A stretch of 64,000 nt of DNA from Armatimonadota bacterium (GTDB lineage Bacteria > Armatimonadota > HRBIN16), in contig BPGU01000003.1 in the NCBI GenBank assembly GCA_026003195.1, forward strand, positions 536,763 through 600,762, in the 5' to 3' direction. Below the pieces are notes generated by a model, which was not told the origin of the DNA, did not search any database, and saw nothing but the letters and a program-made list of their open reading frames with translations. Within the stretch, counting starts at the first letter, position 1. Each line of letters starts with the position of its first letter. Below, piece after piece: positions 1 through 64,000 of this stretch. The position numbers were made by a program, and so were the translations under genes.

Positions 1-152
1 TTGGACAGGCGGACGCTGCGCGCACTACTGCGCTTTACCTGTTCATCCCAGGTGAACGTTCCCTCAACGGCGTTCCATGTTTGCAGCGGCTGCTTTTGCG
101 CGTATGCCTGCATTGCACACAGCAACAGGATGCAGAGAGCACCTGACCTCAT
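1..152 (-). CDS. Partial exported protein (N-terminus only)
   Basis: Minus-strand reading frame that starts with ATG at 152 and runs off the left edge, so only about 50 residues are visible. A near-perfect Shine-Dalgarno (GGAGGAGG) lies 5-6 nt upstream. The N-terminus looks like a signal peptide: Met-Arg, a hydrophobic core (LCILLLCAMQA) and a probable AYA-Q cleavage site near residue 19. The mature part begins KQPLQTWN and is too short to assign a family. The product is probably periplasmic or secreted. It may be cotranscribed with the sensor kinase, which lies upstream on the same strand about 207 nt away. Confidence 0.7.
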   Translation of the reverse strand, partial: MRSGALCILLLCAMQAYAQKQPLQTWNAVEGTFTWDEQVKRSSARSVRLS

Positions 153-359
153 GAGAACCTCCTCCGAATGCTATCCACGAATTCGCGTCCACCGTGCATT
201 CTCCTTTACGGGAGATAGGGGATGCGCTCCAAAATGGACGGCTTGGTGGGAGACTCGCCCTCCATGCCTCCACAGGGTCACGACAGAGCGAGCTCCTCCG
301 AAGAGTGCGCCACCTTGTGGAAAAGCCTGCAACCTGTAGGGGTGATCTTCTGCAATCTC
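153..359. other. Intergenic region, no gene seen
   Basis: About 207 nt separate the end of the sensor kinase from the start of the exported protein, both on the minus strand. I see no convincing ORF, consensus promoter or U-tailed hairpin. It is long enough for an untranslated leader of the exported-protein gene, but I recognise no riboswitch class. Confidence 0.4.
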
Positions 360-3044
360 CTACGCTGCGACAATCTGCTCTTGCCGGTGCAGGTGGTACC
401 ACCGGGCGAGCGTCATGCGCAGGTCGCTCTCTCGGAAGGGCTTGCTGAGGTAATCGTCCATTCCTGCCTGCAGGCACCGTTCGCGGTCGCCCTCCATGGC
501 GTTGGCGGTCATGGCGATAATCACCTGATGCTTATCGGAGCCTTTCTCCTGTTCACGGATGAGGTGGGTGGCTTCGTAACCGTCCATCTGCGGCATGTGC
601 ACGTCCATGAATACGATGTCGTACCGCTGGTGAGCCGTCTTCTCCACTGCCTCTTGCCCGTCGCAAGCGATGTCCACCTCGCATCCCAGTCGCTCCAGCA
701 TCCGCACCGCTACTTTGCGGTTGACCTCATTGTCCTCCACCAGCAGAACGCGCAAGCCAGCAGGCACATCGTCTGCCTCCACGGAAGGGGAGTGGGCATG
801 TTGCCACTGTGTCGCTTCGCTGGCGAGGGGCAGAGGCACTTCCACCCAGAAGGTGCTCCCCTTGCCCACCTCGCTCTGCACGTGGATATGACCGCCCATC
901 AGCTCCACCAGTCGCTTGCAAATGGTCAACCCCAGACCAGTGCCGCCGTAGCGGCGGGTGGTGGAGCTATCTGCCTGGATGAAGGCTTCAAAAATGGATT
1001 CCAGCCGCTCCGGTGGAATACCTATGCCGGTGTCGCGTACTGTGAGGCGTACCCACGTTTTATCGCCGTTTTCTGCAATGGGGTTGATCTCTACCACCAC
1101 CTCGCCCTGCTCGGTGAACTTGATGGCGTTGCTCACCAAATTACTCAGGATCTGGCGCAGGCGCATGGGGTCCGCCAGCACAGCGGGAGGCAGGTTGTCC
1201 GCAATCTCCGCGCGCAGAGCGATATCCTTCTGTTTGGCGCGCGCTGAGAACAGCTTCACCACATCCTCGCCCACTTCGCGCAGGTCGGTGGGAACCTGTT
1301 CCATAGTCATTTTGCCCGCTTCAATCTTGGCAATGTCCAGAATATCGTTCAGGATAGACAGCAACAGGTCTGCACTGGAGCGCAGGGTTTTCAGATAGTC
1401 GCGCTGTTCGTCGTCCAGAGGAGTGCCCATGAGCAGTTCGGTCATGCCGATAATGCCGTTCATCGGGGTGCGGATCTCATGGCTCATGTTGGCGAGAAAC
1501 TCCGATTTGGCGTGGCTGGCTGCTTCCGCAGCTACCGCCAGTTCCTGCGCCCGCAGCAGCGCTATCTCCAGCTGAGCGTTGGCTGCGGCGAGTTCCTCCT
1601 CCGTTCGCTTGCGCTCGGTGACGTCACGCACTACAGCGACAACGGTGCCGTCTTCACAGGGCGACAGACGCGCCTCGAAGTACTGCAGCCCGTATTGTGG
1701 ATGTCGTAAAGAGTATTCGAAGGACTGCACCTGACCGGTACTCTGGGCGCGTGTGAAGGCATCCTGTGTCTTGCTGGCGACCTCTTCAGGCAGCACTTCC
1801 CAAACGGTTCTGCCGATGAAATACTCCGGAGGCACCAGAAGCTGCCCCCTGTCCGGAGAGTAGTAATCTAGAAAGCGAAGACTGGTATCCAGGAGAAAAA
1901 CCATATCCGGCAGTGCATACATCACGGCACGACGGCGTGCTTCGCTTTCCCGCAATGCTTCCATATCACGCCTCCGCTGTAGCACGCCGCCGGTGATGTC
2001 TGCCGCCATCTGCAGCAGATGTGCATCTGTAGCACGCCACAGGTCGGACTCGTGGATGTTGACAAAGGTCATGAAACCAACCAGACGCCCCTCGATACGC
2101 ACAGGGAGTGCAAGCACCGATTCCGCGCCGGTAGCACGCATCGCGCGGCGTACCGGCTCCGCTTCAGGAGGTAGATGCTCCACATGCTGCACCACGAGGG
2201 GGGAGCCCCCTTCTATCTGGCGTAAACCCCATTGCAGGTACTCTATGGGCAGGCTATTCCACGCCAGCAGTCGCGTTTTGCTATCCGGGTGGAACCATCG
2301 GTGCGTGGCATCGAAAGCGTCGCCCCTTTCATTCAACAGGAACACCCCTGCGCGTTCCGCTCCGCACAGACGACTTATCTCCGACAGACACCATCCCACT
2401 GCGGCGTCGAAATCCGGATTGTAGATATAGTTGGAGGCGATGCCCGCCAGGGTATTCTCAATGTGCAGCCGGGTTTGCAACCGTTGTTCGGTGTGCTTGA
2501 GGTCGGTGATGTCGTACGACACACCGATAACGCCCCGCACCCGTCCCTGTGCATCCCGCTGCGGCACATAATGACACTGGTACCAGAGACTCCCAACCTG
2601 TGTGAAGTAACTGACCGTCTCTCCCTGCAATGCGCGACGGATGGAATCGACTATATCCGGGTAATCCTTATACAGTTCCAACGCGCTTTGTCCAACCACC
2701 TCGCCCGGCGATAGACCAAGCCTCTGGAGCCCTTTGCCGTCGGAGTAGGTAAAACGCCCCTGAGAGTCCAGCGCGTAAATCACCACGGGCAAGTTGTCGC
2801 GGATAACCTGCAGGTGTAACTGGTGGGATTGTGCTTGGAAAACGCTCTCTCGATTCTGCTTGCACTTGCGCAAGAGAATGCAGACCAGAGCGCCTGTTAT
2901 GGCTGCAAAAGCCAATTGGGGGTACAGCCACTGATCAGGGACAGGATAGCCGTGGATATACCACAGCGTTACCAGCACGGTAGCACCGACTGCAGCCCCA
3001 ATCACATACTCCGCCCATCTGGAGTGGCAGATATGGTGTAACAT
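360..3044 (-). CDS. Hybrid sensor histidine kinase (TM-PAS-GAF-PAS-HisKA-HATPase-REC)
   Basis: An 894-residue membrane-associated hybrid kinase. Two hydrophobic segments (about 12-30 and 42-60) anchor the N-terminus. A PAS domain (about 80-185), a GAF domain (about 195-360) and a second PAS (about 370-485) follow. The HisKA helix carries [10 protein letters not shown] with the phospho-acceptor His at 522. The ATPase domain has the N-box (LVSNAIKF) and G-boxes (DTGIGI, GGTGLGL). A C-terminal receiver (about 760-880) has LLVEDN, the phospho-acceptor Asp at 814 in FMDVHMP, and the conserved SKPF Lys. ATG at 3044 follows GAGGGGG. It should sense a cytosolic or redox-type signal through PAS/GAF and pass phosphate internally to the receiver. 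No separate response regulator is adjacent, so the output partner is unknown. Confidence 0.93.
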
Positions 3045-3183
3045 CTGAATCCCCCTCTAAGGTTTCTTTCCACAAAACGAGGCTTGGGATACACTCGTTT
3101 TTCCGGCGGCACAGCATGAGGAAAACCATTGTCGGAGCGCGAAAAAAAGAGACAGCAGATTGCCGTATGAAAGGGGGAAAGAG
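3045..3183. promoter_or_regulatory. Divergent intergenic region with inverted repeat
   Basis: This 139-nt region lies between the divergent sensor kinase and SLH oxidoreductase genes and must hold both promoters. An 8-bp inverted repeat, AAAACGAG (3074-3081) and CTCGTTTT (3094-3101), is separated by 12 nt. It could be an operator or a weak hairpin. I could not place consensus -35/-10 pairs confidently. Confidence 0.35.
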
Positions 3184-5499
3184 ATGGGGAATCGTCTGCT
3201 GGTGTGTCTGCTTGTCGTGTGGACAGCGGTATCTGCATCCGCGCAACCCACAGCGGTGGAAGCGCTGGCGCAATCGCCCACGCAGATCAACGTCTACTGG
3301 CTACCACCTGCGCAAGGCGAGGTGCAATCCTATATCGTCGTGCGGGATGGGCAGGTGATTGCGACACTCCCTGCCGATGCGCGCCAGCTGGTGGATGAAC
3401 CCTTGATGCCCGCACAGACCTACCGTTACCGCGTGATCGCGCAGATGACCGATGGCACGCAGAAGCCCTCACCGGAGGTCACCGAGCGCACCTTTCGCGA
3501 ACTGCCGAAGCGGATTCATTACCCGCTGGTAGTGGTCGGGGGAACCGCTTCGGGAGTGGGGGCGGCGGTCACCGCGGCGCGGGAAGGCGTTACCGTGGCC
3601 CTTTTAGAGCAAACCAATCGCCTCGGTGGGATGATCAGCAACGGGGTGAGCCTCACCGATATGCGCAATCCCGCCCGTTCCAACGGCTTGTTTGAGGAGT
3701 TTCGTCGGGCAGTACAACAATACTACGGCACTGGCAACGGCATGGCATACGAACCGCGCGTGGCGAACATGTTGATCAAGGGTATCGTCGCACAGCATCC
3801 GAATATCCACGTGTACTTCAGGGTACGACCGATAAAGGTGCTCAGAGAGGATGGGCGAATACGCGCGGTGGTCGTGCAGGACCTGTTCACCGGCCGCCAG
3901 GCAATCTTCGAGGGTGACCTGTTGATCGACGCCACGCATGAGGGCGACATTGCCGCATGGGGAGGCGCACCGTTCCGGGTAGGGCGCGAGCCACGTTCCC
4001 CAGAGGAACCCCATGCAGGGCACATCTACTATGATCGCGCCAACGACCGCATCCTGCCTGGCAGCACCGGCAAAGGCGATAAGCGCATTCCCTCCTATGC
4101 CATCCTGCTGGCAGTCAAAGATTACGGACCGGGTGCGGATAGAACCATCTCCCAGCCGCCTTTTTACGACAAGAACAACTACATCCACACCCCGCCCTGG
4201 CAAAAGACCTGGGCGTACCTCTACGGACGCTTCCCCGGCGGCAAGTTTGAGATTAACCAGCATCCGCAGGGCAGTAACCTGCCCGGCATCAACTACGACT
4301 ACCCGACCGCAGGCTGGAAGCGACGCGACGAGATTGCCGAGCGTTACAAGTGGCATGCACTGGGGTATCTGTACTACATCCAGACCGAGCTGGGCTTGAA
4401 AAACATCGGACTGGCGGAGGACGAGTACCGCGATAACGGCAATGTACCTCCACAGCTGTATGTGCGCGAAGCACGACGGATTATGGGGCACGTGCTGATG
4501 AACCAGAGCGACGTGTGGAAAGCTCGCGAACGTCTCCGTCCCGACTCCATTGCCATCGGTGATTACCCGATGGACTCGCACGCGGTGCAGCCCAAGACCG
4601 ACTGGAACTCACCAGACCTGGGCGAGGGGGAGTTCTGGTTAGTGAATTACACGCCCTGGTATCAGGTGCCTCTGGGTATTCTGTTACCGCTCCGCCTGCG
4701 CAACGTGCTGGTGTCCACTGCTGTCTCTGCCACGCACGTAGCGTATGGTACCCTGCGCATGGAGCCGGTGCGCATGAACATGGGACAGGCGGCGGGTGCG
4801 ACGGCAGCTCTGGCGTTGCGTTACGACACCGAACCGAAGCGCATCCCTTCTCGTTTGGTACAGGAGGTGCTGTTGCGCTACGGCGTGTACCTGTACTGGT
4901 TCCCGGACGTTACCGCCGAGACGCGCGGTTTCCGCGCCATCCAGTACCTTGCTGCACGGGGTTACTTTCCAGAAGAGCGGTTCGAACCAGACAAGATGCT
5001 CACACGCGCCGAGGCAGCACGCTGGTTGTGGCACCGCTTGAAGCAGGGGGGCTTTCGGGCGAACTATGCCCGTCCCGCATTGCCCTACACCGACCTGCCT
5101 GAAAACCATCCTGCCCGGCAGGCGGTAGAAGCTCTCGTTGCCGCGGGCGTAATCCAGCCGGAGGAGACGCTGTTCCGTCCGGATGTGCCCATCTCGCGGG
5201 GGCTGCTGGCGCAGTGGCTGGTGAGTGTCATGACGAAACTGGGGCAGTGGACGCTTGTCGCTCCAGAGAAGCCCAGGTATCTGGACGTACCGCTCGATTC
5301 GCCGTTCGCTGCCGCTATCGAAACGCTGCGCAAACATCGTATCACTTCGATGCTGTGGGACGGTGCAGAGGCTTTCCAGCCGGACGGCGCGCGCTTCTTC
5401 CCCGAAGGTCCCATCACCCGCGCCGACGCAGCGAGGACGCTCTACCTGACCGTGCGCGACACCATATGGCGAGCGGAGGACGCGGACTACGTGCGGTGA
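3184..5499 (+). CDS. Exported FAD-dependent oxidoreductase with FnIII and three SLH domains
   Basis: A 771-residue protein. I chose ATG at 3184 because AAAGGGGG lies just upstream and a signal peptide follows directly (hydrophobic core to SASA-Q, about residue 21); a TTG at 3160 is possible but less likely. An FnIII-like domain spans about 22-107. A dinucleotide-binding fold begins near 117 (VVVGGTASGVGAA, then LLEQTNRLGG), typical of the FAD_oxidored family. Three S-layer homology repeats follow at about 573, 634 and 698, each with the DV/DL start and TRAEAA-like end. The protein is inferred to be held at the cell surface through SLH binding to wall polymer. The substrate is unknown. FAD_oxidored proteins with surface modules are common in Armatimonadota and Planctomycetes, often near carbohydrate metabolism. 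Confidence 0.88.
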   Translation: MGNRLLVCLLVVWTAVSASAQPTAVEALAQSPTQINVYWLPPAQGEVQSYIVVRDGQVIATLPADARQLVDEPLMPAQTYRYRVIAQMTDGTQKPSPEVTERTFRELPKRIHYPLVVVGGTASGVGAAVTAAREGVTVALLEQTNRLGGMISNGVSLTDMRNPARSNGLFEEFRRAVQQYYGTGNGMAYEPRVANMLIKGIVAQHPNIHVYFRVRPIKVLREDGRIRAVVVQDLFTGRQAIFEGDLLIDATHEGDIAAWGGAPFRVGREPRSPEEPHAGHIYYDRANDRILPGSTGKGDKRIPSYAILLAVKDYGPGADRTISQPPFYDKNNYIHTPPWQKTWAYLYGRFPGGKFEINQHPQGSNLPGINYDYPTAGWKRRDEIAERYKWHALGYLYYIQTELGLKNIGLAEDEYRDNGNVPPQLYVREARRIMGHVLMNQSDVWKARERLRPDSIAIGDYPMDSHAVQPKTDWNSPDLGEGEFWLVNYTPWYQVPLGILLPLRLRNVLVSTAVSATHVAYGTLRMEPVRMNMGQAAGATAALALRYDTEPKRIPSRLVQEVLLRYGVYLYWFPDVTAETRGFRAIQYLAARGYFPEERFEPDKMLTRAEAARWLWHRLKQGGFRANYARPALPYTDLPENHPARQAVEALVAAGVIQPEETLFRPDVPISRGLLAQWLVSVMTKLGQWTLVAPEKPRYLDVPLDSPFAAAIETLRKHRITSMLWDGAEAFQPDGARFFPEGPITRADAARTLYLTVRDTIWRAEDADYVR

Positions 5500-5659
5500 G
5501 AGGCGTGGGGATGGGCATCGTCTGTTTCTGGCAAGCCGCCCGCACCCCGTTGGGAGGAACGGTCAGAATCGTTTCCTGCGTAGATAGGGATGGCTATGCG
5601 GCTTGCCGGGTCGAGCGCGACGAATGCGTGCAAACACAGGAGGCAACGAAGGAGGCGCG

Positions 5660-6166
5660 ATGCGAAGAGCGGTTGTTTACGTGCTGGTAGTGTTGGTAGT
5701 GGGGATGGTCATTTATGCCCTCCAACCACCGAAGCCACTCGGCGCTGGAGACACTGCACCGGACGTAGTGCTCCAGATGACAGATGGTGATCAGAAATCG
5801 CTCTCTTCCTACCGCGGTAAAGTGGTGGTTCTGGACTTCTGGGCGACTTGGTGCGCTCCGTGCCGGTTCACGATGCCCAAAATCATCGATTTCCACAACC
5901 GCCACAAAGGGCAGAACGTGGAGGTTATCGGTGTGGCGGTCGATGTGACCAGCCGCGAGGAGGTAGAACAGTTTCTGAAGGAGATGGGCGTTCACTACCC
6001 CATTGCCGTAGACAGCAGTAGCGAAGTGAAGAAGGCGTTCGAGATTAAGAACCTGCCCACGTTGTTCGTGATTGACAAAGAGGGAAACATCCTGCTGCGG
6101 CTGGAAGGCTACGACCCGCAGAACACCATCCAGACGCTGGAAGATACGGTGCAGCGCGCCCTGTAG
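5660..6166 (+). CDS. TlpA/ResA-like membrane-anchored thioredoxin
   Basis: A 168-residue protein starting at ATG 5660 after GGAGG (5651). A single N-terminal hydrophobic anchor (about residues 4-20) exports the thioredoxin fold outside the membrane. The redox motif is WCAPC (Cys65, Cys68), preceded by VVLDFWATW, and the cis-Pro loop is LPTLFVID. These match the AhpC/TSA-Redoxin TlpA/ResA group, which reduces disulfides in exported proteins or in cytochrome c maturation. No cytochrome biogenesis genes are adjacent, so the client is unknown. The upstream 160 nt carry no gene. The gene ends 32 nt from the convergent DUF362 gene. Confidence 0.9.
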   Translation: MRRAVVYVLVVLVVGMVIYALQPPKPLGAGDTAPDVVLQMTDGDQKSLSSYRGKVVVLDFWATWCAPCRFTMPKIIDFHNRHKGQNVEVIGVAVDVTSREEVEQFLKEMGVHYPIAVDSSSEVKKAFEIKNLPTLFVIDKEGNILLRLEGYDPQNTIQTLEDTVQRAL

Positions 6167-6200
6167 GGGCAACCCTCCGTGGTTGCCCCTGCGGAGGGTT
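6166..6200. terminator. Overlapping alternative hairpins between convergent genes
   Basis: GGGGCAACC (6166-6174) pairs with GGTTGCCCC (6181-6189), and AACCCTCCG (6171-6179) pairs with CGGAGGGTT (6192-6200). The two stems share bases, so only one can form at a time. There is no strong U-tract. It lies exactly between convergent stop codons and may serve as a bidirectional terminator or be a copy of a dispersed palindromic element. Confidence 0.5.
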
Positions 6201-7182
6201 ACCCTACCCGTACCAGTTTGATTCGATTGGGGTCGTTGGTGCCGATGCCCATCTGCGCAGCGGTCTGCAGGTAACGTACCGGTCGTCCTGCCTGCGCCAG
6301 AGGAGGTAATCCCATCTCCTTGCGCCTCGCCTCGATAATCTGCCAGCCGACGGTGTCGATGGCAATGGGGTCTGTGGCGACGAGGATAGCGTTATAATCC
6401 CATGCTGCGTCGCCGCGAAGCCCGGGACCTCCATCCGCTATCGGGCGGATGGCATCACACACGATAAGGCGCGTTTTCTGCCGGATGACGGGCAGCGCGT
6501 TCAGGTCTGCCAGATAGGGGTCACAGTTATTGCCGTGATGTGCGCCCGGATTGTCGAAGGAGCCATAGTGGTTCTTGCAGGCGTTGGTGATGCCTGCGAT
6601 GCTATGGTCTTTCAGGATGGGCGCGTTCACCAGCGCGGTGATGCGTTCGGTGAGAATCTTGCTCAGGCGTCCGTGGAAGGAACCCTGTCGGGTGGGGTTC
6701 GGCTCATAGTCGCCGTTGGTTCCATAGCACTTCACGCCAGCGCCTTCACGGTTCAGGGTGTATCCCGATTTCGCCAGGTCGCCGTCGCTGCGGTCCCAGA
6801 TGATGATGTTCTCCGGTTTCACCCCTGCCAGCTTCAGCCCCTCTACAATCGCCATTACCACCTCGGGATGGGTGGAGGCGCCCCTGCCGAACAGGCAGTT
6901 GACCTTAATGCCCACCACATCCTCTGGGGAGAAGTAGCGTTTCCAGGCTGCCCGGTCCGTTTTCTCCCCACTGAGGCGTCGCACCGCCTCGAAGAGCATT
7001 GCCTGGGCGACTTCCTGGCGGACACGGTGTGCCTCCGTCTGCACGTTAGGGTTTTTCACCTCTACCACCGTGCTCTGCGGGTTCTTTTTGTCTTGCAGCA
7101 GCATCGCGAACGCGGCGGCCGGGGTATACAGTCCCGCCCCGGTCATCATCAACTCTTTCAGAAACTCTCTGCGTGATGGCAT
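6199..7182 (-). CDS. Tat-exported DUF362 protein
   Basis: A 327-residue protein whose N-terminus has a twin-arginine signal (SRREFLK, then a hydrophobic stretch ending AAAFA), implying export in folded, probably cofactor-bound form. The body has the DUF362 pattern: GIKVNCLFG, an I-I-I-WDRS segment, and KDHSIAGITNACKNHYG. DUF362 proteins often accompany ferredoxin-like iron-sulfur proteins, but no reaction is established. It is the last gene of a minus-strand run and lies 6 nt after the polyferredoxin gene. A second, lipoprotein-type DUF362 gene lies on the other side of that gene. I infer that all three form one extracytoplasmic redox module. Confidence 0.85.
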   Translation of the reverse strand: MPSRREFLKELMMTGAGLYTPAAAFAMLLQDKKNPQSTVVEVKNPNVQTEAHRVRQEVAQAMLFEAVRRLSGEKTDRAAWKRYFSPEDVVGIKVNCLFGRGASTHPEVVMAIVEGLKLAGVKPENIIIWDRSDGDLAKSGYTLNREGAGVKCYGTNGDYEPNPTRQGSFHGRLSKILTERITALVNAPILKDHSIAGITNACKNHYGSFDNPGAHHGNNCDPYLADLNALPVIRQKTRLIVCDAIRPIADGGPGLRGDAAWDYNAILVATDPIAIDTVGWQIIEARRKEMGLPPLAQAGRPVRYLQTAAQMGIGTNDPNRIKLVRVG

Positions 7183-7188
7183 CTTGCT

Positions 7189-8802
7189 TCACTCCTTCTT
7201 TTCCAGATGTCGTTCGTAGAATCGCTTCTGCGCCTCGCGAGTGAGGTGGCGCAGGTCACCCATGGTGTTCACGCGAATCGCCGCTATCGGCTGCACCGGA
7301 CACTTGGCTTCGCATTCACCGCAACCGGTGCACAGGTACTCATTGACAAACGGGCGGCGCAGCCCATCCACGACCTTCCAGTACAGTGCGCGATAGGAAC
7401 AGTGCTCGTCGCACACGAGACACTTCTTATCCTGCGCCCAGACGATACAGGTGCTCCTGTCTATATACGCCCTGCCGATAAAAAGGTACTTCTTCTCTTC
7501 TGCCGTGAAGGGTTGAATGGCGTCCGTAGGACACACGTCACCGCAGGCGGTGCAATGCTGGGCACAGTGTCCGATTCGGGGAACCAGCACGGGTGTCCAG
7601 AAGCCCTCGATACCCGCCTCGGTGAGTGCCGGTTGCAGCCCGTTGGTCGGACACACTTTCATGCACAGGCTGCACCGCACACATTTCTGTAGAAACTGAT
7701 CTTCAGGCAGGCTTCCGGGCGGTCGGATGCGGAAGGGGCTGGACGCTTTGATGGGCGAGTTGCCCACTCGCTTTGCGCTGGTGTCGCCTGCCGAAATGCC
7801 CGCCCACAACATCCCCAGCGCGGCAAACCCCAGCAACCGCCGCCGGTGGATATCCGTGCCCGTCTCGAAGCCCTCGCGTCGCAGGGTGATAGGGAACGAG
7901 GTTGCGCCCGGTGCACACACCGACACACAGTTGTAGCAGTAGATACACTCCCGCGCCAGGTAGCGATGGGAATCGGGCAGGATGGAACCCATCTTGCACT
8001 CGCGGTCGCAGCGGTGGCACTCGATGCACCTGTCCGACTGGGTTTGCCGCCGCACGATACCCCAGCCCGACAGCAGCGCCAGCAACGCGCCCAGCGGGCA
8101 CAAGTTCCGGCACCAGAATCGTCGGCTGACCAGTCCCAGCGCGAGGATGCCCCCAAACAGCAACGCCGCCAGCAGGTTCATTCGGTAGTGAGGCTGGCTT
8201 TCAGGAACGAACGGTATATGGGTAAGCGCAGGTGCCCAATCCGCCACCATCGGCGAGCCAGTCAACATGCGCCCCAGCAAGGCTATGGGAGCAAACAGCA
8301 CCCATACGACCGTGCGCGTGAGGATGGCGAAAGGGTCGAAGAAGTAGGCAATCTGCACCGAGAACAGAGCAGAGACCAGCACCATCGCGAGGAGGTAGTA
8401 TTTGACTTGTGGGAAGCCTCTCGCCCCTGCCGCGCGCCGTTTCCACCGCACCAGAAAGCGGTCGGACAGGTCTATGACGGTGCCCATCGGGCAAAACCAG
8501 CCGCAGAAGAACCTGCCCAGTACCACTGTGAGTATCAGCATGAACCCCGCCAGAGGGATGAGCGCGCCAATGACCTCCCGCGAGGCAATGAAGGTGCTGA
8601 GCACAGCCAGCGGGTCGGCACGGAAGAAGAAGTCTACCGGTATGGGGGAACGCACTGGATACACGGTGAACGCCAGCAGGAGGAGGAACAGGGCGAGGAA
8701 CACTATCTGCACCATACGCCGAACGTTCTGCATCCGCCAGAAGCGCGGACGCACCCGCCCCGTTTCCCGAAACCGCTTGCGTGCCTCCGTGACCGTGCTC
8801 AT
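7189..8802 (-). CDS. Membrane polyferredoxin, NapH-like with a fused NapG-like half
   Basis: A 537-residue protein. The first 260 residues have several transmembrane helices and the NapH/NosR-type motif FCGWFCPMG, then RNLCPLGA and two 4Fe-4S motifs (CIECHRCDREC, CIYCYNCVSVC). A second half starts with an internal twin-arginine-like segment (HRRRLLGF plus hydrophobic helix), followed by four more Cys clusters (CVRCSLCMKVC, CAQHCTACGDVC, CLVCDEHC, CTGCGECEAKC). This resembles NapH and NapG joined in one chain. It should move electrons across or along the membrane, perhaps from quinol or ferredoxin to an exported acceptor. Neighbours are two DUF362 proteins (gaps of 6 and 3 nt). There is no nitrate reductase nearby, so NapGH is only a structural analogy. 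Confidence 0.85.
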   Translation of the reverse strand: MSTVTEARKRFRETGRVRPRFWRMQNVRRMVQIVFLALFLLLLAFTVYPVRSPIPVDFFFRADPLAVLSTFIASREVIGALIPLAGFMLILTVVLGRFFCGWFCPMGTVIDLSDRFLVRWKRRAAGARGFPQVKYYLLAMVLVSALFSVQIAYFFDPFAILTRTVVWVLFAPIALLGRMLTGSPMVADWAPALTHIPFVPESQPHYRMNLLAALLFGGILALGLVSRRFWCRNLCPLGALLALLSGWGIVRRQTQSDRCIECHRCDRECKMGSILPDSHRYLARECIYCYNCVSVCAPGATSFPITLRREGFETGTDIHRRRLLGFAALGMLWAGISAGDTSAKRVGNSPIKASSPFRIRPPGSLPEDQFLQKCVRCSLCMKVCPTNGLQPALTEAGIEGFWTPVLVPRIGHCAQHCTACGDVCPTDAIQPFTAEEKKYLFIGRAYIDRSTCIVWAQDKKCLVCDEHCSYRALYWKVVDGLRRPFVNEYLCTGCGECEAKCPVQPIAAIRVNTMGDLRHLTREAQKRFYERHLEKKE

Positions 8803-8805
8803 CCG

Positions 8806-9744
8806 CTACACCCTCTTGATGTCCAGGCGGTTCAAACGTGCCTCTCCTACGCCCAGCTGGTGAGCGTGCATGATATAACCGATGTCCTCCGGCTTCAAGC
8901 CAAAGAGCGTGGTGGCAAAGGCGTCAGCCGCTACGGGGTTCGCTGCGGCGATAACCTGCTGGAGCTGTTTGACCTCTCCCGGTCCCTTGGGTCCCCTGGT
9001 GACCAGAATGCGGGTCGCGTCGACAATAGTCAGGTGCGGTTTCACTGCCAGCGCGAAATCGCCAATGCATTCATGCACGCCCTGCACATGCCAGGTCTGA
9101 CGATCCCATACAATGCCCATCAGGTTCTTGAGCCCCAGCGTGACGCGAGTGGCGCTGTGGTCTTTGGCGACAGGCAGGTTGATGAAGCAGTCTGCTTCCA
9201 GCACGTCTTTGGCCACCTGCGTCTGCTGTAGCACCTTGGCGCCAGCGATAGTCACAGGGCGATACATTCCCTCCGCGCTGGCGTTGACGATGACTGCTCC
9301 TGCCGTGTCTGCGACCCGGCGAATGCCGCTCATCTCGAAGCAGACGGTAGCCGGGCTGTCGCAAGTGTGTTCCACAATCAGGATGCGCTTGGCACCCGCC
9401 TTCTGGCACAGTTCGATCACCGCCGCCACCACTTCCGGGTTGGTGTTTGCCGCCTGTTCGGGGGTGCGCAGCCACGCGGCGTTGGGCTTCAGCACCACCG
9501 TGTCGCCCGGGTGCACGAACTTCTCAATGCCTCCCAGCGGTCGCAGGGCGCGTTCCACCAGCTCGCGTGCGTTGCCCCGCGAAGCTACCGCTACGGTGTT
9601 CTGTACCTTCTGGAGGTGTTCCGCTTTGGCGGTACTCAGGGGTTTCTGGGTTGCACTGGACTGTCCTCCCGTTCGCCCGGAGCAACCGGCAATCGCCGCC
9701 ACACCTGCTAACCCTAGCAACTGCAGTACATCGCGCCGGTTCAT
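8806..9744 (-). CDS. DUF362 lipoprotein
   Basis: A 312-residue protein starting at ATG 9744 after AAAGGAGG. The N-terminus carries RRDVLQLLG followed by a hydrophobic core and the lipobox AIAGC, so it is likely a Tat-type lipoprotein. The DUF362 body has VVLKPNAAW, ILIVEHTCDS, VAKDHSATRVTLGLKNLMG and an I-VDATRI segment. The family is linked by name to iron-sulfur proteins, with no proven activity. It lies 3 nt before the polyferredoxin gene and about 90 nt after the ferredoxin oxidoreductase beta subunit, on the same strand. It is distinct in sequence from the second DUF362 gene of the cluster. Confidence 0.83.
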   Translation of the reverse strand: MNRRDVLQLLGLAGVAAIAGCSGRTGGQSSATQKPLSTAKAEHLQKVQNTVAVASRGNARELVERALRPLGGIEKFVHPGDTVVLKPNAAWLRTPEQAANTNPEVVAAVIELCQKAGAKRILIVEHTCDSPATVCFEMSGIRRVADTAGAVIVNASAEGMYRPVTIAGAKVLQQTQVAKDVLEADCFINLPVAKDHSATRVTLGLKNLMGIVWDRQTWHVQGVHECIGDFALAVKPHLTIVDATRILVTRGPKGPGEVKQLQQVIAAANPVAADAFATTLFGLKPEDIGYIMHAHQLGVGEARLNRLDIKRV

Positions 9745-9835
9745 TAGAAAAAACCTCCTTTATCTTATGGACGCCCGTTCGTTGGCGAAAGGTACACTTT
9801 CTTTGGCTGGTGCGGATTCCACCGCGAACGTCTGA

Positions 9836-10717
9836 CTACTGGTATCGCCGGAACAGCTGCTCCACGCTGGCGTTCTCCGTATATGCTTGCTGCTTCACCA
9901 TCGCCACCTGCTCGTCCAGAGTAGGTTGCTCCACCCGATACAGGATGCCAATCGGGAAGGGCTCCTCTTCCTCTGCCAGGCGTAGAGCCGCGAACTTGTC
10001 CGTGGGATCGTGCGTTTCGGGTATCTCGTACACCTTGCCCTTGTAGTAATCGTAGGTTTGCACCTTGTTGAAGGTGACGCAGGGGCTGAACACATCCACC
10101 AGCGCGAAGCCGGGATGCCGGATGGCTTCCACGATGATTTTTGCCAGCTGGTTGGGCATACTGGAATACCCTCGTGCCACGAAGGTCGCCCCCGATATGA
10201 TGGCGAGCTGCAAGGGGTTGATCGCTCCTTCCAGGTTACCAAAGGGGGTAGTCTTCGTTTGGAACCCGGTAGAGCTGGTGGGGGAGGTCTGCCCCTTGGT
10301 TAGTCCGTAAATCTGGTTGTTCATGACGAGGTAGGTGATGTCGATATTGCGTCGCGCGGCATGAGGGAAGTGTCCCATCCCGATAGAGTAGCCGTCACCG
10401 TCCCCTCCGACACCGATGACTGTGAGCTCGGGATTAGCCAGCTTGATGCCGGTGGCTACCGGCAAGACGCGCCCATGCACGCCGTGGAAACCATAAGTCA
10501 CCACGAAGCCTGGTAATCGGCTGGAGCACCCGATGCCGGATACCAGCACCGTTTTGTCGGGGTCCAGGTTCAGCTGGCTCATCGCTTTGAACAGCGCGTT
10601 GAGCACGCCGTAGTCGCCGCAGCCCGGACACCAGATCGGCTCCAGATCGCTTTTGTAGTCCTTCGGCTGGCGCTGGATGGGCTGAGTGTGCACGCTTAAA
10701 GTCTGGGTCTCTGCCAT
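9836..10717 (-). CDS. korB: 2-oxoacid:ferredoxin oxidoreductase, beta subunit
   Basis: A 293-residue thiamine-diphosphate subunit. Evidence is WCPGCGDYGVL near the N-terminus (Cys ligands of the 4Fe-4S cluster plus TPP contacts), SGIGCSSR, the TPP-Mg motif GVGGDGDGYSIG, and YLVMNNQIYGLTKGQTSPTS. With the alpha subunit it should decarboxylate a 2-oxoacid, most likely 2-oxoglutarate or a close homologue, to the acyl-CoA while reducing ferredoxin. The choice between Kor, Por and related enzymes is by overall resemblance and is not proven. It begins 15 nt after the alpha-subunit stop in the same operon. Reduced ferredoxin could feed the downstream polyferredoxin/DUF362 module. Confidence 0.92.
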   Translation of the reverse strand: MAETQTLSVHTQPIQRQPKDYKSDLEPIWCPGCGDYGVLNALFKAMSQLNLDPDKTVLVSGIGCSSRLPGFVVTYGFHGVHGRVLPVATGIKLANPELTVIGVGGDGDGYSIGMGHFPHAARRNIDITYLVMNNQIYGLTKGQTSPTSSTGFQTKTTPFGNLEGAINPLQLAIISGATFVARGYSSMPNQLAKIIVEAIRHPGFALVDVFSPCVTFNKVQTYDYYKGKVYEIPETHDPTDKFAALRLAEEEEPFPIGILYRVEQPTLDEQVAMVKQQAYTENASVEQLFRRYQ

Positions 10718-10732
10718 CTTCTTCCTCCTGCT

Positions 10733-12472
10733 TCACATCCGGGCAACCCGGATGATTTCTTCTCGGATCTCTTCCGGGTCAAACGGTAACCCTGTGTCCT
10801 TAGCGTAAGAGACAGGGCGGACATTCGTCTGCGAGCGCAGGTACGCAGCGAACTCACCGGTGAAGTTTTTCTCGGGCACCAGCACCCTTTTCACCTTACT
10901 GGCGAACTCTTCGATCACCCTCACCGGCAGTGGCATCAGCATTTTGGGATAAAGCGCGGCTGCTCTCACGCCCTCTTTCTCCGCCAGCTGGATCGCCTCA
11001 CGGATAACTCCTTCTGTAGAACCCCAGCCGATGATGCCTACGTCCGCCCCTTCTGGTTCTCCCCAGATACGCACAAACTGCTCGGCGTATTGCTCGCTCA
11101 GGTGTTGCAGCTTGCGGAACCGCTTGGACTTCATCGCCTGCAGGTTTTCGGGCGTGTAGGTGGGGTCGCTCAACTCGTTATGTTCGATGCCGGTAGCGGT
11201 GTAGGCAAGGCCGGGCATGCCCGGTATCGCCATCGGAGAGATACCGGTTTCAGTGATGGCATAGCGGGCATATTCGCCGTTGGTACTGGGTTCCGGGACA
11301 ATGCGCTCCCAGCGAGGCACTAGCGACAGGTTGGGTTTGGGAATGGTACAGCGGCGGTGTGCCAGCGACTGGTCAGACAGCACGATCACCGGCAGTTGAT
11401 ACCTTTCGGCGATGTTCAGCGCGTGCTGGATCAGGTAGAAGCAGTCTTCCACGCTAGTGGGTGCCATCACCACCCGGGGCGACTCGTTATGCACCCCGTA
11501 CAGGGCGAGGTTCAGGTCACCTTGAGAGGTCTTTGTGGGCAATCCGGTGCTGGCACCGCCTCGTTGCACGTCCACAATCACTGCAGGGATCTCCGCCTGT
11601 GCTGCCAGATTGATCTGTTCCACCATCAGCGAGAGTCCGGGTCCAGAGGTAGCGGTCATCGCCCTTTGACCTGCGTATGCCGCTCCCAGCACCAAACCCA
11701 GCGCAGCGATTTCATCCTCTGCCTGTATCACCACCCCTCCAAAGCGCGGCAACACCGGAGCAAGCGCCTCCATGATGTCGGTGGCTGGGGTAATCGGATA
11801 GCCTGCGTAGAATGTCAGCCCCCCGTGTATCGCCCCCAAAGCCAACGCTTCGTTGCCGTTGATGACGAGGCGGTCGGGATTTACCTTCTCCACCTTGCCC
11901 AGTAAGGGGTCCAGAGGCTCCACATGTTGCGAGATGTAGTGGTAGCCGGCGTGCAATGCCTGAAAGTTCTTCTGCACCACCTCCTCGCCCTTGCGCTTGA
12001 AGGTCTGCTCGGCGATCTGTTCACCTGCTTCTACCGGCGCGCCAATATAGCGCAAAATGACCCCCAGAGCGACCATGTTTTTGGTCAGCATCGAGCCAAT
12101 CTCTTTTTTGGCGATGGTGCCGATAGGGACGGGGATCACGCGGTGGTTGGGGAGGTCGTGGGTAGGCACATTATCGCTGTCATAAATGAGCGTGCCCCCC
12201 GGACGCAAAGAGGCGATGTTTTCGCGATAACCCTCCTCGTTGAGCGCAACGAAAATGTCCACACAACTACCGTAGGAAAGAAGCAGATGGTCTGCAACAC
12301 GTACCTGGTAGAGAACGGTGCCCCCTTTAATCTCTGCGGGATAGGTACGAAAGGTGTATACTTCGTAGCCCAATCGCGCTAACGCCGTTGTCAGCATCTC
12401 CCCCAGGCTCAGTACTCCCTCTCCGGACTCTCCCGCCAGGCGCACCACAAAGTCCGTTCGCGAGCCTTCCAT
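10733..12472 (-). CDS. korA: 2-oxoacid:ferredoxin oxidoreductase, gamma-alpha fusion subunit
   Basis: A 579-residue protein. I chose ATG 12472 because GAAGGAGTG lies 8-12 nt upstream; an open frame continues to 12565 but has no ribosome site. The first 190 residues are the gamma domain (VRLAGESGEGV, EIKGGTVLYQVRV). The alpha domain follows with FYAGYPITPATDIMEAL, QAEDEIAALG, TSGPGLSLM and RGGASTGLPTKTSQGD. Gamma-alpha fusion followed by beta is the usual KorAB layout. The reaction is CoA-dependent oxidation of a 2-oxoacid with ferredoxin as acceptor, in the cytoplasm. A promoter with TATAAT at 12524-12529 on the minus strand fits this gene. Confidence 0.92.
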   Translation of the reverse strand: MEGSRTDFVVRLAGESGEGVLSLGEMLTTALARLGYEVYTFRTYPAEIKGGTVLYQVRVADHLLLSYGSCVDIFVALNEEGYRENIASLRPGGTLIYDSDNVPTHDLPNHRVIPVPIGTIAKKEIGSMLTKNMVALGVILRYIGAPVEAGEQIAEQTFKRKGEEVVQKNFQALHAGYHYISQHVEPLDPLLGKVEKVNPDRLVINGNEALALGAIHGGLTFYAGYPITPATDIMEALAPVLPRFGGVVIQAEDEIAALGLVLGAAYAGQRAMTATSGPGLSLMVEQINLAAQAEIPAVIVDVQRGGASTGLPTKTSQGDLNLALYGVHNESPRVVMAPTSVEDCFYLIQHALNIAERYQLPVIVLSDQSLAHRRCTIPKPNLSLVPRWERIVPEPSTNGEYARYAITETGISPMAIPGMPGLAYTATGIEHNELSDPTYTPENLQAMKSKRFRKLQHLSEQYAEQFVRIWGEPEGADVGIIGWGSTEGVIREAIQLAEKEGVRAAALYPKMLMPLPVRVIEEFASKVKRVLVPEKNFTGEFAAYLRSQTNVRPVSYAKDTGLPFDPEEIREEIIRVARM

Positions 12473-12523
12473 TGATTCCACTCCTTCGTGCTGGTGCAGT
12501 GCGACATCGCACCTGTGTTTTTC

Positions 12524-12552
12524 ATTATACCGCATTCCGCACCGCGTGTCTG
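12524..12552 (-). promoter_or_regulatory. Likely sigma-70-type promoter of the korAB operon
   Basis: On the minus strand a perfect TATAAT (-10, 12524-12529) lies 17 bp from CAGACA (12547-12552), which matches the -35 consensus at GACA. The distance to ATG 12472 is about 45 nt. A second, weaker pair (TTGCGA, 17 bp, TAGAAT) lies further upstream. Confidence 0.6.
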
Positions 12553-12627
12553 TTGAGCTAGGCAAAAAACGCTCACATACATTCTACCGTAAATCCTCGT
12601 CCTTCGCAACAATTCTGCCACGCATCG

Positions 12628-12636
12628 TGGTATACT
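12628..12636 (+). promoter_or_regulatory. Extended -10 promoter of the fluoride-switched operon
   Basis: TGGTATACT gives an extended -10 (TG at 12628-12629, TATACT at 12631-12636). No good -35 is present, as is common with extended -10 promoters. Transcription would start about 10 nt before the aptamer. Confidence 0.55.
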
Positions 12637-12653
12637 AGAAGTAAGCATAGAAA

Positions 12654-12719
12654 GGGCGATGGAGGTCCGCCTGCCCTTCGGATGAAGGGCGAACCGCCAA
12701 AAGAGGCTAATGGCTCCTG
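12654..12719 (+). ncRNA. Fluoride riboswitch (crcB motif) aptamer
   Basis: The sequence fits the fluoride aptamer. Stem P1 is GGCG (12655-12658) with CGCC (12668-12671), enclosing a loop that starts ATGGAG. An extra hairpin (GCCCTTC..GAAGGGC, 12673-12690) follows, as in optional P2 elements. Then comes AACCGCC, a short AAAAGA loop, and GGCTAATGGCTCCTG. GGAG (12661-12664) can pair with CTCC (12714-12717) to make the pseudoknot. GCTAATGGCTCC is close to the family consensus GCTGATGRCTCC. This class binds Mg2+-coordinated fluoride. It lies about 45 nt upstream of the DUF6062-like gene and should control the five-gene operon. Confidence is high because P1, the pseudoknot, the 3' consensus and an expression platform are all present. 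Confidence 0.9.
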
Positions 12720-12744
12720 TTCGTGTGAACAGTGAGCCATTTTT
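12709..12744 (+). terminator. Riboswitch expression platform: intrinsic terminator
   Basis: AATGGCTC (12709-12716) pairs with GAGCCATT (12734-12741), with an inner CTGTTC/GAACAG stem, followed by a run of T to 12744. The 5' arm contains the CTCC needed for the aptamer pseudoknot, so terminator and ligand-bound aptamer exclude each other. Fluoride should therefore turn transcription on. Confidence 0.88.
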
Positions 12745-12764
12745 GCGTTTATAGGGGGTAAAAG

Positions 12765-13397
12765 ATGCACCTGCCGGAGATGGCACTGGAAGAGGCGTTG
12801 AGAAGAGGCGAGTGCGCGCTGTGCTGGCTGGCGCATCAGCATCTGCTGCGTCGGGTGGACACGCTCTTCAGCGAGCACGTGCACGACCCGCACTGGCGAC
12901 AATCCCTGCGCGAAGGCAATGGTTTGTGTGCCTATCACGCCCGTCTGGTGCTCTCACGAGCGGATGTCCTTTCCCTGTCGATAATCGCCGAGGACGTGCT
13001 GGCTCATATATCGATAACTGTCCCAGCCCAACGGGCGCGCCATGCGTACTCCTGCCAGTTGTGTGACGCACTGGCGCATGATGTTGCGCAAGCAGCGAAT
13101 CTGCTGGCACAGCTGCTGCGTCAGGCGGAGTGGCGGGTGCGTTACGAGGCAAGTGAGGGGCTTTGCCTGCCTCACCTGCGGCAGGTACTACAAAGCGCGT
13201 CGTCAGAGGTGCAGATGTGGCTTGTCTCTCAGGAGAGCCAGCGATGGCAAGAGTTGCGCAAGCAGCTGCGGGAGGTTATCCGCAAACACGACTACCGCTT
13301 CCAGCACGAACCATGGGGTGACGAGGTGGGCAGTTGGCGGCGGGCAATTCACAAGCTCTACGGCATTTTTGCCGAGGAGGTGCACCATGAACGATAG
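12765..13397 (+). CDS. DUF6062-like protein with duplicated Cys/His motifs
   Basis: A 210-residue cytoplasmic protein with ATG 12765 after AGGGGG. It holds two repeats of the same pattern: Cys17-x2-Cys20 then GLC55-x2-His58, and Cys97-x2-Cys100 then GLC134-x2-His137. This could bind two metal ions. The C-terminal part KHDYRFQHEPWGDEVGSWRRA resembles the conserved end of DUF6062 proteins known mainly from Firmicutes; that assignment is from memory of the family. No activity is known. As first gene behind a fluoride riboswitch and 11-nt overlapped with the next gene, it is probably part of a fluoride response. It has no signal peptide or membrane helix. Confidence 0.8.
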   Translation: MHLPEMALEEALRRGECALCWLAHQHLLRRVDTLFSEHVHDPHWRQSLREGNGLCAYHARLVLSRADVLSLSIIAEDVLAHISITVPAQRARHAYSCQLCDALAHDVAQAANLLAQLLRQAEWRVRYEASEGLCLPHLRQVLQSASSEVQMWLVSQESQRWQELRKQLREVIRKHDYRFQHEPWGDEVGSWRRAIHKLYGIFAEEVHHER

Positions 13398-13842
13398 TCA
13401 TCGCAGACATCTCTTTGCCCTGCTGGTGCAGCTGGAAGATACGGTCAGCCGCATCACGCAGGCAGGCTGGATGGGCATCTCACCCTCTGGCGGTGGGCAG
13501 CGGCTGACCCCTCTCCCCCCCTCGCAGTGGCGGATGCTTCAGGAAGCCCTGGAGAGGCTGGTAGACAGTTACCACGATGCGATACACCGCCTGGTTCCCG
13601 AACTGACCCAGCAACATGAGCAGCCAGAGCCTATCGAAACCACCTATTACTGGTTGCGCCTGCTGCTGGGTAGCCTGCATGACTCCATCCTTCCTGAGCT
13701 GGACCCCGAACGCTTTGAGAGGCGATACGGGGAGCTGAACGAAGAGGAACGGGAGTTGCTCCGTCGGCTGCAGCGCACCATCGAGCGCGAACTGAAACAC
13801 GTGCAGGACCTCGCACAGATGCACTTCCTGCCGAAACGATAA
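13387..13842 (+). CDS. Unknown helical protein in the fluoride-switched operon
   Basis: A 151-residue protein starting at ATG 13387, inside the end of the preceding gene (11-nt overlap), after GAGGAGG. It is mostly charged and helical, with heptad-like stretches near both ends (LFALLVQLEDTVSRI and a final RRLQRTIERELKHVQDL). No catalytic motif, Cys pair, signal or membrane segment is visible and I recognise no family. Tight overlap with the DUF6062-like gene suggests translational coupling and perhaps a complex. A PERF-like 'LDPERFERRYG' segment stands out but I attach no function to it. Confidence 0.75.
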   Translation: MNDSHRRHLFALLVQLEDTVSRITQAGWMGISPSGGGQRLTPLPPSQWRMLQEALERLVDSYHDAIHRLVPELTQQHEQPEPIETTYYWLRLLLGSLHDSILPELDPERFERRYGELNEEERELLRRLQRTIERELKHVQDLAQMHFLPKR

Positions 13843-13860
13843 GGAGGTTTCGAAGAGACA

Positions 13861-15039
13861 ATGAACGTCTGGTGGACGGCGTTTGTCTGGATAGCCCTGG
13901 CACTTGCCGCGTCGCTGGTTTCCGTACGGCTGGCGCTGAGTGTGGCTCTGGCGGAAATCCTGTTCGGCGTGCTGGGAGGTAACGTGTTGCACATCCGTCC
14001 CAACGAGTGGATTAACTTTCTGGCAGGGCTGGGCGGCGTACTGCTGACCTTTTTGGCAGGCGCGGAAACCGATCGGCGCGTGCTGCGCAGTGAGTGGAGA
14101 GGAGCAGTCGCGCTGGGTATGTTCTCTTTCCTTGCCGCGCTGGTCGCTGAAGTAGCGGTGGTTCGGTGGGCGATGGGGTGGACATGGAGCGCTTCGCTCC
14201 TCACGGGAGTCGCACTGGCTCCTACCTCTATTGCCATCGTATACACTGTGCTGATGGATACCGGCATGAACCGTGCACCTCTGGGTAGACGGATGTTGGT
14301 CGCCTGCTTCCTGTCCAATCTGGCTGCGATGGTGTTGTTGGGCTTGGTTTTTACCAAACCGAGCATGTGGCTAGCTGTGTACCTGATTGCTATTGTGCTG
14401 GCTGCCTGGATGGCGCCTCCCGTGAGCTCCTTCTTCTTTCAGAGGTTCGGCACACATGTGACCCACCCGCAAGCGAAGTACCTGTTGTTGCTACTTCTGC
14501 TGTTCAACAGCCTGAGTGCACTTGCTGATACGCAGGCGCTGCTAGCAGCTTACCTGCTGGGATGGACACTGTCTGCAGTGTTCTCGAAGCACCGTGAGCC
14601 GCTCCACCAGATACGCGCTCTGTCCTTTACTTTCTTCACGCCCTTTTACTTCCTGCGTGCAGGCACCTATGTACAGGCTTCCATTTTCTGGAGTGGTCTG
14701 ACGGTCATCCTTTTGCTACTGGGGCTTCGTATCCTGAGCAAAGCGGTAACATCCTACCTCGTTTGCCGACGGCTAAGAATGTCGCGCAGGGAATCGATAT
14801 ACACCTCACTGGTGATGAGCACCGGTTTGACTTTCGACATTATTGCTGCTGTTTTTGGTCTATCGCATGGCTATTTGTCCTCTTCCCAGTATACTCTGCT
14901 CATCGCGGTGACTATTGGCAGCGCGCTGGTTCCTACCCTCATCGCGCAGACCTTCTTCAAGCCGTTGGTGGAGGATGGAGAGCTGCCGCGTCCAGATATG
15001 CAGAGGCAAGCGAGCCTGGCTTACGGTGAGGAGAGATAA
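13861..15039 (+). CDS. CPA2-family cation/proton antiporter
   Basis: A 392-residue integral membrane protein with about 12-13 hydrophobic helices. ATG 13861 follows AAGGAGG. It resembles the Na+/H+ exchanger fold of the KefB/CPA2 type: LLTFLAGAETD near residue 65, ALAPTSIAIVYT near 120, and a C-terminal STGLTFDIIAAVFG segment. It lacks the TrkA-N (NAD-binding) domain of true KefB/KefC proteins, so it is the membrane part only. Such antiporters are among genes reported downstream of fluoride riboswitches. In this operon it could export fluoride directly or correct pH or cation balance when HF enters. It lies 18 nt after the helical protein and 13 nt before uspA. Confidence 0.86.
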   Translation: MNVWWTAFVWIALALAASLVSVRLALSVALAEILFGVLGGNVLHIRPNEWINFLAGLGGVLLTFLAGAETDRRVLRSEWRGAVALGMFSFLAALVAEVAVVRWAMGWTWSASLLTGVALAPTSIAIVYTVLMDTGMNRAPLGRRMLVACFLSNLAAMVLLGLVFTKPSMWLAVYLIAIVLAAWMAPPVSSFFFQRFGTHVTHPQAKYLLLLLLLFNSLSALADTQALLAAYLLGWTLSAVFSKHREPLHQIRALSFTFFTPFYFLRAGTYVQASIFWSGLTVILLLLGLRILSKAVTSYLVCRRLRMSRRESIYTSLVMSTGLTFDIIAAVFGLSHGYLSSSQYTLLIAVTIGSALVPTLIAQTFFKPLVEDGELPRPDMQRQASLAYGEER

Positions 15040-15052
15040 AAGGAGGACGAAC

Positions 15053-15475
15053 ATGTATACGCGCATTCTGGTCGGATTCGACGGTTCAGAGGGCGCGGAG
15101 CGTGCTCTCAACGCAGGGCTTGCTCTCGCAAAGGCACTCGAAGCCGAACTACACGTGATTATGGTGGAGGAAGACCTGCCGAAATACGCCTCCACCATCG
15201 GCGAATACGAGGAGGTCAAACAACAGCGCGATGCCTACTTCGCCCAGCTGGAAAGACAGGTGCACCTCGCTGCGCAGCTGGCGGATGTGCCCGTGCAAAC
15301 ACATATCGTGACCGGACACGAGGTGTGGTCTATTGTGGACTTCGTGAAGCATCATCAGGTAGACCTGGTGGTTATCGGACACCAGGGACATTCCACGCTA
15401 CACGAAAGGGTGTTCGGCAGCACTGCTTCGTCCATCGTGGCGCACGTGCCCTGTCATGTGCTGGTGGTTAAATAG
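15053..15475 (+). CDS. Universal stress protein, UspA family
   Basis: A 140-residue single-domain UspA protein with ATG 15053 after AGGAGGA. It has the N-terminal ILVGFDGSEGAERAL strand-helix and the C-terminal ATP-binding pattern G-x2-G-x9-GS (GHQGHSTLHERVFGSTAS), so it probably binds ATP. UspA proteins paired with an antiporter often regulate it or act as a stress partner. It sits fourth in the fluoride-switched operon, 13 nt after the antiporter. The paired arrangement suggests cytosolic control of the transporter by nucleotide state; that is inference. Confidence 0.92.
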   Translation: MYTRILVGFDGSEGAERALNAGLALAKALEAELHVIMVEEDLPKYASTIGEYEEVKQQRDAYFAQLERQVHLAAQLADVPVQTHIVTGHEVWSIVDFVKHHQVDLVVIGHQGHSTLHERVFGSTASSIVAHVPCHVLVVK

Positions 15476-15537
15476 AAGGAGCTGAACCGCCTGCGGGAGA
15501 ATCTCCCTTCGCCTTTCGCACAGGAGGCTTATGTTTC

Positions 15538-16707
15538 GTGAAAACACTCTCGCGCTCGGTGCTCTTTGTCGTGTTGCTGGGGCTGGTGAGCCTTTGTGCA
15601 GATATGACTTACGAAGGCGCACGCAGTATCACCGGTCCCTTCTTGGGCACGCTGGGTGCCACCGGAGCGGTGGTGGGTTTCGTCTCCGGGCTGGGGGAGC
15701 TGGTCGGCTATGTGCTGCGTCTTGCCTCCGGCTACCTCAGTGATCGCACGCGCCGCTACTGGCTACTGACCTTCGTCGGCTATACGGTGAACCTGCTGGC
15801 GGTTCCTCTGCTTGCGCTGACGGGGCACTGGCTGCTGGCGTCCACGCTCATCGTGGTGGAACGCCTCGGCAAAGCCATCCGCACCCCCGCCCGCGACGCG
15901 ATGCTCTCGCACGCCACCAGGCAGATGGGGCACGGATGGGGCTTCGGTCTGCACGAGGCGATGGACCAGATAGGCGCGGTGCTGGGACCTCTCATCGTTT
16001 TCGCCACCCTCTCGGTGCGCAATGACTACCGACTGGGTTTCGCTGTGCTGCTGGCACCTGCGTTGCTGGCGCTGATCGCTCTGGGCATCGCGCGATGGCA
16101 GTTCCCACGACCGCAGGATTTGGAAGCGAAAGCGGTCACTCTGCAAACGCGAGGTTTTACCCCAACCTACTGGCTGTATCTGGGCGCGGTTGGGCTGGTA
16201 GCGGCTGGCTACGCCGACTTCCCGCTGATGGCGTACCACTTTGGCAAAACGGGGCTGGTCTCTTCCAGCCACATTGCCCTGTTCTACGCGCTGGCAATGG
16301 GGGTGGACGCTATCGGTGCGCTGGTGCTGGGGCGACTGTTTGACCGAATCGGCTTTGCCACGCTCATCCTAGCAACGGTGATTTCCGCCGGCTTTGCTCC
16401 ACTGGCTTTCCTGGGGGGTTTTTCAGGAGCGGTTGCCGGAGCGGTTCTCTGGGGCATCGGCATGAGCGCACAGGAATCGGTGATGCGTGCGGCGGTAGCA
16501 CGCCTAGTCCCCTCCGAACGTCGCGGCACGGGCTACGGCGTATTCCATACTGGCTACGGGTTGGCATGGTTTGCAGGCAGTGCGCTGATAGGGTGGCTGT
16601 ACGACCGCTCGGTGATGGGTCTGGTAGCGTTTTCAGTGCTAGCGCAGGTGGCGGCGCTGGCGGTGTTCATCGTGCTGGCACGCGCACACAATCGGCATCT
16701 GGCGTGA
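15538..16707 (+). CDS. Major facilitator superfamily transporter
   Basis: A 389-residue membrane protein with about 12 hydrophobic helices, split 6+6 by a more polar loop near residue 190. The start is GTG 15538, with AGGAGG 10 nt upstream; ATG at 15531 is in another frame and too close to the ribosome site. The loop after helix 2 has SGYLSDRTRRYW, a version of the MFS motif A, repeated weakly as LGRLFDRIG in the second half. Substrate cannot be read. It is the last gene of the fluoride-switched operon, 62 nt after uspA, and MFS genes have been seen in fluoride regulons. It ends 3 nt from the convergent bioY. Confidence 0.87.
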   Translation: MKTLSRSVLFVVLLGLVSLCADMTYEGARSITGPFLGTLGATGAVVGFVSGLGELVGYVLRLASGYLSDRTRRYWLLTFVGYTVNLLAVPLLALTGHWLLASTLIVVERLGKAIRTPARDAMLSHATRQMGHGWGFGLHEAMDQIGAVLGPLIVFATLSVRNDYRLGFAVLLAPALLALIALGIARWQFPRPQDLEAKAVTLQTRGFTPTYWLYLGAVGLVAAGYADFPLMAYHFGKTGLVSSSHIALFYALAMGVDAIGALVLGRLFDRIGFATLILATVISAGFAPLAFLGGFSGAVAGAVLWGIGMSAQESVMRAAVARLVPSERRGTGYGVFHTGYGLAWFAGSALIGWLYDRSVMGLVAFSVLAQVAALAVFIVLARAHNRHLA

Positions 16708-16710
16708 AAA

Positions 16711-17298
16711 TCAGCACGAGCGGAGGTTCGATTCAAACCTTTTCAGCAACTTCCACCCAGCCGGGAGCATCGCTGTCGCCAGCAGTATTTTGATCAGGTC
16801 GCCCGGGATAAACGGTAAACACCCTGCAACCAGCACCCTCTCGGCACCGACAAAGTACGCCAGCCACGGCAGCCCGAAGAGGTAAATCACCACATTGCCC
16901 AGGAACATAGCGGTCAAAGCCGTACCGAACCTTCTGTCCCATCCTTTCTCTGACAGCCATCCCGCAAGCATTGCCGCAGGCACAAAGCCCAACAGATAAC
17001 CTCCCGTTGGTGCAAGCAGATGCGCTATCCCTGCCTTGCCGCCTGCAAAAACAGGTAGCCCAGCCATTCCTTCCACCAAGTAAGCGACCATACACCAACC
17101 AGCTCTTCGGCTACCCAGTAAGACCCCGGTCAAAAGCACCGCCAGCGTCTGCCCCGTGATGGGCACAGGGCTGAAGGGTAGTGGGACAGCAAACTGCGCT
17201 GCCAAAGCAACGAACAGCGAACCGCCCACAAGGCAAAGAATGTCGTATAGCAGTGTGTAAGGCTTTGCTTTGGGGCGAAAGACATCGGCGTAAGTCAT
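16711..17298 (-). CDS. bioY: BioY biotin transporter substrate-binding subunit
   Basis: A 195-residue membrane protein. ATG 17298 was chosen because GAGGAGGG precedes it; an upstream ATG at 17319 has none. It matches BioY: VPLPFSPVPITGQTLAVLL in the first third, VYLVEGMAGLPVFAGG-like segment (read AYLVEGMAGLPVF), GPTGGYLLGF-like segment (APTGGYLLGF) and FIPGDLIKILLA near the end, with six predicted helices. BioY is the S-component of the ECF biotin transporter and can also work alone in some bacteria. No ECF ATPase or EcfT gene is nearby. No biotin-synthesis gene is adjacent either. Transcription converges with the MFS gene. Confidence 0.93.
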   Translation of the reverse strand: MTYADVFRPKAKPYTLLYDILCLVGGSLFVALAAQFAVPLPFSPVPITGQTLAVLLTGVLLGSRRAGWCMVAYLVEGMAGLPVFAGGKAGIAHLLAPTGGYLLGFVPAAMLAGWLSEKGWDRRFGTALTAMFLGNVVIYLFGLPWLAYFVGAERVLVAGCLPFIPGDLIKILLATAMLPAGWKLLKRFESNLRSC

Positions 17299-17704
17299 CC
17301 AGCCCTCCTCATGCAACACTTTTTCTTACGCCCTAATATATTACCTCAATGTCCTCGAAGCACCTTTGTTGCCTTTTCAGATGGTGCAAACCAATTTTGT
17401 CATGCTGAGCGTTAGCGAAGTATCTCCAGGTGTCGCTACAACGAGATTCTTCGCTTGTGCCGGAATGACACGGTGCGTCGCCATCCTGCACTACCGGAGT
17501 AATCATGCTTGACGAACCACTATTTAAGCATTTTTCTTTTCCCAAAATATATACAGGAAGAAGCCGTGAGAAAAGGAACTGCGCAGTTGCATGCGCAACT
17601 CACAGCAACTCACCGAGTGAAGCGAAGAGAACGAACGATGGGATGCTTCGCTGGCGCTCAGTATGACAGATTGAGATGGATGGAACATGTGGAGGAGAAG
17701 AACA
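17299..17704. repeat. Gene-free region with two dispersed palindromic repeats
   Basis: These 406 nt hold no gene. At 17398-17470 an element starts TGTCATGCTGAGCG and ends GGAATGACA, giving inverted ends TGTCAT/ATGACA, with internal GCGAAGTATCTC and GAGATTCTTCGC half-sites. A second, diverged copy lies at about 17617-17668 (GTGAAGCGAAGAG..CTTCGCTGGCGCTCAGTATGACA). Apparent ORFs here are made of repeat sequence. Related fragments recur at about 35351-35399, 47455-47512 and 47820-47865, so this looks like a dispersed, non-coding, REP-like family. Confidence 0.7.
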
Positions 17705-19306
17705 ATGATGGTCAAAAGACATCCCTTTTTCAATGGATGGTTTGTCTTCGTGTTAACCACACTGGGTGCGCTGCTATTGCTTTCTCTTGCCGGCTGTGGC
17801 GGAGGGGGCGAGACGCAACCGCCGCTTTCGGACACCAGAGCGGTGACGGTTCAGGTTCAGGATGCGTTCACCGGAGAGCCGGTACCGAATGCATCGGTGC
17901 GCATCGGCTCCCAGACCTCCACCACAAACCTTCAAGGGATGGCAAGCGTTTCTATCCCTGCTGGCAGATACTCTCTGGAAGTCTCTCACAACGGCTACTC
18001 CTCTTTTTCGGCTTCCGTGCCGGTTTTTGAGGGATGGACCGTTCCTGTAGCGCTCACTCCCAGCCTGTCTGCAGCGACCGATGAGACCTTCCAGCTGCGC
18101 TCCGAGCAGGTATTTGCTGCCGCACAAAACCTGCAGAAAGCCATCGATGAGCTGAAAAAGGCAGACGCCTCCACCAGCAGGGACGTGGTGCTGCAATTTG
18201 TGACCGCAGGCAAAGCGCTGGAAGCGGCTATGCGCACGGTGTCGAATTATACGCCGACGCGAAGGGGACGGCTGGACTTTCTCTCCTCTTTCTTGGGGCT
18301 GGCGAAAGTGTCTCAAGGTACCGAAGAGACACTGCGCATTCGCAACCAGCTGCTCGCCGGCGAAGATGTGCCCGAAATCAACCAGTGGCTGGCTCAGAAT
18401 CCGTATCAAGGGGCGCGTTCGTTACAGCAGCTGCGTGAGATGTACCCGGGCGCCACCATAGACCCCGTGCTCCATCGGCTGCTAATCCTGTACGAACAGC
18501 AAAACCCGAACAGCGGTTTCCATACGGCGATGGACGGGGCGAAAGATATCTGGCTCTCGCCATTCCCCGACCTGCTGGAAGCACCCAAAAACCTGCTGGG
18601 CGAAGCCATCGACAAGTTCTGGAGTGGGGCTGGCCAACTGATAGTGAAAACGGTGGACTACGGATCGCTGATCCTGCAGGGCAGAGAACAAATCGCCTGG
18701 CTGTGGGACAAAGTGCAAAAGAAGCTGGTGATGGCAAAAGTAAAGGACAACCAGCCCATCACTCTCCCTCAGACAACCTATGACGTGGTCATCTCGAACG
18801 GCACTGCGCATCGTCCCACTCTGCTGACCGATTATCAGTTAGCAACCGAAACGCAGACCGTCACCATTACACCGGAGTCCATCGGCACGCCACCTTCCGG
18901 TGCGAGGGTGTACGTCGGAAACTTCACCGCTACGAAGACGCAAAGCAACAACCTAGGCACATGGCAGCACTCGGTGAACGTCACCCTGCAGCTCACCATA
19001 CCGGACGATCCGAATCGGCCTGCTGTTCTGAAGGTGAACGGCACGTACAGTGTGATGCGCACCGCCCTCGCGCCCGGCATTACTTTGTATGAGCCTGCAA
19101 CGGGTTCGTATACCTTCAATGCCGAAGGCAATCCGAAAGTGGGAGTGATGCAAACATGGGACAACCAGCTGGCAGCGGGGTTTGTGCAAATCATGGCAGA
19201 TCCCCCCAGCAACAACACCTTTACGCTGGAGGTTAGTTCCATGTGGCGATTCGGCTCGTCAGGCATCGTGGTTATCGGACAGCCGGTCACCTTCCAGCGA
19301 CAGTGA
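17705..19306 (+). CDS. Large lipoprotein of unknown function with carboxypeptidase-regulatory-like domain
   Basis: A 533-residue protein. ATG 17705 follows GGAGGAG; an ATG at 17708 is equally possible. A long hydrophobic signal ends in the lipobox LAGC (Cys31) followed by a Gly-rich spacer. Residues about 45-110 (VTVQVQDAFTGEPVPNASVRIG, then a GRYSLEV strand) look like a carboxypeptidase-regulatory (transthyretin-like) domain. A long helical region follows and then a beta-rich C-terminal part. The family is not recognised. The protein should be anchored on the outer face of the cytoplasmic membrane or at the cell surface. Its last 48 nt overlap the convergent hydrogenase protease gene. Confidence 0.8.
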   Translation: MMVKRHPFFNGWFVFVLTTLGALLLLSLAGCGGGGETQPPLSDTRAVTVQVQDAFTGEPVPNASVRIGSQTSTTNLQGMASVSIPAGRYSLEVSHNGYSSFSASVPVFEGWTVPVALTPSLSAATDETFQLRSEQVFAAAQNLQKAIDELKKADASTSRDVVLQFVTAGKALEAAMRTVSNYTPTRRGRLDFLSSFLGLAKVSQGTEETLRIRNQLLAGEDVPEINQWLAQNPYQGARSLQQLREMYPGATIDPVLHRLLILYEQQNPNSGFHTAMDGAKDIWLSPFPDLLEAPKNLLGEAIDKFWSGAGQLIVKTVDYGSLILQGREQIAWLWDKVQKKLVMAKVKDNQPITLPQTTYDVVISNGTAHRPTLLTDYQLATETQTVTITPESIGTPPSGARVYVGNFTATKTQSNNLGTWQHSVNVTLQLTIPDDPNRPAVLKVNGTYSVMRTALAPGITLYEPATGSYTFNAEGNPKVGVMQTWDNQLAAGFVQIMADPPSNNTFTLEVSSMWRFGSSGIVVIGQPVTFQRQ

Positions 19307-19774
19307 ACGGGAGCTCTCGCCTGAAGCCACGCGAAGGGCAAAACACTGGATGGCGGCTATCGCCCGTTCCACCGCCTCTTGCACTGCGGGCGACAGCTCC
19401 TCGCCATGCTCGAAATGTACACTGCGCACGGTGAGCAGAGATGCCTGTGCCGGAGCCGAGCCGTAAAGCGCCTGCGCCAGAAGACACAGGTCGGCGGGAC
19501 CTGCCGAATGAGTGAAAGAAGCGTTTGGCGAAGAGGGAGCAGTGACGGTTTCCCACTCCATCTTTCCCACCGGCTCCCCCTCCCGTGCATCGACGAAAAC
19601 GACGGCACGGCACCGGCTGAGCGGCTCGGCAAGCTCGGGGGTGAGCTGGTGACAGGCGATCACCTGTACACCTTCCATAGGTTCCTGGAGCAAGCGCTCC
19701 GCGACCCGCCAGCCGAAGCCGTCGTCTTGCCGAAGGGTGTTCCCGTAGCCGATGACCAGTAGTGTGCCACACAT
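19259..19774 (-). CDS. hoxW: [NiFe]-hydrogenase maturation protease
   Basis: A 171-residue protease of the HyaD/HycI/HoxW group, with VIGYGNTLRQDDGFG at the N-terminus (Asp17/Asp18 nickel-contact region), VVFVDAREGE in the middle and a conserved His region (SVHFEHG). It removes the C-terminal peptide of the hydrogenase large subunit after nickel insertion. It lies 82 nt downstream of hoxH on the same strand. Its natural substrate is almost certainly HoxH, which carries 24 residues beyond its last ligand His. The 3' end overlaps the convergent lipoprotein gene by 48 nt. The C-terminal 20 residues are poorly conserved in appearance. Confidence 0.88.
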   Translation of the reverse strand: MCGTLLVIGYGNTLRQDDGFGWRVAERLLQEPMEGVQVIACHQLTPELAEPLSRCRAVVFVDAREGEPVGKMEWETVTAPSSPNASFTHSAGPADLCLLAQALYGSAPAQASLLTVRSVHFEHGEELSPAVQEAVERAIAAIQCFALRVASGESSRSLSLEGDRLSDNHDA

Positions 19775-19807
19775 GATGCTTGCCTTCCCACCGGAGGGCG
19801 AGATAGA

Positions 19808-19828
19808 GGGGCGCGGTGACCGCGCCCC
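19808..19828. terminator. Strong GC hairpin between hoxH and hoxW
   Basis: GGGGCGCGG (19808-19816) and CCGCGCCCC (19820-19828) form a 9-bp stem with a 3-nt loop. It follows the hoxH stop on the minus strand. There is no clear U-tract, so it may slow transcription or protect the hox mRNA rather than end it before hoxW. Confidence 0.5.
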
Positions 19829-19856
19829 TTCTTTGCACCTTGCAAGACACGAAGGC

Positions 19857-21278
19857 TTACCGCCTCACCTCGTCCAGTACCTCGCCAGAGGGCGAAAGCA
19901 GCTGGATGTGCAGTGGCATCTGCCCCACAGCGTGCGTCGAGCAGCTCAAGCAGGGGTCAAAGCAGCGGATGACCGCCTCTACACGGTTGAGCATGCCCTC
20001 TTGAATCTGCTCGCCTTTCACGAAGTGTTTCGCCGCCTGCAAGATACCCCGGTTCATGGCGAGGTTGTTGTGTCCGGTGGCGATAATCAGGTTTGCCCAG
20101 GTAATCAACCCATCCTTGTCGATACGATAATGGTGGATGAGCGTGCCGCGGGGCGCTTCCGCCACGCCGATGCCCTCACTGCGGTTGGGTCCCGCCACTG
20201 CTTGCACGCGCGTATCCAGAATATCAGGCTCGTGGAGCAGCTGCTGGATGCGCTCCAGCCCGTACAGTATCTCAATCAGGCGGGCATAGTGGTAGTGGAA
20301 CGAGCTGAGCACCGCGCCTCGCTCCAGCGTGCGGAACTCCGCCCATGCCTCATCAGCGCGCGGCGTGCCACATCGGTCTACCAGGTTCAACCTCGCCAGC
20401 GGACCTACCCGATAGACTCCCTCCGGGTAGCCAATCGGCTTGTAGTAGGGGAACTTCAGGTAGGTCCACGGCTCCACCGCCTCGCCGATATAGTCCTGAT
20501 AATTGTTGGGGTCTATTTTATCGGCGATCACGTTACCTGCCGAATCCACCACGCGCAGCACGCCGTCGTAGTGCTCCAGCGCACCTGTGTCGGTGACCAG
20601 TCCCAAGAACAACGAGGGGAAGTTTGCAAAGGTCTGTATCTCCTCGCTGAACTGATGGAGGATGCTTTTGAACCAGGCAATAGCGCGCTGGGTGATATCG
20701 ATGGCTTCCGGAATGCTCGCCAGCATCTGCTCACGCTTCTCTGCGCTGAGTGGTTGCGCCACTCCGCCCGGCACAATCCACGAGGGGTGAATGCGCTTGC
20801 CTGCCAGCCACTCAATCATCTGCTGACCGATCTGGCGCAGACGGATACCATCGCGCGCCATTTGTGGGTTGGTCTGCACAACGCCCACAATGTTGCGTAC
20901 GGCAGGGTCGGCATCCATACCCAGCAGGAAGTCCGGCGAGGAGAGATGGAAGAAGCTGAGCGCGTGCGACTGTACCAGTTGCGCCAGATTGAAGATTCGC
21001 CGCAGCTTCTCCGCCGTTTCGGGGATGCGCACCGCCAGCAGCGCGTCACATGCCTTGCCGGAAGCGACGAGATGGCTGACGGGACATATCCCGCAGATGC
21101 GCGCAGTGAGCGCAGGCATTTCACTGAAGCGCCGTCCCTCGCACAGCTTCTCGAAACCGCGAAACTGGGTAATATGGATACGCGCATCGCGCACGATGCC
21201 CTGCTCATCCAGCTGGATGGTGATTTTGGCGTGTCCCTCGATGCGCGTGATAGGGTCTATGGTAATCGTTTGTGCCAT
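19857..21278 (-). CDS. hoxH: [NiFe]-hydrogenase large subunit, HoxH type (group 3d-like)
   Basis: A 473-residue catalytic subunit. ATG 21278 follows AAGGAGG. The N-terminal ligand motif is [10 protein letters not shown] (Cys62, Cys65, His69) and the C-terminal one DPCLSCSTH (Cys443, Cys446, His449). These four Cys hold the Ni-Fe(CN)2CO site. About 24 residues after His449 would be removed by the maturation protease. With HoxY, HoxU, HoxF and HoxE this makes a cytoplasmic, NAD(H)-linked bidirectional hydrogenase: H2 + NAD+ to NADH + H+. The large subunit was placed in group 3d from the operon, not from a tree. It lies 11 nt after hoxY. Confidence 0.94.
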
Positions 21279-21289
21279 GTGGTACCTCC

Positions 21290-21823
21290 TTACGCTCCAA
21301 AGCGCGTCAGCTTCGCCATGTCCGGCATCCGGTCTGCCAGAAGGTCGCTGAGCGCGAGGAAGATGGTCTCTGCCGAAGGCGGACATCCCGGAATAAACAC
21401 GTCCACCTTCACCACCTCGTGTACCGGACGCGCCTTCTCGATGAGCGCGGGAATAACCTCACGCGGCACCTGCGGGTGCAAAGTCACGTTCTCGAGATAC
21501 GCCCGCTGTAAAACCGCGTTCACTCCAAAGGGGTTGCGCATGGAGGGCACATTGCCGGTCACCGCGCAATCGCCAAAAGCCACCAGTATCTTCGTGCGCT
21601 CGCGCACCATTCGGATCTTGTGCAGGTCTTCTTCGCTGCTCACCGCCCCTTCGACCAGGGTGATATCTACCTCCTCGGGAAACTCCTTCAGGTCTACCAG
21701 GGGACTATAGACTAAATCCGCCTGCTGGAACACTTCGATCAGCCGCTCATCCATGTCCAGAAAGGACATGTGACACCCGGAGCAGCCGTCCAGCCACACG
21801 GTTGCTATGCGTTTTTTGCTCAT
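21290..21823 (-). CDS. hoxY: [NiFe]-hydrogenase small subunit, HoxY type
   Basis: A 177-residue subunit holding the proximal 4Fe-4S cluster. Ligands visible are Cys14 and Cys17 (LDGCSGCH), Cys in [10 protein letters not shown], and Cys in [10 protein letters not shown]. The short length with only four cluster Cys and no Tat signal is typical of cytoplasmic group 3 hydrogenases. It passes electrons from the Ni-Fe site to HoxU/HoxF. The start at 21823 overlaps the stop of hoxU by 4 nt (ATGA), implying translational coupling. The family is certain; physiological direction (H2 uptake or evolution) is not. Confidence 0.94.
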
Positions 21824-22539
21824 CGCCTTTCCTCCCTCATCATGGTGAGGTAGGGCAGAAACTGCCGTTTCTTCAGTCGCTCGGACACCGGCTTGCCCTT
21901 CTCAAACAGCGCGCCGGTGGGGCAGACGTTCACACACTTGCCGCAGCTGGTGCAGGTCTCGGATTCGCCCCACGGCTGGCTCAGGTCAGTGATGACCCGA
22001 CTGTCTATACCACGCCCCATCACATCCCAGGTGTGTGCCCCCTCGATCTCGTCGCACACGCGCACGCACCGCGTGCACAGGATGCATCGGTTGTGGTCTA
22101 CCACAAACCGCTCGTGGCTGGCGTCCACAGGCAGGCGCGGAAAACGGTAGGGCACGCTGACATGCGTCATGCCCAGTATCTGTGCCATATTTTGCAACTC
22201 ACAGTGCCCGTTCACCACACACACCGAGCAGATGTGGTTGCGCTCTGAAAAGAGCAACTCCAGCACCATCCGACGGTACTTCTGCAGTCGCTCGGACTGG
22301 GTGTACACCTCCATCCCCTCCTCTACCCGCGTGACGCACGCAGGTAGCAGCCGCGATACACCCTTGATCTCTACCAGACACAGTCGGCATGCACCGATGG
22401 GTGTTAGCCCTTCCAGGTTACACAGCGTGGGGATGAAGATACCGTTTTGCCGGGCGACCTCCAGGATGGTCTCATCTTCGCGACCGCTCACGTCGCGATC
22501 GTCTATCTTCAGCGTTTTGACGCGAACTGGCTGATTCAT
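21820..22539 (-). CDS. hoxU: Hydrogenase diaphorase iron-sulfur subunit, HoxU type (NuoG N-terminal-like)
   Basis: A 239-residue electron-transfer protein. ATG 22539 follows GGAGGATC; the open frame extends upstream but only as a shadow of hoxF. It has an N-terminal 2Fe-2S domain ([15 protein letters not shown]), a His-Cys3 4Fe-4S motif ([15 protein letters not shown]), and two ferredoxin-type clusters ([22 protein letters not shown]). This is the NuoG-like layout of HoxU. It bridges HoxF (NADH site) and HoxY. It lies 11 nt after hoxF and overlaps hoxY by 4 nt. Confidence 0.94.
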
Positions 22540-22550
22540 CCGTGATCCTC

Positions 22551-24182
22551 CTACTGACGCATCTGACAGACCCCGGCAGGGCACTGCTTGTCCACGATGT
22601 GGGCAATGTACTCCTCGCGGAAGTACTGGAGCGTGCTCAGCACGGGGTTGGGGGCAGTTTGTCCCAGCCCACACAGGCTGGTGTACTTCACCATGTCGCA
22701 CAGTTCCTCCAGCAGGGCAAGGTCTTCCATGGTCGCCTCGCCGGAGGTAATCTTGTTCAAAAGGTGGTACATCTGCGCGGTGCCAACGCGGCAGGGCACG
22801 CACTTGCCGCAGGACTCGGAAACGCAGAAGTCCATAAAGAACTTCGCCACGTCCACCATGCAGGAGGTCTCATCCATGACGATCATGCCTCCCGAGCCCA
22901 TAATGGAGCCGACTTTTGCCAGCGACTCGTAGTCCACAGGCATGTCCAGGTACTGCTCGGGGATACATCCACCGGAGGGACCGCCTGTCTGCACCGCTTT
23001 GAACCGGTGTCCGTCGGGTATACCACCGCCGATGTCGAAAATAATCTCGCGCAGGGTGATACCCATCGGTACCTCAATCAAGCCGGTGTTCCTCACGCGC
23101 CCTGCGAGCGCGAAGACCTTCGTTCCCTTGCTCTTTTCTGTGCCGATGCTGGCGAACCAGTCGCCGCCGTTGCGGATGATGGGTGCGACGTTGGCGAAGG
23201 TCTCCACGTTGTTGATCAGGGTGGGATAACCCCATAATCCGTACTCGGCAGGGTAGGGTGGACGGGGACGTGGCTGTCCGCGCTTGCCCTCGATGGAGGC
23301 GATGAGGGCTGTTTCCTCGCCGCACACAAAGGCACCCGCGCCGAGACGGATATCCACGTGGAAGCTGAAGGTCGTTCCGCAGATGTTATTCCCCAGCAAA
23401 CCAAGGCGCTCCGCTTGCCGAATGGCGGTGCGCAGACGCTTGACTGCCAGCGGGTACTCCGCGCGCACGTACAGGAACCCCTGGCTGGCTCCTACCGCAT
23501 AAGCGGCGATCGCCATGCCCTCCAGCACGCGGTGGGGGTCGCTCTCCAGCACGCTGCGATCCATAAAGGCGCCAGGGTCGCCTTCGTCCGCGTTACAGAT
23601 GACGAATTTGCGACTGCCTCCCGCTTTGGCAACGGTGCTCCACTTCAAGCCCGTCGGATACCCCGCGCCGCCTCGCCCGCGCAAGCCGCTACGGGTAATC
23701 TCGTCGATGACTTCCTGAGGCGTCATCTCCTCCAGCACACGAGCCAGCGCGGTGTAACCGTCGCGGGCGATGTAGTCCTCTATCTTTTCGGGGTCAATCA
23801 CCCCGCTGTTTTCCAGCACAATCTTGTACTGCTTGGTGAAGAAGGACATGTCGGAGGGACATACCAGTTGCTCCACCGGCTTCTTCCCCAGGCTCTCCAC
23901 AATCGCAGGGGCATCCTGCTCGGTGACCCCCTGGTACATCACCCCGTCGGGTTCTACGAGCATCAGCGGTCCCGCGGTGCACAACCCCAGGCAACCGACC
24001 CCCTTGACCTCGCACTCACTCTCCAGCCCACGCTGGGCGATTTCGTTCTGCAGGGCTTCCCGGACGCGGTCGCTCCCAGCAGACAAACACCCAGCCGCTA
24101 CGCATATCTTGATGCGGTGTCGAGGTTCGGGGCGAGCCTCTTCGTGAGACTCTGCCAGCCTGCGCAGTTCTTCCGGTGTCAT
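22551..24182 (-). CDS. hoxF: Hydrogenase diaphorase, NADH/FMN subunit, HoxF type
   Basis: A 543-residue NuoF-like subunit. ATG 24182 overlaps the hoxE stop (ATGA) and has GGGAGGTGG upstream; GTG at 24194 lies inside that ribosome site. Residues 25-110 are a thioredoxin-like 2Fe-2S domain (CVAAGC, CLGLC). The NADH/FMN domain has [27 protein letters not shown] and [10 protein letters not shown]. The 4Fe-4S motif is SCGKCVPCR with a later Cys in TSLCGLG. A C-terminal CPAGVCQ is also present. It reduces NAD+ with electrons from H2, or runs in reverse. Confidence 0.94.
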
Positions 24183-24673
24183 TGGTCGGTCCACCTCCCA
24201 ATCCGTTGTAGCGCCTCTTCGGGCGTCACCTTACCTGCTACCTCGCCGTCGAAGACCACTGCGGGCGCCAAGCCACAGGCACCGATACAACGAGCCGTGA
24301 GCAGTGACAGTTTACCGTCCGCTGTGGTCTCGCCCGGTTGAATCTGGTATTTCTCCGAAATGGCAGCCACCACGTGGGGGGCGCCTTTGATGTAGCAGGC
24401 GGTTCCCATGCACACCACGCAGGTGTGTTCCCCTTGCGGCTTCAGGGTGAAGAAGTGGTAGAAAGTAGCCACTCCGTACACCTTACTCAAAGGCACCCGA
24501 AGCGCCTTTGCCACATATTGCAACGCCTCTGTTTCCAGATACCCAAAGGTCTGCTGGACCGAGTGCAGCGTTTCAATCAGCGCATTGGGGTCATACCCAT
24601 GCCGACGCATAGTGGCTTCCACGATACGCCACCGTTTGTCGTCCGAGGGTGGAGAGGGCTTGGTGAAATGCAT
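24179..24673 (-). CDS. hoxE: Hydrogenase diaphorase 2Fe-2S subunit, HoxE type (NuoE-like)
   Basis: A 164-residue thioredoxin-like 2Fe-2S protein. I chose ATG 24673, with GGAGG 11 nt upstream; an upstream open frame to 24781 starts in the leader. The helical N-terminus ([13 protein letters not shown]) and [10 protein letters not shown] are typical of NuoE. Ligands are CMGTAC and CIGACGLAP. HoxE with HoxFU forms the diaphorase half of the enzyme and may link it to quinone or ferredoxin systems. It is the first gene of a five-gene operon (hoxEFUYH), which is preceded by a leader of about 230 nt. Stop and hoxF start overlap by 4 nt. Confidence 0.93.
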
Positions 24674-24782
24674 GTTCGCTGCTTCCTCCGTTTGCTCTAG
24701 TGACGCTTTTGGGGCAAAGGGGAGAACGGCGGGCTTCGGGACAAAAATGCCTACCACCCTTTGGAACGCATCTATATTCAAC

Positions 24783-24870
24783 GGCGTTCGAGCCGCAGGG
24801 TTCCCCTTCGCCAGAGCTTTCGGAGCACCTTTTGCTTTCTCGTACTCAACGAGATCGCATTGTGGTGCTC
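24783..24870 (-). ncRNA. Candidate structured leader RNA of the hox operon
   Basis: On the minus strand GAGCACC (24864-24870) and GGTGCTC (24823-24829) close a 48-nt element containing an inner hairpin CTCGT-tgagt-ACGAG (24853-24839). Next to it GGCG..CGCC (24812-24783) can close a second element rich in short GC blocks. A T-run follows at about 24743-24747 after GGTAGGCA. The leader spans about 230 nt from promoter to hoxE. It matches no riboswitch class I know (not crcB, cobalamin, NiCo or c-di-AMP by eye). Structure was judged by eye only. Confidence 0.45.
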
Positions 24871-24908
24871 ATTTTCATTCTTTTCGATACACTGTATTTA
24901 CCAATTTC

Positions 24909-24938
24909 ACTATATCATAAATAGAGTGTATTTTGCAA
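24909..24938 (-). promoter_or_regulatory. Likely promoter of the hox operon
   Basis: On the minus strand TTGCAA (24938-24933), 18 bp, then TATAGT (24914-24909). The neighbourhood is unusually AT-rich for this genome. The start would lie near 24902, giving a leader of about 230 nt before hoxE. Confidence 0.6.
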
Positions 24939-24957
24939 GTGCAAATGAAGGGATAGC

Positions 24958-26217
24958 CTACCTGAACCATACCGGCTCTCCCTGCTCTGTATCGGTTCGC
25001 CTTCCGTAGAACGGAACCAGTGTCACATCGCCTCTACCGCTCATCTGTTCCGCCACGCGCTTGCCTCCGTCATCCACGCCGTCCTCACCCACGCTGTAGA
25101 GCAGGAAGCCCCGCTCCGAAGGCTTGTACACGAACCGCCCGCCCGTGAAGGGGTCCCTGTCCAGGTCCGACACACCCGCGTCCTCCAGCATCGCAGGGTA
25201 GGAACCGTGCCTGAGCCGATAGGCACGCACGGCAGCCGCACAGCCGAGCAAGCGGATGCGACACGTAGTATGACCTGAAGTACGTTTCAACGGTTCGAGC
25301 GGTGGCAGCAGGATTTTGGTAACGGGATGATGTGGCTCTTCGACATGCTGCCACAGGTTGACGGGTTTGGAGGTTTCTCCTTCCACTCGGCGAAGGTAAG
25401 TATGTACCTCCCGGGCGGCACGTCGCAGGTTCAGCCATCTGGGATTCCAGCGAAGGAGACGGCTGTCGGAGAGCATTCGCCAAGCATCGTACTGCCCCGC
25501 ATACAGGTCGTGTAGCAGCGTCAGGATGAAGTCGCGTTCCACGCGCACTATCTGAGCGAGCGGAACACGCTTTTTTTCCCACTCTCGTATCGCCTGTGTC
25601 AGCTGCTGGCATTGCTCAGCGGGCAAGCTGCCCAACAGTTCGCTCATCCTCCTGTGCACCGCCGCTTGCATGGAGGAGCTGGTGTAGTAGTGCATCAGCG
25701 AGCCTTGAGTGCGAATCTGCTCGGAGAGCAGCAGCACCGTGCGATAATTTTCCACCGCGCGAGAGTAATCGCCTTCCTGCGCTGCCATCGCCATGTCCAG
25801 CGCCTCGATGTTCGCCCATCGGCGAAACTCTGCCAGCTCGGGAAACTGCCAGCCGGGCATGTATTCCATAATCACCACGCACGGCTTGTGCAGATGACGA
25901 CGGTATTCCAGGCGCACAGGCTGCATCTGGCGCAGCAGGTAGCGAGCGAGTCCGGGACGGTCCAGGCGTATCTCGCGCCGTGAGGGAAACAGCTCGCGCT
26001 CGGCATAGGTGAGGGCAAAATCGGTTCGGAAAACCTGAGCGGTATACGCGGCGAGGGAACGGTATACATCGTAGGGGTTGTCCATCGGCTCAGGCGGTCG
26101 TTGAGGACGTGGGATATTCACGGGAGCCGTCCACCACCGCACCGCCAGCACGATAGCCACCACTCCCGCCAGCAAGGAGGTCAGGCAACCGGTTCTGCAC
26201 CCTCTCGGGGTTCGCAT
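24958..26217 (-). CDS. Unknown membrane-anchored protein with pseudopilin-like C-terminus
   Basis: A 419-residue protein with one N-terminal transmembrane segment (about residues 10-27) and a large extracytoplasmic, mostly helical region. The C-terminal 100 residues (AAAVRAYRLRHGSYPAMLEDAG.., DPFTGGRFVYKPSERGFLLYSVGEDGVDDGG) resemble the C-terminal part of type II secretion/pseudopilin-like proteins, where such Asp-rich loops bind calcium. The full family is not recognised. Its start (ATG 26217) lies 4 nt after the stop of the methyltransferase gene, with the ribosome site (GAAAGG) in that gene's last codons, so it is coupled to it. Function unknown. Confidence 0.78.
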   Translation of the reverse strand: MRTPRGCRTGCLTSLLAGVVAIVLAVRWWTAPVNIPRPQRPPEPMDNPYDVYRSLAAYTAQVFRTDFALTYAERELFPSRREIRLDRPGLARYLLRQMQPVRLEYRRHLHKPCVVIMEYMPGWQFPELAEFRRWANIEALDMAMAAQEGDYSRAVENYRTVLLLSEQIRTQGSLMHYYTSSSMQAAVHRRMSELLGSLPAEQCQQLTQAIREWEKKRVPLAQIVRVERDFILTLLHDLYAGQYDAWRMLSDSRLLRWNPRWLNLRRAAREVHTYLRRVEGETSKPVNLWQHVEEPHHPVTKILLPPLEPLKRTSGHTTCRIRLLGCAAAVRAYRLRHGSYPAMLEDAGVSDLDRDPFTGGRFVYKPSERGFLLYSVGEDGVDDGGKRVAEQMSGRGDVTLVPFYGRRTDTEQGEPVWFR

Positions 26218-26221
26218 GGTC

Positions 26222-27409
26222 TTACCTTTCAGGCTGTGCCAAGCCCCTCTCGATCATCTTGCGGTTGATGAACAGGCGGTTACTCAGGTACACATACGCA
26301 TTTACCGTCTGTCCGTTTTCCCGTAATTCTTCTTCGCACTTAATGACGATTCGTTTGCCCTGCACGTAACGTCGAAGATAATCGATGGCTTCGTTCCGAC
26401 GTTCCGGTGGAACCACCACCCCCTGCAGGCGTACCCGCCTACCGTCCTCTATCTGCAAGGTGTGTTCGTCTATCACGGCAGTAACCTTTACGGCAAGTTC
26501 CCTCCGTTGCTCGAAGCGAGCAAGGGGACGGGCATCCTGAATACGAGGCATATAGCCCTCGGGTGGCTCTACAGGTGGCAATGGCTGTTGCCGATAGACC
26601 AAACGGAAGGGCACTTCGAAAGATGCCCGCTCATTCAGCCCCAGCTTCTCGCGGATAGTCGGTTCGAACTCGCGCTGAATCTCGTAGCCCACCGCCTGGC
26701 GCCCCAGCTCTATTGCCACCTTCGCCGTGGTACCGCTGCCTAAAAAGGGGTCTAACACCGTCTCGCCGACCAAGGAGAACATGCGTATCAATCGTCTCGG
26801 CAGCTCTTCGGGGAACATCGCCTCGTGCCCCACCTGTCGTGTTCCGCCGAAGTGCCAGTGCCCGCTGAAGTACTCCTTCCACTCGTCGCGGCTGAGCGCG
26901 GACGCCTGCTTGACCTCTGCAGGCAGAGAGGCGATGTTGCCCGGTTTCTTGAACAGCAGGATGAACTCGTAATCCAGCTCCACGATACCGTTGGGCGGAT
27001 AGGGAAAAGAGCCCATCACCACCGCGCCTCCAGTGGTGTTCATGGTGGTCTTCTTCTGCCAGATAATGGCACCCATATAGTCGAAGCCGATGGTTTCACA
27101 CTGCGTGATGATTTCGGCGTGCAGGGGGATGACCTTGTAACGACCGTATGCCACGCTCCGCGCGAACTGGTCACCGATATTGATGCACAGCCTCCGTCCG
27201 GGTTGTAGCACACGATAGCACTCGCGCCACACGCGGGAGAGGTCTACCAGGTATTCATGCAAGCTTTGCCCGTAACCGATTTGCCCCTCGCAGCCGTAGT
27301 CCTTGAGGTGCCAGTAAGGCGGCGAGGTAACGACGAGATGGACGCTCCCGTCGGGCAGTTCCGCCATATTGCGGCTGTCGGCGAAGTATATGGCTTGTTT
27401 TATTTCCAC
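26222..27409 (-). CDS. DNA methyltransferase fused to an SNase-like domain
   Basis: A 395-residue protein. The first 290 residues are a beta-class amino-methyltransferase: motif IV TSPPYW (Ser29-Trp33) and the SAM motif DPFLGSGTT (Asp220). SPPYW suggests N4-cytosine or N6-adenine methylation; base choice is not certain. Residues 307-395 look like a staphylococcal-nuclease/thermonuclease fold (VTAVIDEHTLQIEDGRRVRLQGV.., then VNAYVYLSNRLFINRKMIERGLA). The usual VDTPE active-site stretch is replaced by VVVPPE, so nuclease activity is doubtful and the domain may bind DNA or RNA. No restriction enzyme is adjacent; it could be an orphan methylase. A ribosome site before the start is weak. Confidence 0.87.
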   Translation of the reverse strand: MEIKQAIYFADSRNMAELPDGSVHLVVTSPPYWHLKDYGCEGQIGYGQSLHEYLVDLSRVWRECYRVLQPGRRLCINIGDQFARSVAYGRYKVIPLHAEIITQCETIGFDYMGAIIWQKKTTMNTTGGAVVMGSFPYPPNGIVELDYEFILLFKKPGNIASLPAEVKQASALSRDEWKEYFSGHWHFGGTRQVGHEAMFPEELPRRLIRMFSLVGETVLDPFLGSGTTAKVAIELGRQAVGYEIQREFEPTIREKLGLNERASFEVPFRLVYRQQPLPPVEPPEGYMPRIQDARPLARFEQRRELAVKVTAVIDEHTLQIEDGRRVRLQGVVVPPERRNEAIDYLRRYVQGKRIVIKCEEELRENGQTVNAYVYLSNRLFINRKMIERGLAQPER

Positions 27410-27427
27410 TTTATCTTTGTAAATCTC

Positions 27428-27664
27428 TTAGAGTTCTTTCTGGTATATCCTCTTGCCCGCACGAGTCCAGGGATAACGCAAAATGTATCTTCGCGAAGAT
27501 GCACTAAAATCGCGCAGATCTTCTTCAGTCCACTCCTCGCTGTAATCTACCACAGCCTGTTCAGGAACGTCCTGCAGGATCATTGTCGCGAGTCTGAGAC
27601 GCTCCGACATAGGGAGACCCTGAATAAATCGTCTATATATCTCTTCAGCAGTCTGAGCTGGCAT
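27428..27664 (-). CDS. Small antitoxin-like protein, apparently without a toxin
   Basis: A 78-residue protein with ATG 27664 after GGGAGG. It has the layout of small antitoxins common in cyanobacteria and thermophiles: an N-terminal helix (AEEIYRRFIQGLPMSERLRLATMIL) and an acidic YSEEWTEEDL segment near residue 42. The usual partner is a downstream PIN or RelE-type toxin. Here the next gene on the strand is the methyltransferase, 18 nt away, and no toxin is visible. It may be an orphan or may regulate its neighbours. Family assignment is by resemblance only. Confidence 0.65.
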   Translation of the reverse strand: MPAQTAEEIYRRFIQGLPMSERLRLATMILQDVPEQAVVDYSEEWTEEDLRDFSASSRRYILRYPWTRAGKRIYQKEL

Positions 27665-27717
27665 GGTAAATAACCTCCCACCACATTGGTGAATGAAGTA
27701 TCACCTGATCATTTGCA

Positions 27718-28548
27718 CTACTCATTGCTGCCAACTTCCTCCCCTTGTCTCATCGCAGCAGTGACTGCTCCTCTTTCCACCAGTTCCCCCCGTCGCCACT
27801 TCTCATAGATCTCTATCGCTCTGGTCAGCGGCGGTCGGATTCGGCAGTGCCCGTCCTGATTGTTCAACTCGTTGCAGAAGCCCTCGTGCACACAGTGCGG
27901 AACCAGCATTCTGCCGAAGAAGGGACTGACCGCCATCACCTCCTTGCGTACCTTCTTGAAGAGCCTGCGTATCTCCCATTGTGCCAGCGTGCACAGCCTT
28001 AAACCGCAGATGTGTATCAACTCGCGCAGGTTCACGGTCATAATCAGGTTGGTAGTCACCGCCTGCGGGAAGATAAACCTGGCATCTTCGGCGGGAATGC
28101 CGAGTTCTATCAGCTTCTGGTACGCCTCCGCGCTTCTGGCTCGCAACTGCTCGAACACGGCGTGCGCTTCGGGGTTTTCGGCGATGGTATCGGGTTCGAC
28201 AAAGATGTCCGCTGTGTTCTTGAACTGCACGTAGCGTTGAGACTGCTGGTCAAAGGCGATGCCGATACGATGGCGTACCAGCTGGTGCGAGAGCGTTCGG
28301 GACACGCCCGAAATGGAGAAGGCGAACCAGATGTGTTCTATCGTGGAGTGATGACCACTTGCCACCACCTTCGCGATGAGCTCCTCCATTTTCTCGTCGC
28401 GCACCTTGCCGTTCTGGATACGCTCCCAAATCTGCTCGGGTTTCATCTCGCTGTAGCAGGTGCGACAGGCGAGATACACCAGCTGGCGGTAGTATTGCTC
28501 CGCTATCTCCTTCGTTGGGAAGAGAAGTTTGACTTGCATTTCAGACAT
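27718..28548 (-). CDS. thyX: Flavin-dependent thymidylate synthase
   Basis: A 276-residue enzyme making dTMP from dUMP with methylene-tetrahydrofolate, NADPH and FAD. It carries the ThyX signature RHR-x7-S (RHRIGIAFDQQS) and the C-terminal NLRELIHICGLRLC stretch. I chose ATG 28548 (AGAGG upstream) since the longer frame runs through the HEPN gene. It lies 14 nt downstream of the HEPN gene of a toxin-antitoxin pair. ThyX, rather than ThyA, is frequent in thermophiles and deep-branching phyla. Confidence 0.94.
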   Translation of the reverse strand: MSEMQVKLLFPTKEIAEQYYRQLVYLACRTCYSEMKPEQIWERIQNGKVRDEKMEELIAKVVASGHHSTIEHIWFAFSISGVSRTLSHQLVRHRIGIAFDQQSQRYVQFKNTADIFVEPDTIAENPEAHAVFEQLRARSAEAYQKLIELGIPAEDARFIFPQAVTTNLIMTVNLRELIHICGLRLCTLAQWEIRRLFKKVRKEVMAVSPFFGRMLVPHCVHEGFCNELNNQDGHCRIRPPLTRAIEIYEKWRRGELVERGAVTAAMRQGEEVGSNE

Positions 28549-28562
28549 GATGGACCTCTCTG

Positions 28563-28967
28563 TTATGGTTCGAAACCTTGCTGACACAGCTTCTGCAGCA
28601 CGAAATGCTTCACTTTCTCCGCCAGATCCATTGCCCTCCTTGTCTCTTCCAGAGAGGGCATGTACGCGCTCTCCCCATATCGCATTGTCGTCGCATAGCG
28701 CGACAGGTCGTCTACGCCCACTTCGTGCAGCTGATAGAATTCGGGGTCTATCTCCGCGCAAAACTGGATAATAACTTCCAGGCGATGGGTGCGTGGGTAT
28801 TCGCGTCCGTGAAAGACCAGAAAGGCTTTCAGGTACTTCTCAGCAGCCTGCTGCATGTGAAAGCAAACCATATCCGTCGTAGGCGTAGGGTACTCCATAT
28901 CGCGCAAAGCAATAGTGAAGTCATGCTCTGCACGCATCATCCGGAACCTGGCTGCTTCTTGGTTCAT
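28563..28967 (-). CDS. HEPN-domain protein (HepT-like toxin)
   Basis: A 134-residue, all-helical HEPN protein. It has the conserved core HMQQAAEKYLKAFLVFHG followed by REYPRTH, an R-x5-H version of the HEPN RNase motif. It overlaps the upstream nucleotidyltransferase gene by 4 nt (28964-28967), as is usual for HEPN/MNT pairs. In characterised MntA-HepT systems the HEPN protein is an RNase and the MNT partner silences it by adenylylation. The toxic activity here is inferred. The thyX gene follows 14 nt later. A HEPN pseudogene elsewhere in the window (51.7 kb) shows the family has spread here. Confidence 0.88.
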   Translation of the reverse strand: MNQEAARFRMMRAEHDFTIALRDMEYPTPTTDMVCFHMQQAAEKYLKAFLVFHGREYPRTHRLEVIIQFCAEIDPEFYQLHEVGVDDLSRYATTMRYGESAYMPSLEETRRAMDLAEKVKHFVLQKLCQQGFEP

Positions 28968-29290
28968 ACCTCAGCCCCTTCTTTGAGCGCGTAGTAGACC
29001 AGATACCCCGTGTTATCACGCTGCTCCTGGACAACTGCAGAAGAGAGAACGAACACGTCTGCGTAAATGCCCTGCGTTGCCAGACGCCAGCAGATGTCCG
29101 AAGCAAGGTCCTCCTTCTGCGAAAACTCCAAATCCCTGTCCACCACTACCAGAAAATCCCAGTCGCTATCGGCGCGAGCCTCCCCCCGTGCCCGACTACC
29201 GAAAAGGACGACCTTGACCACCCGGTAGCCCGCTTTTTCGACCTCTTCGGTGATGATCCGCTTCGCGCGCTGCAGGATTTCTTCGTTCAT
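28964..29290 (-). CDS. Minimal nucleotidyltransferase (MntA-like antitoxin)
   Basis: A 108-residue MNT protein with the complete active-site pattern GS-x10-D-x-D (GSRARGEARADSDWD) in a beta-hairpin context (KVVLFGSRARG..FLVVVD). It would transfer AMP from ATP to its HEPN partner. The start ATG 29290 is followed by a coding region that overlaps the HEPN start by 4 nt. It is preceded 32 nt upstream by the dacB-like gene on the same strand. The presence of the intact DxD suggests the module is functional. Confidence 0.88.
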   Translation of the reverse strand: MNEEILQRAKRIITEEVEKAGYRVVKVVLFGSRARGEARADSDWDFLVVVDRDLEFSQKEDLASDICWRLATQGIYADVFVLSSAVVQEQRDNTGYLVYYALKEGAEV

Positions 29291-29322
29291 GATTCTCCCC
29301 CGGCAGTAGTATACCTCGCCCT

Positions 29323-30741
29323 TTATTCCCCTTGCACCAGTCTGAGCAGTATCGCATCCTGCACGGAGCGCGCAACCGCTGCCGAGCCGTTGTAGTTGTT
29401 CATCAGAATCGCGAATACCAGTTCCTCGCCCGTCTGCGTGCTCAGGTAACCAGACAGCGTGCTCACCCTGCCCAGACTGCCCGTCTTGGCGCGCACTTTG
29501 CCCTGTGCTGGGGTATTGACCATACGGTTGCGCAGAGTGCCGTCTACGCCAGCTATCGGCAGGGATTCCAGGAACACCTTTGCCTGCGGATGCGATGCCA
29601 TGTAGCGCAGCAGGGTGACCAGATTCCTTGCCGACACCTGATTGCGCCGCGACAAGCCGGAACCGTCCACGATGTTCAGCGCGGAGAGGTCTAACCCCGC
29701 CTCCCTCAGAAACTCCAGCATCACCCGCTCGCCTGCTTCTGCGCTTCCCTCACGATACACCACTGCCCCCAGCGTGCGCATCAGGCACTCGGCGATCAGG
29801 TTATCGCTTGGCTTATTGAGCAAAGGCAGTATTTCGCTCAGCGGTGGTGAGGTATGGGAGTGAATCAGACGCGCACCATCTGGCACGCGGTCGGGCAGGG
29901 CGGTGCGATAACGGGTGGTAATCCCTCGCTTCTGCAGTGACTCGCGCAAGAGCCACATCGCATAGCGAGGTGGTTCTTCCACCGATAGCGCCTGCCTTGC
30001 CGAATCGGGGCGCGCGTCCAGCGGTATCTGCCCGTGCACGATAGCGATATTGCGTGCGTGCTCGCGCGTGATGATAATCGTAGAAGGGCTGCCGGGGGGT
30101 GAAGTAATAGCTTCATTGCGCACCAGCAGGTAGTCGGTAGGGGGAAACAGGCGGACGCGAGGAGGGTCTCCCACCTTTTCGCCGGGGGAGACGAACACGG
30201 TCATCGCGTTACGCTCCACGCAGATGGCGCTGAGACAAGGGGAGTAGTAATATGGCTCGTCATCCCATGCCCAGTCCCAGCCGCGGCGGATGCCGTCAAA
30301 CGCGCTCTCGTCGTATAACAAGTAGCCCTCCACCCGACGAATGCCCGCTTTCTCCACCGCCTCCGCCATCGTTTCGATGTCCTTCAGCAACAGGGTCGGG
30401 TCGCCGCTCCCCTGCAGGATGAGGTCGCCATGCAGCACGCCCTGCGAATCGACCTCCCCCCTTGCCCACAGGCGTGTGGTGAAACGAAAATCCGCGCCCA
30501 GCCGGTGCAACGCCGCGGCAGAGGTGAGCAGCTTCTGGTTGGACGCAGGGATCAGCATCAGGTCGGCGCTCTGCTCATACAGAGTCCTGCCGTCCTTGAG
30601 CGAAACCACCAGGATGCCTGTGATGCTGTGTGCCAGCGCGGGGTTCTGAAGCAGTTTGTCGATATCGTTTTGGAGGCCGGCGAAGACGGGCAGGGTGATC
30701 CACCAGAGCCACAACAGGTACAGGGTCCACCTTTTGCGCAT
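29323..30741 (-). CDS. dacB: D-alanyl-D-alanine carboxypeptidase/endopeptidase, PBP4 (DacB) family
   Basis: A 472-residue exported peptidase. I chose ATG 30741 because a signal peptide (MRKRWTLYLLWLWWITLPVFA) follows directly and GAGGAG lies 11 nt upstream. Penicillin-binding motifs are ASNQK (SxxK), SDN (SxN, in KPSDNLIAE) and KTG (VRAKTGSLG). These match PBP4, a low-molecular-mass class C enzyme that trims or cuts peptidoglycan crosslinks in the periplasm. The large insertion between SxxK and SxN is as in PBP4. Confidence 0.93.
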   Translation of the reverse strand: MRKRWTLYLLWLWWITLPVFAGLQNDIDKLLQNPALAHSITGILVVSLKDGRTLYEQSADLMLIPASNQKLLTSAAALHRLGADFRFTTRLWARGEVDSQGVLHGDLILQGSGDPTLLLKDIETMAEAVEKAGIRRVEGYLLYDESAFDGIRRGWDWAWDDEPYYYSPCLSAICVERNAMTVFVSPGEKVGDPPRVRLFPPTDYLLVRNEAITSPPGSPSTIIITREHARNIAIVHGQIPLDARPDSARQALSVEEPPRYAMWLLRESLQKRGITTRYRTALPDRVPDGARLIHSHTSPPLSEILPLLNKPSDNLIAECLMRTLGAVVYREGSAEAGERVMLEFLREAGLDLSALNIVDGSGLSRRNQVSARNLVTLLRYMASHPQAKVFLESLPIAGVDGTLRNRMVNTPAQGKVRAKTGSLGRVSTLSGYLSTQTGEELVFAILMNNYNGSAAVARSVQDAILLRLVQGE

Positions 30742-30874
30742 GGACAACGTTCTCCTCGATGGTTTTTCTGGATGTTCGCTGTGGAGCCTGCGCGTCCCTG
30801 CCACTCTCCGGCTAGGGACCTCTACTCCTGAACGGGTAGGCGCATCACGAACCGCGTCCTTTGCTTGTACGCCA

Positions 30875-33595
30875 TCAGCCACTGAACCACTCTATCAAAT
30901 CCTCCACAGTGCATTCCGCATCCCCCTGCAGCCACTGCGCCAGTTGCCGAAGCCGTTCCCCTTCGGAAGAACCATCGGCTTCATCTTGCGCCTCCGGCAT
31001 CACCTGCACCAGCACTTCACAGTCTTCAGATATTCGCAGCACTTCGTCCTGCGAGAAAGTATGAGGCAACTGCAGAGCATCCAGAAACAGGTTCCACCAG
31101 AATCCGTTCGCTCCGTTCGGTGCGACAAAGACAAGGTGCTCCATCGCCCGCGTCATCGCCACGTACCACACACGCAATTCCTCCTCCCATTCGCGTTGGC
31201 GAGACCAGATGGCTGCCGCCTGGGTCATCGGAGGGGTAGTCGTCTCTTTCACAAATCCCTGAGCCATAAACTTCTGAGCAGGCAGGCAGGCAAGCAGCTT
31301 TGGCTGGGTCCGACGACGTATCGGGCGAGCGACGTCGGGCAGTACCACCACCGGAAACTGCAACCCCTTGGCGCCGTGCACGGTATAGATACGCACCACA
31401 TCCGCCATCTCTTCCAGCACAGGGGCTTCCCCTTCGCGCAGAGCAATGCGTTCCAGCTCGTTCACCATGTCTACAAACTGCGCTATAGACATCTCCCGGC
31501 TCTCCGCAGCCATCTGCAGGAGCTTGCGCACATTCGCCACGCGCTGTTTGCCGTCCGGGCGACACAGCAAGCGCGCCTCATACTGCGTCTGGTCTATCAG
31601 GCTTGCCAGCATCTGAGCCACATCCAGCGTGGCTCGCTTCTGCTGTAGCCTCTCCACGAGCGAAACGAACTCGTGCACCGCCTCCGCATCCGCTCCTGCC
31701 AAGTCGCCGTCCAGCCATCGCTTCACCCCGGTCCACAAAGGCGTACCCTGGCCCATTTTGTGCGCTTCCAGGGCGCAGGCATACAGTGTGTCCATACGGA
31801 CGCCCACCATCGGCGAGCGCAGTGCCGCCGCTACCGCGATATCGTCTGCAGGAGAGTCCACCACCTGGAGGGCAAACACCAGGTCGCGCACCTCGGGCTG
31901 TACGAAGTACTGACGCCGAGCAGTGTTGTAAAAGGGAACCCCCGCCTGGGAAAGAGCCTCCTCCCAAAGGGGCACCTGATGAGTCTGCCTTAACAGAATG
32001 GCGATATGTCGGTAGCGCAACGGCTGCCCCTGCTCCACACCCTGCGCGGTGATGCAAAGACCATCTTCCTCCACCATCCGCCGAATACGCGCCGCCGTCG
32101 CCCGCGCAATCGCTACCCACAGGGCGTCCTCACTTGCCAGCGGCACCACTACAAACTCCAGGCTGGGCTGTTGCTTGGGCGTAAAGGACCTCGCACTCCG
32201 CAGTAGACGATACACGTCCCCCCCGAGAGAAACCGACCATATCGGGCGATAGATGCCCTCGATGAAACGCAGAATCTCGGGTCGTGAGCGAAAATTACGC
32301 TGTAAGCCCACCAGCAGGGCGCGGTCTGGAGATTCTCGTGCCTTACGCTCCATCCGCCGAAACAGGGTCACATCGGCATGTCGGAAGGCGTAGATAGACT
32401 GCTGGGCATCGCCCACCACAAACAGGTTTCTGCCGTTGCTCAACAGGCGCACCAGCTCCAGCTGCAACCCATTGGCATCCTGAAATTCATCCACCATCAC
32501 GAAACGGAAGCGCCGTCGATAGCGTCGGCGGACGGTCTCGTGCTCGCGCAGAAGACGTATGGCTTCCGTCATCACGTCGGCGAAGTCACACAGGTTTGCC
32601 TCTCCCTTCACCAGCTGGTACTCATCCCATGCCTCTACGAGCAGATGCAGTGCGGCAACGGTGCGCCATGCTTCCTGCACCTCTCTCTGCAGTTGCTGGG
32701 CGTTGAGCAGTCCGAGCCACTCGCGAATGCGGCTCAGACATTCTGCCACCACCGGGTGATTCACGTGGCTATCGCCTTGCCGAAGCAGCAACGCTTCTCG
32801 CACAGTACTGATCGTCTGCGCCAGGTCGCCCTCCAAGCAAAGGTTCTCCAGCGTGAGCTGCAAACGGCGCATCTCTGCTGCCAACGTCTCCTCGACAGGA
32901 ATCACGCGCTGCGCAGCCCGAACGCTGGGCAACAAAGCATTCCGCAACAGGGCGAGCAGCTGCCAGCCGATGTTTTCAGGATGTTGATGGATGTCTTCCG
33001 CCCAGTCCTGCAGGTGATCCTGCTTCCAACCGAACAGGCGCACCGTCTCCATAGCACGATAGAGGTCCTGACGCAGGGCATGCAGGGCGTCCCGGGGGTC
33101 GCTGCCGAAGCGCATCCTGCCGAAGGCTTCGCGCAGCAGTTGACCGATGGCGCTATCAGGTTGCACACTATGCCTGTCTACCACACGGTCAAAGGCACGG
33201 TAGAACAGCCTTTCGGCGTCATGCTCGGCAAGTTGTTGAAAAAAGGGATCTACGAGGCTCTCAAAGGGGTTTTCGCGTATCAGACGAGCACACAGTGAAT
33301 CGATGGTGCTGATGTATGCGCTCTCCACCAGCCACCGTGCTTCTGCCATCCCCGCGCCTTCCAGCAGGGCAACGATGCGCTCTTTCATCTCTCGCGCCGC
33401 TTTGCGCGTGTAGGTGATGGTCAGTATCTCTTCAATGTCCGCTTTGCCCGTCTTTACCAGGTGCACGAACCGCTCCGCCAGCACCTGCGTTTTGCCCGAG
33501 CCCGCTCCGGCAGATACCACCACGGAACGGTCGTCGGTCTCCACAGCAAGGCGCTGCGCCTCCTCCTCGATCGGGCTGCGGGAAGGGTTTACCAT
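30875..33595 (-). CDS. UvrD/AddA-like superfamily 1 helicase without nuclease domain
   Basis: A 906-residue SF1A DNA helicase. ATG 33595 follows AGGGGG. Motif I is SAGAGSGKT (about residue 25-33), Ia ITYTRKAAREM, II VDEFQDAN, III VGDAQQSIYAFRHAD, IV LQRNFRSRPEIL and V/VI YTVHGAKGLQFPVVVLP, and VAMTRAMEHL-like (read YVAMTRAMEHLVFV). This is the AddA/RecB helicase layout, but the chain stops at about 900 residues and lacks the C-terminal PD-(D/E)xK nuclease. No AddB/RecC gene adjoins. It may act in double-strand-break repair with partners elsewhere, or alone. Confidence 0.9.
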   Translation of the reverse strand: MVNPSRSPIEEEAQRLAVETDDRSVVVSAGAGSGKTQVLAERFVHLVKTGKADIEEILTITYTRKAAREMKERIVALLEGAGMAEARWLVESAYISTIDSLCARLIRENPFESLVDPFFQQLAEHDAERLFYRAFDRVVDRHSVQPDSAIGQLLREAFGRMRFGSDPRDALHALRQDLYRAMETVRLFGWKQDHLQDWAEDIHQHPENIGWQLLALLRNALLPSVRAAQRVIPVEETLAAEMRRLQLTLENLCLEGDLAQTISTVREALLLRQGDSHVNHPVVAECLSRIREWLGLLNAQQLQREVQEAWRTVAALHLLVEAWDEYQLVKGEANLCDFADVMTEAIRLLREHETVRRRYRRRFRFVMVDEFQDANGLQLELVRLLSNGRNLFVVGDAQQSIYAFRHADVTLFRRMERKARESPDRALLVGLQRNFRSRPEILRFIEGIYRPIWSVSLGGDVYRLLRSARSFTPKQQPSLEFVVVPLASEDALWVAIARATAARIRRMVEEDGLCITAQGVEQGQPLRYRHIAILLRQTHQVPLWEEALSQAGVPFYNTARRQYFVQPEVRDLVFALQVVDSPADDIAVAAALRSPMVGVRMDTLYACALEAHKMGQGTPLWTGVKRWLDGDLAGADAEAVHEFVSLVERLQQKRATLDVAQMLASLIDQTQYEARLLCRPDGKQRVANVRKLLQMAAESREMSIAQFVDMVNELERIALREGEAPVLEEMADVVRIYTVHGAKGLQFPVVVLPDVARPIRRRTQPKLLACLPAQKFMAQGFVKETTTPPMTQAAAIWSRQREWEEELRVWYVAMTRAMEHLVFVAPNGANGFWWNLFLDALQLPHTFSQDEVLRISEDCEVLVQVMPEAQDEADGSSEGERLRQLAQWLQGDAECTVEDLIEWFSG

Positions 33596-33648
33596 GTCTG
33601 TGTTCCCCCTGATATGGTAGCGGAGAGGCGCAGAAGGTGTCAAACCCC

Positions 33649-34380
33649 TCAGCGGAGGCGGTGTTGTTGGAAGAAACGCACAATGTGCGCAGTGGCATCG
33701 GGCGGCCAGAGATGTCCCCCTTCATGTGCACAGAACACCACATGCTGGTTGTCCTTCACAGGCAGATAGGTGATGCATCCCTTCGCCCACTCCTGCTGCT
33801 CATTGCCGCAACCGTTGAGCCGGCGCAACCAGTCCCGCGTGCGTTCCGCTGCCTGAAAGGGAACCAGCCTGTCCGCCTTGCCGTTTACCATCAGCACAGC
33901 ACGGGGCGTCCGTGCTCGCCATAAGAACATTCCTCCTGCCCCGGCCACCGGTGCAAACGCTGCGAAAGTGTTTGCCCTCTCCGCGAGCAACACGAAACAG
34001 AAAAGTGCACCGTTAGACATTCCGCAAGCGTAGATTGCCTTCTCGTCCACCCGGTAGCGGGATTTCAGCTCCGCCAGCAGCGCGTCCACAAACTTCAGAT
34101 CGCGGTCGTCGTACTCGCCCGGGCGATGTTGCCAGCCCGGTCCATGGCGCAGTAAGCGGGGGCTATACACAGTCAGTCCCTGGGGATAGACTACCAGCGC
34201 CTCTTTCCATGCTGTATGCAGCCCGTACGCACGGGCGGCGTGAGAAGCATTTCCGGTGAAGCCGTGAAACACCAGCACCACCGGCGAAGGCTTTCGCAGG
34301 CATTCTGAGCCGGGATATACCAGCGCCTTGCGTCGAACACCCTCTACCTGCAGAGTGATCTCTTGCGGTTCTTGCGGCAT
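33649..34380 (-). CDS. PHB-depolymerase-like alpha/beta hydrolase (LpqC-type esterase)
   Basis: A 243-residue enzyme with the LpqC/poly(3-hydroxybutyrate) depolymerase pattern: VLVFHGFTGNASHA oxyanion loop, the nucleophile elbow GMSNGA, an Asp in GKADRLVPF and the His in GGHLWP. Feruloyl or acetyl-xylan esterases have a similar layout. No clear signal peptide is visible, so it may be cytoplasmic, unlike many relatives. Substrate unknown. It ends 53 nt after the start of the helicase gene, on the same strand. Confidence 0.86.
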   Translation of the reverse strand: MPQEPQEITLQVEGVRRKALVYPGSECLRKPSPVVLVFHGFTGNASHAARAYGLHTAWKEALVVYPQGLTVYSPRLLRHGPGWQHRPGEYDDRDLKFVDALLAELKSRYRVDEKAIYACGMSNGALFCFVLLAERANTFAAFAPVAGAGGMFLWRARTPRAVLMVNGKADRLVPFQAAERTRDWLRRLNGCGNEQQEWAKGCITYLPVKDNQHVVFCAHEGGHLWPPDATAHIVRFFQQHRLR

Positions 34381-34462
34381 GTGTCAACACCTCCACCCCG
34401 CAGACGCAAGAGGGCACGGAAAAGTTCATCGTGTGGGCAAACCCTGAGTTCACAGCGAGCAC

Positions 34463-34513
34463 AGGGCGCCCCCTTCTCGGCAAAAGCAACAAACGGATCA
34501 GACGGGGCGCCCT
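34463..34513. terminator. Inverted repeat downstream of the PEP-CTERM gene
   Basis: AGGGCGCCCC (34463-34472) and GGGGCGCCCT (34504-34513) are perfect 10-bp arms with a 31-nt loop. It lies just after the stop of the PEP-CTERM gene on the minus strand. The loop is large and there is no U-tract, so terminator function is likely but not certain. Confidence 0.5.
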
Positions 34514-34523
34514 CAGGAGACCA

Positions 34524-35222
34524 CTATCTGCCTCGCCGCCGCATCGCTCCGCCGACGCCCAGCAAGCCCGTCAGCATCAGCACCAGCGTTCCCCCTTCAG
34601 GAACCACCTGCGGCGTGAAACCACCTTCTGGCGTCAGGAGGAAATCCTGCGAGCGTGTGCCATCGCCGGGCAAGGGCGCGTCATAGAGCACGCCGTTGAG
34701 CACACCCAGACCACTCCATGCTTGCAGATAATTCTGCGCTAGCGTGATGGTCAGGTTATCGATAGAGCTGCGGTTTGTGCCGTTGAACACGTTCGCCACG
34801 CGGAAGCGCCCGCTGCCGAACGGGTCCGCGCCGTAACCGTCGTACAACGCCTCCCATATCGCTAATTGTAGCGCCGCACGCCCTCGTGCATCGGTAGCGG
34901 AGGCTCGGTTCACCCATAGTGCGCCCATTGCCCAGTCCGCACGTCGCCCGTCGTCCAGCGCGGTCGGGCTGGTGTTTTTCTGCACTGCATCCCATGAACC
35001 ACTTGCTACCGCCTGCTTCAGGTCCACACACCATGCTTCTTGAGGCAGTGGGTAGCCTCCGATGTTCAGTTTGATCGCGCCGATGTACACCCAGTACGTG
35101 CTGCCGTCAATCACAGCGTCGGCAGTGAAGTTGTTATCGTAGCTGTGCAGGCTGAGAGTCACCGCATGTGCACTACCGGCAAGCGTCACCCCAACAATCC
35201 AGGTCAAAATCCATCGTTTCAT
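34524..35222 (-). CDS. Exported PEP-CTERM-anchored protein
   Basis: A 232-residue protein with ATG 35222 after GGAGGAG. It starts with a signal peptide (to GSAHA-V, about residue 20) and ends with a PEP-CTERM tail: VPEGGT, a hydrophobic helix (LVLMLTGLLGVGG) and basic RRRGR. Exosortase would cut after the motif and release or attach the protein at the surface. The body is beta-rich and has a single AWCVDLKQ region, reminiscent of small Cys-containing extracellular domains. No exosortase gene is in the window. Function unknown. Confidence 0.85.
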   Translation of the reverse strand: MKRWILTWIVGVTLAGSAHAVTLSLHSYDNNFTADAVIDGSTYWVYIGAIKLNIGGYPLPQEAWCVDLKQAVASGSWDAVQKNTSPTALDDGRRADWAMGALWVNRASATDARGRAALQLAIWEALYDGYGADPFGSGRFRVANVFNGTNRSSIDNLTITLAQNYLQAWSGLGVLNGVLYDAPLPGDGTRSQDFLLTPEGGFTPQVVPEGGTLVLMLTGLLGVGGAMRRRGR

Positions 35223-35350
35223 CAGACACTCCTCCATCGAAGCTTTTTCCACTTGTATAGAGGTGCAAGAGGAGTGCCATTCCACATGCGCACTTTACGG
35301 GGATTGGGCGAAAAAAGGTAAAACAACGGGGGAAAGTAAGGCAAAAGTCG

Positions 35351-35399
35351 CGTCATTCTAAGCAGGGAGGACTGCTTCGCTGGCGCCCAGCACGACACA
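35351..35399. repeat. Diverged copy of the dispersed palindromic repeat
   Basis: CGTCATTCTAAGC..GGACTGCTTCGCTGGCGCCCAGCACGACA is a diverged copy of the element at 17398-17470. It lies just downstream of the phage portal gene, in a stretch of about 178 nt with no gene. Confidence 0.55.
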
Positions 35400-35400
35400 A

Positions 35401-36495
35401 CTAACCTTCCTCGACATCTCTTTCCACCCACACGAATCGCGGCGCCTTCGCCCCGGCGAAGTTCAATTCCACCAGACGACGGAACAACTGCTCCTCCATT
35501 ACCTGCTCCGCCAGGTCCCTACGCAGGGCGCGAAAATAGAGCTGCATCACCCGATAGTGCACTTTACCCAACGCCAGTGAACCGGTGCGCATACCTTCGT
35601 CAGTAGCAAGCGTCTGCCCTAAAATCGCGCGCGCAATCTCCCTGTTGTGAAACTGCACCGCTTGCAGGTACGCCGCACCCACAGGCGACTTGCCTTCCAG
35701 CAGCTCAATCTGCACGTCTTCGGGCAGCACCACCGCCGTCTCTTGCTGGAGGCGGTCCAGCACCTCCAGCAGCTCGCGTCGCTCTGCTTCGGGCACATGG
35801 CGCGGCACCACCCCTTTGACCGTCGGCGCACCGAACTTCTCTAACGACAACAGCCAGAACTTCAGCAGCAACTGCTTCGCCCACCAGTGCTTATATGCCG
35901 CCCGCAAGTCGCTGCGCCCCGTCGGCGATTCGTAACTGCTGTTGTAGGAGTACACCACGAACTTCTCGGCGGGCAACGGCTTCTCGTCCCCTCCGGACAC
36001 GCGCAGGTACAGTGCCTTCAGGTTACGATACTCATCTGTCTCCAGCCGAAACAGGCGCGGCGGCTTGCTCTTGACGCTTTGCCACACCACCTTCCCCTTC
36101 CAGGGCTCCTGCTCGCACAGTGCGTAGTTCACCTCCTGCACGGAGTAGCCGTGTGCCAGGGCATCCAGCGCATTCAGCAGGATACGGGTGACCGAGCCGC
36201 GCAGCTGCCCCAATGCAAAGCGCACCAGCTCTGCCGCCTGTTGCGACGCTTCGTCCTCCCCGCCCGGCACAAGGTGCCACTCCGCGTCCAGTATGCCGAA
36301 CTTTTTGGTAGTCAACGACGCCTGCACCTGCGCGTCGGTGAGCATCTCGTCGTACACTCTCTCCCCGCGCGTGCGCAGCAAGTCGTCCGTTTCCGCCACA
36401 CCATGCAAACGCAAGGCGGCGATGGGTTTCACCGCCGCCTGTTCCCTGTCCAGTCCGCGCCGCCTCACGCGACGCCATACTTGCGAAAACACCAT
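35401..36495 (-). CDS. Phage portal protein, DUF935 (Mu gp29-like)
   Basis: A 364-residue protein matching the DUF935 portal family of Mu-like phages: an N-terminal DEMLTDAQVQASLTTKKFGILDAEW stretch, then GYSVQEVNY, PRLFRLETDEY, KFVVYSYNSSYESPTGRSDLRAAYKHWW, and a C-terminal helical region with QTLATDEGMRTGSLA. Portals form the dodecamer through which DNA enters the head. It is shorter than most relatives but has both ends of the core. ATG 36495 lies 3 nt after the BtuD-type gene stop, with GGGAGG inside that gene's last codons. It is separated from the head-gene cluster (39.4-43.9 kb) by two non-phage genes. No large terminase is present. Confidence 0.83.
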   Translation of the reverse strand: MVFSQVWRRVRRRGLDREQAAVKPIAALRLHGVAETDDLLRTRGERVYDEMLTDAQVQASLTTKKFGILDAEWHLVPGGEDEASQQAAELVRFALGQLRGSVTRILLNALDALAHGYSVQEVNYALCEQEPWKGKVVWQSVKSKPPRLFRLETDEYRNLKALYLRVSGGDEKPLPAEKFVVYSYNSSYESPTGRSDLRAAYKHWWAKQLLLKFWLLSLEKFGAPTVKGVVPRHVPEAERRELLEVLDRLQQETAVVLPEDVQIELLEGKSPVGAAYLQAVQFHNREIARAILGQTLATDEGMRTGSLALGKVHYRVMQLYFRALRRDLAEQVMEEQLFRRLVELNFAGAKAPRFVWVERDVEEG

Positions 36496-36498
36496 GCG

Positions 36499-37776
36499 CT
36501 ACCTCCCATCCCTTGAAAGTGTCTCCAGCACCGCTACCGCCTCCTCCGGACTGGCAACCACCTGCGCCCCATTCGCTTTCAACCGCTCGATCATCTCCAA
36601 CGCCTGCCCGCCGGTAAAGTCGCGCTCCTGCCAGTTGCAGTCCGCCAGCAGCACCCGTTTGCCCGCCCGTTGCGCCTCCTCCACTGCCTGCAGGTTGGCG
36701 AGGTTGCCGTATCCAAACGCTACCGGCGCAACCAGTATCGCCTCCACCTCCGCCAGCGCATCACGCAACAGCACCAGACTCTCCGACGAGATAGGCGTGA
36801 ACGGCGCCTCCGTGATGACCTCCGCGCCCAGCTCCTGGGCGATTTCTTCGTCGCTATCCAGCAGGTGCAGAACGCCCACTGAGAGGTGCCACCCCGTCCG
36901 CGCCAGCGCGCCGATCCATGCTGCGCCTGTGCCCCCTCCGCACACGATATGTACCCGCCTGCCGTTGCCTGCCTGCGCCTCTACGTGCTGCAGGGTGCGC
37001 GGTAGCACATGCGGACGCCCCGTCGCCGGGTTCACCCGTACCCAGGCGTCCAGACCGAACACACGAGCCAGCAAGGCGGGTGTAATCACCTCTGAGGGCG
37101 TACCGTCTGCCACCATCTGTCCCTGTCGAAGCACAATCAGTCGGTCGCAGAACTCAGAAGCAAGGTTGATGTCGTGCAGAGCCGCCAGCACCGTCAGCCC
37201 CTCCTCACGGTTCAGCTGGCGCAGTAGAGAGAGCGTGCCCACCTGATGCGCCACATCCAGATGCGTCAACGGTTCGTCCAGGAGCAGCAGAGGCGTCTCT
37301 TGCGCTAAGCCGCGCGCCAGCACCACCCGTTGCCTCTCTCCGCCGCTCAGCGTGCTGAAAGCTCGCTCCGCCAGAGACAGGCTATCTGTCCGTTCCATCG
37401 CTCGTCGAGTCGCCCGCAGGTCTTCTACACGTTCTTTACCCCACCAGCCGATATAAGGTGCGCGTCCCAGCAGCACCACCTCCCACGCGGTGAAGCCGAA
37501 CGCCACCTCCTCGCGCTGAGGCACAAACGCCAGCCTTTGCGCCACCTCCTTCGCGCGCAGCTGGCTCAGAGGTTTTCCCTCCAGCCACACCTGTCCCCTT
37601 TGCGGTTTCAGCACCCCGCTGAGCACGCGCAACAGCGTGGACTTGCCGCTGCCGTTCGGTCCCAGCAAGCCCACCATCTCCCCGCGCCACAGACGCAGCT
37701 GGATGCCCTTCAGCACAGGTGTTGTGCCGTATCCCGCCCAGACATCTTCCGCACGTATCAGTTCCGTGTTTTCCAT
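36499..37776 (-). CDS. ABC transporter ATPase (BtuD/FecE type) with extra Rossmann-like C-terminal domain
   Basis: A 425-residue protein. The ATPase half has Walker A GPNGSGKST, Q-loop VPQRE, signature LSGGERQR, Walker B LLLLDEP and switch His ALHD; it resembles the metal-chelate (cobalamin, heme, ferric siderophore) importers. Residues about 265-425 form a second alpha/beta domain (HIVCGGGTGAAWIGALARTG, VLLADCNW) of unknown role, known in some BtuD-like proteins. No permease or binding protein is nearby. ATG 37776 has no good ribosome site; an upstream start is possible. It shares a divergent region with the HAF gene and is followed after 3 nt by the phage portal gene. Confidence 0.85.
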   Translation of the reverse strand: MENTELIRAEDVWAGYGTTPVLKGIQLRLWRGEMVGLLGPNGSGKSTLLRVLSGVLKPQRGQVWLEGKPLSQLRAKEVAQRLAFVPQREEVAFGFTAWEVVLLGRAPYIGWWGKERVEDLRATRRAMERTDSLSLAERAFSTLSGGERQRVVLARGLAQETPLLLLDEPLTHLDVAHQVGTLSLLRQLNREEGLTVLAALHDINLASEFCDRLIVLRQGQMVADGTPSEVITPALLARVFGLDAWVRVNPATGRPHVLPRTLQHVEAQAGNGRRVHIVCGGGTGAAWIGALARTGWHLSVGVLHLLDSDEEIAQELGAEVITEAPFTPISSESLVLLRDALAEVEAILVAPVAFGYGNLANLQAVEEAQRAGKRVLLADCNWQERDFTGGQALEMIERLKANGAQVVASPEEAVAVLETLSRDGR

Positions 37777-37779
37777 TGC

Positions 37780-37808
37780 TTGACAGGTCGGACGCCCGAT
37801 ACTATACT
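37780..37808 (+). promoter_or_regulatory. Consensus sigma-70 promoter of the HAF gene
   Basis: Perfect TTGACA (37780-37785), 17-bp spacer, then TATACT (37803-37808). The start would be near 37815, about 55 nt before the HAF ATG. The -35 box lies 4 bp from the start of the divergent ABC ATPase gene, so the promoter regions overlap. Confidence 0.8.
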
Positions 37809-37821
37809 GGCTCTGTGATGC

Positions 37822-37842
37822 CCCGTCGCAAAGACGGGTTTT
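37822..37842 (+). promoter_or_regulatory. Terminator-like hairpin in the HAF leader
   Basis: CCCGTC (37822-37827) pairs with GACGGG (37833-37838) around a GCAAA loop, followed by TTTT (37839-37842). It lies between the predicted start and the GGAAAGGAGG ribosome site. It could be an attenuator or an RNA-stabilising hairpin. Confidence 0.45.
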
Positions 37843-37869
37843 CAGATACCGGAAAGGAGGAAAAGCGAG

Positions 37870-39372
37870 ATGTTTCGTCCCCACACCCTTTACGTCTTCG
37901 CCTGCGCGTTCTCCTTCGCGCTGTGCCTCTCCGCCGCCCATGCCCAGTACACCATCACCGACCTGGGCGCAATCACCGCTAACGGTCAGAGCCGAGGCTA
38001 CGGCATCAACAATCTGGGCGAGGTCACCGGCTGGTCGGATGGACGTGCCTTCTTCTGGACAGGCGGTGTGATGATTGACCTGGGGGTATTGTCGGGTACT
38101 GCCAGTGAAGGACGCGATGTGAACGACCTCGGACAGGTGGTTGGCTGGAGTGATACCGCACAGGCTCGTCACGCCTTTATCTGGCGGGATGTCAACGGCA
38201 ACCGCCAGTCCGACCCCGGCGAGATGGTTGACCTGCGCCCTATTCCCAACACCTATCAGGGTCGCGCGTACGGAATCAACAACGCCGCGGACGTTGCTGG
38301 CTGGTCCGCGATCAATCCCGACGGGGTGTACCACGCCTTCCGCTGGAGTTACCACTCGGGCGGCTGGTGGGACTGGTTTGATCTGGGCAACATCACCGGC
38401 AATCCTGACGAAATCAGCCTCGCCAACGACATCAACAACCTCGGGCAGGTAGTGGGAGGTTCCGGCTCAGCAGGCAGTCGGCGTGCTTTCCGCACACGAC
38501 CCTACGCCGCCATCAACCCGCTCACGGATGCCCTGCCCTACCTGCCCAACGGCACCACCGCCGAAGCCTTTGGTATCAACGACCGCGCACAGGTGGTGGG
38601 ATACTCCAACACGCGCGTGGGAACCAGCACCGTCACCCGCCCCGTGTTGTGGTCAGGCTCAACGGTGATCGATCTGGGCACGCTGGGCGGAAACACCGGG
38701 CGCGCCTATGGTATCAATCACCTGGGACACGTGGTCGGTCACTCGTACCTGTCCGACAACACTTCCATGCGCGCCTTCCTGTGGGTAGACGGCGTGCTCC
38801 GTGACCTCAACGACCTCCTGCCTGCAGGCTCTGGATGGGTACTGAACGAGGCACGCGCCATCAATAACTTCGGACAGATTACCGGCTATGGTTCACACAA
38901 CGGTATCACTCGCGCCTTCCTGATGACTCCCACACCTACGGTCGTCACCGTGAACCTGGGTGGATACGAAGGGGATTACTCCCGTTTACCCCTGCAGGTG
39001 GAAGTGCGCTCAGCGGCAACTGGCGAAACCCTGCTTTCGTTCAGCCCAAAGATGAACGCCGACGGCTCGTTCCAGCTCCTCCTTACGCCCGCCACGTATA
39101 CCCTCGCTTTCAAGGCAGACCGCTCTCTGCGCCGCATACTCACAGGCATCACCGTGCCTGCGGGAACGCTGGCGGTGAACCTTGTCAACGGCGACGCCGA
39201 CGGTGACAACGAGGTCAGCCTGTTTGACTTCGGCAAGCTGGTCAGCGCGTTCGGCAAGCTGGAAGGCGAAGAGGGTTTCGAACCCGCTGCGGACTTCGAC
39301 GGCGACGGCGAAATCAGTCTGTTTGACTTCGGCATCCTCGTGAGCAACTTCGGAGAAGTGGGAGAGGAATAA
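37870..39372 (+). CDS. Exported HAF-repeat protein with EF-hand/dockerin-like tail
   Basis: A 500-residue secreted protein with signal peptide (to SAAHA-Q, about residue 26). It is made of HAF repeats, each with a YGINNLGQVVG-like strand (for example GYGINNLGEVTGW, YGINHLGHVVGHS, GINDRAQVVGYS), predicted to form a beta-propeller-like surface. Residues 345-430 form a beta-sandwich-like region. The C-terminus has two Asp-rich DFDGDGEISLFDFG-type units (DADGDNEVSLFDFG and DFDGDGEISLFDFG), a dockerin-like calcium-binding pair seen in Armatimonadota. It may be attached to a surface scaffold or polymer. It interrupts the phage-like gene cluster. GGAAAGGAGG precedes ATG 37870. Confidence 0.86.
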   Translation: MFRPHTLYVFACAFSFALCLSAAHAQYTITDLGAITANGQSRGYGINNLGEVTGWSDGRAFFWTGGVMIDLGVLSGTASEGRDVNDLGQVVGWSDTAQARHAFIWRDVNGNRQSDPGEMVDLRPIPNTYQGRAYGINNAADVAGWSAINPDGVYHAFRWSYHSGGWWDWFDLGNITGNPDEISLANDINNLGQVVGGSGSAGSRRAFRTRPYAAINPLTDALPYLPNGTTAEAFGINDRAQVVGYSNTRVGTSTVTRPVLWSGSTVIDLGTLGGNTGRAYGINHLGHVVGHSYLSDNTSMRAFLWVDGVLRDLNDLLPAGSGWVLNEARAINNFGQITGYGSHNGITRAFLMTPTPTVVTVNLGGYEGDYSRLPLQVEVRSAATGETLLSFSPKMNADGSFQLLLTPATYTLAFKADRSLRRILTGITVPAGTLAVNLVNGDADGDNEVSLFDFGKLVSAFGKLEGEEGFEPAADFDGDGEISLFDFGILVSNFGEVGEE

Positions 39373-39384
39373 AAAGGGAAAAAA

Positions 39385-39410
39385 CCTCTCCCGCGGTAGC
39401 GCGGGAGAGG
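39385..39410. terminator. Bidirectional terminator between HAF gene and phage operon
   Basis: CCTCTCCCGCG (39385-39395) and CGCGGGAGAGG (39400-39410) form a perfect 11-bp stem with a GTAG loop. On the minus strand it is followed by T-rich sequence (complement of the A-run 39370-39384). It should end the minus-strand head-gene operon, and probably the HAF transcript as well. Confidence 0.82.
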
Positions 39411-39416
39411 GAATCT

Positions 39417-39725
39417 CTACTGGCTCCACACCGCCACCTTCACCACAGGGGTATTTCCCACTTTCAGCGTCACCACCCGCCGCACCGTGTGGTTCACTCC
39501 GTCACGGGAGAGATGGTCGCCTTCATTCAGCACCTCGTCCGCCGCCATCACCCCTGCCCACAGGGGGCGGTTGAAACCCAGCAGGTCGTCGTCGGTGAAC
39601 AGACTGCGCAACAGCCCGCTCGTCGCCACAAAAACCACCATGCGCACCGTGCGCGTACCGTTCACGAACACCTCCTCGCCATGCCGCTTCACCAGCGACC
39701 TCAGCCGTTCCGCACGCCTGGTCAT
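39417..39725 (-). CDS. Phage head-closure/stopper-like protein
   Basis: A 102-residue protein. I chose ATG 39725 with AGGTGG upstream; a GTG at 39734 has no ribosome site. It is predicted beta-rich (VFVNGTRTVRMVVFVAT, VNHTVRRVVTLKVGNTPVVKVAVW) and positioned last in the head module, directly after the connector-like protein. Head-completion or stopper proteins of tailed phages have this size and place. Assignment comes from position and length more than from sequence. Confidence 0.55.
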   Translation of the reverse strand: MTRRAERLRSLVKRHGEEVFVNGTRTVRMVVFVATSGLLRSLFTDDDLLGFNRPLWAGVMAADEVLNEGDHLSRDGVNHTVRRVVTLKVGNTPVVKVAVWSQ

Positions 39726-39734
39726 CTCCTCCAC

Positions 39735-40154
39735 CTACCAGCCCAGCATCGTCTGCTCCGAAACCTGTCGCTCGCGGTGGCGCGTGGTGGAGTACGCATA
39801 TACCGGCTTCAGGAAAGGCATGAGCCGAGCCCAACCGCGCTCCATCAACCCGTACGGGTCTCCCCAATCGGTGCGCGATGAGGGACTTTCTCCCACCCGT
39901 ACGCCGCCTGCCTCAAACGCTTCCGTCGCTCCTTCCTCACGCAACCGCTGAGCCAGAAACTCGCCTGCGATAATCTCCGTCGCTCCCCGGCTCAGAACCG
40001 CTTCCAGCGCACTGTCCGCCAGGGCGTCCGATGCCAGAGTGTATTCTATCACCGGAACCAGATCCGCAATGAGCGCGTCAATCTGTGCATCGTACGTGCC
40101 GGAAGACACCGCCGCCGTTCGCTTGACCGCATCACGTGTCACCACAATCGCCAT
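39735..40154 (-). CDS. Phage head-tail connector-like protein
   Basis: A 139-residue, mostly helical protein (AVSSGTYDAQIDALIADLVPVIEYTL, RGATEIIAGEFLAQRL) resembling the DUF1320/gp6-like connectors that follow the major capsid gene in phage head modules. ATG 40154 has AGGTGG upstream. It ends just before the stopper-like gene. Neighbours and length support the call; no diagnostic motif is present. Confidence 0.6.
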   Translation of the reverse strand: MAIVVTRDAVKRTAAVSSGTYDAQIDALIADLVPVIEYTLASDALADSALEAVLSRGATEIIAGEFLAQRLREEGATEAFEAGGVRVGESPSSRTDWGDPYGLMERGWARLMPFLKPVYAYSTTRHRERQVSEQTMLGW

Positions 40155-40167
40155 CCCCGCTCACCAC

Positions 40168-40371
40168 CTACGCTTGCTGCACCATCTGCCACTTGCGGAA
40201 GGTCTCGGCGATGTCGTCCTGCCTGCTCGCGTTAACGTCCCAAACCTCGCCTTCCTTGAACTCTACACCGAACAGCTTCGCAACGGAAGCCGCGGACACG
40301 CTGAACTTGTCGCCCTTGTCTATGTCCACCATTGTTATGTTCGTACCCACTGACTTCACGTAAACCCGCAT
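40168..40371 (-). CDS. Small phage-module protein of unknown role
   Basis: A 67-residue protein. I chose ATG 40371, with GGAGG 9 nt upstream; ATG 40380 is too close to that site. It has alternating beta and charged segments (MRVYVKSVGTNITMVDIDKGDKFSV) and a FGVEFKEGEVWDV stretch. No family is recognised. It lies between the appendage-like gene (14 nt away) and the connector-like gene (13 nt away) in the head-gene operon. Confidence 0.6.
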   Translation of the reverse strand: MRVYVKSVGTNITMVDIDKGDKFSVSAASVAKLFGVEFKEGEVWDVNASRQDDIAETFRKWQMVQQA

Positions 40372-40385
40372 CTTATCCATCCTCC

Positions 40386-41450
40386 TTACAGCGATGTGAA
40401 GCAGATGTTGCCCCTGAAGTTGCCAACAGCGGCACCGGTGTTCTTCACCTTCACACGGAAGTTCCGACTGCCCATCATTTGCAGGATAGGTGAGACGGCA
40501 TAGTAACGCTGCGCAGCGTCCGCAGTCGCGTCCGTGGACGTTCCATACCAGATAACCTGCCAGTTGCTGCCGTCCACCTGCGCCTCCAGCCACGCCGAAA
40601 ACGGCTGGTCACCCGTCACATACGCCTGCACATGGCACTGCTCCATGTAACCGTAACGACTGGAACCAGTACCTAAACTACCTGCTGCCAGCGATGAGAA
40701 TGTATCCGACGACGAGACCTGCGCGATGCTCAGTGCAGAGTTGCTGGGTGAAGCACAGAACGGTGTGTTGGTCAACCGCACAGGGATAGCCATCCCGTCC
40801 ACGTGATGCCCCAGCGCACCGGGCGGGACGATGTCTGCCAGCTGATACGCCGTCACCCGATGCACCTTCAGCGTGGACGTGCCTGCCAAACCTGCCAGCC
40901 GAACGCGGAACGGTCCAGAAGGAATACCATGCTCAATGTAGCGATACACTTCGTTCCGGACAATCTGGCTGTTAATGGAACGATATGTCCACACCGCTTC
41001 ACCGGGCCCGACGTAGATGCTGGCAAGGCGGTAGGAGTTGTTGGATGCACCAACGTTGATACCGGTCTGGTCGCTCGCTACACCACCGGCACTCATCCGC
41101 GCATCCATGTTGCTGGTGGTAGTGCCTGTTGCACCCCACTCCACGAGATTGCTGTCGTCCTGATAGAAGCCGAAGCGGAAGCTGTCGGTGGACGCGCGGG
41201 CGGTCATCGTCTCCACCACTTCTATCAGACACGGGGGCTGGAACGACTTCTTGCTGAGTAGCACAGTCCCGTTCGGTATGCTCAGTTCGCTGGAAGCAAT
41301 CGTGGGCGAACCGGACACCACTTCCCACTTCTCCGTGTCCAGCACCGCAAAATCGTCGCTCAGCCAGCAGAGTACCTGCCCACCTGCTACCGGAAAGGGC
41401 ATATCGCTTCGCACCGCCTGCCAACGTCCCATCGTATCGGTAAAACGCAA
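40386..41450 (-). CDS. Putative capsid decoration or appendage protein
   Basis: A 354-residue beta-rich protein, rich in Ser, Thr, Asn and Gly. It starts with TTG 41450, supported by AAGGAGTG upstream; an in-frame ATG lies at 41432. Residues 30-210 resemble a concanavalin/laminin-like sandwich (DDFAVLDTEKWEVVSG, FRFGFYQDDSNLVEWG) and the C-terminal part has a SAWLEAQVDGSNWQVIWYGTS region like a carbohydrate-binding module. It could coat or decorate the head. I recognise no named family. It lies in the phage head module. Confidence 0.55.
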   Translation of the reverse strand: MRFTDTMGRWQAVRSDMPFPVAGGQVLCWLSDDFAVLDTEKWEVVSGSPTIASSELSIPNGTVLLSKKSFQPPCLIEVVETMTARASTDSFRFGFYQDDSNLVEWGATGTTTSNMDARMSAGGVASDQTGINVGASNNSYRLASIYVGPGEAVWTYRSINSQIVRNEVYRYIEHGIPSGPFRVRLAGLAGTSTLKVHRVTAYQLADIVPPGALGHHVDGMAIPVRLTNTPFCASPSNSALSIAQVSSSDTFSSLAAGSLGTGSSRYGYMEQCHVQAYVTGDQPFSAWLEAQVDGSNWQVIWYGTSTDATADAAQRYYAVSPILQMMGSRNFRVKVKNTGAAVGNFRGNICFTSL

Positions 41451-41456
41451 CGTCTC

Positions 41457-41702
41457 TCACTCCTTTCTGCTTGTGACTCGTCGTGCGCCGTTCCACTGGA
41501 CCCCTGCGAGAGCCTCTTTGAGCGCCTGAAGCGCCTCGGTGTTCCCTCGCACCGCCTGCTCCAATCGCGTCAGATGCTCCTGCAAAGTCTGTTCTTGCGC
41601 CTGAATGATGCGCTCTAACGCACGTAGCGTCAGCCGCGCAAACGCCCACTGCGCCGATACCATCGCGCCGATAAGCGTCAGCACCTGAACACCGATGTCC
41701 AT
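41457..41702 (-). CDS. Small membrane/coiled-coil protein (holin- or XhlA-like)
   Basis: An 81-residue protein with ATG 41702 and GGAGG upstream. The N-terminus (VQVLTLIGAMVSAQWAFARLTLRAL) may be a membrane segment; the rest is a coiled coil (ERIIQAQEQTLQEHLTRLEQAVRGNTEALQALKEAL). Size and layout resemble hemolysin-XhlA-like or holin-partner proteins. No lysis enzyme is nearby. The role is a guess; the gene itself looks real. Confidence 0.55.
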   Translation of the reverse strand: MDIGVQVLTLIGAMVSAQWAFARLTLRALERIIQAQEQTLQEHLTRLEQAVRGNTEALQALKEALAGVQWNGARRVTSRKE

Positions 41703-41730
41703 CTCGCACCTCCTTAGCACACAATCAAAA

Positions 41731-41757
41731 CCCCTCTCCCAGTGGCTGGGAGAGGGG
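41731..41757. terminator. Terminator after the major capsid gene
   Basis: CCCCTCTCCCA (41731-41741) and TGGGAGAGGGG (41747-41757) form an 11-bp stem with a GTGGC loop. On the minus strand TTTT follows (complement of AAAA 41727-41730). It separates the capsid gene from the downstream coiled-coil gene. The stem is of the same CCTCTCCC/GGGAGAGG type as that at 39385-39410. Confidence 0.75.
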
Positions 41758-41770
41758 CAGGGAGTGAGGG

Positions 41771-42697
41771 TTAGCTGGCGTTACTACCGTACGCCGTCTG
41801 CCACAAACCGTAGCCTACTCCGTAACGCGCCCGCGCACCGTAATACACCACGTCCCTCAGAAACACGCTCTCGCTCGACGAGGGGTCCTCTAATGCCGAA
41901 AACTCCACCGGCACGTCCGACCGCTCCTGCAGAATCACCGCGCGCATCGCCCGGCTGGTATCCAGCACAAACCACTGATCGCCTGTGATATATGGACTGA
42001 CCACCAGCCGGAGCACTCCCTGCAACACGTTGCGATACGGTGTGTTGTCCCCCGTGCCCGACTTGACCACCACCACTTGCGACTCCAGTAACTCCATCGC
42101 CGTCCAGCGCAGGCGCGGTCCCACCAGCAGGGTGTCAGGCAAAATACCCAGAGGCACGCCCCGGTCGTCTTTGAACAGCATCATGCTGGAAAGAGCGTTC
42201 TGCAGGCTGTCAGGGTTCAGCGACTGGGTAGTAGCGTTACTCTGTGTGCCGCTATCGCCCTCTGAATGGGCACTGGAGAAAAGCGGTTGTCCATCATAGC
42301 ATGTCTGCGTGAAGCCATCCAGCAACGCTTTCACCACCAGATAGTCCTTGTGCCTCGCCGCCTCACGCCCCAAATCCTGCACCCTGAGCCGAATGGCTCC
42401 AATCTGCTCGTCCTCCAGCGCGCGCCGCTCCACCGCTATCGTGCTCTCCCACACCGTGTCCTGAATGGTGTAGTGATAAGCCCGCAAGCCCTTCGGCATG
42501 CGCTCGTCCACAAACTCGCGCATGGTGGGCACACTGCCCAACCAGCCGTATTTCTGCACAGGCAGCTCGGTCTGAATCACCGTGGCAATCTGCGGGTAAA
42601 TCGCCGCCTCCACCTGCCGCCGATACGCCTCAAAGAAGTCTGCTCGCAACCCCGCTTCCAGCAGAGTCCCTATCTCGCTGCGTGTAATCGCTGGCAT
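41771..42697 (-). CDS. Phage major capsid protein, Mu gpT-like
   Basis: A 308-residue protein matching the Mu-like major head subunit gpT family: N-terminal DFFEAYRRQ.., a YPQIATVIQTELPVQKYGWLGSVPTMREF stretch and DGQPLFSSAHSEGDSGTQSN, then VGPRLRWTAMELL and a SPYITGDQWFVLDTS beta strand near the C-terminus. It should assemble the icosahedral shell. ATG 42697 follows GGAGGTG. It lies 11 nt after the DUF2190 gene. Confidence 0.86.
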   Translation of the reverse strand: MPAITRSEIGTLLEAGLRADFFEAYRRQVEAAIYPQIATVIQTELPVQKYGWLGSVPTMREFVDERMPKGLRAYHYTIQDTVWESTIAVERRALEDEQIGAIRLRVQDLGREAARHKDYLVVKALLDGFTQTCYDGQPLFSSAHSEGDSGTQSNATTQSLNPDSLQNALSSMMLFKDDRGVPLGILPDTLLVGPRLRWTAMELLESQVVVVKSGTGDNTPYRNVLQGVLRLVVSPYITGDQWFVLDTSRAMRAVILQERSDVPVEFSALEDPSSSESVFLRDVVYYGARARYGVGYGLWQTAYGSNAS

Positions 42698-42708
42698 CGG
42701 TTCACCTC

Positions 42709-43122
42709 CTATCGCACCGCGTTGTCAATCCGAACCCGCGCCTGCGTCGCCGACAGCACCTCCACCACGTAACCCACCAGCTGGTTGTTGGTAGAAGTGG
42801 TAGTCAGCGTATTGTCGTCCGCCGCGTACATCGCTTGCCCCACGCTCGCCTGCGTGAAGCCACTGCCGTTGTACACATAGGTGCCACTCTTCAGAACGCG
42901 CACCGACTTCGCGCCCGCCGCGCCTCCCGTGTTATCCACACTCTCAAACGCTACCCCCACGAACACGTCACTGCTCGTGCCACTCCGCGACGGGTAGGCG
43001 TAGCCGTCGTTGCGCACGCTCACCAGCGCGCCCTTGTGGATCACCGTGTTCGCACCTACCTTGTAGCTCACCAGCTCACCCGGCTTGTCCTGCGGGTCGT
43101 ATGCACCGGTCAATGCCGCCAT
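42709..43122 (-). CDS. Capsid cement/decoration protein, DUF2190
   Basis: A 137-residue beta-rich protein with ATG 43122 after AAAGGAGG. It has the DUF2190 layout (VHKGALVSVRNDGYAYPSRSG-like, VFVGVAFESVDNTGG, VLKSGTYVYNG). Such proteins sit between the scaffold/protease and major capsid genes in many Mu-like and tailed-phage head operons, and some are capsid cements. The gene is 3 nt after the protease/scaffold gene and 11 nt before the capsid gene. Confidence 0.78.
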   Translation of the reverse strand: MAALTGAYDPQDKPGELVSYKVGANTVIHKGALVSVRNDGYAYPSRSGTSSDVFVGVAFESVDNTGGAAGAKSVRVLKSGTYVYNGSGFTQASVGQAMYAADDNTLTTTSTNNQLVGYVVEVLSATQARVRIDNAVR

Positions 43123-43125
43123 ACC

Positions 43126-43899
43126 TTACCGCCTCCTTTCCTCGCGAATGTAGCGGGCAATCTGTTCGGGCGACAGGTCGCCCCAGTATTTGCGCAGGAA
43201 CGCCTCTTCCTCCGCGCTCAGGGTATGCTCCTCCTCACCGGCAGGCGCAACCTCTCCGAAACGCACCATCGGCGGCAACGCCTCCACGAAGCGGGCAAAC
43301 ACCTCCGCGACGCTTGCGTTGCTCCCCGCGAAAGTCACTACCTGCGTGCCCTGCAAGAGCAACGTCTTCGCCATCTCGCGCACCGCAGGCGTCAGCTTCC
43401 CCTGCCGAAGCCACCTCTGCACAGTCTCCTCCACCTGACGCTCGCGCAGGGCGAACTCCGCTGCTTCCGCCCGCTGGCGCAACGCCTCCATGTCCTGTTC
43501 CAATGCGGTCACCTCCGTCAGAAATATCTCGCCTGAAAAAGCCTTCGCGCCCGTGCTCAGCAGGCGCGCATCCGACACGCGCGGCGTCGCCGTCACCGAT
43601 ACCTCCACAATGCGCTGCACGTCGGGCGTCACCGCCACGCTGATACCCCGAATGCCCAGCCGTTTCAACAACGCCTCCGCCTCCGGCAATAGTGACAGCC
43701 GTCCGAACAGCTCCTTGCCTCGCCGCCACAGCCGCTTGAGCTGCCCAATCTGCCACCCGTGCGACAGGTGCTCTACCATCAGCGGAACGGGTGTAGTGAA
43801 GCTGTCCACCAGCGACTGCAGCTGCTCTTCGCTGACCTCTAACCCCTTGTCCGGGTAGGAACCTGCCTCGAACAGTTTCGCCTCGCGCTCCACCTCCAT
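43126..43899 (-). CDS. Phage prohead protease/scaffold (Mu gpI-like)
   Basis: A 257-residue protein with ATG 43899 after GGAAGGAGG. The N-terminal half resembles Mu-type prohead proteases: AGSYPDKGLEVSEEQLQSLVDSF, PVPLMVEHLSHGWQIG (with a possible catalytic His), GIRGISVAVTPDV and SVTATPRVSDARLL. A predicted coiled coil from about 165 to 195 (EQDMEALRQRAEAAEFALRERQVEE) would be the scaffold part. It is first in the head operon. Catalytic residues were not established. Confidence 0.7.
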   Translation of the reverse strand: MEVEREAKLFEAGSYPDKGLEVSEEQLQSLVDSFTTPVPLMVEHLSHGWQIGQLKRLWRRGKELFGRLSLLPEAEALLKRLGIRGISVAVTPDVQRIVEVSVTATPRVSDARLLSTGAKAFSGEIFLTEVTALEQDMEALRQRAEAAEFALRERQVEETVQRWLRQGKLTPAVREMAKTLLLQGTQVVTFAGSNASVAEVFARFVEALPPMVRFGEVAPAGEEEHTLSAEEEAFLRKYWGDLSPEQIARYIREERRR

Positions 43900-43920
43900 T
43901 GCGCTTACCTCCTTCCACCC

Positions 43921-43949
43921 TGTACAGCAGAAAAACAGACATTTGTCAA
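43921..43949 (-). promoter_or_regulatory. Possible promoter of the head-gene operon
   Basis: On the minus strand TTGACA (43949-43944) is a perfect -35, with 17 bp to TGTACA (43926-43921), a weak -10. It lies about 22 nt upstream of the protease/scaffold ATG. Confidence 0.45.
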
Positions 43950-44135
43950 CATTTCCTTTCAGCACTCCCGCGCACCGATAGAGCCTGACCCCCACCGAGG
44001 TTTGCAGAAAATTCTCCGAAAAAGTTTCTGAAAATGCATGATTTGGCACGTATTTTGCGTAATAGAAAGTAGTAGACAAAACGGGACTTGTCGTCGTGGA
44101 GGGCGCGTACGACCACATACACACGGAGGCGAAAT

Positions 44136-45047
44136 ATGCGGCAAGCGTTTGGAGGGGAGTGGACCCAGAGGAAGTTAGCGGTTCTGGAAAAGTACCTGAA
44201 GGCGTATATGACCATCATGAGGCGCAATCCGACCGCCAGCAAAACTTTTCGTGTAACCTATCTCGATGGCTTTGCGGGTTCAGGTATCCGTTACTCACCT
44301 GCACAAGAGGATACACTTGAGGTTTCTGCGCCCTGGGCTGAGGATTTCAGTGAAGCTGATGTTAGAGAGTTTCACAAAGGGAGCCCCAGGGTTGCGCTTG
44401 AGCTGGATTTGCCAAATCTCAAACCATTCGACCACTATATCTTTGTGGAGAAAAATCGCAATTGGGTCAGGGAGCTCAGATCACTTCAGCAGGAGTTTCC
44501 AGACCGTGATATCCAAATCGTGGAAGGGGATTGTAACGAATATATCCGCAAATGGTGTAGCTCCCTGCAATGGAATGACCGCGCCCTTGTTTTCCTCGAC
44601 CCATACGGTATGCAGGTAGAATGGAGAACACTGGAAACGCTAGCCAAAACAGAGAAGGTTGACTTGTGGCTTTTAGTTCCGCTGGGCAGCGCAATCATGC
44701 GCTTGCTTGTTCGTAGACAACCTCCTCCTGAAAGCTGGCAAAAAAGGCTGAATGACCTGTTCGGTACGGAGGCATGGCTCGAACATTTCTACCAGGCGAC
44801 CGCTGTTCAAACTCTCTTTGGAGACGAGGAAGAAATCATCCGTACTGCTACCTTTGATACGGTGACCCAGTTCTTTGTACAGCGATTGCAAGGCGTCTTT
44901 AAAGGTGTTCTCGATCAGCCTGCTGTTCTGAGGAATAGCAAGAATATACCGTTGTATGTTCTCTGCTTCGCTGCGAGCAATCCGAAGGGTGCACCTACTG
45001 CCGTCAAGATTGCCAGAGATATTGCGGAGGGGCTTCATGGCTCTTAA
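44136..45047 (+). CDS. tcmP: TcmP-family protein (three-Cys-motif partner)
   Basis: A 303-residue protein matching the three-Cys-motif partner family: [54 protein letters not shown] and [21 protein letters not shown] and LDPYGMQ resemble SAM-binding and catalytic loops of methyltransferases. ATG 44136 has CGGAGG upstream. The gene overlaps the next (DUF5131) by 11 nt; the pair is a fixed association in other genomes. Function is unknown. It is divergent from the phage head operon. Confidence 0.86.
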
Positions 45048-45756
45048 TAGCCGAATCGAGTGGACAGAAAGCACGTGGAACCCTGTAACTGGCTGCACCA
45101 AAGTCAGTCAGGGGTGTAAACACTGCTATGCGGAGCGTCTCGCGCTCAGGCTGCAACGGATGGGCGTAGAGAGGTATCGTAATGGCTTTAAGGTCACCCT
45201 GCATGAAGACCTGCTCGACCTGCCCAGACGCTGGCGCGAGCCACGTATTATCTTTGTCAACTCCATGAGTGACCTCTTTCACGAAGAGGTGCCCTTCTGG
45301 TTCATCGAGCGTGTTTTCGCTACTATGCGGGACTGTGACCATCATATCTTTCAGGTGCTTACCAAGCGTTCTGCACGCCTTCGGGAACTGGCTCCACAAT
45401 TGCCATGGACGTCTAACATTTGGGCTGGTGTGAGCGTGGAAAATCCACAGATGTTCTTCCGTATTCATGACCTGTTACAGACGCCCGCGCAGGTGAAGTT
45501 CCTGTCGTGTGAACCCCTTTTGGCTCCATTGCCCAACCTGCCCCTACAGGGTATTGATTGGGTGATTGTCGGTGGCGAATCGGGACCGGATGCCCGTCTC
45601 ATGCAGCCCGAATGGGTGCGCGACATCCGCGACCAGTGCCGTGCCGCAGGAGTAGCTTTCTTCTTCAAGCAGTGGGGTGGAGTGCGCAAGGAACTCAATG
45701 GGCGTATCCTAGACGGACGCACCCACGACGAAATGCCTGCATCCCTGCTGAGGTAA
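45037..45756 (+). CDS. DUF5131 / phage Gp37-Gp68 family protein
   Basis: A 239-residue protein with three Cys in C-x6-C-x2-C (Cys20, Cys27, Cys30, in [15 protein letters not shown]), which is the 'three-Cys motif' and resembles a radical-SAM cluster site. Further marks are [42 protein letters not shown] and [25 protein letters not shown]. It is the usual partner of TcmP and its start lies within the tcmP 3' end. Its chemistry has not been shown, to my knowledge. Homologues occur in phages and plasmids. Confidence 0.88.
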
Positions 45757-45762
45757 TGTAAC

Positions 45763-47385
45763 ATGACCCAAACCAACACCCTCTACTACGGCGATAACCT
45801 CGACATCCTGCGCAAACGGGTGCAGGATGAAACCGTAGACCTCATCTATCTCGACCCGCCTTTCAACAGCGCACGCGACTATAACGTGCTCTTCCGCGAG
45901 CAGTCGGGAGAACCCGCACAGGCGCAAATCAAAGCCTTCACCGACACCTGGCAGTGGAGCGAGCGCGCCTACGTGCAGTTCTGCGAAGAGTGCCCCAAAC
46001 CCGCCCTTGTGGAACTGTTGCAGGGCTTCGTCAAAACGCTGGGGCGCAACGATGTCACCGCCTACCTCGTTATGATGGCGCCGCGCCTGATGGAACTGCA
46101 CCGAGTGCTCAAGCGCACGGGCAGTCTCTACCTGCACTGCGACCCCACCGCCAGCCACTACCTCAAGGTGATGCTCGACGTCATCTTCGGTGCGCGCAAC
46201 TTCAAAAACGAGATTATCTGGCAGAGGATAACATCCAAAGGCAACGTTCAGCGAAAGTTCGGAGCTGTCCATGATGTTCTTCTATACTATGCGAAGCAGC
46301 GTGGGAGCGAAACGTGGAATCAGGTTTACCGTCCATTACGCGAGGAGTACGCCAGCTCGTTCTACCGCTATGTGGAGGAAGGCACAGGACGCAGGTACAG
46401 CTTGGGCGATTTGACAGCCCCTATGCAACGTGCATCGCGGGGGCAGATATACGAATGGCGAGGAATAACACCGCCACCAACGAGGTGCTGGGTCTACTCG
46501 AAAGAGAAGATGGACGAGCTGTATGCTGCAGGAAGGATTGTCTTCACAAAAAATGGATTTCCTCGCTACAAACGCTATTTGGACGAAGTGTCGGGCGAGA
46601 AAGTACCTGATATCTGGGATGACATCTTTCAACTATCAACTAAAGAAGCCCTCGGCTACCCTACCCAAAAACCCCTCGCCCTGCTGGAGCGAATCATTCT
46701 CGCCTCCAGTAACGAGGACGACGTAGTGTTAGACCCCTTCTGCGGATGCGGAACCGCCATCGTCGCCGCGCAGAAGCTCCAGCGCCGCTGGATAGGCATC
46801 GACATCACCCACCTCGCCATCGCCCTCATCAAATACCGCCTCGCCGATATGTTTGACCTGCGTGAGGGCAAAGACTACCAGGTGGTCGGCGAACCCACTA
46901 CCGTTGAGGATGCCCGCACCCTTGCCCACCACGACCGCGATGAGTTCCAGCGATGGGCAATCGGGCTTATCCCACGCGCACGCCCCTATCAAGACAAAAA
47001 AGGTGCGGACACCGGCATCGACGGCGTGCTCTTCTTCAAAGACGACCCGTCCGACCCCAAGAAAGTGGTGATTCAGGTCAAAAGCGGGCACGTAAGCGTC
47101 AAGGACATTCGCGACTTCCGCGGCGTCATCGAGCGCGAGAAGGCAACGCTCGGCTTGTTCGTCACCCTGTGCGAACCCACCCGCGCCATGCTCACCGAGG
47201 CGCAGAGCACTGGCTTCTACATTACCCCGCTGGGCAGGCTGCACCTGCCCCGCCTGCAGATTCGCACCATCGAGCAACTCCTGCGCGGCGAAGGTTTCCA
47301 GATACCCGGTGCGGCGATGTTGATGGGAGTCTCCCGCGCCGATCGTGTGCAGCAAGAAGTCTGGCAGGGAGAGCTGGAGATGTGA
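45763..47385 (+). CDS. Methyltransferase-Mrr endonuclease fusion (single-chain R-M-like)
   Basis: A 540-residue protein. The N-terminal part is a beta-type amino-methyltransferase (motif IV DPPFNS, Asp31; SAM motif DPFCGCGT, Asp324) like Type III Mod or N6-adenine enzymes. The C-terminal domain has the Mrr-type PD-(D/E)xK pattern: DEFQRWAIGL, Asp420 in GIDGVLFF, and Gln438-Val-Lys440 (IQVKSG). Methylation and restriction may thus be in one chain, or the Mrr domain may cut modified DNA. It begins 6 nt after the DUF5131 gene in the same direction. The base it methylates and its target are unknown. Confidence 0.85.
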   Translation: MTQTNTLYYGDNLDILRKRVQDETVDLIYLDPPFNSARDYNVLFREQSGEPAQAQIKAFTDTWQWSERAYVQFCEECPKPALVELLQGFVKTLGRNDVTAYLVMMAPRLMELHRVLKRTGSLYLHCDPTASHYLKVMLDVIFGARNFKNEIIWQRITSKGNVQRKFGAVHDVLLYYAKQRGSETWNQVYRPLREEYASSFYRYVEEGTGRRYSLGDLTAPMQRASRGQIYEWRGITPPPTRCWVYSKEKMDELYAAGRIVFTKNGFPRYKRYLDEVSGEKVPDIWDDIFQLSTKEALGYPTQKPLALLERIILASSNEDDVVLDPFCGCGTAIVAAQKLQRRWIGIDITHLAIALIKYRLADMFDLREGKDYQVVGEPTTVEDARTLAHHDRDEFQRWAIGLIPRARPYQDKKGADTGIDGVLFFKDDPSDPKKVVIQVKSGHVSVKDIRDFRGVIEREKATLGLFVTLCEPTRAMLTEAQSTGFYITPLGRLHLPRLQIRTIEQLLRGEGFQIPGAAMLMGVSRADRVQQEVWQGELEM

Positions 47386-48110
47386 CCGGGTGGACGGTCG
47401 CTGTTCTGTCCTCCGGCGCACAGGGCTGTTTTGGTACTGCAACTCTAAGTTTCGTTGATCACGAAGAGCATCAGCGAAGCAATCCCCCACCTGTTCGCGG
47501 TTCGCAATGACACCCTCGCATTATGCTCTCACGGCTCAAGCCGTTCCCTCGCAAACCACATCCAGCCAGCGAAGGCTGGCTTCGTCTGAAAGGGTGCGGC
47601 TTCAGCCGCAAACGCTCAACCATTTCTCTCACGGCTCAAGCCGTTCCCTCACAAACCATATTCAGCCAGCGAAGGCTGGCTTCGTCTGAAAGGGTGCGGC
47701 TTCAGCCGCAAACGCTCAACCATTTCTCTCACGGCTCAAGCCGTTCCCTCACAAACCATATTCAGCCAGCGAAGACTGGCTTCGTTTGAAAGGGTGCGGC
47801 TTCAGCCGCAAACGCTCACGGATATCCTTCGCTTGCGCTCAGAATGGCAGCGAGACAAGACAGCCTCGGCATCATCCCCCATGCATATCTCGGGAAAGCA
47901 CCAGCAGGGGGTCAAAGCGGATAAGGCTTCATCGGAACAGCGGCAGCCCCCCCACCAAAACACAGGGGCTTTGCCCTCGTCGTAGCCGGGCTTCTCGGTG
48001 AAAGAAAGGGTGACGATGGGTGGTTGGAGAGATACGCTCCGTCATGACTCTCCAGCCGTGAGGTATCACAGACTGTTGTCGGGGGAACCCATAGAAGTGA
48101 TGGGGCGACT
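47386..48110. repeat. Gene-free region with 3 x 100-bp tandem repeat and flanking repeats
   Basis: Copies lie at 47527-47626, 47627-47726 and 47727-about 47817 with an exact 100-bp period and few differences. Each unit carries three small palindromes: ACGGCT-ca-AGCCGT, GCCAGC-gaag-GCTGGC, and GCGGCT-tc-AGCCGC. There are no unique spacers, so this is not CRISPR. Diverged dispersed-repeat fragments flank it at about 47455-47512 and 47820-47865. The remaining sequence to 48110 shows no gene. Short ORFs here are repeat artefacts. Confidence 0.85.
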
Positions 48111-48410
48111 CTATCTGTGCAGTATGGCGTAAAGCACCAGCCCTACCCAGCCCAGCACGAACAGAGCGCTTAGAAACAACAACACCACACCGATAATCCC
48201 CAGAATATATCCTGCTTCCGCCATGCCGCGCCCCGATTCGGGAGACTCCCCTCGCTCGATAGCCTGACGCTCCGCCTTGCCTAATATCCATGCCGGTATC
48301 GCGAACAATCCCATAGATATCAGCCCCAGTATGCCGAACACCAGCGCGAGAATGGCGCGCGAACCGGGGTACTCCCCCGTACGCATGGGTTTGGGTGGTT
48401 GCACAGACAT
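48111..48410 (-). CDS. Small DUF4190-like membrane protein
   Basis: A 99-residue protein with ATG 48410 after AGGAGGG. Two hydrophobic segments (AILALVFGILGLISMGLFAIPAWILG; GYILGIIGVVLLFLSALFVLGWVGLVLY) flank a charged loop (KAERQAIERGESPESG). This matches DUF4190-type small membrane proteins, whose function is unknown. It sits alone between the repeat region and the ManD-like gene. Confidence 0.8.
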   Translation of the reverse strand: MSVQPPKPMRTGEYPGSRAILALVFGILGLISMGLFAIPAWILGKAERQAIERGESPESGRGMAEAGYILGIIGVVLLFLSALFVLGWVGLVLYAILHR

Positions 48411-48496
48411 TGCGTATCGTCCCTCCTGCGATCGCTCATTGAATGAGACACAGGACAAGCATCAGAGGTTGCAACAATGCCGGTAGTCCGTGAACC

Positions 48497-48568
48497 TTCT
48501 GGAGGGGCACGCTCCGCCGTTGACCGCGACGCGGAAGATGCCACAGAGCGCGTCCCTCCATCCAGAAG
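48497..48568. repeat. Long imperfect palindrome
   Basis: TTCTGGAGGGGCACGCTC is matched about 30 nt later by the complement of GAGCGCGTCCCTCCATCCAGAA, giving a 20-bp imperfect stem. It lies between the DUF4190-like gene and the ManD-like gene on the minus strand and could end transcription or be one copy of a dispersed palindromic element. Confidence 0.55.
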
Positions 48569-48580
48569 CCACGTTGAAAC

Positions 48581-49768
48581 TTAATATCGGTGCATCGTGC
48601 CGTCTTCGCGGCGCACGATGGGCATGAACGCCCGCTGATAAGGGTATTTTGCCGCCAGCTGCTCGTTAATGTCCAGCCCGATACCGGGTCGCTCCGGCGG
48701 GTAGGCGTAACCATCCCGAAACTCACAGGCGCCGGGCATCACCTCATACGCCTGCTCGGGGAACGTCACCCATTCCTGCACGCCAAAGTTGGGTATCACC
48801 ATATCCAGGTGCACCGCTGCTGCCTGCGCAATCGGTCCCAGGTCTGCCGCGCCGTGAAAAGCCATCCGCACGCCAAACGTCTCGGCGACCGCAGCGATTT
48901 TGCGCATCTCGGTAATGCCGCCCACGTGCATCGGCGCACAGCGCAGATAGTCTATCCAGCGGTTCTGCAGCAGCGGGAGGGCATCATAGCGGTTGTGTAC
49001 GATTTCACCCATCGCCAGAGGCGTAGTAGAGGCTTGCCGAACCAGAGCGAAGCTGGGTATCTGTTCCGGTGGTAACACATCCTCCAGGAAAAACAACCGG
49101 TACGGCTCCAGCTGCTTCGCCAGCCATGCCGCCTGAACGGGGGTCAGCTGCTCATGCACGTCGTGGCACAGCTCCACCGCGTCGCCCAGCTGCTGGCGCA
49201 GATACTCGAACAGCTTCACGTGTTCCAGCATGTAGGGCGTGGGGTCAAAGTACTGCGTCGGCGGGATGCCCGGGCGTGGCGGTGGCTCCGTACGCACCAT
49301 TCCCGATCCGCCGTATCCGCCTATTTGGGCGCGGATGACCTTATATCCCTTCTCCTGCAGTCTGCGTACGCTTTCCTCCACCTCCTGCGGTGTGCGTCCC
49401 CAGGCGTGTCCATAGCACAGCACTTTGTCTCGAGCCGCTCCGCCCAGCAGCTGATACACCGGCATGTTTGCCAGTTTGCCCTTGATGTCCCACAAGGCGA
49501 TGTCTATCGCGCCGATGGCTGCCGCGTAAACGGGACCACCGCGCCAGTAGGTATGGTGATACAGGAAATACCAGATGTCCTCGATACGTTGCGGGTCCAT
49601 GCCGACGAGCAGATGCGAGCAATGCTCGATCGCCGCAGCCACTGCCAGCTCGCTTCCGTTGAGTGTACCGTCGCCTACGCCGTATACGCCCTCATCGGTC
49701 ATCACCTTTACCAGCACGTAGTTGCGTCCCGGGCAGGTGACGATGACACGCACTTCGGTGATCTTCAT
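48581..49768 (-). CDS. Enolase-superfamily dehydratase, ManD/RspA-like
   Basis: A 395-residue enzyme. It has the ManD/RspA layout: AIGAIDIALWDIKGKLANMPVYQLLGG, a CYGHAWGRT loop, LCHDVHEQ (Asp metal ligand), FLEDVLPPE (Glu), MGEIVHNRYD (Glu) and AFHGAADLGP (His). Sugar-acid dehydration, for example of D-mannonate, is the family reaction. It overlaps the downstream (upstream-transcribed) SDR gene by 4 nt (49765-49768), so the two are coupled. Substrate cannot be told from sequence. Confidence 0.87.
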   Translation of the reverse strand: MKITEVRVIVTCPGRNYVLVKVMTDEGVYGVGDGTLNGSELAVAAAIEHCSHLLVGMDPQRIEDIWYFLYHHTYWRGGPVYAAAIGAIDIALWDIKGKLANMPVYQLLGGAARDKVLCYGHAWGRTPQEVEESVRRLQEKGYKVIRAQIGGYGGSGMVRTEPPPRPGIPPTQYFDPTPYMLEHVKLFEYLRQQLGDAVELCHDVHEQLTPVQAAWLAKQLEPYRLFFLEDVLPPEQIPSFALVRQASTTPLAMGEIVHNRYDALPLLQNRWIDYLRCAPMHVGGITEMRKIAAVAETFGVRMAFHGAADLGPIAQAAAVHLDMVIPNFGVQEWVTFPEQAYEVMPGACEFRDGYAYPPERPGIGLDINEQLAAKYPYQRAFMPIVRREDGTMHRY

Positions 49769-50655
49769 GAGGTGCCTCCTGTCAGGTTCTCTTCGGACAG
49801 CAGATAGCGCGCCTGCCAGCCCAGCTCACGCTCTATTTTCGCGGTGCTGTATAGTGCCTGCCTGCCCTCGATACCTCCCGCCAGCGGCAACCAGTGAGGA
49901 AGGAAGCGGGCAATGAGCTCCTGAGTAGGTTCGGGGCGGTTGGTGAACGGCGCCACCACATAGTAGACGGCAAAATCGGGAGCGTCGTCTGTCTCCAGCG
50001 ACAGCCGAAACGCCTCCGCTGCATCGACTGAGTGCACATAGTGCCACGTGCTGACCAGATAACCCTCGTGGTTCGGACGCTTCAGCTGCTCCAGCGGGCG
50101 GGGGCGATAGTGTTCGAACCAGTCGGGTCGCCAGATGCCACACAGGCGCAGACAATGGGCGCGGATACCGTACGCACTGAAGAAAGCACGGGCGGTTATC
50201 TCGTTCACGTATTTAGACACCGCGTAGTTATCCTGTGGGTCTGCAGGAACTGTCTCGTCGATAGGCAGTTTCGGCAGGGGAAAACCTTTCTCGGAAATAC
50301 GATAGGGTCCCAAACCCAGTGCATTGATACTGCTGGCGAAAGCCACACGCTTCACCCCGTGATACTGTGCCGCCTCGTACAGGTTCCAGGTGCTCACCGT
50401 ATTCGTGGCAAAAGTATGAGGTCCCGCGCCTGCGATAGCTCCCAGGTGCGCGATAGCATCGATGCCCTCAGTAGCGCGAAGACAGTCCTCCTTACTCATC
50501 AGGTCAGCGAGCAAGAACGGCATGTTGCGGCGTACGTCATCGCAGTCCTCCGATAGCGGACGCCTGTCGGTCAGTACAACCTCATGCTCCATGCACAAGC
50601 TCTGTGCTACATACTCTGCCAGATGTCCAGCCCCACCAGTAATCAGAATCCGCAT
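49765..50655 (-). CDS. NAD-dependent extended SDR (epimerase/uronate dehydrogenase-like)
   Basis: A 296-residue Rossmann enzyme. ATG 50655 follows GGGGGAGAG. The N-terminal LITGGAGHLAEYVAQ binds NAD, an ASSINALG serine and the YAVSK catalytic Tyr-Lys pair are clear, and ADLMSKEDC / HLGAIAGAG are as in UDP-sugar epimerases and uronate dehydrogenases. Coupled with the ManD-like dehydratase it suggests oxidation of a sugar to an acid followed by dehydration. Substrate unknown. Confidence 0.88.
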   Translation of the reverse strand: MRILITGGAGHLAEYVAQSLCMEHEVVLTDRRPLSEDCDDVRRNMPFLLADLMSKEDCLRATEGIDAIAHLGAIAGAGPHTFATNTVSTWNLYEAAQYHGVKRVAFASSINALGLGPYRISEKGFPLPKLPIDETVPADPQDNYAVSKYVNEITARAFFSAYGIRAHCLRLCGIWRPDWFEHYRPRPLEQLKRPNHEGYLVSTWHYVHSVDAAEAFRLSLETDDAPDFAVYYVVAPFTNRPEPTQELIARFLPHWLPLAGGIEGRQALYSTAKIERELGWQARYLLSEENLTGGTS

Positions 50656-50759
50656 GCCATCTCTCCCCCTATACAGGCTACAGCAACCTGTTTCGAGGCG
50701 GTCCCCGCCTTTCCTTCCGGCAGGAGAAACCTCCTCTCGCGCGGAATCGAAGAGGCGCA

Positions 50760-51668
50760 ATGGCTACCGCAAAAAGAGACTGGTACCCTTCCCGCTTTGC
50801 CCTGCTGCTCACCTGTGTACCGCATCTGGGTGAGCGCCAAATCGCCCAGGTACTGCACCAGTGGGCACGTTCACGCATGTCTGCAGACGAGTTCCTCGCG
50901 ACGCCTGTGGAACGACTGCAGCAAGAGTGGGGGCTCTCACCCCAGGCAGCCGCTGCGCTAAGGGAGTCCGACCCCGCATGGTGGAAACAGTTTGTGGAGA
51001 TGGATACCCTTGTGCGCCGATATGGGGTGCAGGTGCTCACCGCGCAACATCGGCTCTACCCGCTCGCGCTGGAATCCTTCTGTGAGTTCCCCCCACCGGT
51101 GCTCTTCGCGCAGGGGCAGATAGGATTATTGCAGCACGGCTGGAGATTCGCCGTAGCGTGTTCGCGCGATGCGCCCCATCTGGCTCTGGAAGCGGTGGAT
51201 GAAATCACCCAGCAAGTCATCCGCGAAGGCGGTATCCCCGTCACCGGGCACAATACCCCTCCCTATCAGCGCGTGGCTCTGGCGGCGATTCGGCAAGAAA
51301 AGCCCTCTGTCACGGTGCTGGACAGGGGATTGATAGAGGCGCTGGGCGAAGGGCTGAACCGACCGCTGTTTCCCGCCGCGCGCCTGTACGAGCTGGAGTT
51401 CCGCACCGACCGTGATCTGGTGCTCTCGCCTTTTCCTCTACAGGCGGGTTGTCTGGGCTTGCACAACCAGCGGCGCGATGAGCTGGTGTTCGCGCTGGCA
51501 GACGTGATCTTTGCGGTGTGGGTGCGGGCAGGCGGTGTGATGGAAAGGCTCTGCCTGCGAGCCAGAGAACTGGGCAAGCGCATCGAAGTGTGGAAAGCGC
51601 CAGACGGCACGTTATCGGAGGGGGTGAGGCGTCTCTTGCAGGCAACAACCACCGAGAACGAGGGATAG
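50760..51668 (+). CDS. DprA/Smf-like protein, degenerate
   Basis: A 302-residue protein resembling DprA (DNA-processing protein A): an N-terminal helix-hairpin-like region and a Rossmann core (FAVACSRDAPHLALEAVDEITQQVIREGGIPVTGHNT). The usual GSR of the DprA phosphate loop is CSR (134-136), and several conserved Gly positions differ. It lacks the C-terminal winged-helix. It may be a diverged paralogue with altered nucleic-acid binding. DprA-like genes frequently neighbour restriction-modification or defence loci; a PmeII-like system lies 170 nt downstream. Confidence 0.75.
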   Translation: MATAKRDWYPSRFALLLTCVPHLGERQIAQVLHQWARSRMSADEFLATPVERLQQEWGLSPQAAAALRESDPAWWKQFVEMDTLVRRYGVQVLTAQHRLYPLALESFCEFPPPVLFAQGQIGLLQHGWRFAVACSRDAPHLALEAVDEITQQVIREGGIPVTGHNTPPYQRVALAAIRQEKPSVTVLDRGLIEALGEGLNRPLFPAARLYELEFRTDRDLVLSPFPLQAGCLGLHNQRRDELVFALADVIFAVWVRAGGVMERLCLRARELGKRIEVWKAPDGTLSEGVRRLLQATTTENEG

Positions 51669-51688
51669 GAGTATAATAGAAGTGCTCT

Positions 51689-51827
<139 letters not shown>

Positions 51828-51837
51828 AGCAGAAACT

Positions 51838-52725
51838 ATGTGCGCAAAAGGCGGGCTCGAAAGATTTATCAATCAGATTGTGGAAGGCGATTGTCGCGAA
51901 CTGCTCCCGCAGTTGCCCGACGAATGCGTAGACCTTATTGTCACCTCGCCTCCATACGCTGACCAGCGCAAGCATATCTACGGTGGAGTCCATCCCGACG
52001 AATACGTAGATTGGTTTTTGCCTATCTCTGCCGAGCTCAAACGTGTGCTAAAGCCTACCGGCTCCTTCGTGCTGAACATTAAAGAGCGTGTGGTCAACGG
52101 GGAGCGGCATACCTACGTGATCGAACTCATCCTGAGAATGCGCGAGCAGGGGTGGCTATGGACGGAAGAGTACATCTGGCACAAGAAAAATACCTACCCC
52201 GGTAAATGGCCTAACCGTTTCCGCGATGCCTGGGAACGTTGTCTGCACTTCACCAAGCAGAAGCAGTTCAAGATGTTTCAGGAGGCAGTGATGGTGCCCA
52301 TGGGCGACTGGCGTCACGCTCGCTTGCGCAAGCTGAGCGAAAACGACCTGCGTCGGGACGTGTCGCGGGTGGGCAGTGGCTTCGGTAAGAGGGTGGCGAA
52401 CTGGATTGGCAGAGAGCTGGCTTACCCAACGAACGTACTGCACATGGCAACCGAATGTTACAACCGCAACCACGCAGCGACCTTTCCTGTGGACCTGCCT
52501 GCCTGGTTCATCAAGCTGTTTACCGAACCGGGCGACCTGGTGTTGGACCCGTTCATGGGTTCAGGAACAACGGCGGTCGCCTGTGTCCGCTTAGGGCGTA
52601 AGTATATTGGCTTTGAGTGGAACCCGGAATACGTGCAGGTAGCTCGTGAAAGGGTGGCGAAAGAATCCAGCCAGCCAAACCTGTACACCTTTGCCGAAGA
52701 GAGGGCGGAGTATGAACCCCAGTGA
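51838..52725 (+). CDS. Type II DNA methyltransferase (N4-cytosine/N6-adenine type)
   Basis: A 295-residue enzyme with ATG 51838 after AAGGAG. Motif IV is TSPPY (36-40), the SAM motif DPFMGSGTT starts at Asp237, and YIGFEWNPEYVQVA follows. SPPY suggests N4-cytosine methylation, not proven. Its 3' end overlaps the restriction-enzyme gene by 14 nt, a normal arrangement for a Type II modification-restriction pair. It protects the host from the adjacent endonuclease. Confidence 0.9.
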   Translation: MCAKGGLERFINQIVEGDCRELLPQLPDECVDLIVTSPPYADQRKHIYGGVHPDEYVDWFLPISAELKRVLKPTGSFVLNIKERVVNGERHTYVIELILRMREQGWLWTEEYIWHKKNTYPGKWPNRFRDAWERCLHFTKQKQFKMFQEAVMVPMGDWRHARLRKLSENDLRRDVSRVGSGFGKRVANWIGRELAYPTNVLHMATECYNRNHAATFPVDLPAWFIKLFTEPGDLVLDPFMGSGTTAVACVRLGRKYIGFEWNPEYVQVARERVAKESSQPNLYTFAEERAEYEPQ

Positions 52726-53473
52726 ACTGGAGGAGCTGGTTAAGCAGGGATTGGAGCGATTTTACGAACGGCGTATCGCGAATCTTTCCCGTCTTCAATT
52801 GTTGGATGTGCTCAAACGCAAGAACCCTTATCTATTACGTGCCGTTGGCATCTCCTCCGCTGCTGAGCTTGTACAGGACCTGCTGAAACAGCATATTCTT
52901 GCTTCTGATGAAACCATTTTTGGAGACGCCTTTGTCGAACCGATTGCCCTGGCTGTTAGCGGAGGGAAAAAGTCTTCTGCAGAGGGAGTAGACATCGAGG
53001 TAGAGGATGACACCTCTTACAAGGCGATTTCTGTCAAGTCTGGTCCCAACATCTTTAACTCCAGTCAGGTGCGCAAGATGAATGAACAGTTCGACTCGCT
53101 AAAACGACGATTGGACCAGTATCTACGCCAGGTGCGAAAGCACTTTGATCCTATTTTGGGAGCAGCCTACGGTAAAAAAGACCTGCCTCCAAACAAAAGC
53201 CGCTCCTACCGTCATATCGCTGGACAAACCTTTTGGGAAGAGCTTACTGGTGACCCCGACTTCTATCTCAAGCTGATCCGACTGATGAAAGATTACCCGG
53301 AGGAGCACAGGAAAAGGTTTGAGATGGAGTTAAACAAGGCGACGAACCGTTTCGTGCGTGACCTGTTGAATGAATTCGCTGAGATGGACGGTACGCTCAA
53401 TTGGGAGAAACTGGCGGAGTATAACAGTGGAAAACATCGGTGGAAACGAGCACACGGAGGACATACCGAATGA
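52712..53473 (+). CDS. PmeII-family Type II restriction endonuclease
   Basis: A 253-residue protein with ATG 52712 after GGAG. It resembles the PmeII family: LSRLQLLDVLKRKNPYLLRAVGISSAAELV, DETIFGDAFVEPIALAVSGGKKSSAEGVDIEVE, and SVKSGPNIFNSSQVRKMNEQF. The catalytic pattern looks like Asp94 then x-Val-Lys109 of a PD-(D/E)xK fold. It follows the methyltransferase with a 14-nt overlap. Recognition sequence unknown. Its last codons contain the ribosome site of the class II aldolase gene, whose start overlaps its stop. Confidence 0.84.
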   Translation: MNPSELEELVKQGLERFYERRIANLSRLQLLDVLKRKNPYLLRAVGISSAAELVQDLLKQHILASDETIFGDAFVEPIALAVSGGKKSSAEGVDIEVEDDTSYKAISVKSGPNIFNSSQVRKMNEQFDSLKRRLDQYLRQVRKHFDPILGAAYGKKDLPPNKSRSYRHIAGQTFWEELTGDPDFYLKLIRLMKDYPEEHRKRFEMELNKATNRFVRDLLNEFAEMDGTLNWEKLAEYNSGKHRWKRAHGGHTE

Positions 53474-54252
53474 CCATCCTGCAACAACTGGTGGAACTCT
53501 CGCACTGGCTGGGAGCAGAGCATCGCGAACTGGCGATACTGGGCGAAGGTAATACTTCTGCCCTGGCTGAGGACGGCAAGACCTTCTATGTGAAAGCGAG
53601 CGGTACCCGCTTGATGGATATCGATGAAGATGGCTTCGTGCGGGTAGACCTGCAGAAGACCCTGCACGCGCTGGAGCACGCTGAGGAGAACGACCAAGCC
53701 ACCCGCGCCGCACTGGAAGCGAGCCGAATAGACCCCCACGAGAAGAAAATGCCGTCGGTGGAGACCTTCTTGCACGCCTATCTGCTTTCCCTGCCGGGTA
53801 TCCGATTCGTGGGGCATACGCATCCGGTAGCGGTCAACGCCCTGCTGTGTTCCCGGCAAGCAGAAGAGCTGATTGCCGGACGCCTCTTCCCGGACGAAAT
53901 CGTAGTGTGCGGTATCGCCCCGCTGTGGGTTCCGTACACCGACCCCGGTCTGCCCCTCGCCCGCGAACTGCGTCGGCGGGTAGAAGACTACGTGCAGCAG
54001 TACGGCGTATTGCCCAAAGTCATCCTCATGCAGAATCACGGATTGATTGCGCCGGCGGAGACCCCACAAAAAGTGATCGCTGCCACCGCCATGTACGTGA
54101 AAACCGCGAAGATACTTTTGGGTACAATGGCAGCAGGAGGACCCAACTTCCTCGCGCCTCATCACGTGGAACGGATTTATACCCGTCCGGATGAGGCGTA
54201 CCGTCAGCAAATCATCGCGCAGATGCAAGCGGCACGCGAAGGCACAGAGTGA
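53470..54252 (+). CDS. Class II aldolase/adducin-family protein
   Basis: A 260-residue protein. ATG 53470 overlaps the restriction-enzyme stop (ATGA), with GGAGG upstream. The zinc site is made of HTHP (two His) and NHG (LMQNHGLI), typical of class II aldolases such as L-fuculose- or rhamnulose-phosphate aldolases, preceded by LGEGNTSALAEDGKTFYVKASG. It probably cleaves a sugar phosphate or acid to a triose/C2 unit. The following dehydrogenase is 15 nt away. Substrate unknown. Confidence 0.87.
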   Translation: MTILQQLVELSHWLGAEHRELAILGEGNTSALAEDGKTFYVKASGTRLMDIDEDGFVRVDLQKTLHALEHAEENDQATRAALEASRIDPHEKKMPSVETFLHAYLLSLPGIRFVGHTHPVAVNALLCSRQAEELIAGRLFPDEIVVCGIAPLWVPYTDPGLPLARELRRRVEDYVQQYGVLPKVILMQNHGLIAPAETPQKVIAATAMYVKTAKILLGTMAAGGPNFLAPHHVERIYTRPDEAYRQQIIAQMQAAREGTE

Positions 54253-54267
54253 GAAGAGGTGAACACG

Positions 54268-56016
54268 ATGCATTCGGACAAACTGACCAGATACCGCAAG
54301 GCACAGCATCCTGTCCCCCAGAGAATGCTCCGCTGGCACCTGTATGGGGCAGGATTGGAGAATCTCGGCAGGAATGGACAGCCCGAAGAGGTTCCCGTGC
54401 CCGAACCCGGCGACGACGAATTGCTGGTGCGCATCGATGCGCTGGGGCTGTGCTTTTCCGATACGAAGGTGGTTTCGCTAGGTGAGAAGCATCCTCGCCT
54501 CGTGGGGCGCGACATGCAGAAAGACCCCGTCGTGCTGGGTCATGAGGCCTCCTGCACGGTGGTGAAAGTGGGCAAGAACCTGCAGGACAGATTCCACGTG
54601 GGGCAGAGGTTTATCGTACAGGCGGATGTGTTCTACAAGGGCAAAAGCATCGCCTACGGCTACGTACTGCCCGGCGCGATGACCCAGTACGGCATCATCG
54701 GCAAGGAGATTATCGAGGGTGACGAGGGATGCTACCTGCTACCTCTGCGGGATGAAGACGGTTATGTGGAAGCTGCACTGGTGGAACCGTGGGCGTGTGT
54801 GGTGGCGTCCTATTCCCAAAAACGTCGCCAGCACGTCCGGCACGATGGTGTAGCACTGCTGATTATGGGCGAGCGCATCCCGCATACCGACTTCACGTTG
54901 GGCGAGGCGGTAACAACTTCTCACCGCCCCCGCAAGGTGGTCGCCCTGAGCGCAGGCGGACAGGTGCGTGCGGAGCTGGTCAGGCTGGTTGCCGACTCGG
55001 GCATGGAGATGGTGGAAGACGAAGCCACTGTGGACGCCGCGCGTCGGCACGCCCCGGAAGGCGGTTATGATGATATCCTGTGCATCGGTGAACTGCCCCC
55101 CGAGGCGATAGAAGGCGTCTCCGACCTGCTGGCGAAAGGAGGCGTGCTGTGGGTGCTGCGCCGTACCCCGTTCGATCGCTGCCTGAGCCTGGATATCGGG
55201 CGTATCCATTATGATAGCCTCTGGGTGGTGGGTGCTTTCAGCGACAATCTTGCCGACGCCAACGCCGTTCCTCTGCGTAGTGACCTGCTGCCGGGCGGAA
55301 CCTGCTGGATGGTAGGCGGCGGCGGACCGATGGGGCAAATGCATGTGCAACGCGCGGTGCAGCATCCGAATCCCCCCGCGCTCCTCGTGGCAACGGATGT
55401 AGACTCGGTACGCCTGGAAGCAGTGCGTGAGCGCTACGCCCCCACCGCCGAACGAAGGGGCATCCGATTCGTCACCCTCAATCCCAAAGAGTTCGAACCG
55501 CAGGCGTTCCATCAAAAACTACTGGAGCTGACCGACGGTAAGGGATTCACTGACATCGTGAGCATGGTTCCTGTCGCCGATGTGGTCGCCGACTCTGCCA
55601 GACTGCTCGCCGATGGCGGCGTGTACAACATCTTCGCAGGGGTGGCACGTGGCGTGAAAGCCTGTCTGGACGTGAACGCTATCTGCGGACGTGGCGTGCG
55701 CTTCTTTGGCAGCAGTGGCTCCTCTCTGGCAGATATTCGCCTCACACTGGAGCAGATGGAGAGTGGGCTGCTGCAAACTCGCGCCTCGCTGGCAGCCATC
55801 GGCGGGATGAAGGCGGCGCACGAGGGCATCCAGGCGCTCATGGAAGCGCGCTTCCCCGGCAAGACGGTCATCTTTCCGCAAATACCAGACCTCCCCTTAA
55901 TGTCGCTGGCGGAACTGAAGGAAAAGTTTCCCACCGTGTATGCCAAATTAGAAGGCGGTCGCTTCTGGACGAAGGAGGCGGAGGAGGAGCTGCTGAGCTT
56001 GCTGTTGCCGGAGTAA
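54268..56016 (+). CDS. Long medium-chain dehydrogenase with extra Rossmann-like insert
   Basis: A 582-residue protein. I chose ATG 54268 with AGAGG upstream; GTG at 54259 is in frame but lacks a site. The N-terminal half is an MDR (zinc-type) catalytic domain: Cys62 in GLCFSD, GHE (91-93), and EPWACVVASY. A region of about 150 residues with a second alpha/beta fold (LLIMGERIP.., VVALSAGGQV, DDILCIGELPPEAIEG) is inserted before the NAD-binding motif VGGGGPMG (about residue 352). Usual MDR proteins have 340-420 residues. With the aldolase gene next door it fits a polyol or sugar-acid pathway. It is not known which Rossmann half binds NAD. Confidence 0.83.
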   Translation: MHSDKLTRYRKAQHPVPQRMLRWHLYGAGLENLGRNGQPEEVPVPEPGDDELLVRIDALGLCFSDTKVVSLGEKHPRLVGRDMQKDPVVLGHEASCTVVKVGKNLQDRFHVGQRFIVQADVFYKGKSIAYGYVLPGAMTQYGIIGKEIIEGDEGCYLLPLRDEDGYVEAALVEPWACVVASYSQKRRQHVRHDGVALLIMGERIPHTDFTLGEAVTTSHRPRKVVALSAGGQVRAELVRLVADSGMEMVEDEATVDAARRHAPEGGYDDILCIGELPPEAIEGVSDLLAKGGVLWVLRRTPFDRCLSLDIGRIHYDSLWVVGAFSDNLADANAVPLRSDLLPGGTCWMVGGGGPMGQMHVQRAVQHPNPPALLVATDVDSVRLEAVRERYAPTAERRGIRFVTLNPKEFEPQAFHQKLLELTDGKGFTDIVSMVPVADVVADSARLLADGGVYNIFAGVARGVKACLDVNAICGRGVRFFGSSGSSLADIRLTLEQMESGLLQTRASLAAIGGMKAAHEGIQALMEARFPGKTVIFPQIPDLPLMSLAELKEKFPTVYAKLEGGRFWTKEAEEELLSLLLPE

Positions 56017-56159
56017 TCCCCCTCTAGAAGAATAGAGGAGGTGCGCAATCCGAGTTTGTCCAGCCTGTTTCTTGCCTGCCTCCCGTGGTGAGTGATCTCC
56101 CGCAAAGTCGTTGGTGCCCTTGCCCTCTTCCCTGGGAGGGAAAGTGAGGAGGAGGCTCC
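56017..56159. other. Intergenic region between convergent genes
   Basis: Two small hairpins lie here: CCTCT..AGAGG (56021-56038) and CTTCCCT-ggg-AGGGAAA (56127-56143). No gene is seen. They may stop transcription from both sides, but neither has a U-tract. Confidence 0.35.
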
Positions 56160-57389
56160 TTACTCGTACCGCAGTGCCTCTATCGGGTTCAACCGCGAGG
56201 CGCGCCATGCGGGGTAGATGCCGAAGAAGATGCCCACCGCCGCCGAAAACAAGAAACCAGCGGTCGCCGCCCAGAGGGGCAGGTGGGTGGTCAACCCCTC
56301 ACCGCCGAACAGCTTCGCCTGCCGCGTGCCCCAGCCGATAAGCACACTGGCGCCCCATCCCAACAGGATACCGATGATGCCTCCCACTCCAGAAAGAGTC
56401 ATCGATTCGATAAGGAATTGCAGCAGGATATCGCGGTTGCGTGCGCCCACCGCCTTGCGAATGCCGATTTCGCGTGTGCGCTCAGCAACAGTAACCAGCA
56501 TGATGTTCATGATGCCGATACCGCCTACCAGCAGCGACAAACCCGCTATCGCGCCCACCACCAGCCCGAAGATGCTCAACACACGCCCGATGGAGGAAAG
56601 CAGCCGCTCCTGACTATCCACACGGAAGTAAGGCTGGTTGTCGTGGCGACGCATGAGCAGTTGCCAGATTTCATCCATCGTTTCGGTAGTGCGCTCAGGG
56701 TCGCGTGGCTGTGCGAAAATAACCGACACCAGGTCTATGCCCACGAACCGCTTCTGCAGGGAGGTGATGGGCACAAACACCCGTTTATCCCAGTCCTCGC
56801 CGAAGGTTCTGCCTTTGGGAGCGAGCACGCCCACCACCGTCGCGGAGACGCCCGCAATCTCTATACTCTCGCCAATCGGGTCACGGTCGCCGAACAACCG
56901 TTTCTGCACCTCTTTGCCCAGCACGCACACTTTCGCCCAGCTGTCCAGGTCCTCCTGAGTGATGAAACGCCCGCGCTCCACCTGCAGATTGTGCAGATAC
57001 AGATACTCCGGCTGGCAGCCATCCACGGTGGCGTCCATCTCCTCCGCACCATAGCGTATCTTCTGGTTGCCCACGTTGAACTCCGCGCTCACCATCTTCA
57101 CGCTGGGGCACTCCTGCAGAATCGCCTGCGCGTCTTCCATGCGCAGTCCCTCGATGCTGCCGGGCGTTTCCCCGCGCTTACGCAGGGAGGGGTCGTACAC
57201 GACGATGATCAGGCTGGAGCCCAGACGGCGAAACTCTTCCACGACTTTCGAACGCGCCCCCTCCACCAGCGACACCATCAGGATCACCGCTGCGACGCCG
57301 ATGATGACGCCTAACATGGTCAATAGCGAGCGCAGCTTGTGTCGGCGCAGGTTTGCCAGCGCGGTGAGAAAGGAGTCGATCAGGCTCAC
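56160..57389 (-). CDS. ABC transporter permease, MacB/FtsX type, no adjacent ATPase
   Basis: A 409-residue protein starting with GTG 57389, which overlaps the HlyD stop (GTGA), with GGAGC upstream. It has an N-terminal helix (RRHKLRSLLTMLGVIIGVAAVILMVS), a large periplasmic MacB_PCD domain, and three C-terminal helices with the FtsX pattern (LLVGGIGIMNIMLVTVAERTREIGIRKAVGA; VLPIEALRYE-like end, read LNPIEALRYE). It belongs to tripartite or lipoprotein-export type ABC systems. The ATPase (MacB N-terminal half or LolD) is not in the window, although it normally sits next to the permease. Confidence 0.87.
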   Translation of the reverse strand: MSLIDSFLTALANLRRHKLRSLLTMLGVIIGVAAVILMVSLVEGARSKVVEEFRRLGSSLIIVVYDPSLRKRGETPGSIEGLRMEDAQAILQECPSVKMVSAEFNVGNQKIRYGAEEMDATVDGCQPEYLYLHNLQVERGRFITQEDLDSWAKVCVLGKEVQKRLFGDRDPIGESIEIAGVSATVVGVLAPKGRTFGEDWDKRVFVPITSLQKRFVGIDLVSVIFAQPRDPERTTETMDEIWQLLMRRHDNQPYFRVDSQERLLSSIGRVLSIFGLVVGAIAGLSLLVGGIGIMNIMLVTVAERTREIGIRKAVGARNRDILLQFLIESMTLSGVGGIIGILLGWGASVLIGWGTRQAKLFGGEGLTTHLPLWAATAGFLFSAAVGIFFGIYPAWRASRLNPIEALRYE

Positions 57390-59113
57390 TGTTGGCGCTC
57401 CTCCCTGCTCTCTCCGTTGGATGAGCCGATGTTCATCTCGAACTGCTGGCGCTTCGGACCGGTGAACGGCTGAGGACGCACCTTCTCGCCCTCTTTCAGA
57501 CCTTCCAGAATCTCCACGAAGGCATCGCCGCGCAGACCGATTTTGACGGTGCGAGTCTCGTTTTTGTCCACTGTCTTGCCGTTCACCACCTCGCGATGCA
57601 CCACGCTCACCCGGGCGGTGCTGGCATCCACGAATTGCAACGCCTCTTTGGGCAGGCGCAGCACATTCTGCCGGCGCTCCACGATGATGCGGCACTTCGC
57701 GCTCATGCCGGGCTTCATGCGCGGGTCGGGTTTCTCGATCTCCACCTCTACAGGGAACTTGATGACCGCTCCGCCCGGTGCACCCTGCTGAGCTACCGCT
57801 GAAGCGGGAGCTACCTTGCGCACCTTGCCCTCGAACACCTCGTCGCGCAGGGCATCCAGCCGAATCTCCACCTTCTGCCCCACCTTCACCTTGCCGATGT
57901 CCACTTCGTTCACCTGCAGCTTGATACGCATGCGCGAGAGGTCGGCTATTTGCACCAGCGGCATCCCGGACGAGAAGGTGGCAACGCCTGAGGTGACCAG
58001 CTCGCCCGATTCGATATATCGCTGGGTGACTACGCCGCTCATCGGGGCGCGGATGACCGTATCCGCCAGTCGGGTGCGTGCCTCTTTCAGCGCGCTTTGC
58101 AGCTGCTCGACCGACGCCTGTGCCTGTTGCACCTCTTTCTCGCGCATGGGCAGTTGCACGCGGTTCGCCTCCGCCAGCTTCAACCTCATGCGGGCGTCTT
58201 CCAGCGCAGCACGGGCAGCCTCCACCTCTTTTTGGCGCAGTTCGTCGCGCTTCGCCTGGGCGCGTGCCTGTTCCAGAGCCGCTTTCGCCTGTTTCACTCG
58301 CGATTCCGCGTCTGCCCGCTGCAGGCGCAACTGCTCTTCCAGCGTTTGCAGGCGTTGCTCTGCCTGTTGCAGGCGTGCCTCGGCGGCGGTGATCTGTGTG
58401 GCGGCAAGGTCTACCTCGCGCTGGGAGACAAAACCCTTCGCCAGCAGCTGCTTCTGCCGCTCCAGCTGGCGTTTGGCGTCATCGCGCTGGGCACGCGCTT
58501 CGTCCACTGCCGCCTGTGCATCAGTGCGCAACTGCGGGTGGGTGACCTTCAGGAGCAGGTTCAGGTTATCCACCGCCGCCTGATAGCTGGCTTCCGCCTG
58601 CTCCAGTGCCGCCTGTGTCACCTCAGGTTGAGTCTGTGCTTCACGCAGCGCCTGCTCGTAGCGTATCTCGGCGGTGCGTACAGCGTTGCGCGCCTGCTCA
58701 ATCTGAGCAGCGGTATCGGTGGGCTGGTACGTGCTGAGCAGCTTTGCCTGCTCGAGCCGGGCGATGGCGGCGCGTAACTGCGCTTCCGTCTGGCGCAAGC
58801 TGGCTTCCGCCTCTACGGGGTCGATACGGGCGATCAGTTGTCCTTCGCGCACCACGTCGCCCGCTTCCACATTCAGGCTGAGGATGCGCCCGGCGATTTT
58901 GCTTTTCACTTCCACCTTGCGCAGCGGCTCCAGCACGCCCGACTCGGCAACGATAATCTCCACGTCGCCGCGAGAGACCTCTACCAGACGCGGTGGCGGT
59001 TTGGGCTTATGCAGCCAGCGATAGCCCCACCAGCCGGCAGCCCCCAGCAAGATCAAGAAAGGTAAACATCCAAACAAAAGCAACTTCGCTCTGCGTCGCA
59101 AAAAGGCTCTCAC
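57386..59113 (-). CDS. HlyD/MacA-like periplasmic adaptor
   Basis: A 575-residue membrane-fusion protein with GTG 59113 after GGGAGGAC. A membrane anchor (about residues 10-29) is followed by the biotinyl-lipoyl half-motif (VEVKSKIAGRIL), a very long coiled coil (about 95-330, Arg/Gln/Glu-rich heptads), and beta-barrel parts (VIRAPMSGVVTQRYIESGELVTSG, LQVNEVDIGKVKVGQKVEIRLDAL). It links an inner-membrane pump to outer layers. It overlaps the permease by 4 nt. The coiled coil is longer than usual in MacA. Confidence 0.87.
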   Translation of the reverse strand: MRAFLRRRAKLLLFGCLPFLILLGAAGWWGYRWLHKPKPPPRLVEVSRGDVEIIVAESGVLEPLRKVEVKSKIAGRILSLNVEAGDVVREGQLIARIDPVEAEASLRQTEAQLRAAIARLEQAKLLSTYQPTDTAAQIEQARNAVRTAEIRYEQALREAQTQPEVTQAALEQAEASYQAAVDNLNLLLKVTHPQLRTDAQAAVDEARAQRDDAKRQLERQKQLLAKGFVSQREVDLAATQITAAEARLQQAEQRLQTLEEQLRLQRADAESRVKQAKAALEQARAQAKRDELRQKEVEAARAALEDARMRLKLAEANRVQLPMREKEVQQAQASVEQLQSALKEARTRLADTVIRAPMSGVVTQRYIESGELVTSGVATFSSGMPLVQIADLSRMRIKLQVNEVDIGKVKVGQKVEIRLDALRDEVFEGKVRKVAPASAVAQQGAPGGAVIKFPVEVEIEKPDPRMKPGMSAKCRIIVERRQNVLRLPKEALQFVDASTARVSVVHREVVNGKTVDKNETRTVKIGLRGDAFVEILEGLKEGEKVRPQPFTGPKRQQFEMNIGSSNGESREERQQ

Positions 59114-59177
59114 ACTTGTCCTCCCTACCAGTCTGCTTGCAACCCTCTTTATATGACCGATTTAGGCGAGTGAAGTT

Positions 59178-60371
59178 TCACCGCACTGGGCTATCTCTTC
59201 GTATCCACCACCACAGCCACCCAGCCATACCGCACTGCGTTACCAGCTGGGCGTAGCCCGCTCCCGGCAGACCATGTGGAAGCCACCACCACAGGCAAAA
59301 GGCAAGGCATATCAGCCCCCCTGCTGCCACCATGCCCACCCACGCCGTTCGATGACGCACCAGCAACACCGCATTTCCCCACGCCACCACCGACGCCGGC
59401 ACCAGACACCACGCCAGCACCCGCAGGGCGTCGGAGGCGGGCGCATATTCTGCCCCATACAGCAGGCTGATCCAGAACTGTGCTCCACCGCTCAGCACCG
59501 CCGCCAAAAGCACCGCAACCGCCAGCATCCACCCAAGCACTCGCATCCCTATCGGGTGTGTCCCTTCCCCCTGCGAGGCAGCGACGGGAACCATCGCCAG
59601 CGCCATCGAACCCGCTACCAGATTGCTTGCCCACAACAGGGTGCTGGCGCTGCCGTACCAGCCTACACTCTGCGACCCGTAACGCATCCCGACGGCGAGG
59701 ATGTCCAGCCGCATGATGAGTCCATGACAGACATCAGCGACCGCCAGCGGCACGCCGAGAGCAAGTAGCAGTTTGCACACACGCCAGCGTATCTGTGCCC
59801 GTGGGAGAGGAAGTTTGTACAGATAGACAGCCAGCGCGAGTACACCGCCGGTCAGTACACCGAGCAAAGCTCCTGTCAAACCGAACCAGAACGCCCCTGC
59901 CGCTGCCAGCAACACGGTGGCAACACGCTCCACAACCACCGCCTGCGTTTCGATGTGCGCCTGAAGGCGTGCCCGAGCCACTCCCGCCAGCAACTGATGC
60001 ACGCAGGCTGCCGCCCAGTACGCCCCTGCCAGCGCGAGAGCTGTTCTCAGCCGAGCACCGGGATATATCCATCCCACCCCCCAGACGACAGCGCCCCACA
60101 GCAGGATAGCCTGTACCATCCGCAGACCGATGGCTGTACCCAGAACGGTGGATGAACGAGCACGACGTGCACCATGTCGCATCACCAGCGAGGAGATACC
60201 CATATCGGCAAGGGGCGCCAACGACCCGGCGATTGCCATCGCCTGCGTGAAATCTCCATAGGAAGCGGGAGCAAGCAGCCGTGCCAGCAACACGTTGTTC
60301 AGCAGTCCCAGCACGCGGGCAGCGAACTGTGCACCGAGCATCCACCGAGTGGTAAACCACCAGCTCCTCAC
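59178..60371 (-). CDS. Polysaccharide flippase (Wzx-like)
   Basis: A 397-residue membrane protein with about 12 hydrophobic segments, starting GTG 60371, which overlaps the nucleotidyltransferase stop by 4 nt (GTGA). The N-terminus (LGAQFAARVLGLLNNVLLARLLAPASYGDF) matches the polysaccharide-synthesis Wzx/MATE-like family. It should flip lipid-linked oligosaccharide across the membrane. It ends an operon of three exopolysaccharide genes. Substrate unknown. Confidence 0.84.
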   Translation of the reverse strand: MRSWWFTTRWMLGAQFAARVLGLLNNVLLARLLAPASYGDFTQAMAIAGSLAPLADMGISSLVMRHGARRARSSTVLGTAIGLRMVQAILLWGAVVWGVGWIYPGARLRTALALAGAYWAAACVHQLLAGVARARLQAHIETQAVVVERVATVLLAAAGAFWFGLTGALLGVLTGGVLALAVYLYKLPLPRAQIRWRVCKLLLALGVPLAVADVCHGLIMRLDILAVGMRYGSQSVGWYGSASTLLWASNLVAGSMALAMVPVAASQGEGTHPIGMRVLGWMLAVAVLLAAVLSGGAQFWISLLYGAEYAPASDALRVLAWCLVPASVVAWGNAVLLVRHRTAWVGMVAAGGLICLAFCLWWWLPHGLPGAGYAQLVTQCGMAGWLWWWIRRDSPVR

Positions 60372-61432
60372 AGCAGATTGACCTGACTGTTGTCTCCCAG
60401 CATCAGCCGCACGGCACGCGGTTTGCCCTCATCGCGACAGACGGTGACGTTGCGCCCCAACAGGCTGTCCTCCACCCGCGAGCCTACATTCAGGATGCGA
60501 CATCCCTCCAGAATCACGCTGTGCTCTATCTCGCTGGCGACGATTTGCACGCCGTCGGCGATAGAGGTGAAAGGACCGATGTAGGCGTTCTCTATCAGAC
60601 AGTTTGCGCCGATGATCACGGGCCCGCGAATCACACTGCGCACCACGCGCGTGCCCCCGCCAATGGATACCCGCCCATGCAGGCGCGATGTGGCATCCAC
60701 CTCGGCACGGATGTCGCGCTCGATGTCCTCCAGCAGGATGCGGTTCGCCTCCAAAATGGCGTCCAGGTTGCCCGTATCCTTCCACCATCCGCTGATGATG
60801 TGCGAGCGCACCTGATAACCGTGGTCGATGAGATACTGAATGGCGTCGGTGATTTCCAGTTCTCCTCGCGCGGAGGGACGGATGGCGTTCACCGCCTCGA
60901 AGATATGTCTGTCGAACATATATACACCCACCAGCGCGAGGTCAGAAGGAGGCTGCTTGGGCTTTTCGATGAGGCGTACCACCCTGTCACCTTCCAGCAC
61001 CGCTACGCCAAACTCCTGCGGGTTGGGCACGCGCGCCAGCAATATCTGAGCGTTGGGACGCATCTGCTCGAACTCGCGCACGAAGGGGGTAATGCCTTCC
61101 TTGACCAGGTTATCTCCCAGATACATGACAAACGGCTCTTCGCCCAGAAAATCCTGCGCTATTTTGACCGCGTGTGCCAGCCCAAGCGGTTCCGGCTGGT
61201 GAATGTAGGTCACACGGATACCCCACCGGCTACCGTCGCCCACTGCCTGCATAATCTCCTCGCGCGTATCGCCGACAATGATGCCCACATCGGTAATGCC
61301 GGCATCGCGTATCGCCTCGATGCCGTAGAAAAGCACCGGCTTATTGGCAATGGGGATTAGCTGTTTCGCGCCCGTGTAGGTAATCGGACGCAGGCGGGTA
61401 CCCTTGCCTCCACTCAGTATCAACCCTTTCAC
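60368..61432 (-). CDS. Glucose-1-phosphate nucleotidyltransferase, long RmlA-like with left-handed beta-helix
   Basis: A 354-residue protein starting GTG 61432 (GGAGG upstream), overlapping the Wzz stop by 4 nt. The nucleotidyl-transferase half starts LILSGGKGTRLRP, with LGDN in YLGDNLVKEG and a VGVYMFD. The C-terminal part is a left-handed beta-helix (hexapeptide) with isoleucine-rich turns. The 354-residue length matches long RmlA/RfbA homologues of archaea and thermophiles. It makes dTDP-glucose or a related NDP-sugar from the sugar-1-phosphate. No rmlB/C/D is in the window. Confidence 0.9.
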   Translation of the reverse strand: MKGLILSGGKGTRLRPITYTGAKQLIPIANKPVLFYGIEAIRDAGITDVGIIVGDTREEIMQAVGDGSRWGIRVTYIHQPEPLGLAHAVKIAQDFLGEEPFVMYLGDNLVKEGITPFVREFEQMRPNAQILLARVPNPQEFGVAVLEGDRVVRLIEKPKQPPSDLALVGVYMFDRHIFEAVNAIRPSARGELEITDAIQYLIDHGYQVRSHIISGWWKDTGNLDAILEANRILLEDIERDIRAEVDATSRLHGRVSIGGGTRVVRSVIRGPVIIGANCLIENAYIGPFTSIADGVQIVASEIEHSVILEGCRILNVGSRVEDSLLGRNVTVCRDEGKPRAVRLMLGDNSQVNLL

Positions 61433-63636
61433 GTTTGAAGCCTCCTGGATGAGAGATGGTCGGGTCGTTGGCTGTTGCGGGAAACAGGCACCCGGTTCGC
61501 CACGACGCCCAGAAGCCTTGCCTCTGGCACTGCACGCAGGGCATGCACCGCCCGAACAGCCTCGTCACGCAGGGTGACTCCCGGCTGAACGACCAGCAGG
61601 ATGGCGTCGCTGTGGAGCGCAAGCACCAGTGCATCGGCAAACATCGCTGCCGGTGGCACGTCCAGCACCAGGATGTCAAATCGCTCTTTCAGCTGCGTCA
61701 GCATCTCCGACATCCTGGTAGATTCCAGCAGTTCGGTGGGGTTCGGAGGTGCAGAGCCTGCAGGGAGCAACCAGAGGTTGTCCACACCAGTAGCATGAAG
61801 ACATTCTTCCAAGCCGCACTCCCCCCGCAGAAGAGCGTCCAACCCGGGAGCAAACGGTGTACCGCCGAAGCGGTGTTGCCCCGGCTGACGCAAGTTGGCA
61901 TCTACGAGCACGACGCGCAGTCCAGAATGCGACATACCGACCGAAATATGTCTGGATACAAAAGTTACCCCTTCCCCAACCGAAGAGGAAGTGACCATCA
62001 GCACACGTATGGGACGGTTCAGGCTCTCCAACCGAAGGGTCGTGCGCAGGTTGCGAAACGCCTCGACGGCGGCAGGCTCCGTCAGAACCGGGGAATCTGC
62101 CCCCTCGCGCAGGACAGGAATGGCAGCCAGCAGTGGCGCATTCAACCATTCCGAAGCCTCCTGTGCAGAGGGCAGGCGACGATCCAGCTGTTCCAGCAGC
62201 AGGGAGAAGGCTGTCGCCAGCAGCGCGCCGAGTACAGCGCCCATCAGCATGTTCAGGATGCGCCGCGGCTTGACACGCTTGCCGGGCAGTTGCGCTAACT
62301 CTACCACGCGCGCGTTGCCCAGTTTGACCGCCTGCGTCAGTTCTGCTTCCTGCAAGCGCTCTATCAGGAAGAGATAACGTTTTTCCAGTGCCTGTCGCTG
62401 GCGCAGGAGCTGAGTGAGCTGCTTCTCCAGTTCCGGTACCGCCAGCAACTGCTGACGAATGCTATTCAGGGTCTCTTCCAGCGCGCTCATCTGTGCTTCC
62501 TGCCCGACGATATCGGCAGAGAGCAGGGCGGCACTTTTGTATAACTCCTGATAGACAGGGTTAGGCAAACGCTGAACGCTCTCGATGCGGGCGGCTTCTT
62601 GCTGGAGTCGCTCACGCAATGCCTCGACGCGGGCGACAGCAGACTGAACACGAGGATGCTCGTCGGTGAACTGTGCTTGTAGAGCTAGCAGGTCTGCTTC
62701 TGCGGCTACCAGCTGTTTCTTGATTTCCTGCACCGTCGGGTTTTCATAGATGGTGGGCGATACCAGAGTAGAAGGCTCCTGCCCAAGCCTCCGACGTGTG
62801 GCGGCGAGACGTGTGCGCAGGTCTACCAGACGCAGGTTGCCTTGCCACCGTCGGTTGCTCAGTTCCACCATCTGCAACATCAGCGCGCGTATCTGCTCGC
62901 CTGCATCCAGAAACGCTTTCCTGCGCTTGAAAGACGCTAACCTCTCATCGGCTTGTGCCAGCTGTTCCCGCACTCCGCCTGGCGCATCCAGCTGGTTGCG
63001 GATAAAGCGCACCGTGTTGCGTGCTTCCTCCTTGCGCTGGTGCTCGTTTTGCCAGACGATAACCAGCGCTGCTGCATTTGCCGCGTCCTGTGCACGACGC
63101 GGCGAGGTGGACTCGGCGAACAGTTCGATGAGACCGGTATCCTCAATCAAGCGCGCCCTGAGATCCTGTTCGAACTCCTCTTCATCCTTCGGTTCGTTGG
63201 GCTTGCGCCCTTCTATCTCTGCGGCACGCGACACAATGCATCCCTCTGTGTCAGCAGGATCCGGAGTCCGACACAGTATTTTTTCAAAAAGAGACTTGAT
63301 AAGTTCTGTATTTTTGTATTGCGACAACAAGATATTATCCTGCTGAGATATGGTAACTACGGAGTCCACCAGCATCTTATAGGGGTAGGTATCTAACAAC
63401 TCCGCCTGTTCTTGAGGCACTACGCGAGTAAAACCAGCACCAAAGATATCCGTTCGCAACACAAAGCCAGAAGGTTGCTCTACCTGCACCACTGCCTTCG
63501 CGCGATAGACAGGACGTGCGGTAAAGGTGACCAGAGCGGTGCCCAGCATGACCAGCGCGAAACAGGTCAACGCATACCTGCGCCTCCTCCAGAGAATGTC
63601 TCCCATTCGCGATAACAGGGTGCGTTCACCGTACAC
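61429..63636 (-). CDS. Wzz/BY-kinase-like polysaccharide co-polymerase with degenerate ATPase
   Basis: A 735-residue protein, GTG 63636, AGGAGG 12 nt upstream. An N-terminal Wzz domain with one helix at about residues 20-40, a long coiled-coil periplasmic region (about 190-430) and a second helix near 450-470. The cytosolic ATPase starts near 530 and follows the BY-kinase pattern: VMVTSSSVGEGVTFVS at the P-loop, VVLVDANLRQPGQH (Walker A'), and ILVLDVPPA (Walker B). The P-loop lacks the Lys (Gly-Val-Thr instead of Gly-Lys-Ser/Thr), and there is no C-terminal Tyr cluster. It is therefore probably not an active kinase but a chain-length regulator. Confidence 0.85.
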   Translation of the reverse strand: MYGERTLLSRMGDILWRRRRYALTCFALVMLGTALVTFTARPVYRAKAVVQVEQPSGFVLRTDIFGAGFTRVVPQEQAELLDTYPYKMLVDSVVTISQQDNILLSQYKNTELIKSLFEKILCRTPDPADTEGCIVSRAAEIEGRKPNEPKDEEEFEQDLRARLIEDTGLIELFAESTSPRRAQDAANAAALVIVWQNEHQRKEEARNTVRFIRNQLDAPGGVREQLAQADERLASFKRRKAFLDAGEQIRALMLQMVELSNRRWQGNLRLVDLRTRLAATRRRLGQEPSTLVSPTIYENPTVQEIKKQLVAAEADLLALQAQFTDEHPRVQSAVARVEALRERLQQEAARIESVQRLPNPVYQELYKSAALLSADIVGQEAQMSALEETLNSIRQQLLAVPELEKQLTQLLRQRQALEKRYLFLIERLQEAELTQAVKLGNARVVELAQLPGKRVKPRRILNMLMGAVLGALLATAFSLLLEQLDRRLPSAQEASEWLNAPLLAAIPVLREGADSPVLTEPAAVEAFRNLRTTLRLESLNRPIRVLMVTSSSVGEGVTFVSRHISVGMSHSGLRVVLVDANLRQPGQHRFGGTPFAPGLDALLRGECGLEECLHATGVDNLWLLPAGSAPPNPTELLESTRMSEMLTQLKERFDILVLDVPPAAMFADALVLALHSDAILLVVQPGVTLRDEAVRAVHALRAVPEARLLGVVANRVPVSRNSQRPDHLSSRRLQT

Positions 63637-63758
63637 GACGCCGTTGAACCTCCTGAACGATTGCTTTCAGTGTAGCAACAGGCGAGGCAAAAGTCAATGT
63701 GAGAAGGAATCGGCGTTGGTCATGTGGAAGCCGAAAGACCAGAGGAGGCGACATACTG

Positions 63759-64000
63759 ATGGGCGTGCTGTATGCAGTGGTGAATCAAAAGGGCGGAGTC
63801 GGTAAGACCACCACAGCGGTCAACGTAGCTGCGGCGATTGCACTGGCAAATCGCCGGGTACTGCTGGTAGATGTGGACCCACAGGGCAACGCCACCAGTG
63901 GCGTCGGTATAGAAAAGAGCAAGCTACCCAGTAGCATCTATCATGTGCTGGTCGACGACCTCCCTATCGAGGAAGTGGTCATGGGCACGTCCATACAGGG
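63759..64000 (+). CDS. parA: ParA/Soj-family ATPase (partial, 3' end outside the window)
   Basis: ATG 63759 lies 10 nt after GAGGAGG and the frame is open to the window end (about 80 residues). The deviant Walker A motif [10 protein letters not shown] (Lys11, Lys16) is followed by [30 protein letters not shown], all as in ParA/Soj. It is divergent from the exopolysaccharide operon. ParA is likely chromosomal and may act in chromosome or plasmid partition; a ParB partner would lie outside the window. Confidence 0.93.

Follow-up and report, generated by a model that had tools for sequence, protein, structure and literature searches.

Fluoride riboswitch regulons have so far been a dependable guide to fluoride biology, and the gene classes named in the fluoride-switch literature covered here are exporters, antiporters, enolase, pyrophosphatase and universal stress proteins (Usp). 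For the crcB motif, an ON-switch layout has been described (Weinberg 2010, PMC2864571). The same layout precedes an operon in an Armatimonadota genome of 4.58 Mb (G000), which we analyzed within a window of 64,000 nucleotides (C3:536763-600762); positions given for this operon are those of the window, and its features lie on the forward (+) strand.

The aptamer, RF01734, spans 12646-12726 (cmscan 41.1 bits, gathering cut-off 34, full model 1-64) and is the sole fluoride switch detected in the host genome. A Rho-independent terminator hairpin at 12709-12744 folds with -20.8 kcal/mol (z -5.67); its 5′ arm reaches into the 3′ part of the aptamer, as in an ON-switch expression platform. A near-identical hairpin with GTTTTT or ATTTTT is found in six genus-mates. 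An extended -10 promoter element, TGGTATACT, was read in the sequence 5′ of the switch (12628-12636), and TGGTATAATA or a near variant stands at the equivalent position in six genus-mates; a sigma-70 scan, which needs a -35 hexamer, did not report it. A fluoride riboswitch had been implied by an earlier note on this DNA, and it is present 5′ of both genes with which that note was concerned. Aptamer and expression platform together place the element in RF01734 and predict fluoride-dependent expression. Without fluoride, transcription would end at the hairpin; fluoride bound to the aptamer would block hairpin formation, and the downstream genes would then be read.

The first of these genes (12765-13397) encodes a DUF6062 protein of 210 aa, which scores 77.7 bits against PF19538 (E 1.2e-21, gathering cut-off 27). 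The second, ORF2 (13387-13842), encodes a protein of 151 aa that is predicted to be helical and belongs to a family with no Pfam model, in keeping with its earlier description as an unknown helical gene. The coordinates first assigned to the pair (12765-13842) are right, and so is the 11-nt overlap claimed between them: the ATG of ORF2 lies at 13387 and the DUF6062 stop codon at 13395-13397. Downstream follow genes for a CPA2-type Na_H_Exchanger protein (13861-15039), a Usp (PF00582; 15053-15475) with an AGGAGG site at its start, and an MFS transporter (PF07690; 15538-16707), the final gene of the operon. The BioY gene after the MFS gene sits on the opposite strand, an order repeated in genus-mates. 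Promoter, switch, terminator and gene start are kept in six genus-mates, most of which also keep the gene order. In two members of the genus (G186 and G187) the order is DUF6062, ORF2, CPA2, Usp, GTPase, MFS, with the gene for a dynamin-like GTPase placed between those for Usp and MFS. Within the genus both lead genes are under purifying selection, with dN/dS values of 0.12-0.18 for DUF6062 and, reflecting stricter conservation, 0.04-0.12 for ORF2. A cytidylate-kinase-like protein (PF13189) also recurs in fluoride-switch operons (L127:11152-11718, with similar cases in G033 and G148).

The DUF6062 protein contains CxxC...CxxH twice, at residues 17-58 and 97-137, just as the earlier note had read it, with the ligand sets C17, C20, C55, H58 and C97, C100, C134, H137. 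The protein has six cysteines, each of them within one of these two units, and a single one of 200,000 composition shuffles yielded two such motifs. PF19538 members have in common this tandem motif and a C-terminal K-x-DYR...E...W/RA block, and both are found here, the block as KHDYR...GxExxSWRRA. The suggestion that the two halves form a structural repeat was borne out by two lines of evidence. First, profiles of the halves match by hhalign at 97.6% (E 4.6e-12 for a single comparison) and still at 88% after every Cys and His has been masked, so the likeness goes beyond the ligands. Second, an AlphaFold2 model (mean pLDDT 74, pTM 0.71, from an alignment of three sequences only) contains the same helix pattern twice, with helices 18-38, 42-49, 56-65 and 71-85 in the first repeat and, in the same order, 98-117, 121-128, 135-144 and 147-175 in the second.

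Across a 34-member alignment of the family (A3), the eight Cys/His ligands and Met1 are invariant, and nothing else is. Among the 43 members with both motifs, the motif spacing is 38 in the first repeat (37 in one case) and 37, 39 or 41 in the second. Exceptions lie outside the 34-member alignment: one protein lacks the first Cys and is seemingly frameshifted (L106), one contains an ambiguous base (L141) and two are cut by contig ends (L103, L104), while in L105, also outside it, the first motif is recovered with an earlier start. Because all eight ligands are also kept in a Clostridia homologue (Monoglobus, annotated DUF6062), together with the C-terminal DYR...W block, the tandem Cys/His site is a trait of the DUF6062 family and not peculiar to the window gene. 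Candidate fold relatives were rejected: Foldseek returned no convincing solved structure (best E 0.22), the best VIA-align hit to the model (Z 5.5, a designed protein) is below the meaningful level for helical models, and the best match of the family profile to PDB sequences (E 0.026) was judged a chance match.

The pairing of CxxC with CxxH in each repeat suggests that the tandem sites probably bind zinc, one ion per repeat. DUF6062 might use such sites to sense, buffer or chaperone metals and so offset the metal imbalance that fluoride complexes (MgF, AlF, CaF2) bring about. Beyond the two conserved four-ligand sets themselves, this explanation draws on the over-representation of divalent-cation transporters in fluoride operons (PMC11139923) and on the manganese-efflux gene, mntP, that adjoins the Clostridia homologue. 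However, the eight ligands are kept in members without a fluoride context, as expected for a structural site, and no DNA-binding domain or other regulator signature was detected in DUF6062; we therefore regard a metal-handling role as improbable. Still less probable, and in our judgment very unlikely, is that the CxxC pairs are redox-active, which would make DUF6062 a thiol switch, or a repair protein, that deals with secondary oxidative stress. Each CxxC and CxxH motif does sit at a helix N-terminus in the three-sequence AlphaFold2 model, but a CxxH follows almost every CxxC at a distance of about 38 residues, which is the pattern of a four-ligand metal site, and no thioredoxin-like domain was detected.

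Fluoride switches and DUF6062 genes coincide well beyond this genus. In a set of 291 Armatimonadota genomes, DUF6062 was found in 42 and a fluoride switch in 93. The check that the earlier note had proposed, co-occurrence in other genomes, gave a clear outcome: in 24 of the 42 genomes DUF6062 follows a same-strand switch at a distance of less than 6 kb, where random placement predicts 0.042, and these 24 span 17 genera and 14 families. The cases without a linked switch include contig-edge genes (G218, G222). No adjacent fluoride switch was detected for a clade of 11 DUF6062 members in family f9, nor for the Clostridia homologue. Most of these switchless f9 genes follow a gene for a predicted membrane-anchored coiled-coil protein (L065, L071, L072, L079, L081, L083, L087 and L103), and several lie in a serA-gmhA-mutY cluster. 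The Monoglobus gene (L144:5545-6282) directly follows mntP. On the DUF6062 tree the fluoride label is clustered and needs at least four changes, which implies that the link was gained or lost several times. The fluoride link of DUF6062 is real in Armatimonadota, but it is not universal, and, as members without that link also exist, the family's basic role cannot be one specific to fluoride. Beyond the phylum, the picture is drawn from one Clostridia record; a scan of public contigs gave only two near relatives.

ORF2 recurs in a comparable setting. Two ORF clusters from fluoride operons proved to be homologous (hhalign 96.6%), and a search with an alignment of both found the family in 46 of the 291 genomes; in 30 of these it lies less than 6.5 kb downstream of a switch, and in nine directly after one. 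ORF2 is a recurring family of its own. Its AlphaFold2 model is poor (pTM 0.49, three sequences), and the best matches of its profile in the PDB are coiled-coil or designed repeat proteins. Assignment to the CorA Mg2+ transporters was rejected, with PF01544 scores of 12.3 bits for the window protein and 15.7 bits (E 0.0094) for the best family member against a cut-off of 27.

These distributions bear on whether DUF6062 and ORF2 are general genes that merely travel in fluoride operons without contributing to tolerance. The DUF6062 genes without a detected switch, in the 11-member clade and in Clostridia, are what such an account can point to. Against it stand the number of genomes in which each family is switch-linked, the many families and varied operon partners involved, and the fluoride operons that each hold more than one DUF6062 copy (G005, G045, G257); we consider hitch-hiking highly improbable.

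Within the operon, the CPA2 and MFS proteins stand out as candidate transporters. FluC (crcB, PF02537) and CLC (PF00654) were each detected in none of 10 genomes of the genus, by searches that found matches in 10 and 12 of 14 control genomes. At another locus, a gene encoding DUF190 fused to CBS domains (L090:2738-4006, four matched stretches) adjoins FluC. The window CPA2 protein scores 126.6 bits against PF00999 (cut-off 26.2) and is homologous to NapA (PDB 4bwz) over residues 12-376. In that alignment the lysine at the NapA K305 position is kept, and S152/N153 occupy the positions of NapA D156/D157. In NapA, cation/proton exchange depends on this aspartate pair. The S-N change is common to G181 and G184, with A-N in G180; it does not occur in G179, G183, G186 or G187, and most CPA2 proteins of fluoride operons in the phylum keep the aspartate (T/N-D). 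A second, Asp-bearing CPA2 copy was not found in the window genome at E 1e-10. CPA2 is also the least constrained gene of the operon (dN/dS 0.19-0.32); in G181 it is a fragment, and in G182 stops interrupt it. Judged from these sequences, the window CPA2 may be decaying or functionally changed.

The state of CPA2 matters for the alternative that DUF6062, together with ORF2, serves this transporter as a subunit for its regulation or assembly and so adjusts pH or ion balance when fluoride is present. A gap of 18 nt separates ORF2 from the CPA2 gene, and the two adjoin throughout the genus-mates with complete operons, and Na+/H+ antiporters are the next-commonest riboswitch-linked class after exporters (PMC11139923). 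Many switch-linked DUF6062/ORF2 operons nevertheless have no nearby CPA2 gene (G223, G224, G199, G056, G045, G055), and CPA2 has lost its aspartates in the window, evolves under the weakest constraint in the operon and is damaged in two genomes while ORF2 remains tightly conserved. A subunit role is, in our estimate, unlikely.

A different partner, a dynamin-like GTPase roughly 600 aa long (PF00350, PF21808), recurs in the DUF6062/ORF2 fluoride operons of the phylum. Counting one protein per genome, its closest homologues lie behind a switch in 18 of 23 genomes, and more distant dynamins do so in none of 10. In one genome the GTPase is fused to DUF6062: the open reading frame (L075:945-3632, 896 aa) has no internal stop, lies beside a switch and matches both PF00350 and PF19538 above cut-off. 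This is the one instance of that fusion, on a contig of 5.2 kb whose bin is 7% contaminated. GTPase-ORF2 fusions of 756-770 aa are encoded by three genomes, all from one family (L200:1144-3453, L201:5330-7597, L202:1933-4200), with no detected switch adjoining. That two independent types of fusion involve one and the same GTPase is the strongest argument for DUF6062 and ORF2 working in a single process, close to a membrane. A small hydrophobic protein (about 67 aa), probably with two membrane helices, recurs beside dynamin or ORF2 genes (L068:8244-8468, L099:8860-9051, L122:2323-2529, L141:10268-10468), and DUF6062 or ORF2 genes are repeatedly accompanied by one for a protein that combines a zinc ribbon with HEAT repeats (L070:9793-10197, L097:1107-1637, L105:6135-6623, L100:7548-8030).

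In the window genome the homologue search did not find this GTPase, and a role that depends on it therefore cannot apply there as such. The PF00350 matches in that genome were rejected as dynamins, being short, low-scoring and confined to the first 36 model positions.

The reading we favor, at a probability of roughly 0.45, is that fluoride induces a membrane-stress module in which DUF6062 and ORF2 have accessory roles. The evidence that points to it is the switch with its expression platform, the recurrence of both families behind such switches, the homologous repeats with their invariant ligands, and the fusions to the GTPase. The two proteins would be co-translated and act jointly, and the core of the module elsewhere in the phylum would be the dynamin-like GTPase. 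DUF6062 would serve as a tandem-repeat helical adaptor with one probable zinc site per repeat, and ORF2 as a helical protein that binds either DUF6062 or its partner. We infer that the two may form a complex and that they may dock on the GTPase. The position of switchless f9 DUF6062 genes after a membrane-anchored coiled-coil gene fits an adaptor role. During entry of HF or fluoride, the module could shield the inner membrane, remodel it or keep transporters in place within it. In the window genome, where the GTPase gene is absent, the pair would instead work with the CPA2-like protein, the MFS transporter, Usp or another GTPase.

A broader proposal, which we hold as tentative and rather doubtful, is that the GTPase, with the DUF6062 and ORF2 families as its dedicated accessories, constitutes an unrecognised form of fluoride resistance through membrane remodelling or repair, induced by switches across Armatimonadota and operating in this genus without a known fluoride exporter. 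A genus with a fluoride switch and no detectable FluC or CLC raises the question of how fluoride is removed, and the switch-linked families and GTPase fusions suggest a response to fluoride at the membrane itself. The recurrence of both families, together with the fusions to a shared GTPase, offers a testable functional lead for DUF6062.

In the literature searched, which did not extend to the 2012 survey of fluoride-riboswitch genes, we found no mention of DUF6062 and no paper joining a fluoride riboswitch with dynamin; a 2024 review of fluoride resistance mentions neither DUF nor dynamin proteins. Within that same literature the kind of operon is already known and the protein module was not found described. 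PF19538 is a family without assigned function, and its window member is tied to a fluoride switch, a context not found in the works covered. Bacterial dynamin-like proteins (PF00350/PF21808) appear in related operons as a partner, fused in four genomes to DUF6062 or ORF2, and the window genome differs in having no copy of the operon-associated GTPase. Recurrence beside switches and fusion to the GTPase suggest that bacteria defend themselves against fluoride in part by means not yet described. A match to the PADLOC candidate defence family PDC-S06 was set aside (E 7.9e-4, 16.1 bits, 112 of 732 positions), as it was not convincing over the full length. The window operon has the same ON-type aptamer and overlapping terminator as described fluoride-riboswitch operons (PMC2864571; Enterobacter cloacae FRM, PMC5533749) and, like them, places a Usp and a protein of a cation/proton-antiporter family under the switch. 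In contrast to those operons, it is without crcB/FluC, CLC, enolase and pyrophosphatase and carries instead DUF6062, ORF2, a CPA2 protein lacking the aspartates and an MFS transporter, to which related operons add the dynamin-like GTPase.

Follow-up and report, generated by a model that had tools for sequence, protein, structure and literature searches.

Translational riboswitches, ribosomal-protein leaders and RNA thermometers are structured 5′ leaders in which the Shine-Dalgarno region takes part in alternative pairings. The leader described here resembles them in its length, in a covarying hairpin and in a complement of the Shine-Dalgarno region that also pairs locally; unlike them, it has no known sensor domain, belongs to one gene in one genus and lacks the anti-Shine-Dalgarno part in one relative (G001). 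In cyanobacteria, LexA and AbrB-like proteins have been reported to control the hox genes (PMC4463661). The hox transcript of Lyngbya majuscula starts 27 bp before hoxE and therefore has no long leader (PMC2674450). The locus analyzed here shares with these promoters hoxE as the first gene and an extended −10 box, but differs in its long leader, absent in Lyngbya; the control described for the cyanobacterial promoters is by DNA-binding proteins (PMC2674450, PMC4463661). Searches of an open-access library listed no title on control of a hox operon at the RNA level or on a leader RNA for one.

We analyzed the hox operon in a 64,000-nucleotide stretch of Armatimonadota DNA (the window; its genome is labelled G000) and in related genomes. 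The features are collected in Table 1. Translation of hoxE starts at the ATG at 24673-24671 (−), with a GGAGG at 24689-24685, and a gap of 284 bases separates hoxE from the upstream gene, which ends at 24958. A promoter scan of 23500-26000 returned a single sigma-70-like site; since shuffled sequence yields 0.7 such sites on average, this site alone is not beyond chance. On visual inspection the promoter is recognisable in each of the six genomes with contig coverage, including that of the window; the scanner passes it in three (G000, G005 and G002) and fails in the other three. The arrangement seen in the window was thus found by the scanner in G005 and G002 and by eye in G001, G004 and G009. 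Taken together, the promoter and the hoxE start predict a leader of about 230 nt, the length given by an earlier, sequence-only reading of this DNA. That reading had named a promoter closer to hoxE as a finding that would speak against it; none was found in 23500-26000. The best models for the large and small hydrogenase subunits were VhuA and VhuG, respectively, both below cut-off, and no Hox-named model was among the matches listed.

Table 1. Features of the hox operon and its predicted leader (positions in the window)
Feature	Positions	Strand	Basis or remark
Promoter TTGCAA-18-TGATATAGT, sigma-70-like, extended −10	24909-24938	−	9/12 matches
Inverted repeat GATATAGT-N15-AGTGTATC, candidate operator	24886-24916	−	spans −10 and transcript start
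Predicted 5′ leader of hox operon	24674-24902	−	predicted transcript start
Hairpin P1, GAGCACC 24870-24864 / GGTGCTC 24829-24823	24823-24870	−	covariation
Inner P1b	TGC 24859-24857 / GCA 24835-24833; CTCG 24853-24850 / CGAG 24842-24839	−	
Putative anti-Shine-Dalgarno TGC-GA-TCTC-GTT, P1 loop	24848-24859	−	RNAalifold; pair counts, shuffles
P2 domain, helix GGCGAAGGGGA 24812-24802 / TCCCCTTTGCC 24723-24713	24713-24812	−	predicted folds; covariance model R1
Hairpin P3 CGGC-TCGAAC-GCCG	24782-24795	−	weak support
Conserved motif TTGAATATAGATG (TGAACATAGATG in relatives), after P3	24769-24781	−	lost in G007, G009
ATTTTTG run	24742-24748	−	in 6/8; within P2
hoxE Shine-Dalgarno region AAACGGAGGAAGCA	24679-24692	−	relatives keep context GACGGAGGAAGCG
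hoxE, first gene of hox operon	24179-24673	−	NCBIfam PRK07571 HoxE, 258.6 bits vs cut-off 224
Operon downstream of hoxE, whole	19857-24194	−	
hoxF	22551-24194	−	hox operon
hoxU	21820-22536	−	hox operon; NCBIfam cut-off passed
Hydrogenase small subunit	21290-21823	−	hox operon
Hydrogenase large subunit	19857-21278	−	hox operon

A close hoxE is encoded in eight of the ten genomes of the genus (G003 and G006 lack it), and in each of these eight, which make up the whole sample, a recognisable leader precedes the gene. Named relatives of hoxE come from metagenome-assembled genomes titled Armatimonadetes, Chthonomonadia or plain bacterium. Two leaders are cut by contig ends, 158 nt (G007) and 227 nt (G008) before hoxE. 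Over 15 pairs from six genomes, leader identity was 0.51-0.84, compared with 0.78-0.95 for coding sequence and 0.46-0.86 for third codon positions. Being below the coding sequence and near third positions, the leader is therefore poorly kept in sequence, and what is kept is its architecture.

Folding of the leader was more favorable than that of dinucleotide shuffles (z = −3.13; none of 200 equally stable), as was that of 24674-24905 (z = −2.79; 1 of 200 as good). Fold z values ranged from −1.62 to −3.13 in the seven leaders that hold P1; the cut G007 leader gave +0.80. Consistent with the failure of the sequence-only reading to match the leader to a known riboswitch, an Rfam 15 search gave no match at gathering score in the leader or in seven loci of relatives, the best sub-threshold match to the leader reaching 12.4 bits against 45.

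The perfect 7-bp stem GAGCACC/GGTGCTC, proposed before any relative was compared, is exact in the window and covaries among the relatives, a check suggested by the same reading. Parts of P1 are out of place in alignments A1, A4 and A6, so the helix was aligned by hand, with a bulge permitted in G008 and a gap in G009. Although the tree carries about 21 substitutions, 56 of 63 pair cells over seven leaders are complementary. When the 3′ arms were permuted, a fraction of 0.0024 of the 5040 arrangements reached 56/63, and energies gave the same result. In tree simulations with a similar number of changes, none of 1036 helices reached 56 (best, 52). The stem reads GAGCACC/GGTGCTC in G000, GAGCAC in G005, TGAGCACC in G004, CACAGCACC/GGTGCTGTG in G002, TCAGCACC in G001 and GCTGCGC/GCGCAGC in G008, and is bulged in G009. 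These comparisons indicate that the P1 helix is backed by compensatory changes, as expected of a structured cis-regulatory leader. Because the relatives kept the shape of the leader while its letters changed, it is probably a control element. We consider it very likely that the leader is a real structured element and probable, with less assurance, that it is a regulatory one; judged from its sequence, it is a new candidate cis-regulatory RNA restricted to the genus.

How might such a leader act? Applied to five leaders in alignment A6, where the arms of P1 are misaligned in part, RNAalifold proposed unprompted that the P1 loop pairs with the Shine-Dalgarno region of hoxE. Out of 11 pairs, the putative anti-Shine-Dalgarno sequence could form 10 in G000, 9 in G005, 11 in G002, 10 in G009 and 11 in G004. 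A sixth leader, G008, has another pairing in its loop, CCTCCAGA/TTTGGAGG, with a changed Shine-Dalgarno context (8 pairs by eye); the seventh, G001, lacks the entire P1b and hence the anti-Shine-Dalgarno sequence, and retains GACGGAGGGAGCG. Since the loop sequence also closes P1b, P1b and the Shine-Dalgarno pairing would be mutually exclusive. In the switch we envisage, P2 would fold away the middle of the leader and bring the Shine-Dalgarno region near P1, whose loop would carry the complement of that region. With the loop self-paired as P1b, the hoxE ribosome site would be free; on opening of P1b, the loop could pair with the Shine-Dalgarno region and translation would be blocked. A small molecule, a protein or temperature are candidates for shifting this balance. 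Tentatively, and on sequence grounds, we regard the competition between P1b and the loop-Shine-Dalgarno pairing as the best single mechanism.

Several observations bear on this proposal. The loss of P1b in G001 counts against it. The loop-Shine-Dalgarno pairing was only marginally better than that of shuffled loops, with a combined p of 0.056 (dinucleotide) or 0.010 (mononucleotide), for sequences that are not independent. When loops and Shine-Dalgarno regions were swapped between leaders, own pairs were no better (0.40 of permutations), and in four of the six long-loop leaders other segments pair better with the Shine-Dalgarno region. A G-to-A change in G009 keeps P1b and breaks one anti-Shine-Dalgarno pair, which favours P1b and counts against the switch. 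By eye, invariant columns of alignment A6 amount to about 11/15 in the P1b 5′ arm and loop and about 3/15 in the 3′ arm; a second partner for the 5′ arm would be expected to leave such a difference. The P1b motif GAAYATAGATG has four sites in its own genome (control, 1). With P1 kept, the loop-to-site pairing would be a pseudoknot, which is beyond ordinary folding programs, and the predicted folds display none. What they do display is a pairing of the Shine-Dalgarno site with the first hoxE codons; selected masking of the site by these codons was rejected, as it did not exceed that by random synonymous codons in any of the eight leaders. Two further pairings were tried and discarded: with its 5′ strand blocked, the 3′ strand of P2 pairs with the site in only four of eight leaders, and the transcript 5′ end pairs with the sequence preceding the Shine-Dalgarno site no better in own (4.57 pairs) than in swapped (4.55) combinations.

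A leader that is structured yet passive, in which P2 and a P1 close to the 5′ end shield the long hox mRNA against degradation or keep the ribosome site open without any sensing or switch, is in our view somewhat unlikely. It would agree with the predicted formation of P1 in all seven leaders (probability 0.82-1.00), with the dispensability of the apical parts (G001 has no P1b, and its P1 stem is kept) and with a conserved switch partner that is not proven, but it leaves unexplained both the conserved P1b 5′ arm and loop and the conserved unpaired motifs described below. Translation of a leader peptide from a reading frame through the P1 loop can be given hardly any credence. By eye, G002, G004, G005 and G009 have an open frame that starts at GTG or ATG and whose first residues are similar, but G000 and G008 have no start in frame, the frame differs in G001 and no ribosome site precedes it.

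Conserved position, compensatory changes in P1 and a single copy at hoxE are established for the leader; that it is a cis-acting structured RNA, confined to a single Armatimonadota genus, that acts on the hox operon through a Shine-Dalgarno switch is a reading we favour with reserve, as plausible but short of probable. A covarying leader tied to hoxE in one lineage offers something concrete to test. Should the switch be real, it would show a lineage represented here solely by metagenome bins (where titled) tuning its hydrogen metabolism after transcription start; should it not, the leader would usefully illustrate how such an element can be structured yet passive.

Further downstream, the sequence-only reading had noted a second GC-closed element followed by a T-run. 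The element is best read as the long-range helix P2, which encloses hairpin P3; the T-run does not follow P2 but falls within it. P2 was predicted in all eight leaders to differing degree, from 6.9 of 16 expected pairs (G007) to 20.4 of 22 (G008). Its arms, which are G- and C-rich and pair promiscuously, beat shuffled arms in four leaders (G000, G005, G001 and G008; p 0.001-0.016) and not in G002, G007, G009 and G004. The permutation test for P2 gave 0.05 with G008, in which both arms changed together (GTGCAAG/CTTGCAC), and 0.41 without it; for P3 it was not significant (0.16). On alignment A3, 93.8% of the P2 and P3 pairs hold, compared with 58-68% for slid versions, with covariation no greater than in shuffles. 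We conclude that P2 is established in part.

The T-run raises the question of transcription attenuation, which we consider very improbable. A hairpin with a T-run occurs in G001 and G008, but these are two of seven leaders scanned: no terminator in the direction of the transcript was found in G000, G005, G002, G009 and G004, and the T-run is absent in G007 and G009.

Two unpaired motifs of the P2 domain, GAACATAGATG and ATTTTTG, are common to six of the eight leaders with small variations; G007 and G009 lack both. That the two were lost together suggests a single function, and at the same time argues against a core required by all leaders. A small-molecule riboswitch (for Ni, NAD(H), flavin or another ligand), with the P2 domain around P3 and these motifs as its aptamer, could account for their conservation inside a closed domain and for their loss together. 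We nevertheless regard it as improbable: it matches no Rfam class, the ligand-binding core expected in all members of a riboswitch class is missing in two of eight leaders, and the distribution of the element, given next, is that of one copy per genome, found neither at nikR nor at other loci. Less probable still is the more specific proposal that the P2 domain, together with its motifs GAACATAGATG and ATTTTTG, is a new hydrogenase-dedicated riboswitch or protein-sensing leader that would sense the hydrogen or electron-carrier state and set the masking of the hoxE ribosome site by the P1 loop.

Covariance model R1, which describes the P2 domain and was trained on six leaders, found the two leaders kept out of training at the correct position, G009 with E 0.0031 and G008 with E 0.02, and so recovers all eight leaders of the genus. 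Searches of the ten genus genomes gave no convincing copy beyond hoxE and no extra copy in the genome of the window. Among 291 genomes of the phylum, scanned with stricter filters that miss G008 and G009, seven had matches at E ≤ 0.1: the six training leaders and a weak match, L139 (G185:C72:384-438; E 0.09), in a different family of the phylum. The element was not found in 75 more distant hox loci either; thus, no convincing relative of the leader was found outside the genus in these 291 genomes and 75 loci, which further weighs against a riboswitch. No Rfam family was detected near hoxE in 20 more distant loci (19 of 80, and L012).

The suggestion of the sequence-only reading that the leader responds to Ni or to redox state is not supported: the element occurs only at hoxE and is absent from nikR and the adjoining transporter, and the nikR promoters have a different repeat. 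Control could also be exerted at the promoter, by a DNA-binding regulator on the inverted repeat over the −10 box; NikR is present in nine of the ten genus genomes. The pattern GATATAsT-N15-AGTATATC occurs at hoxE in six of the ten, that is, in all six that hold the stretch (with a spacer of 18 in G002), and at one other site across all ten genomes; a control pattern gave none. NikR operators have been described as inverted repeats spanning 27-28 bp (PMC545781; PMC7055735). The hox repeat is likewise a widely spaced inverted repeat in a genome that encodes NikR, but differs from these operators in spacer and half-site (PMC545781, PMC7055735). What is seen at the nikR promoters of this genus is not the hox repeat but GTGTTAC repeats, which makes NikR unlikely to act at hox. 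The left half of the repeat is the −10 box itself, and promoter-level control leaves the covariation of P1 in the transcript unexplained; as an account of the locus we therefore think it doubtful at best.

GTGTTAC has been described as the NikR half-site of delta-proteobacteria (PMC545781). Among the upstream stretches of five nikR loci (L148-L152), the repeats are clear by eye in four, for example as GTGTTAC-N13-GTGTTAC just before nikR in L148; the motif occurs only once in G002. These repeats likely reflect NikR autoregulation. In G000, nikR is followed by what we read as a metal-type ABC transporter. Elsewhere in the window, the sole Rfam match is a fluoride riboswitch at 12646-12726 (+) (RF01734, 41.1 bits against a cut-off of 34), which stands upstream of two reading frames, 12765-13397 and 13861-15039, the second of which we read as cation-antiporter-like.
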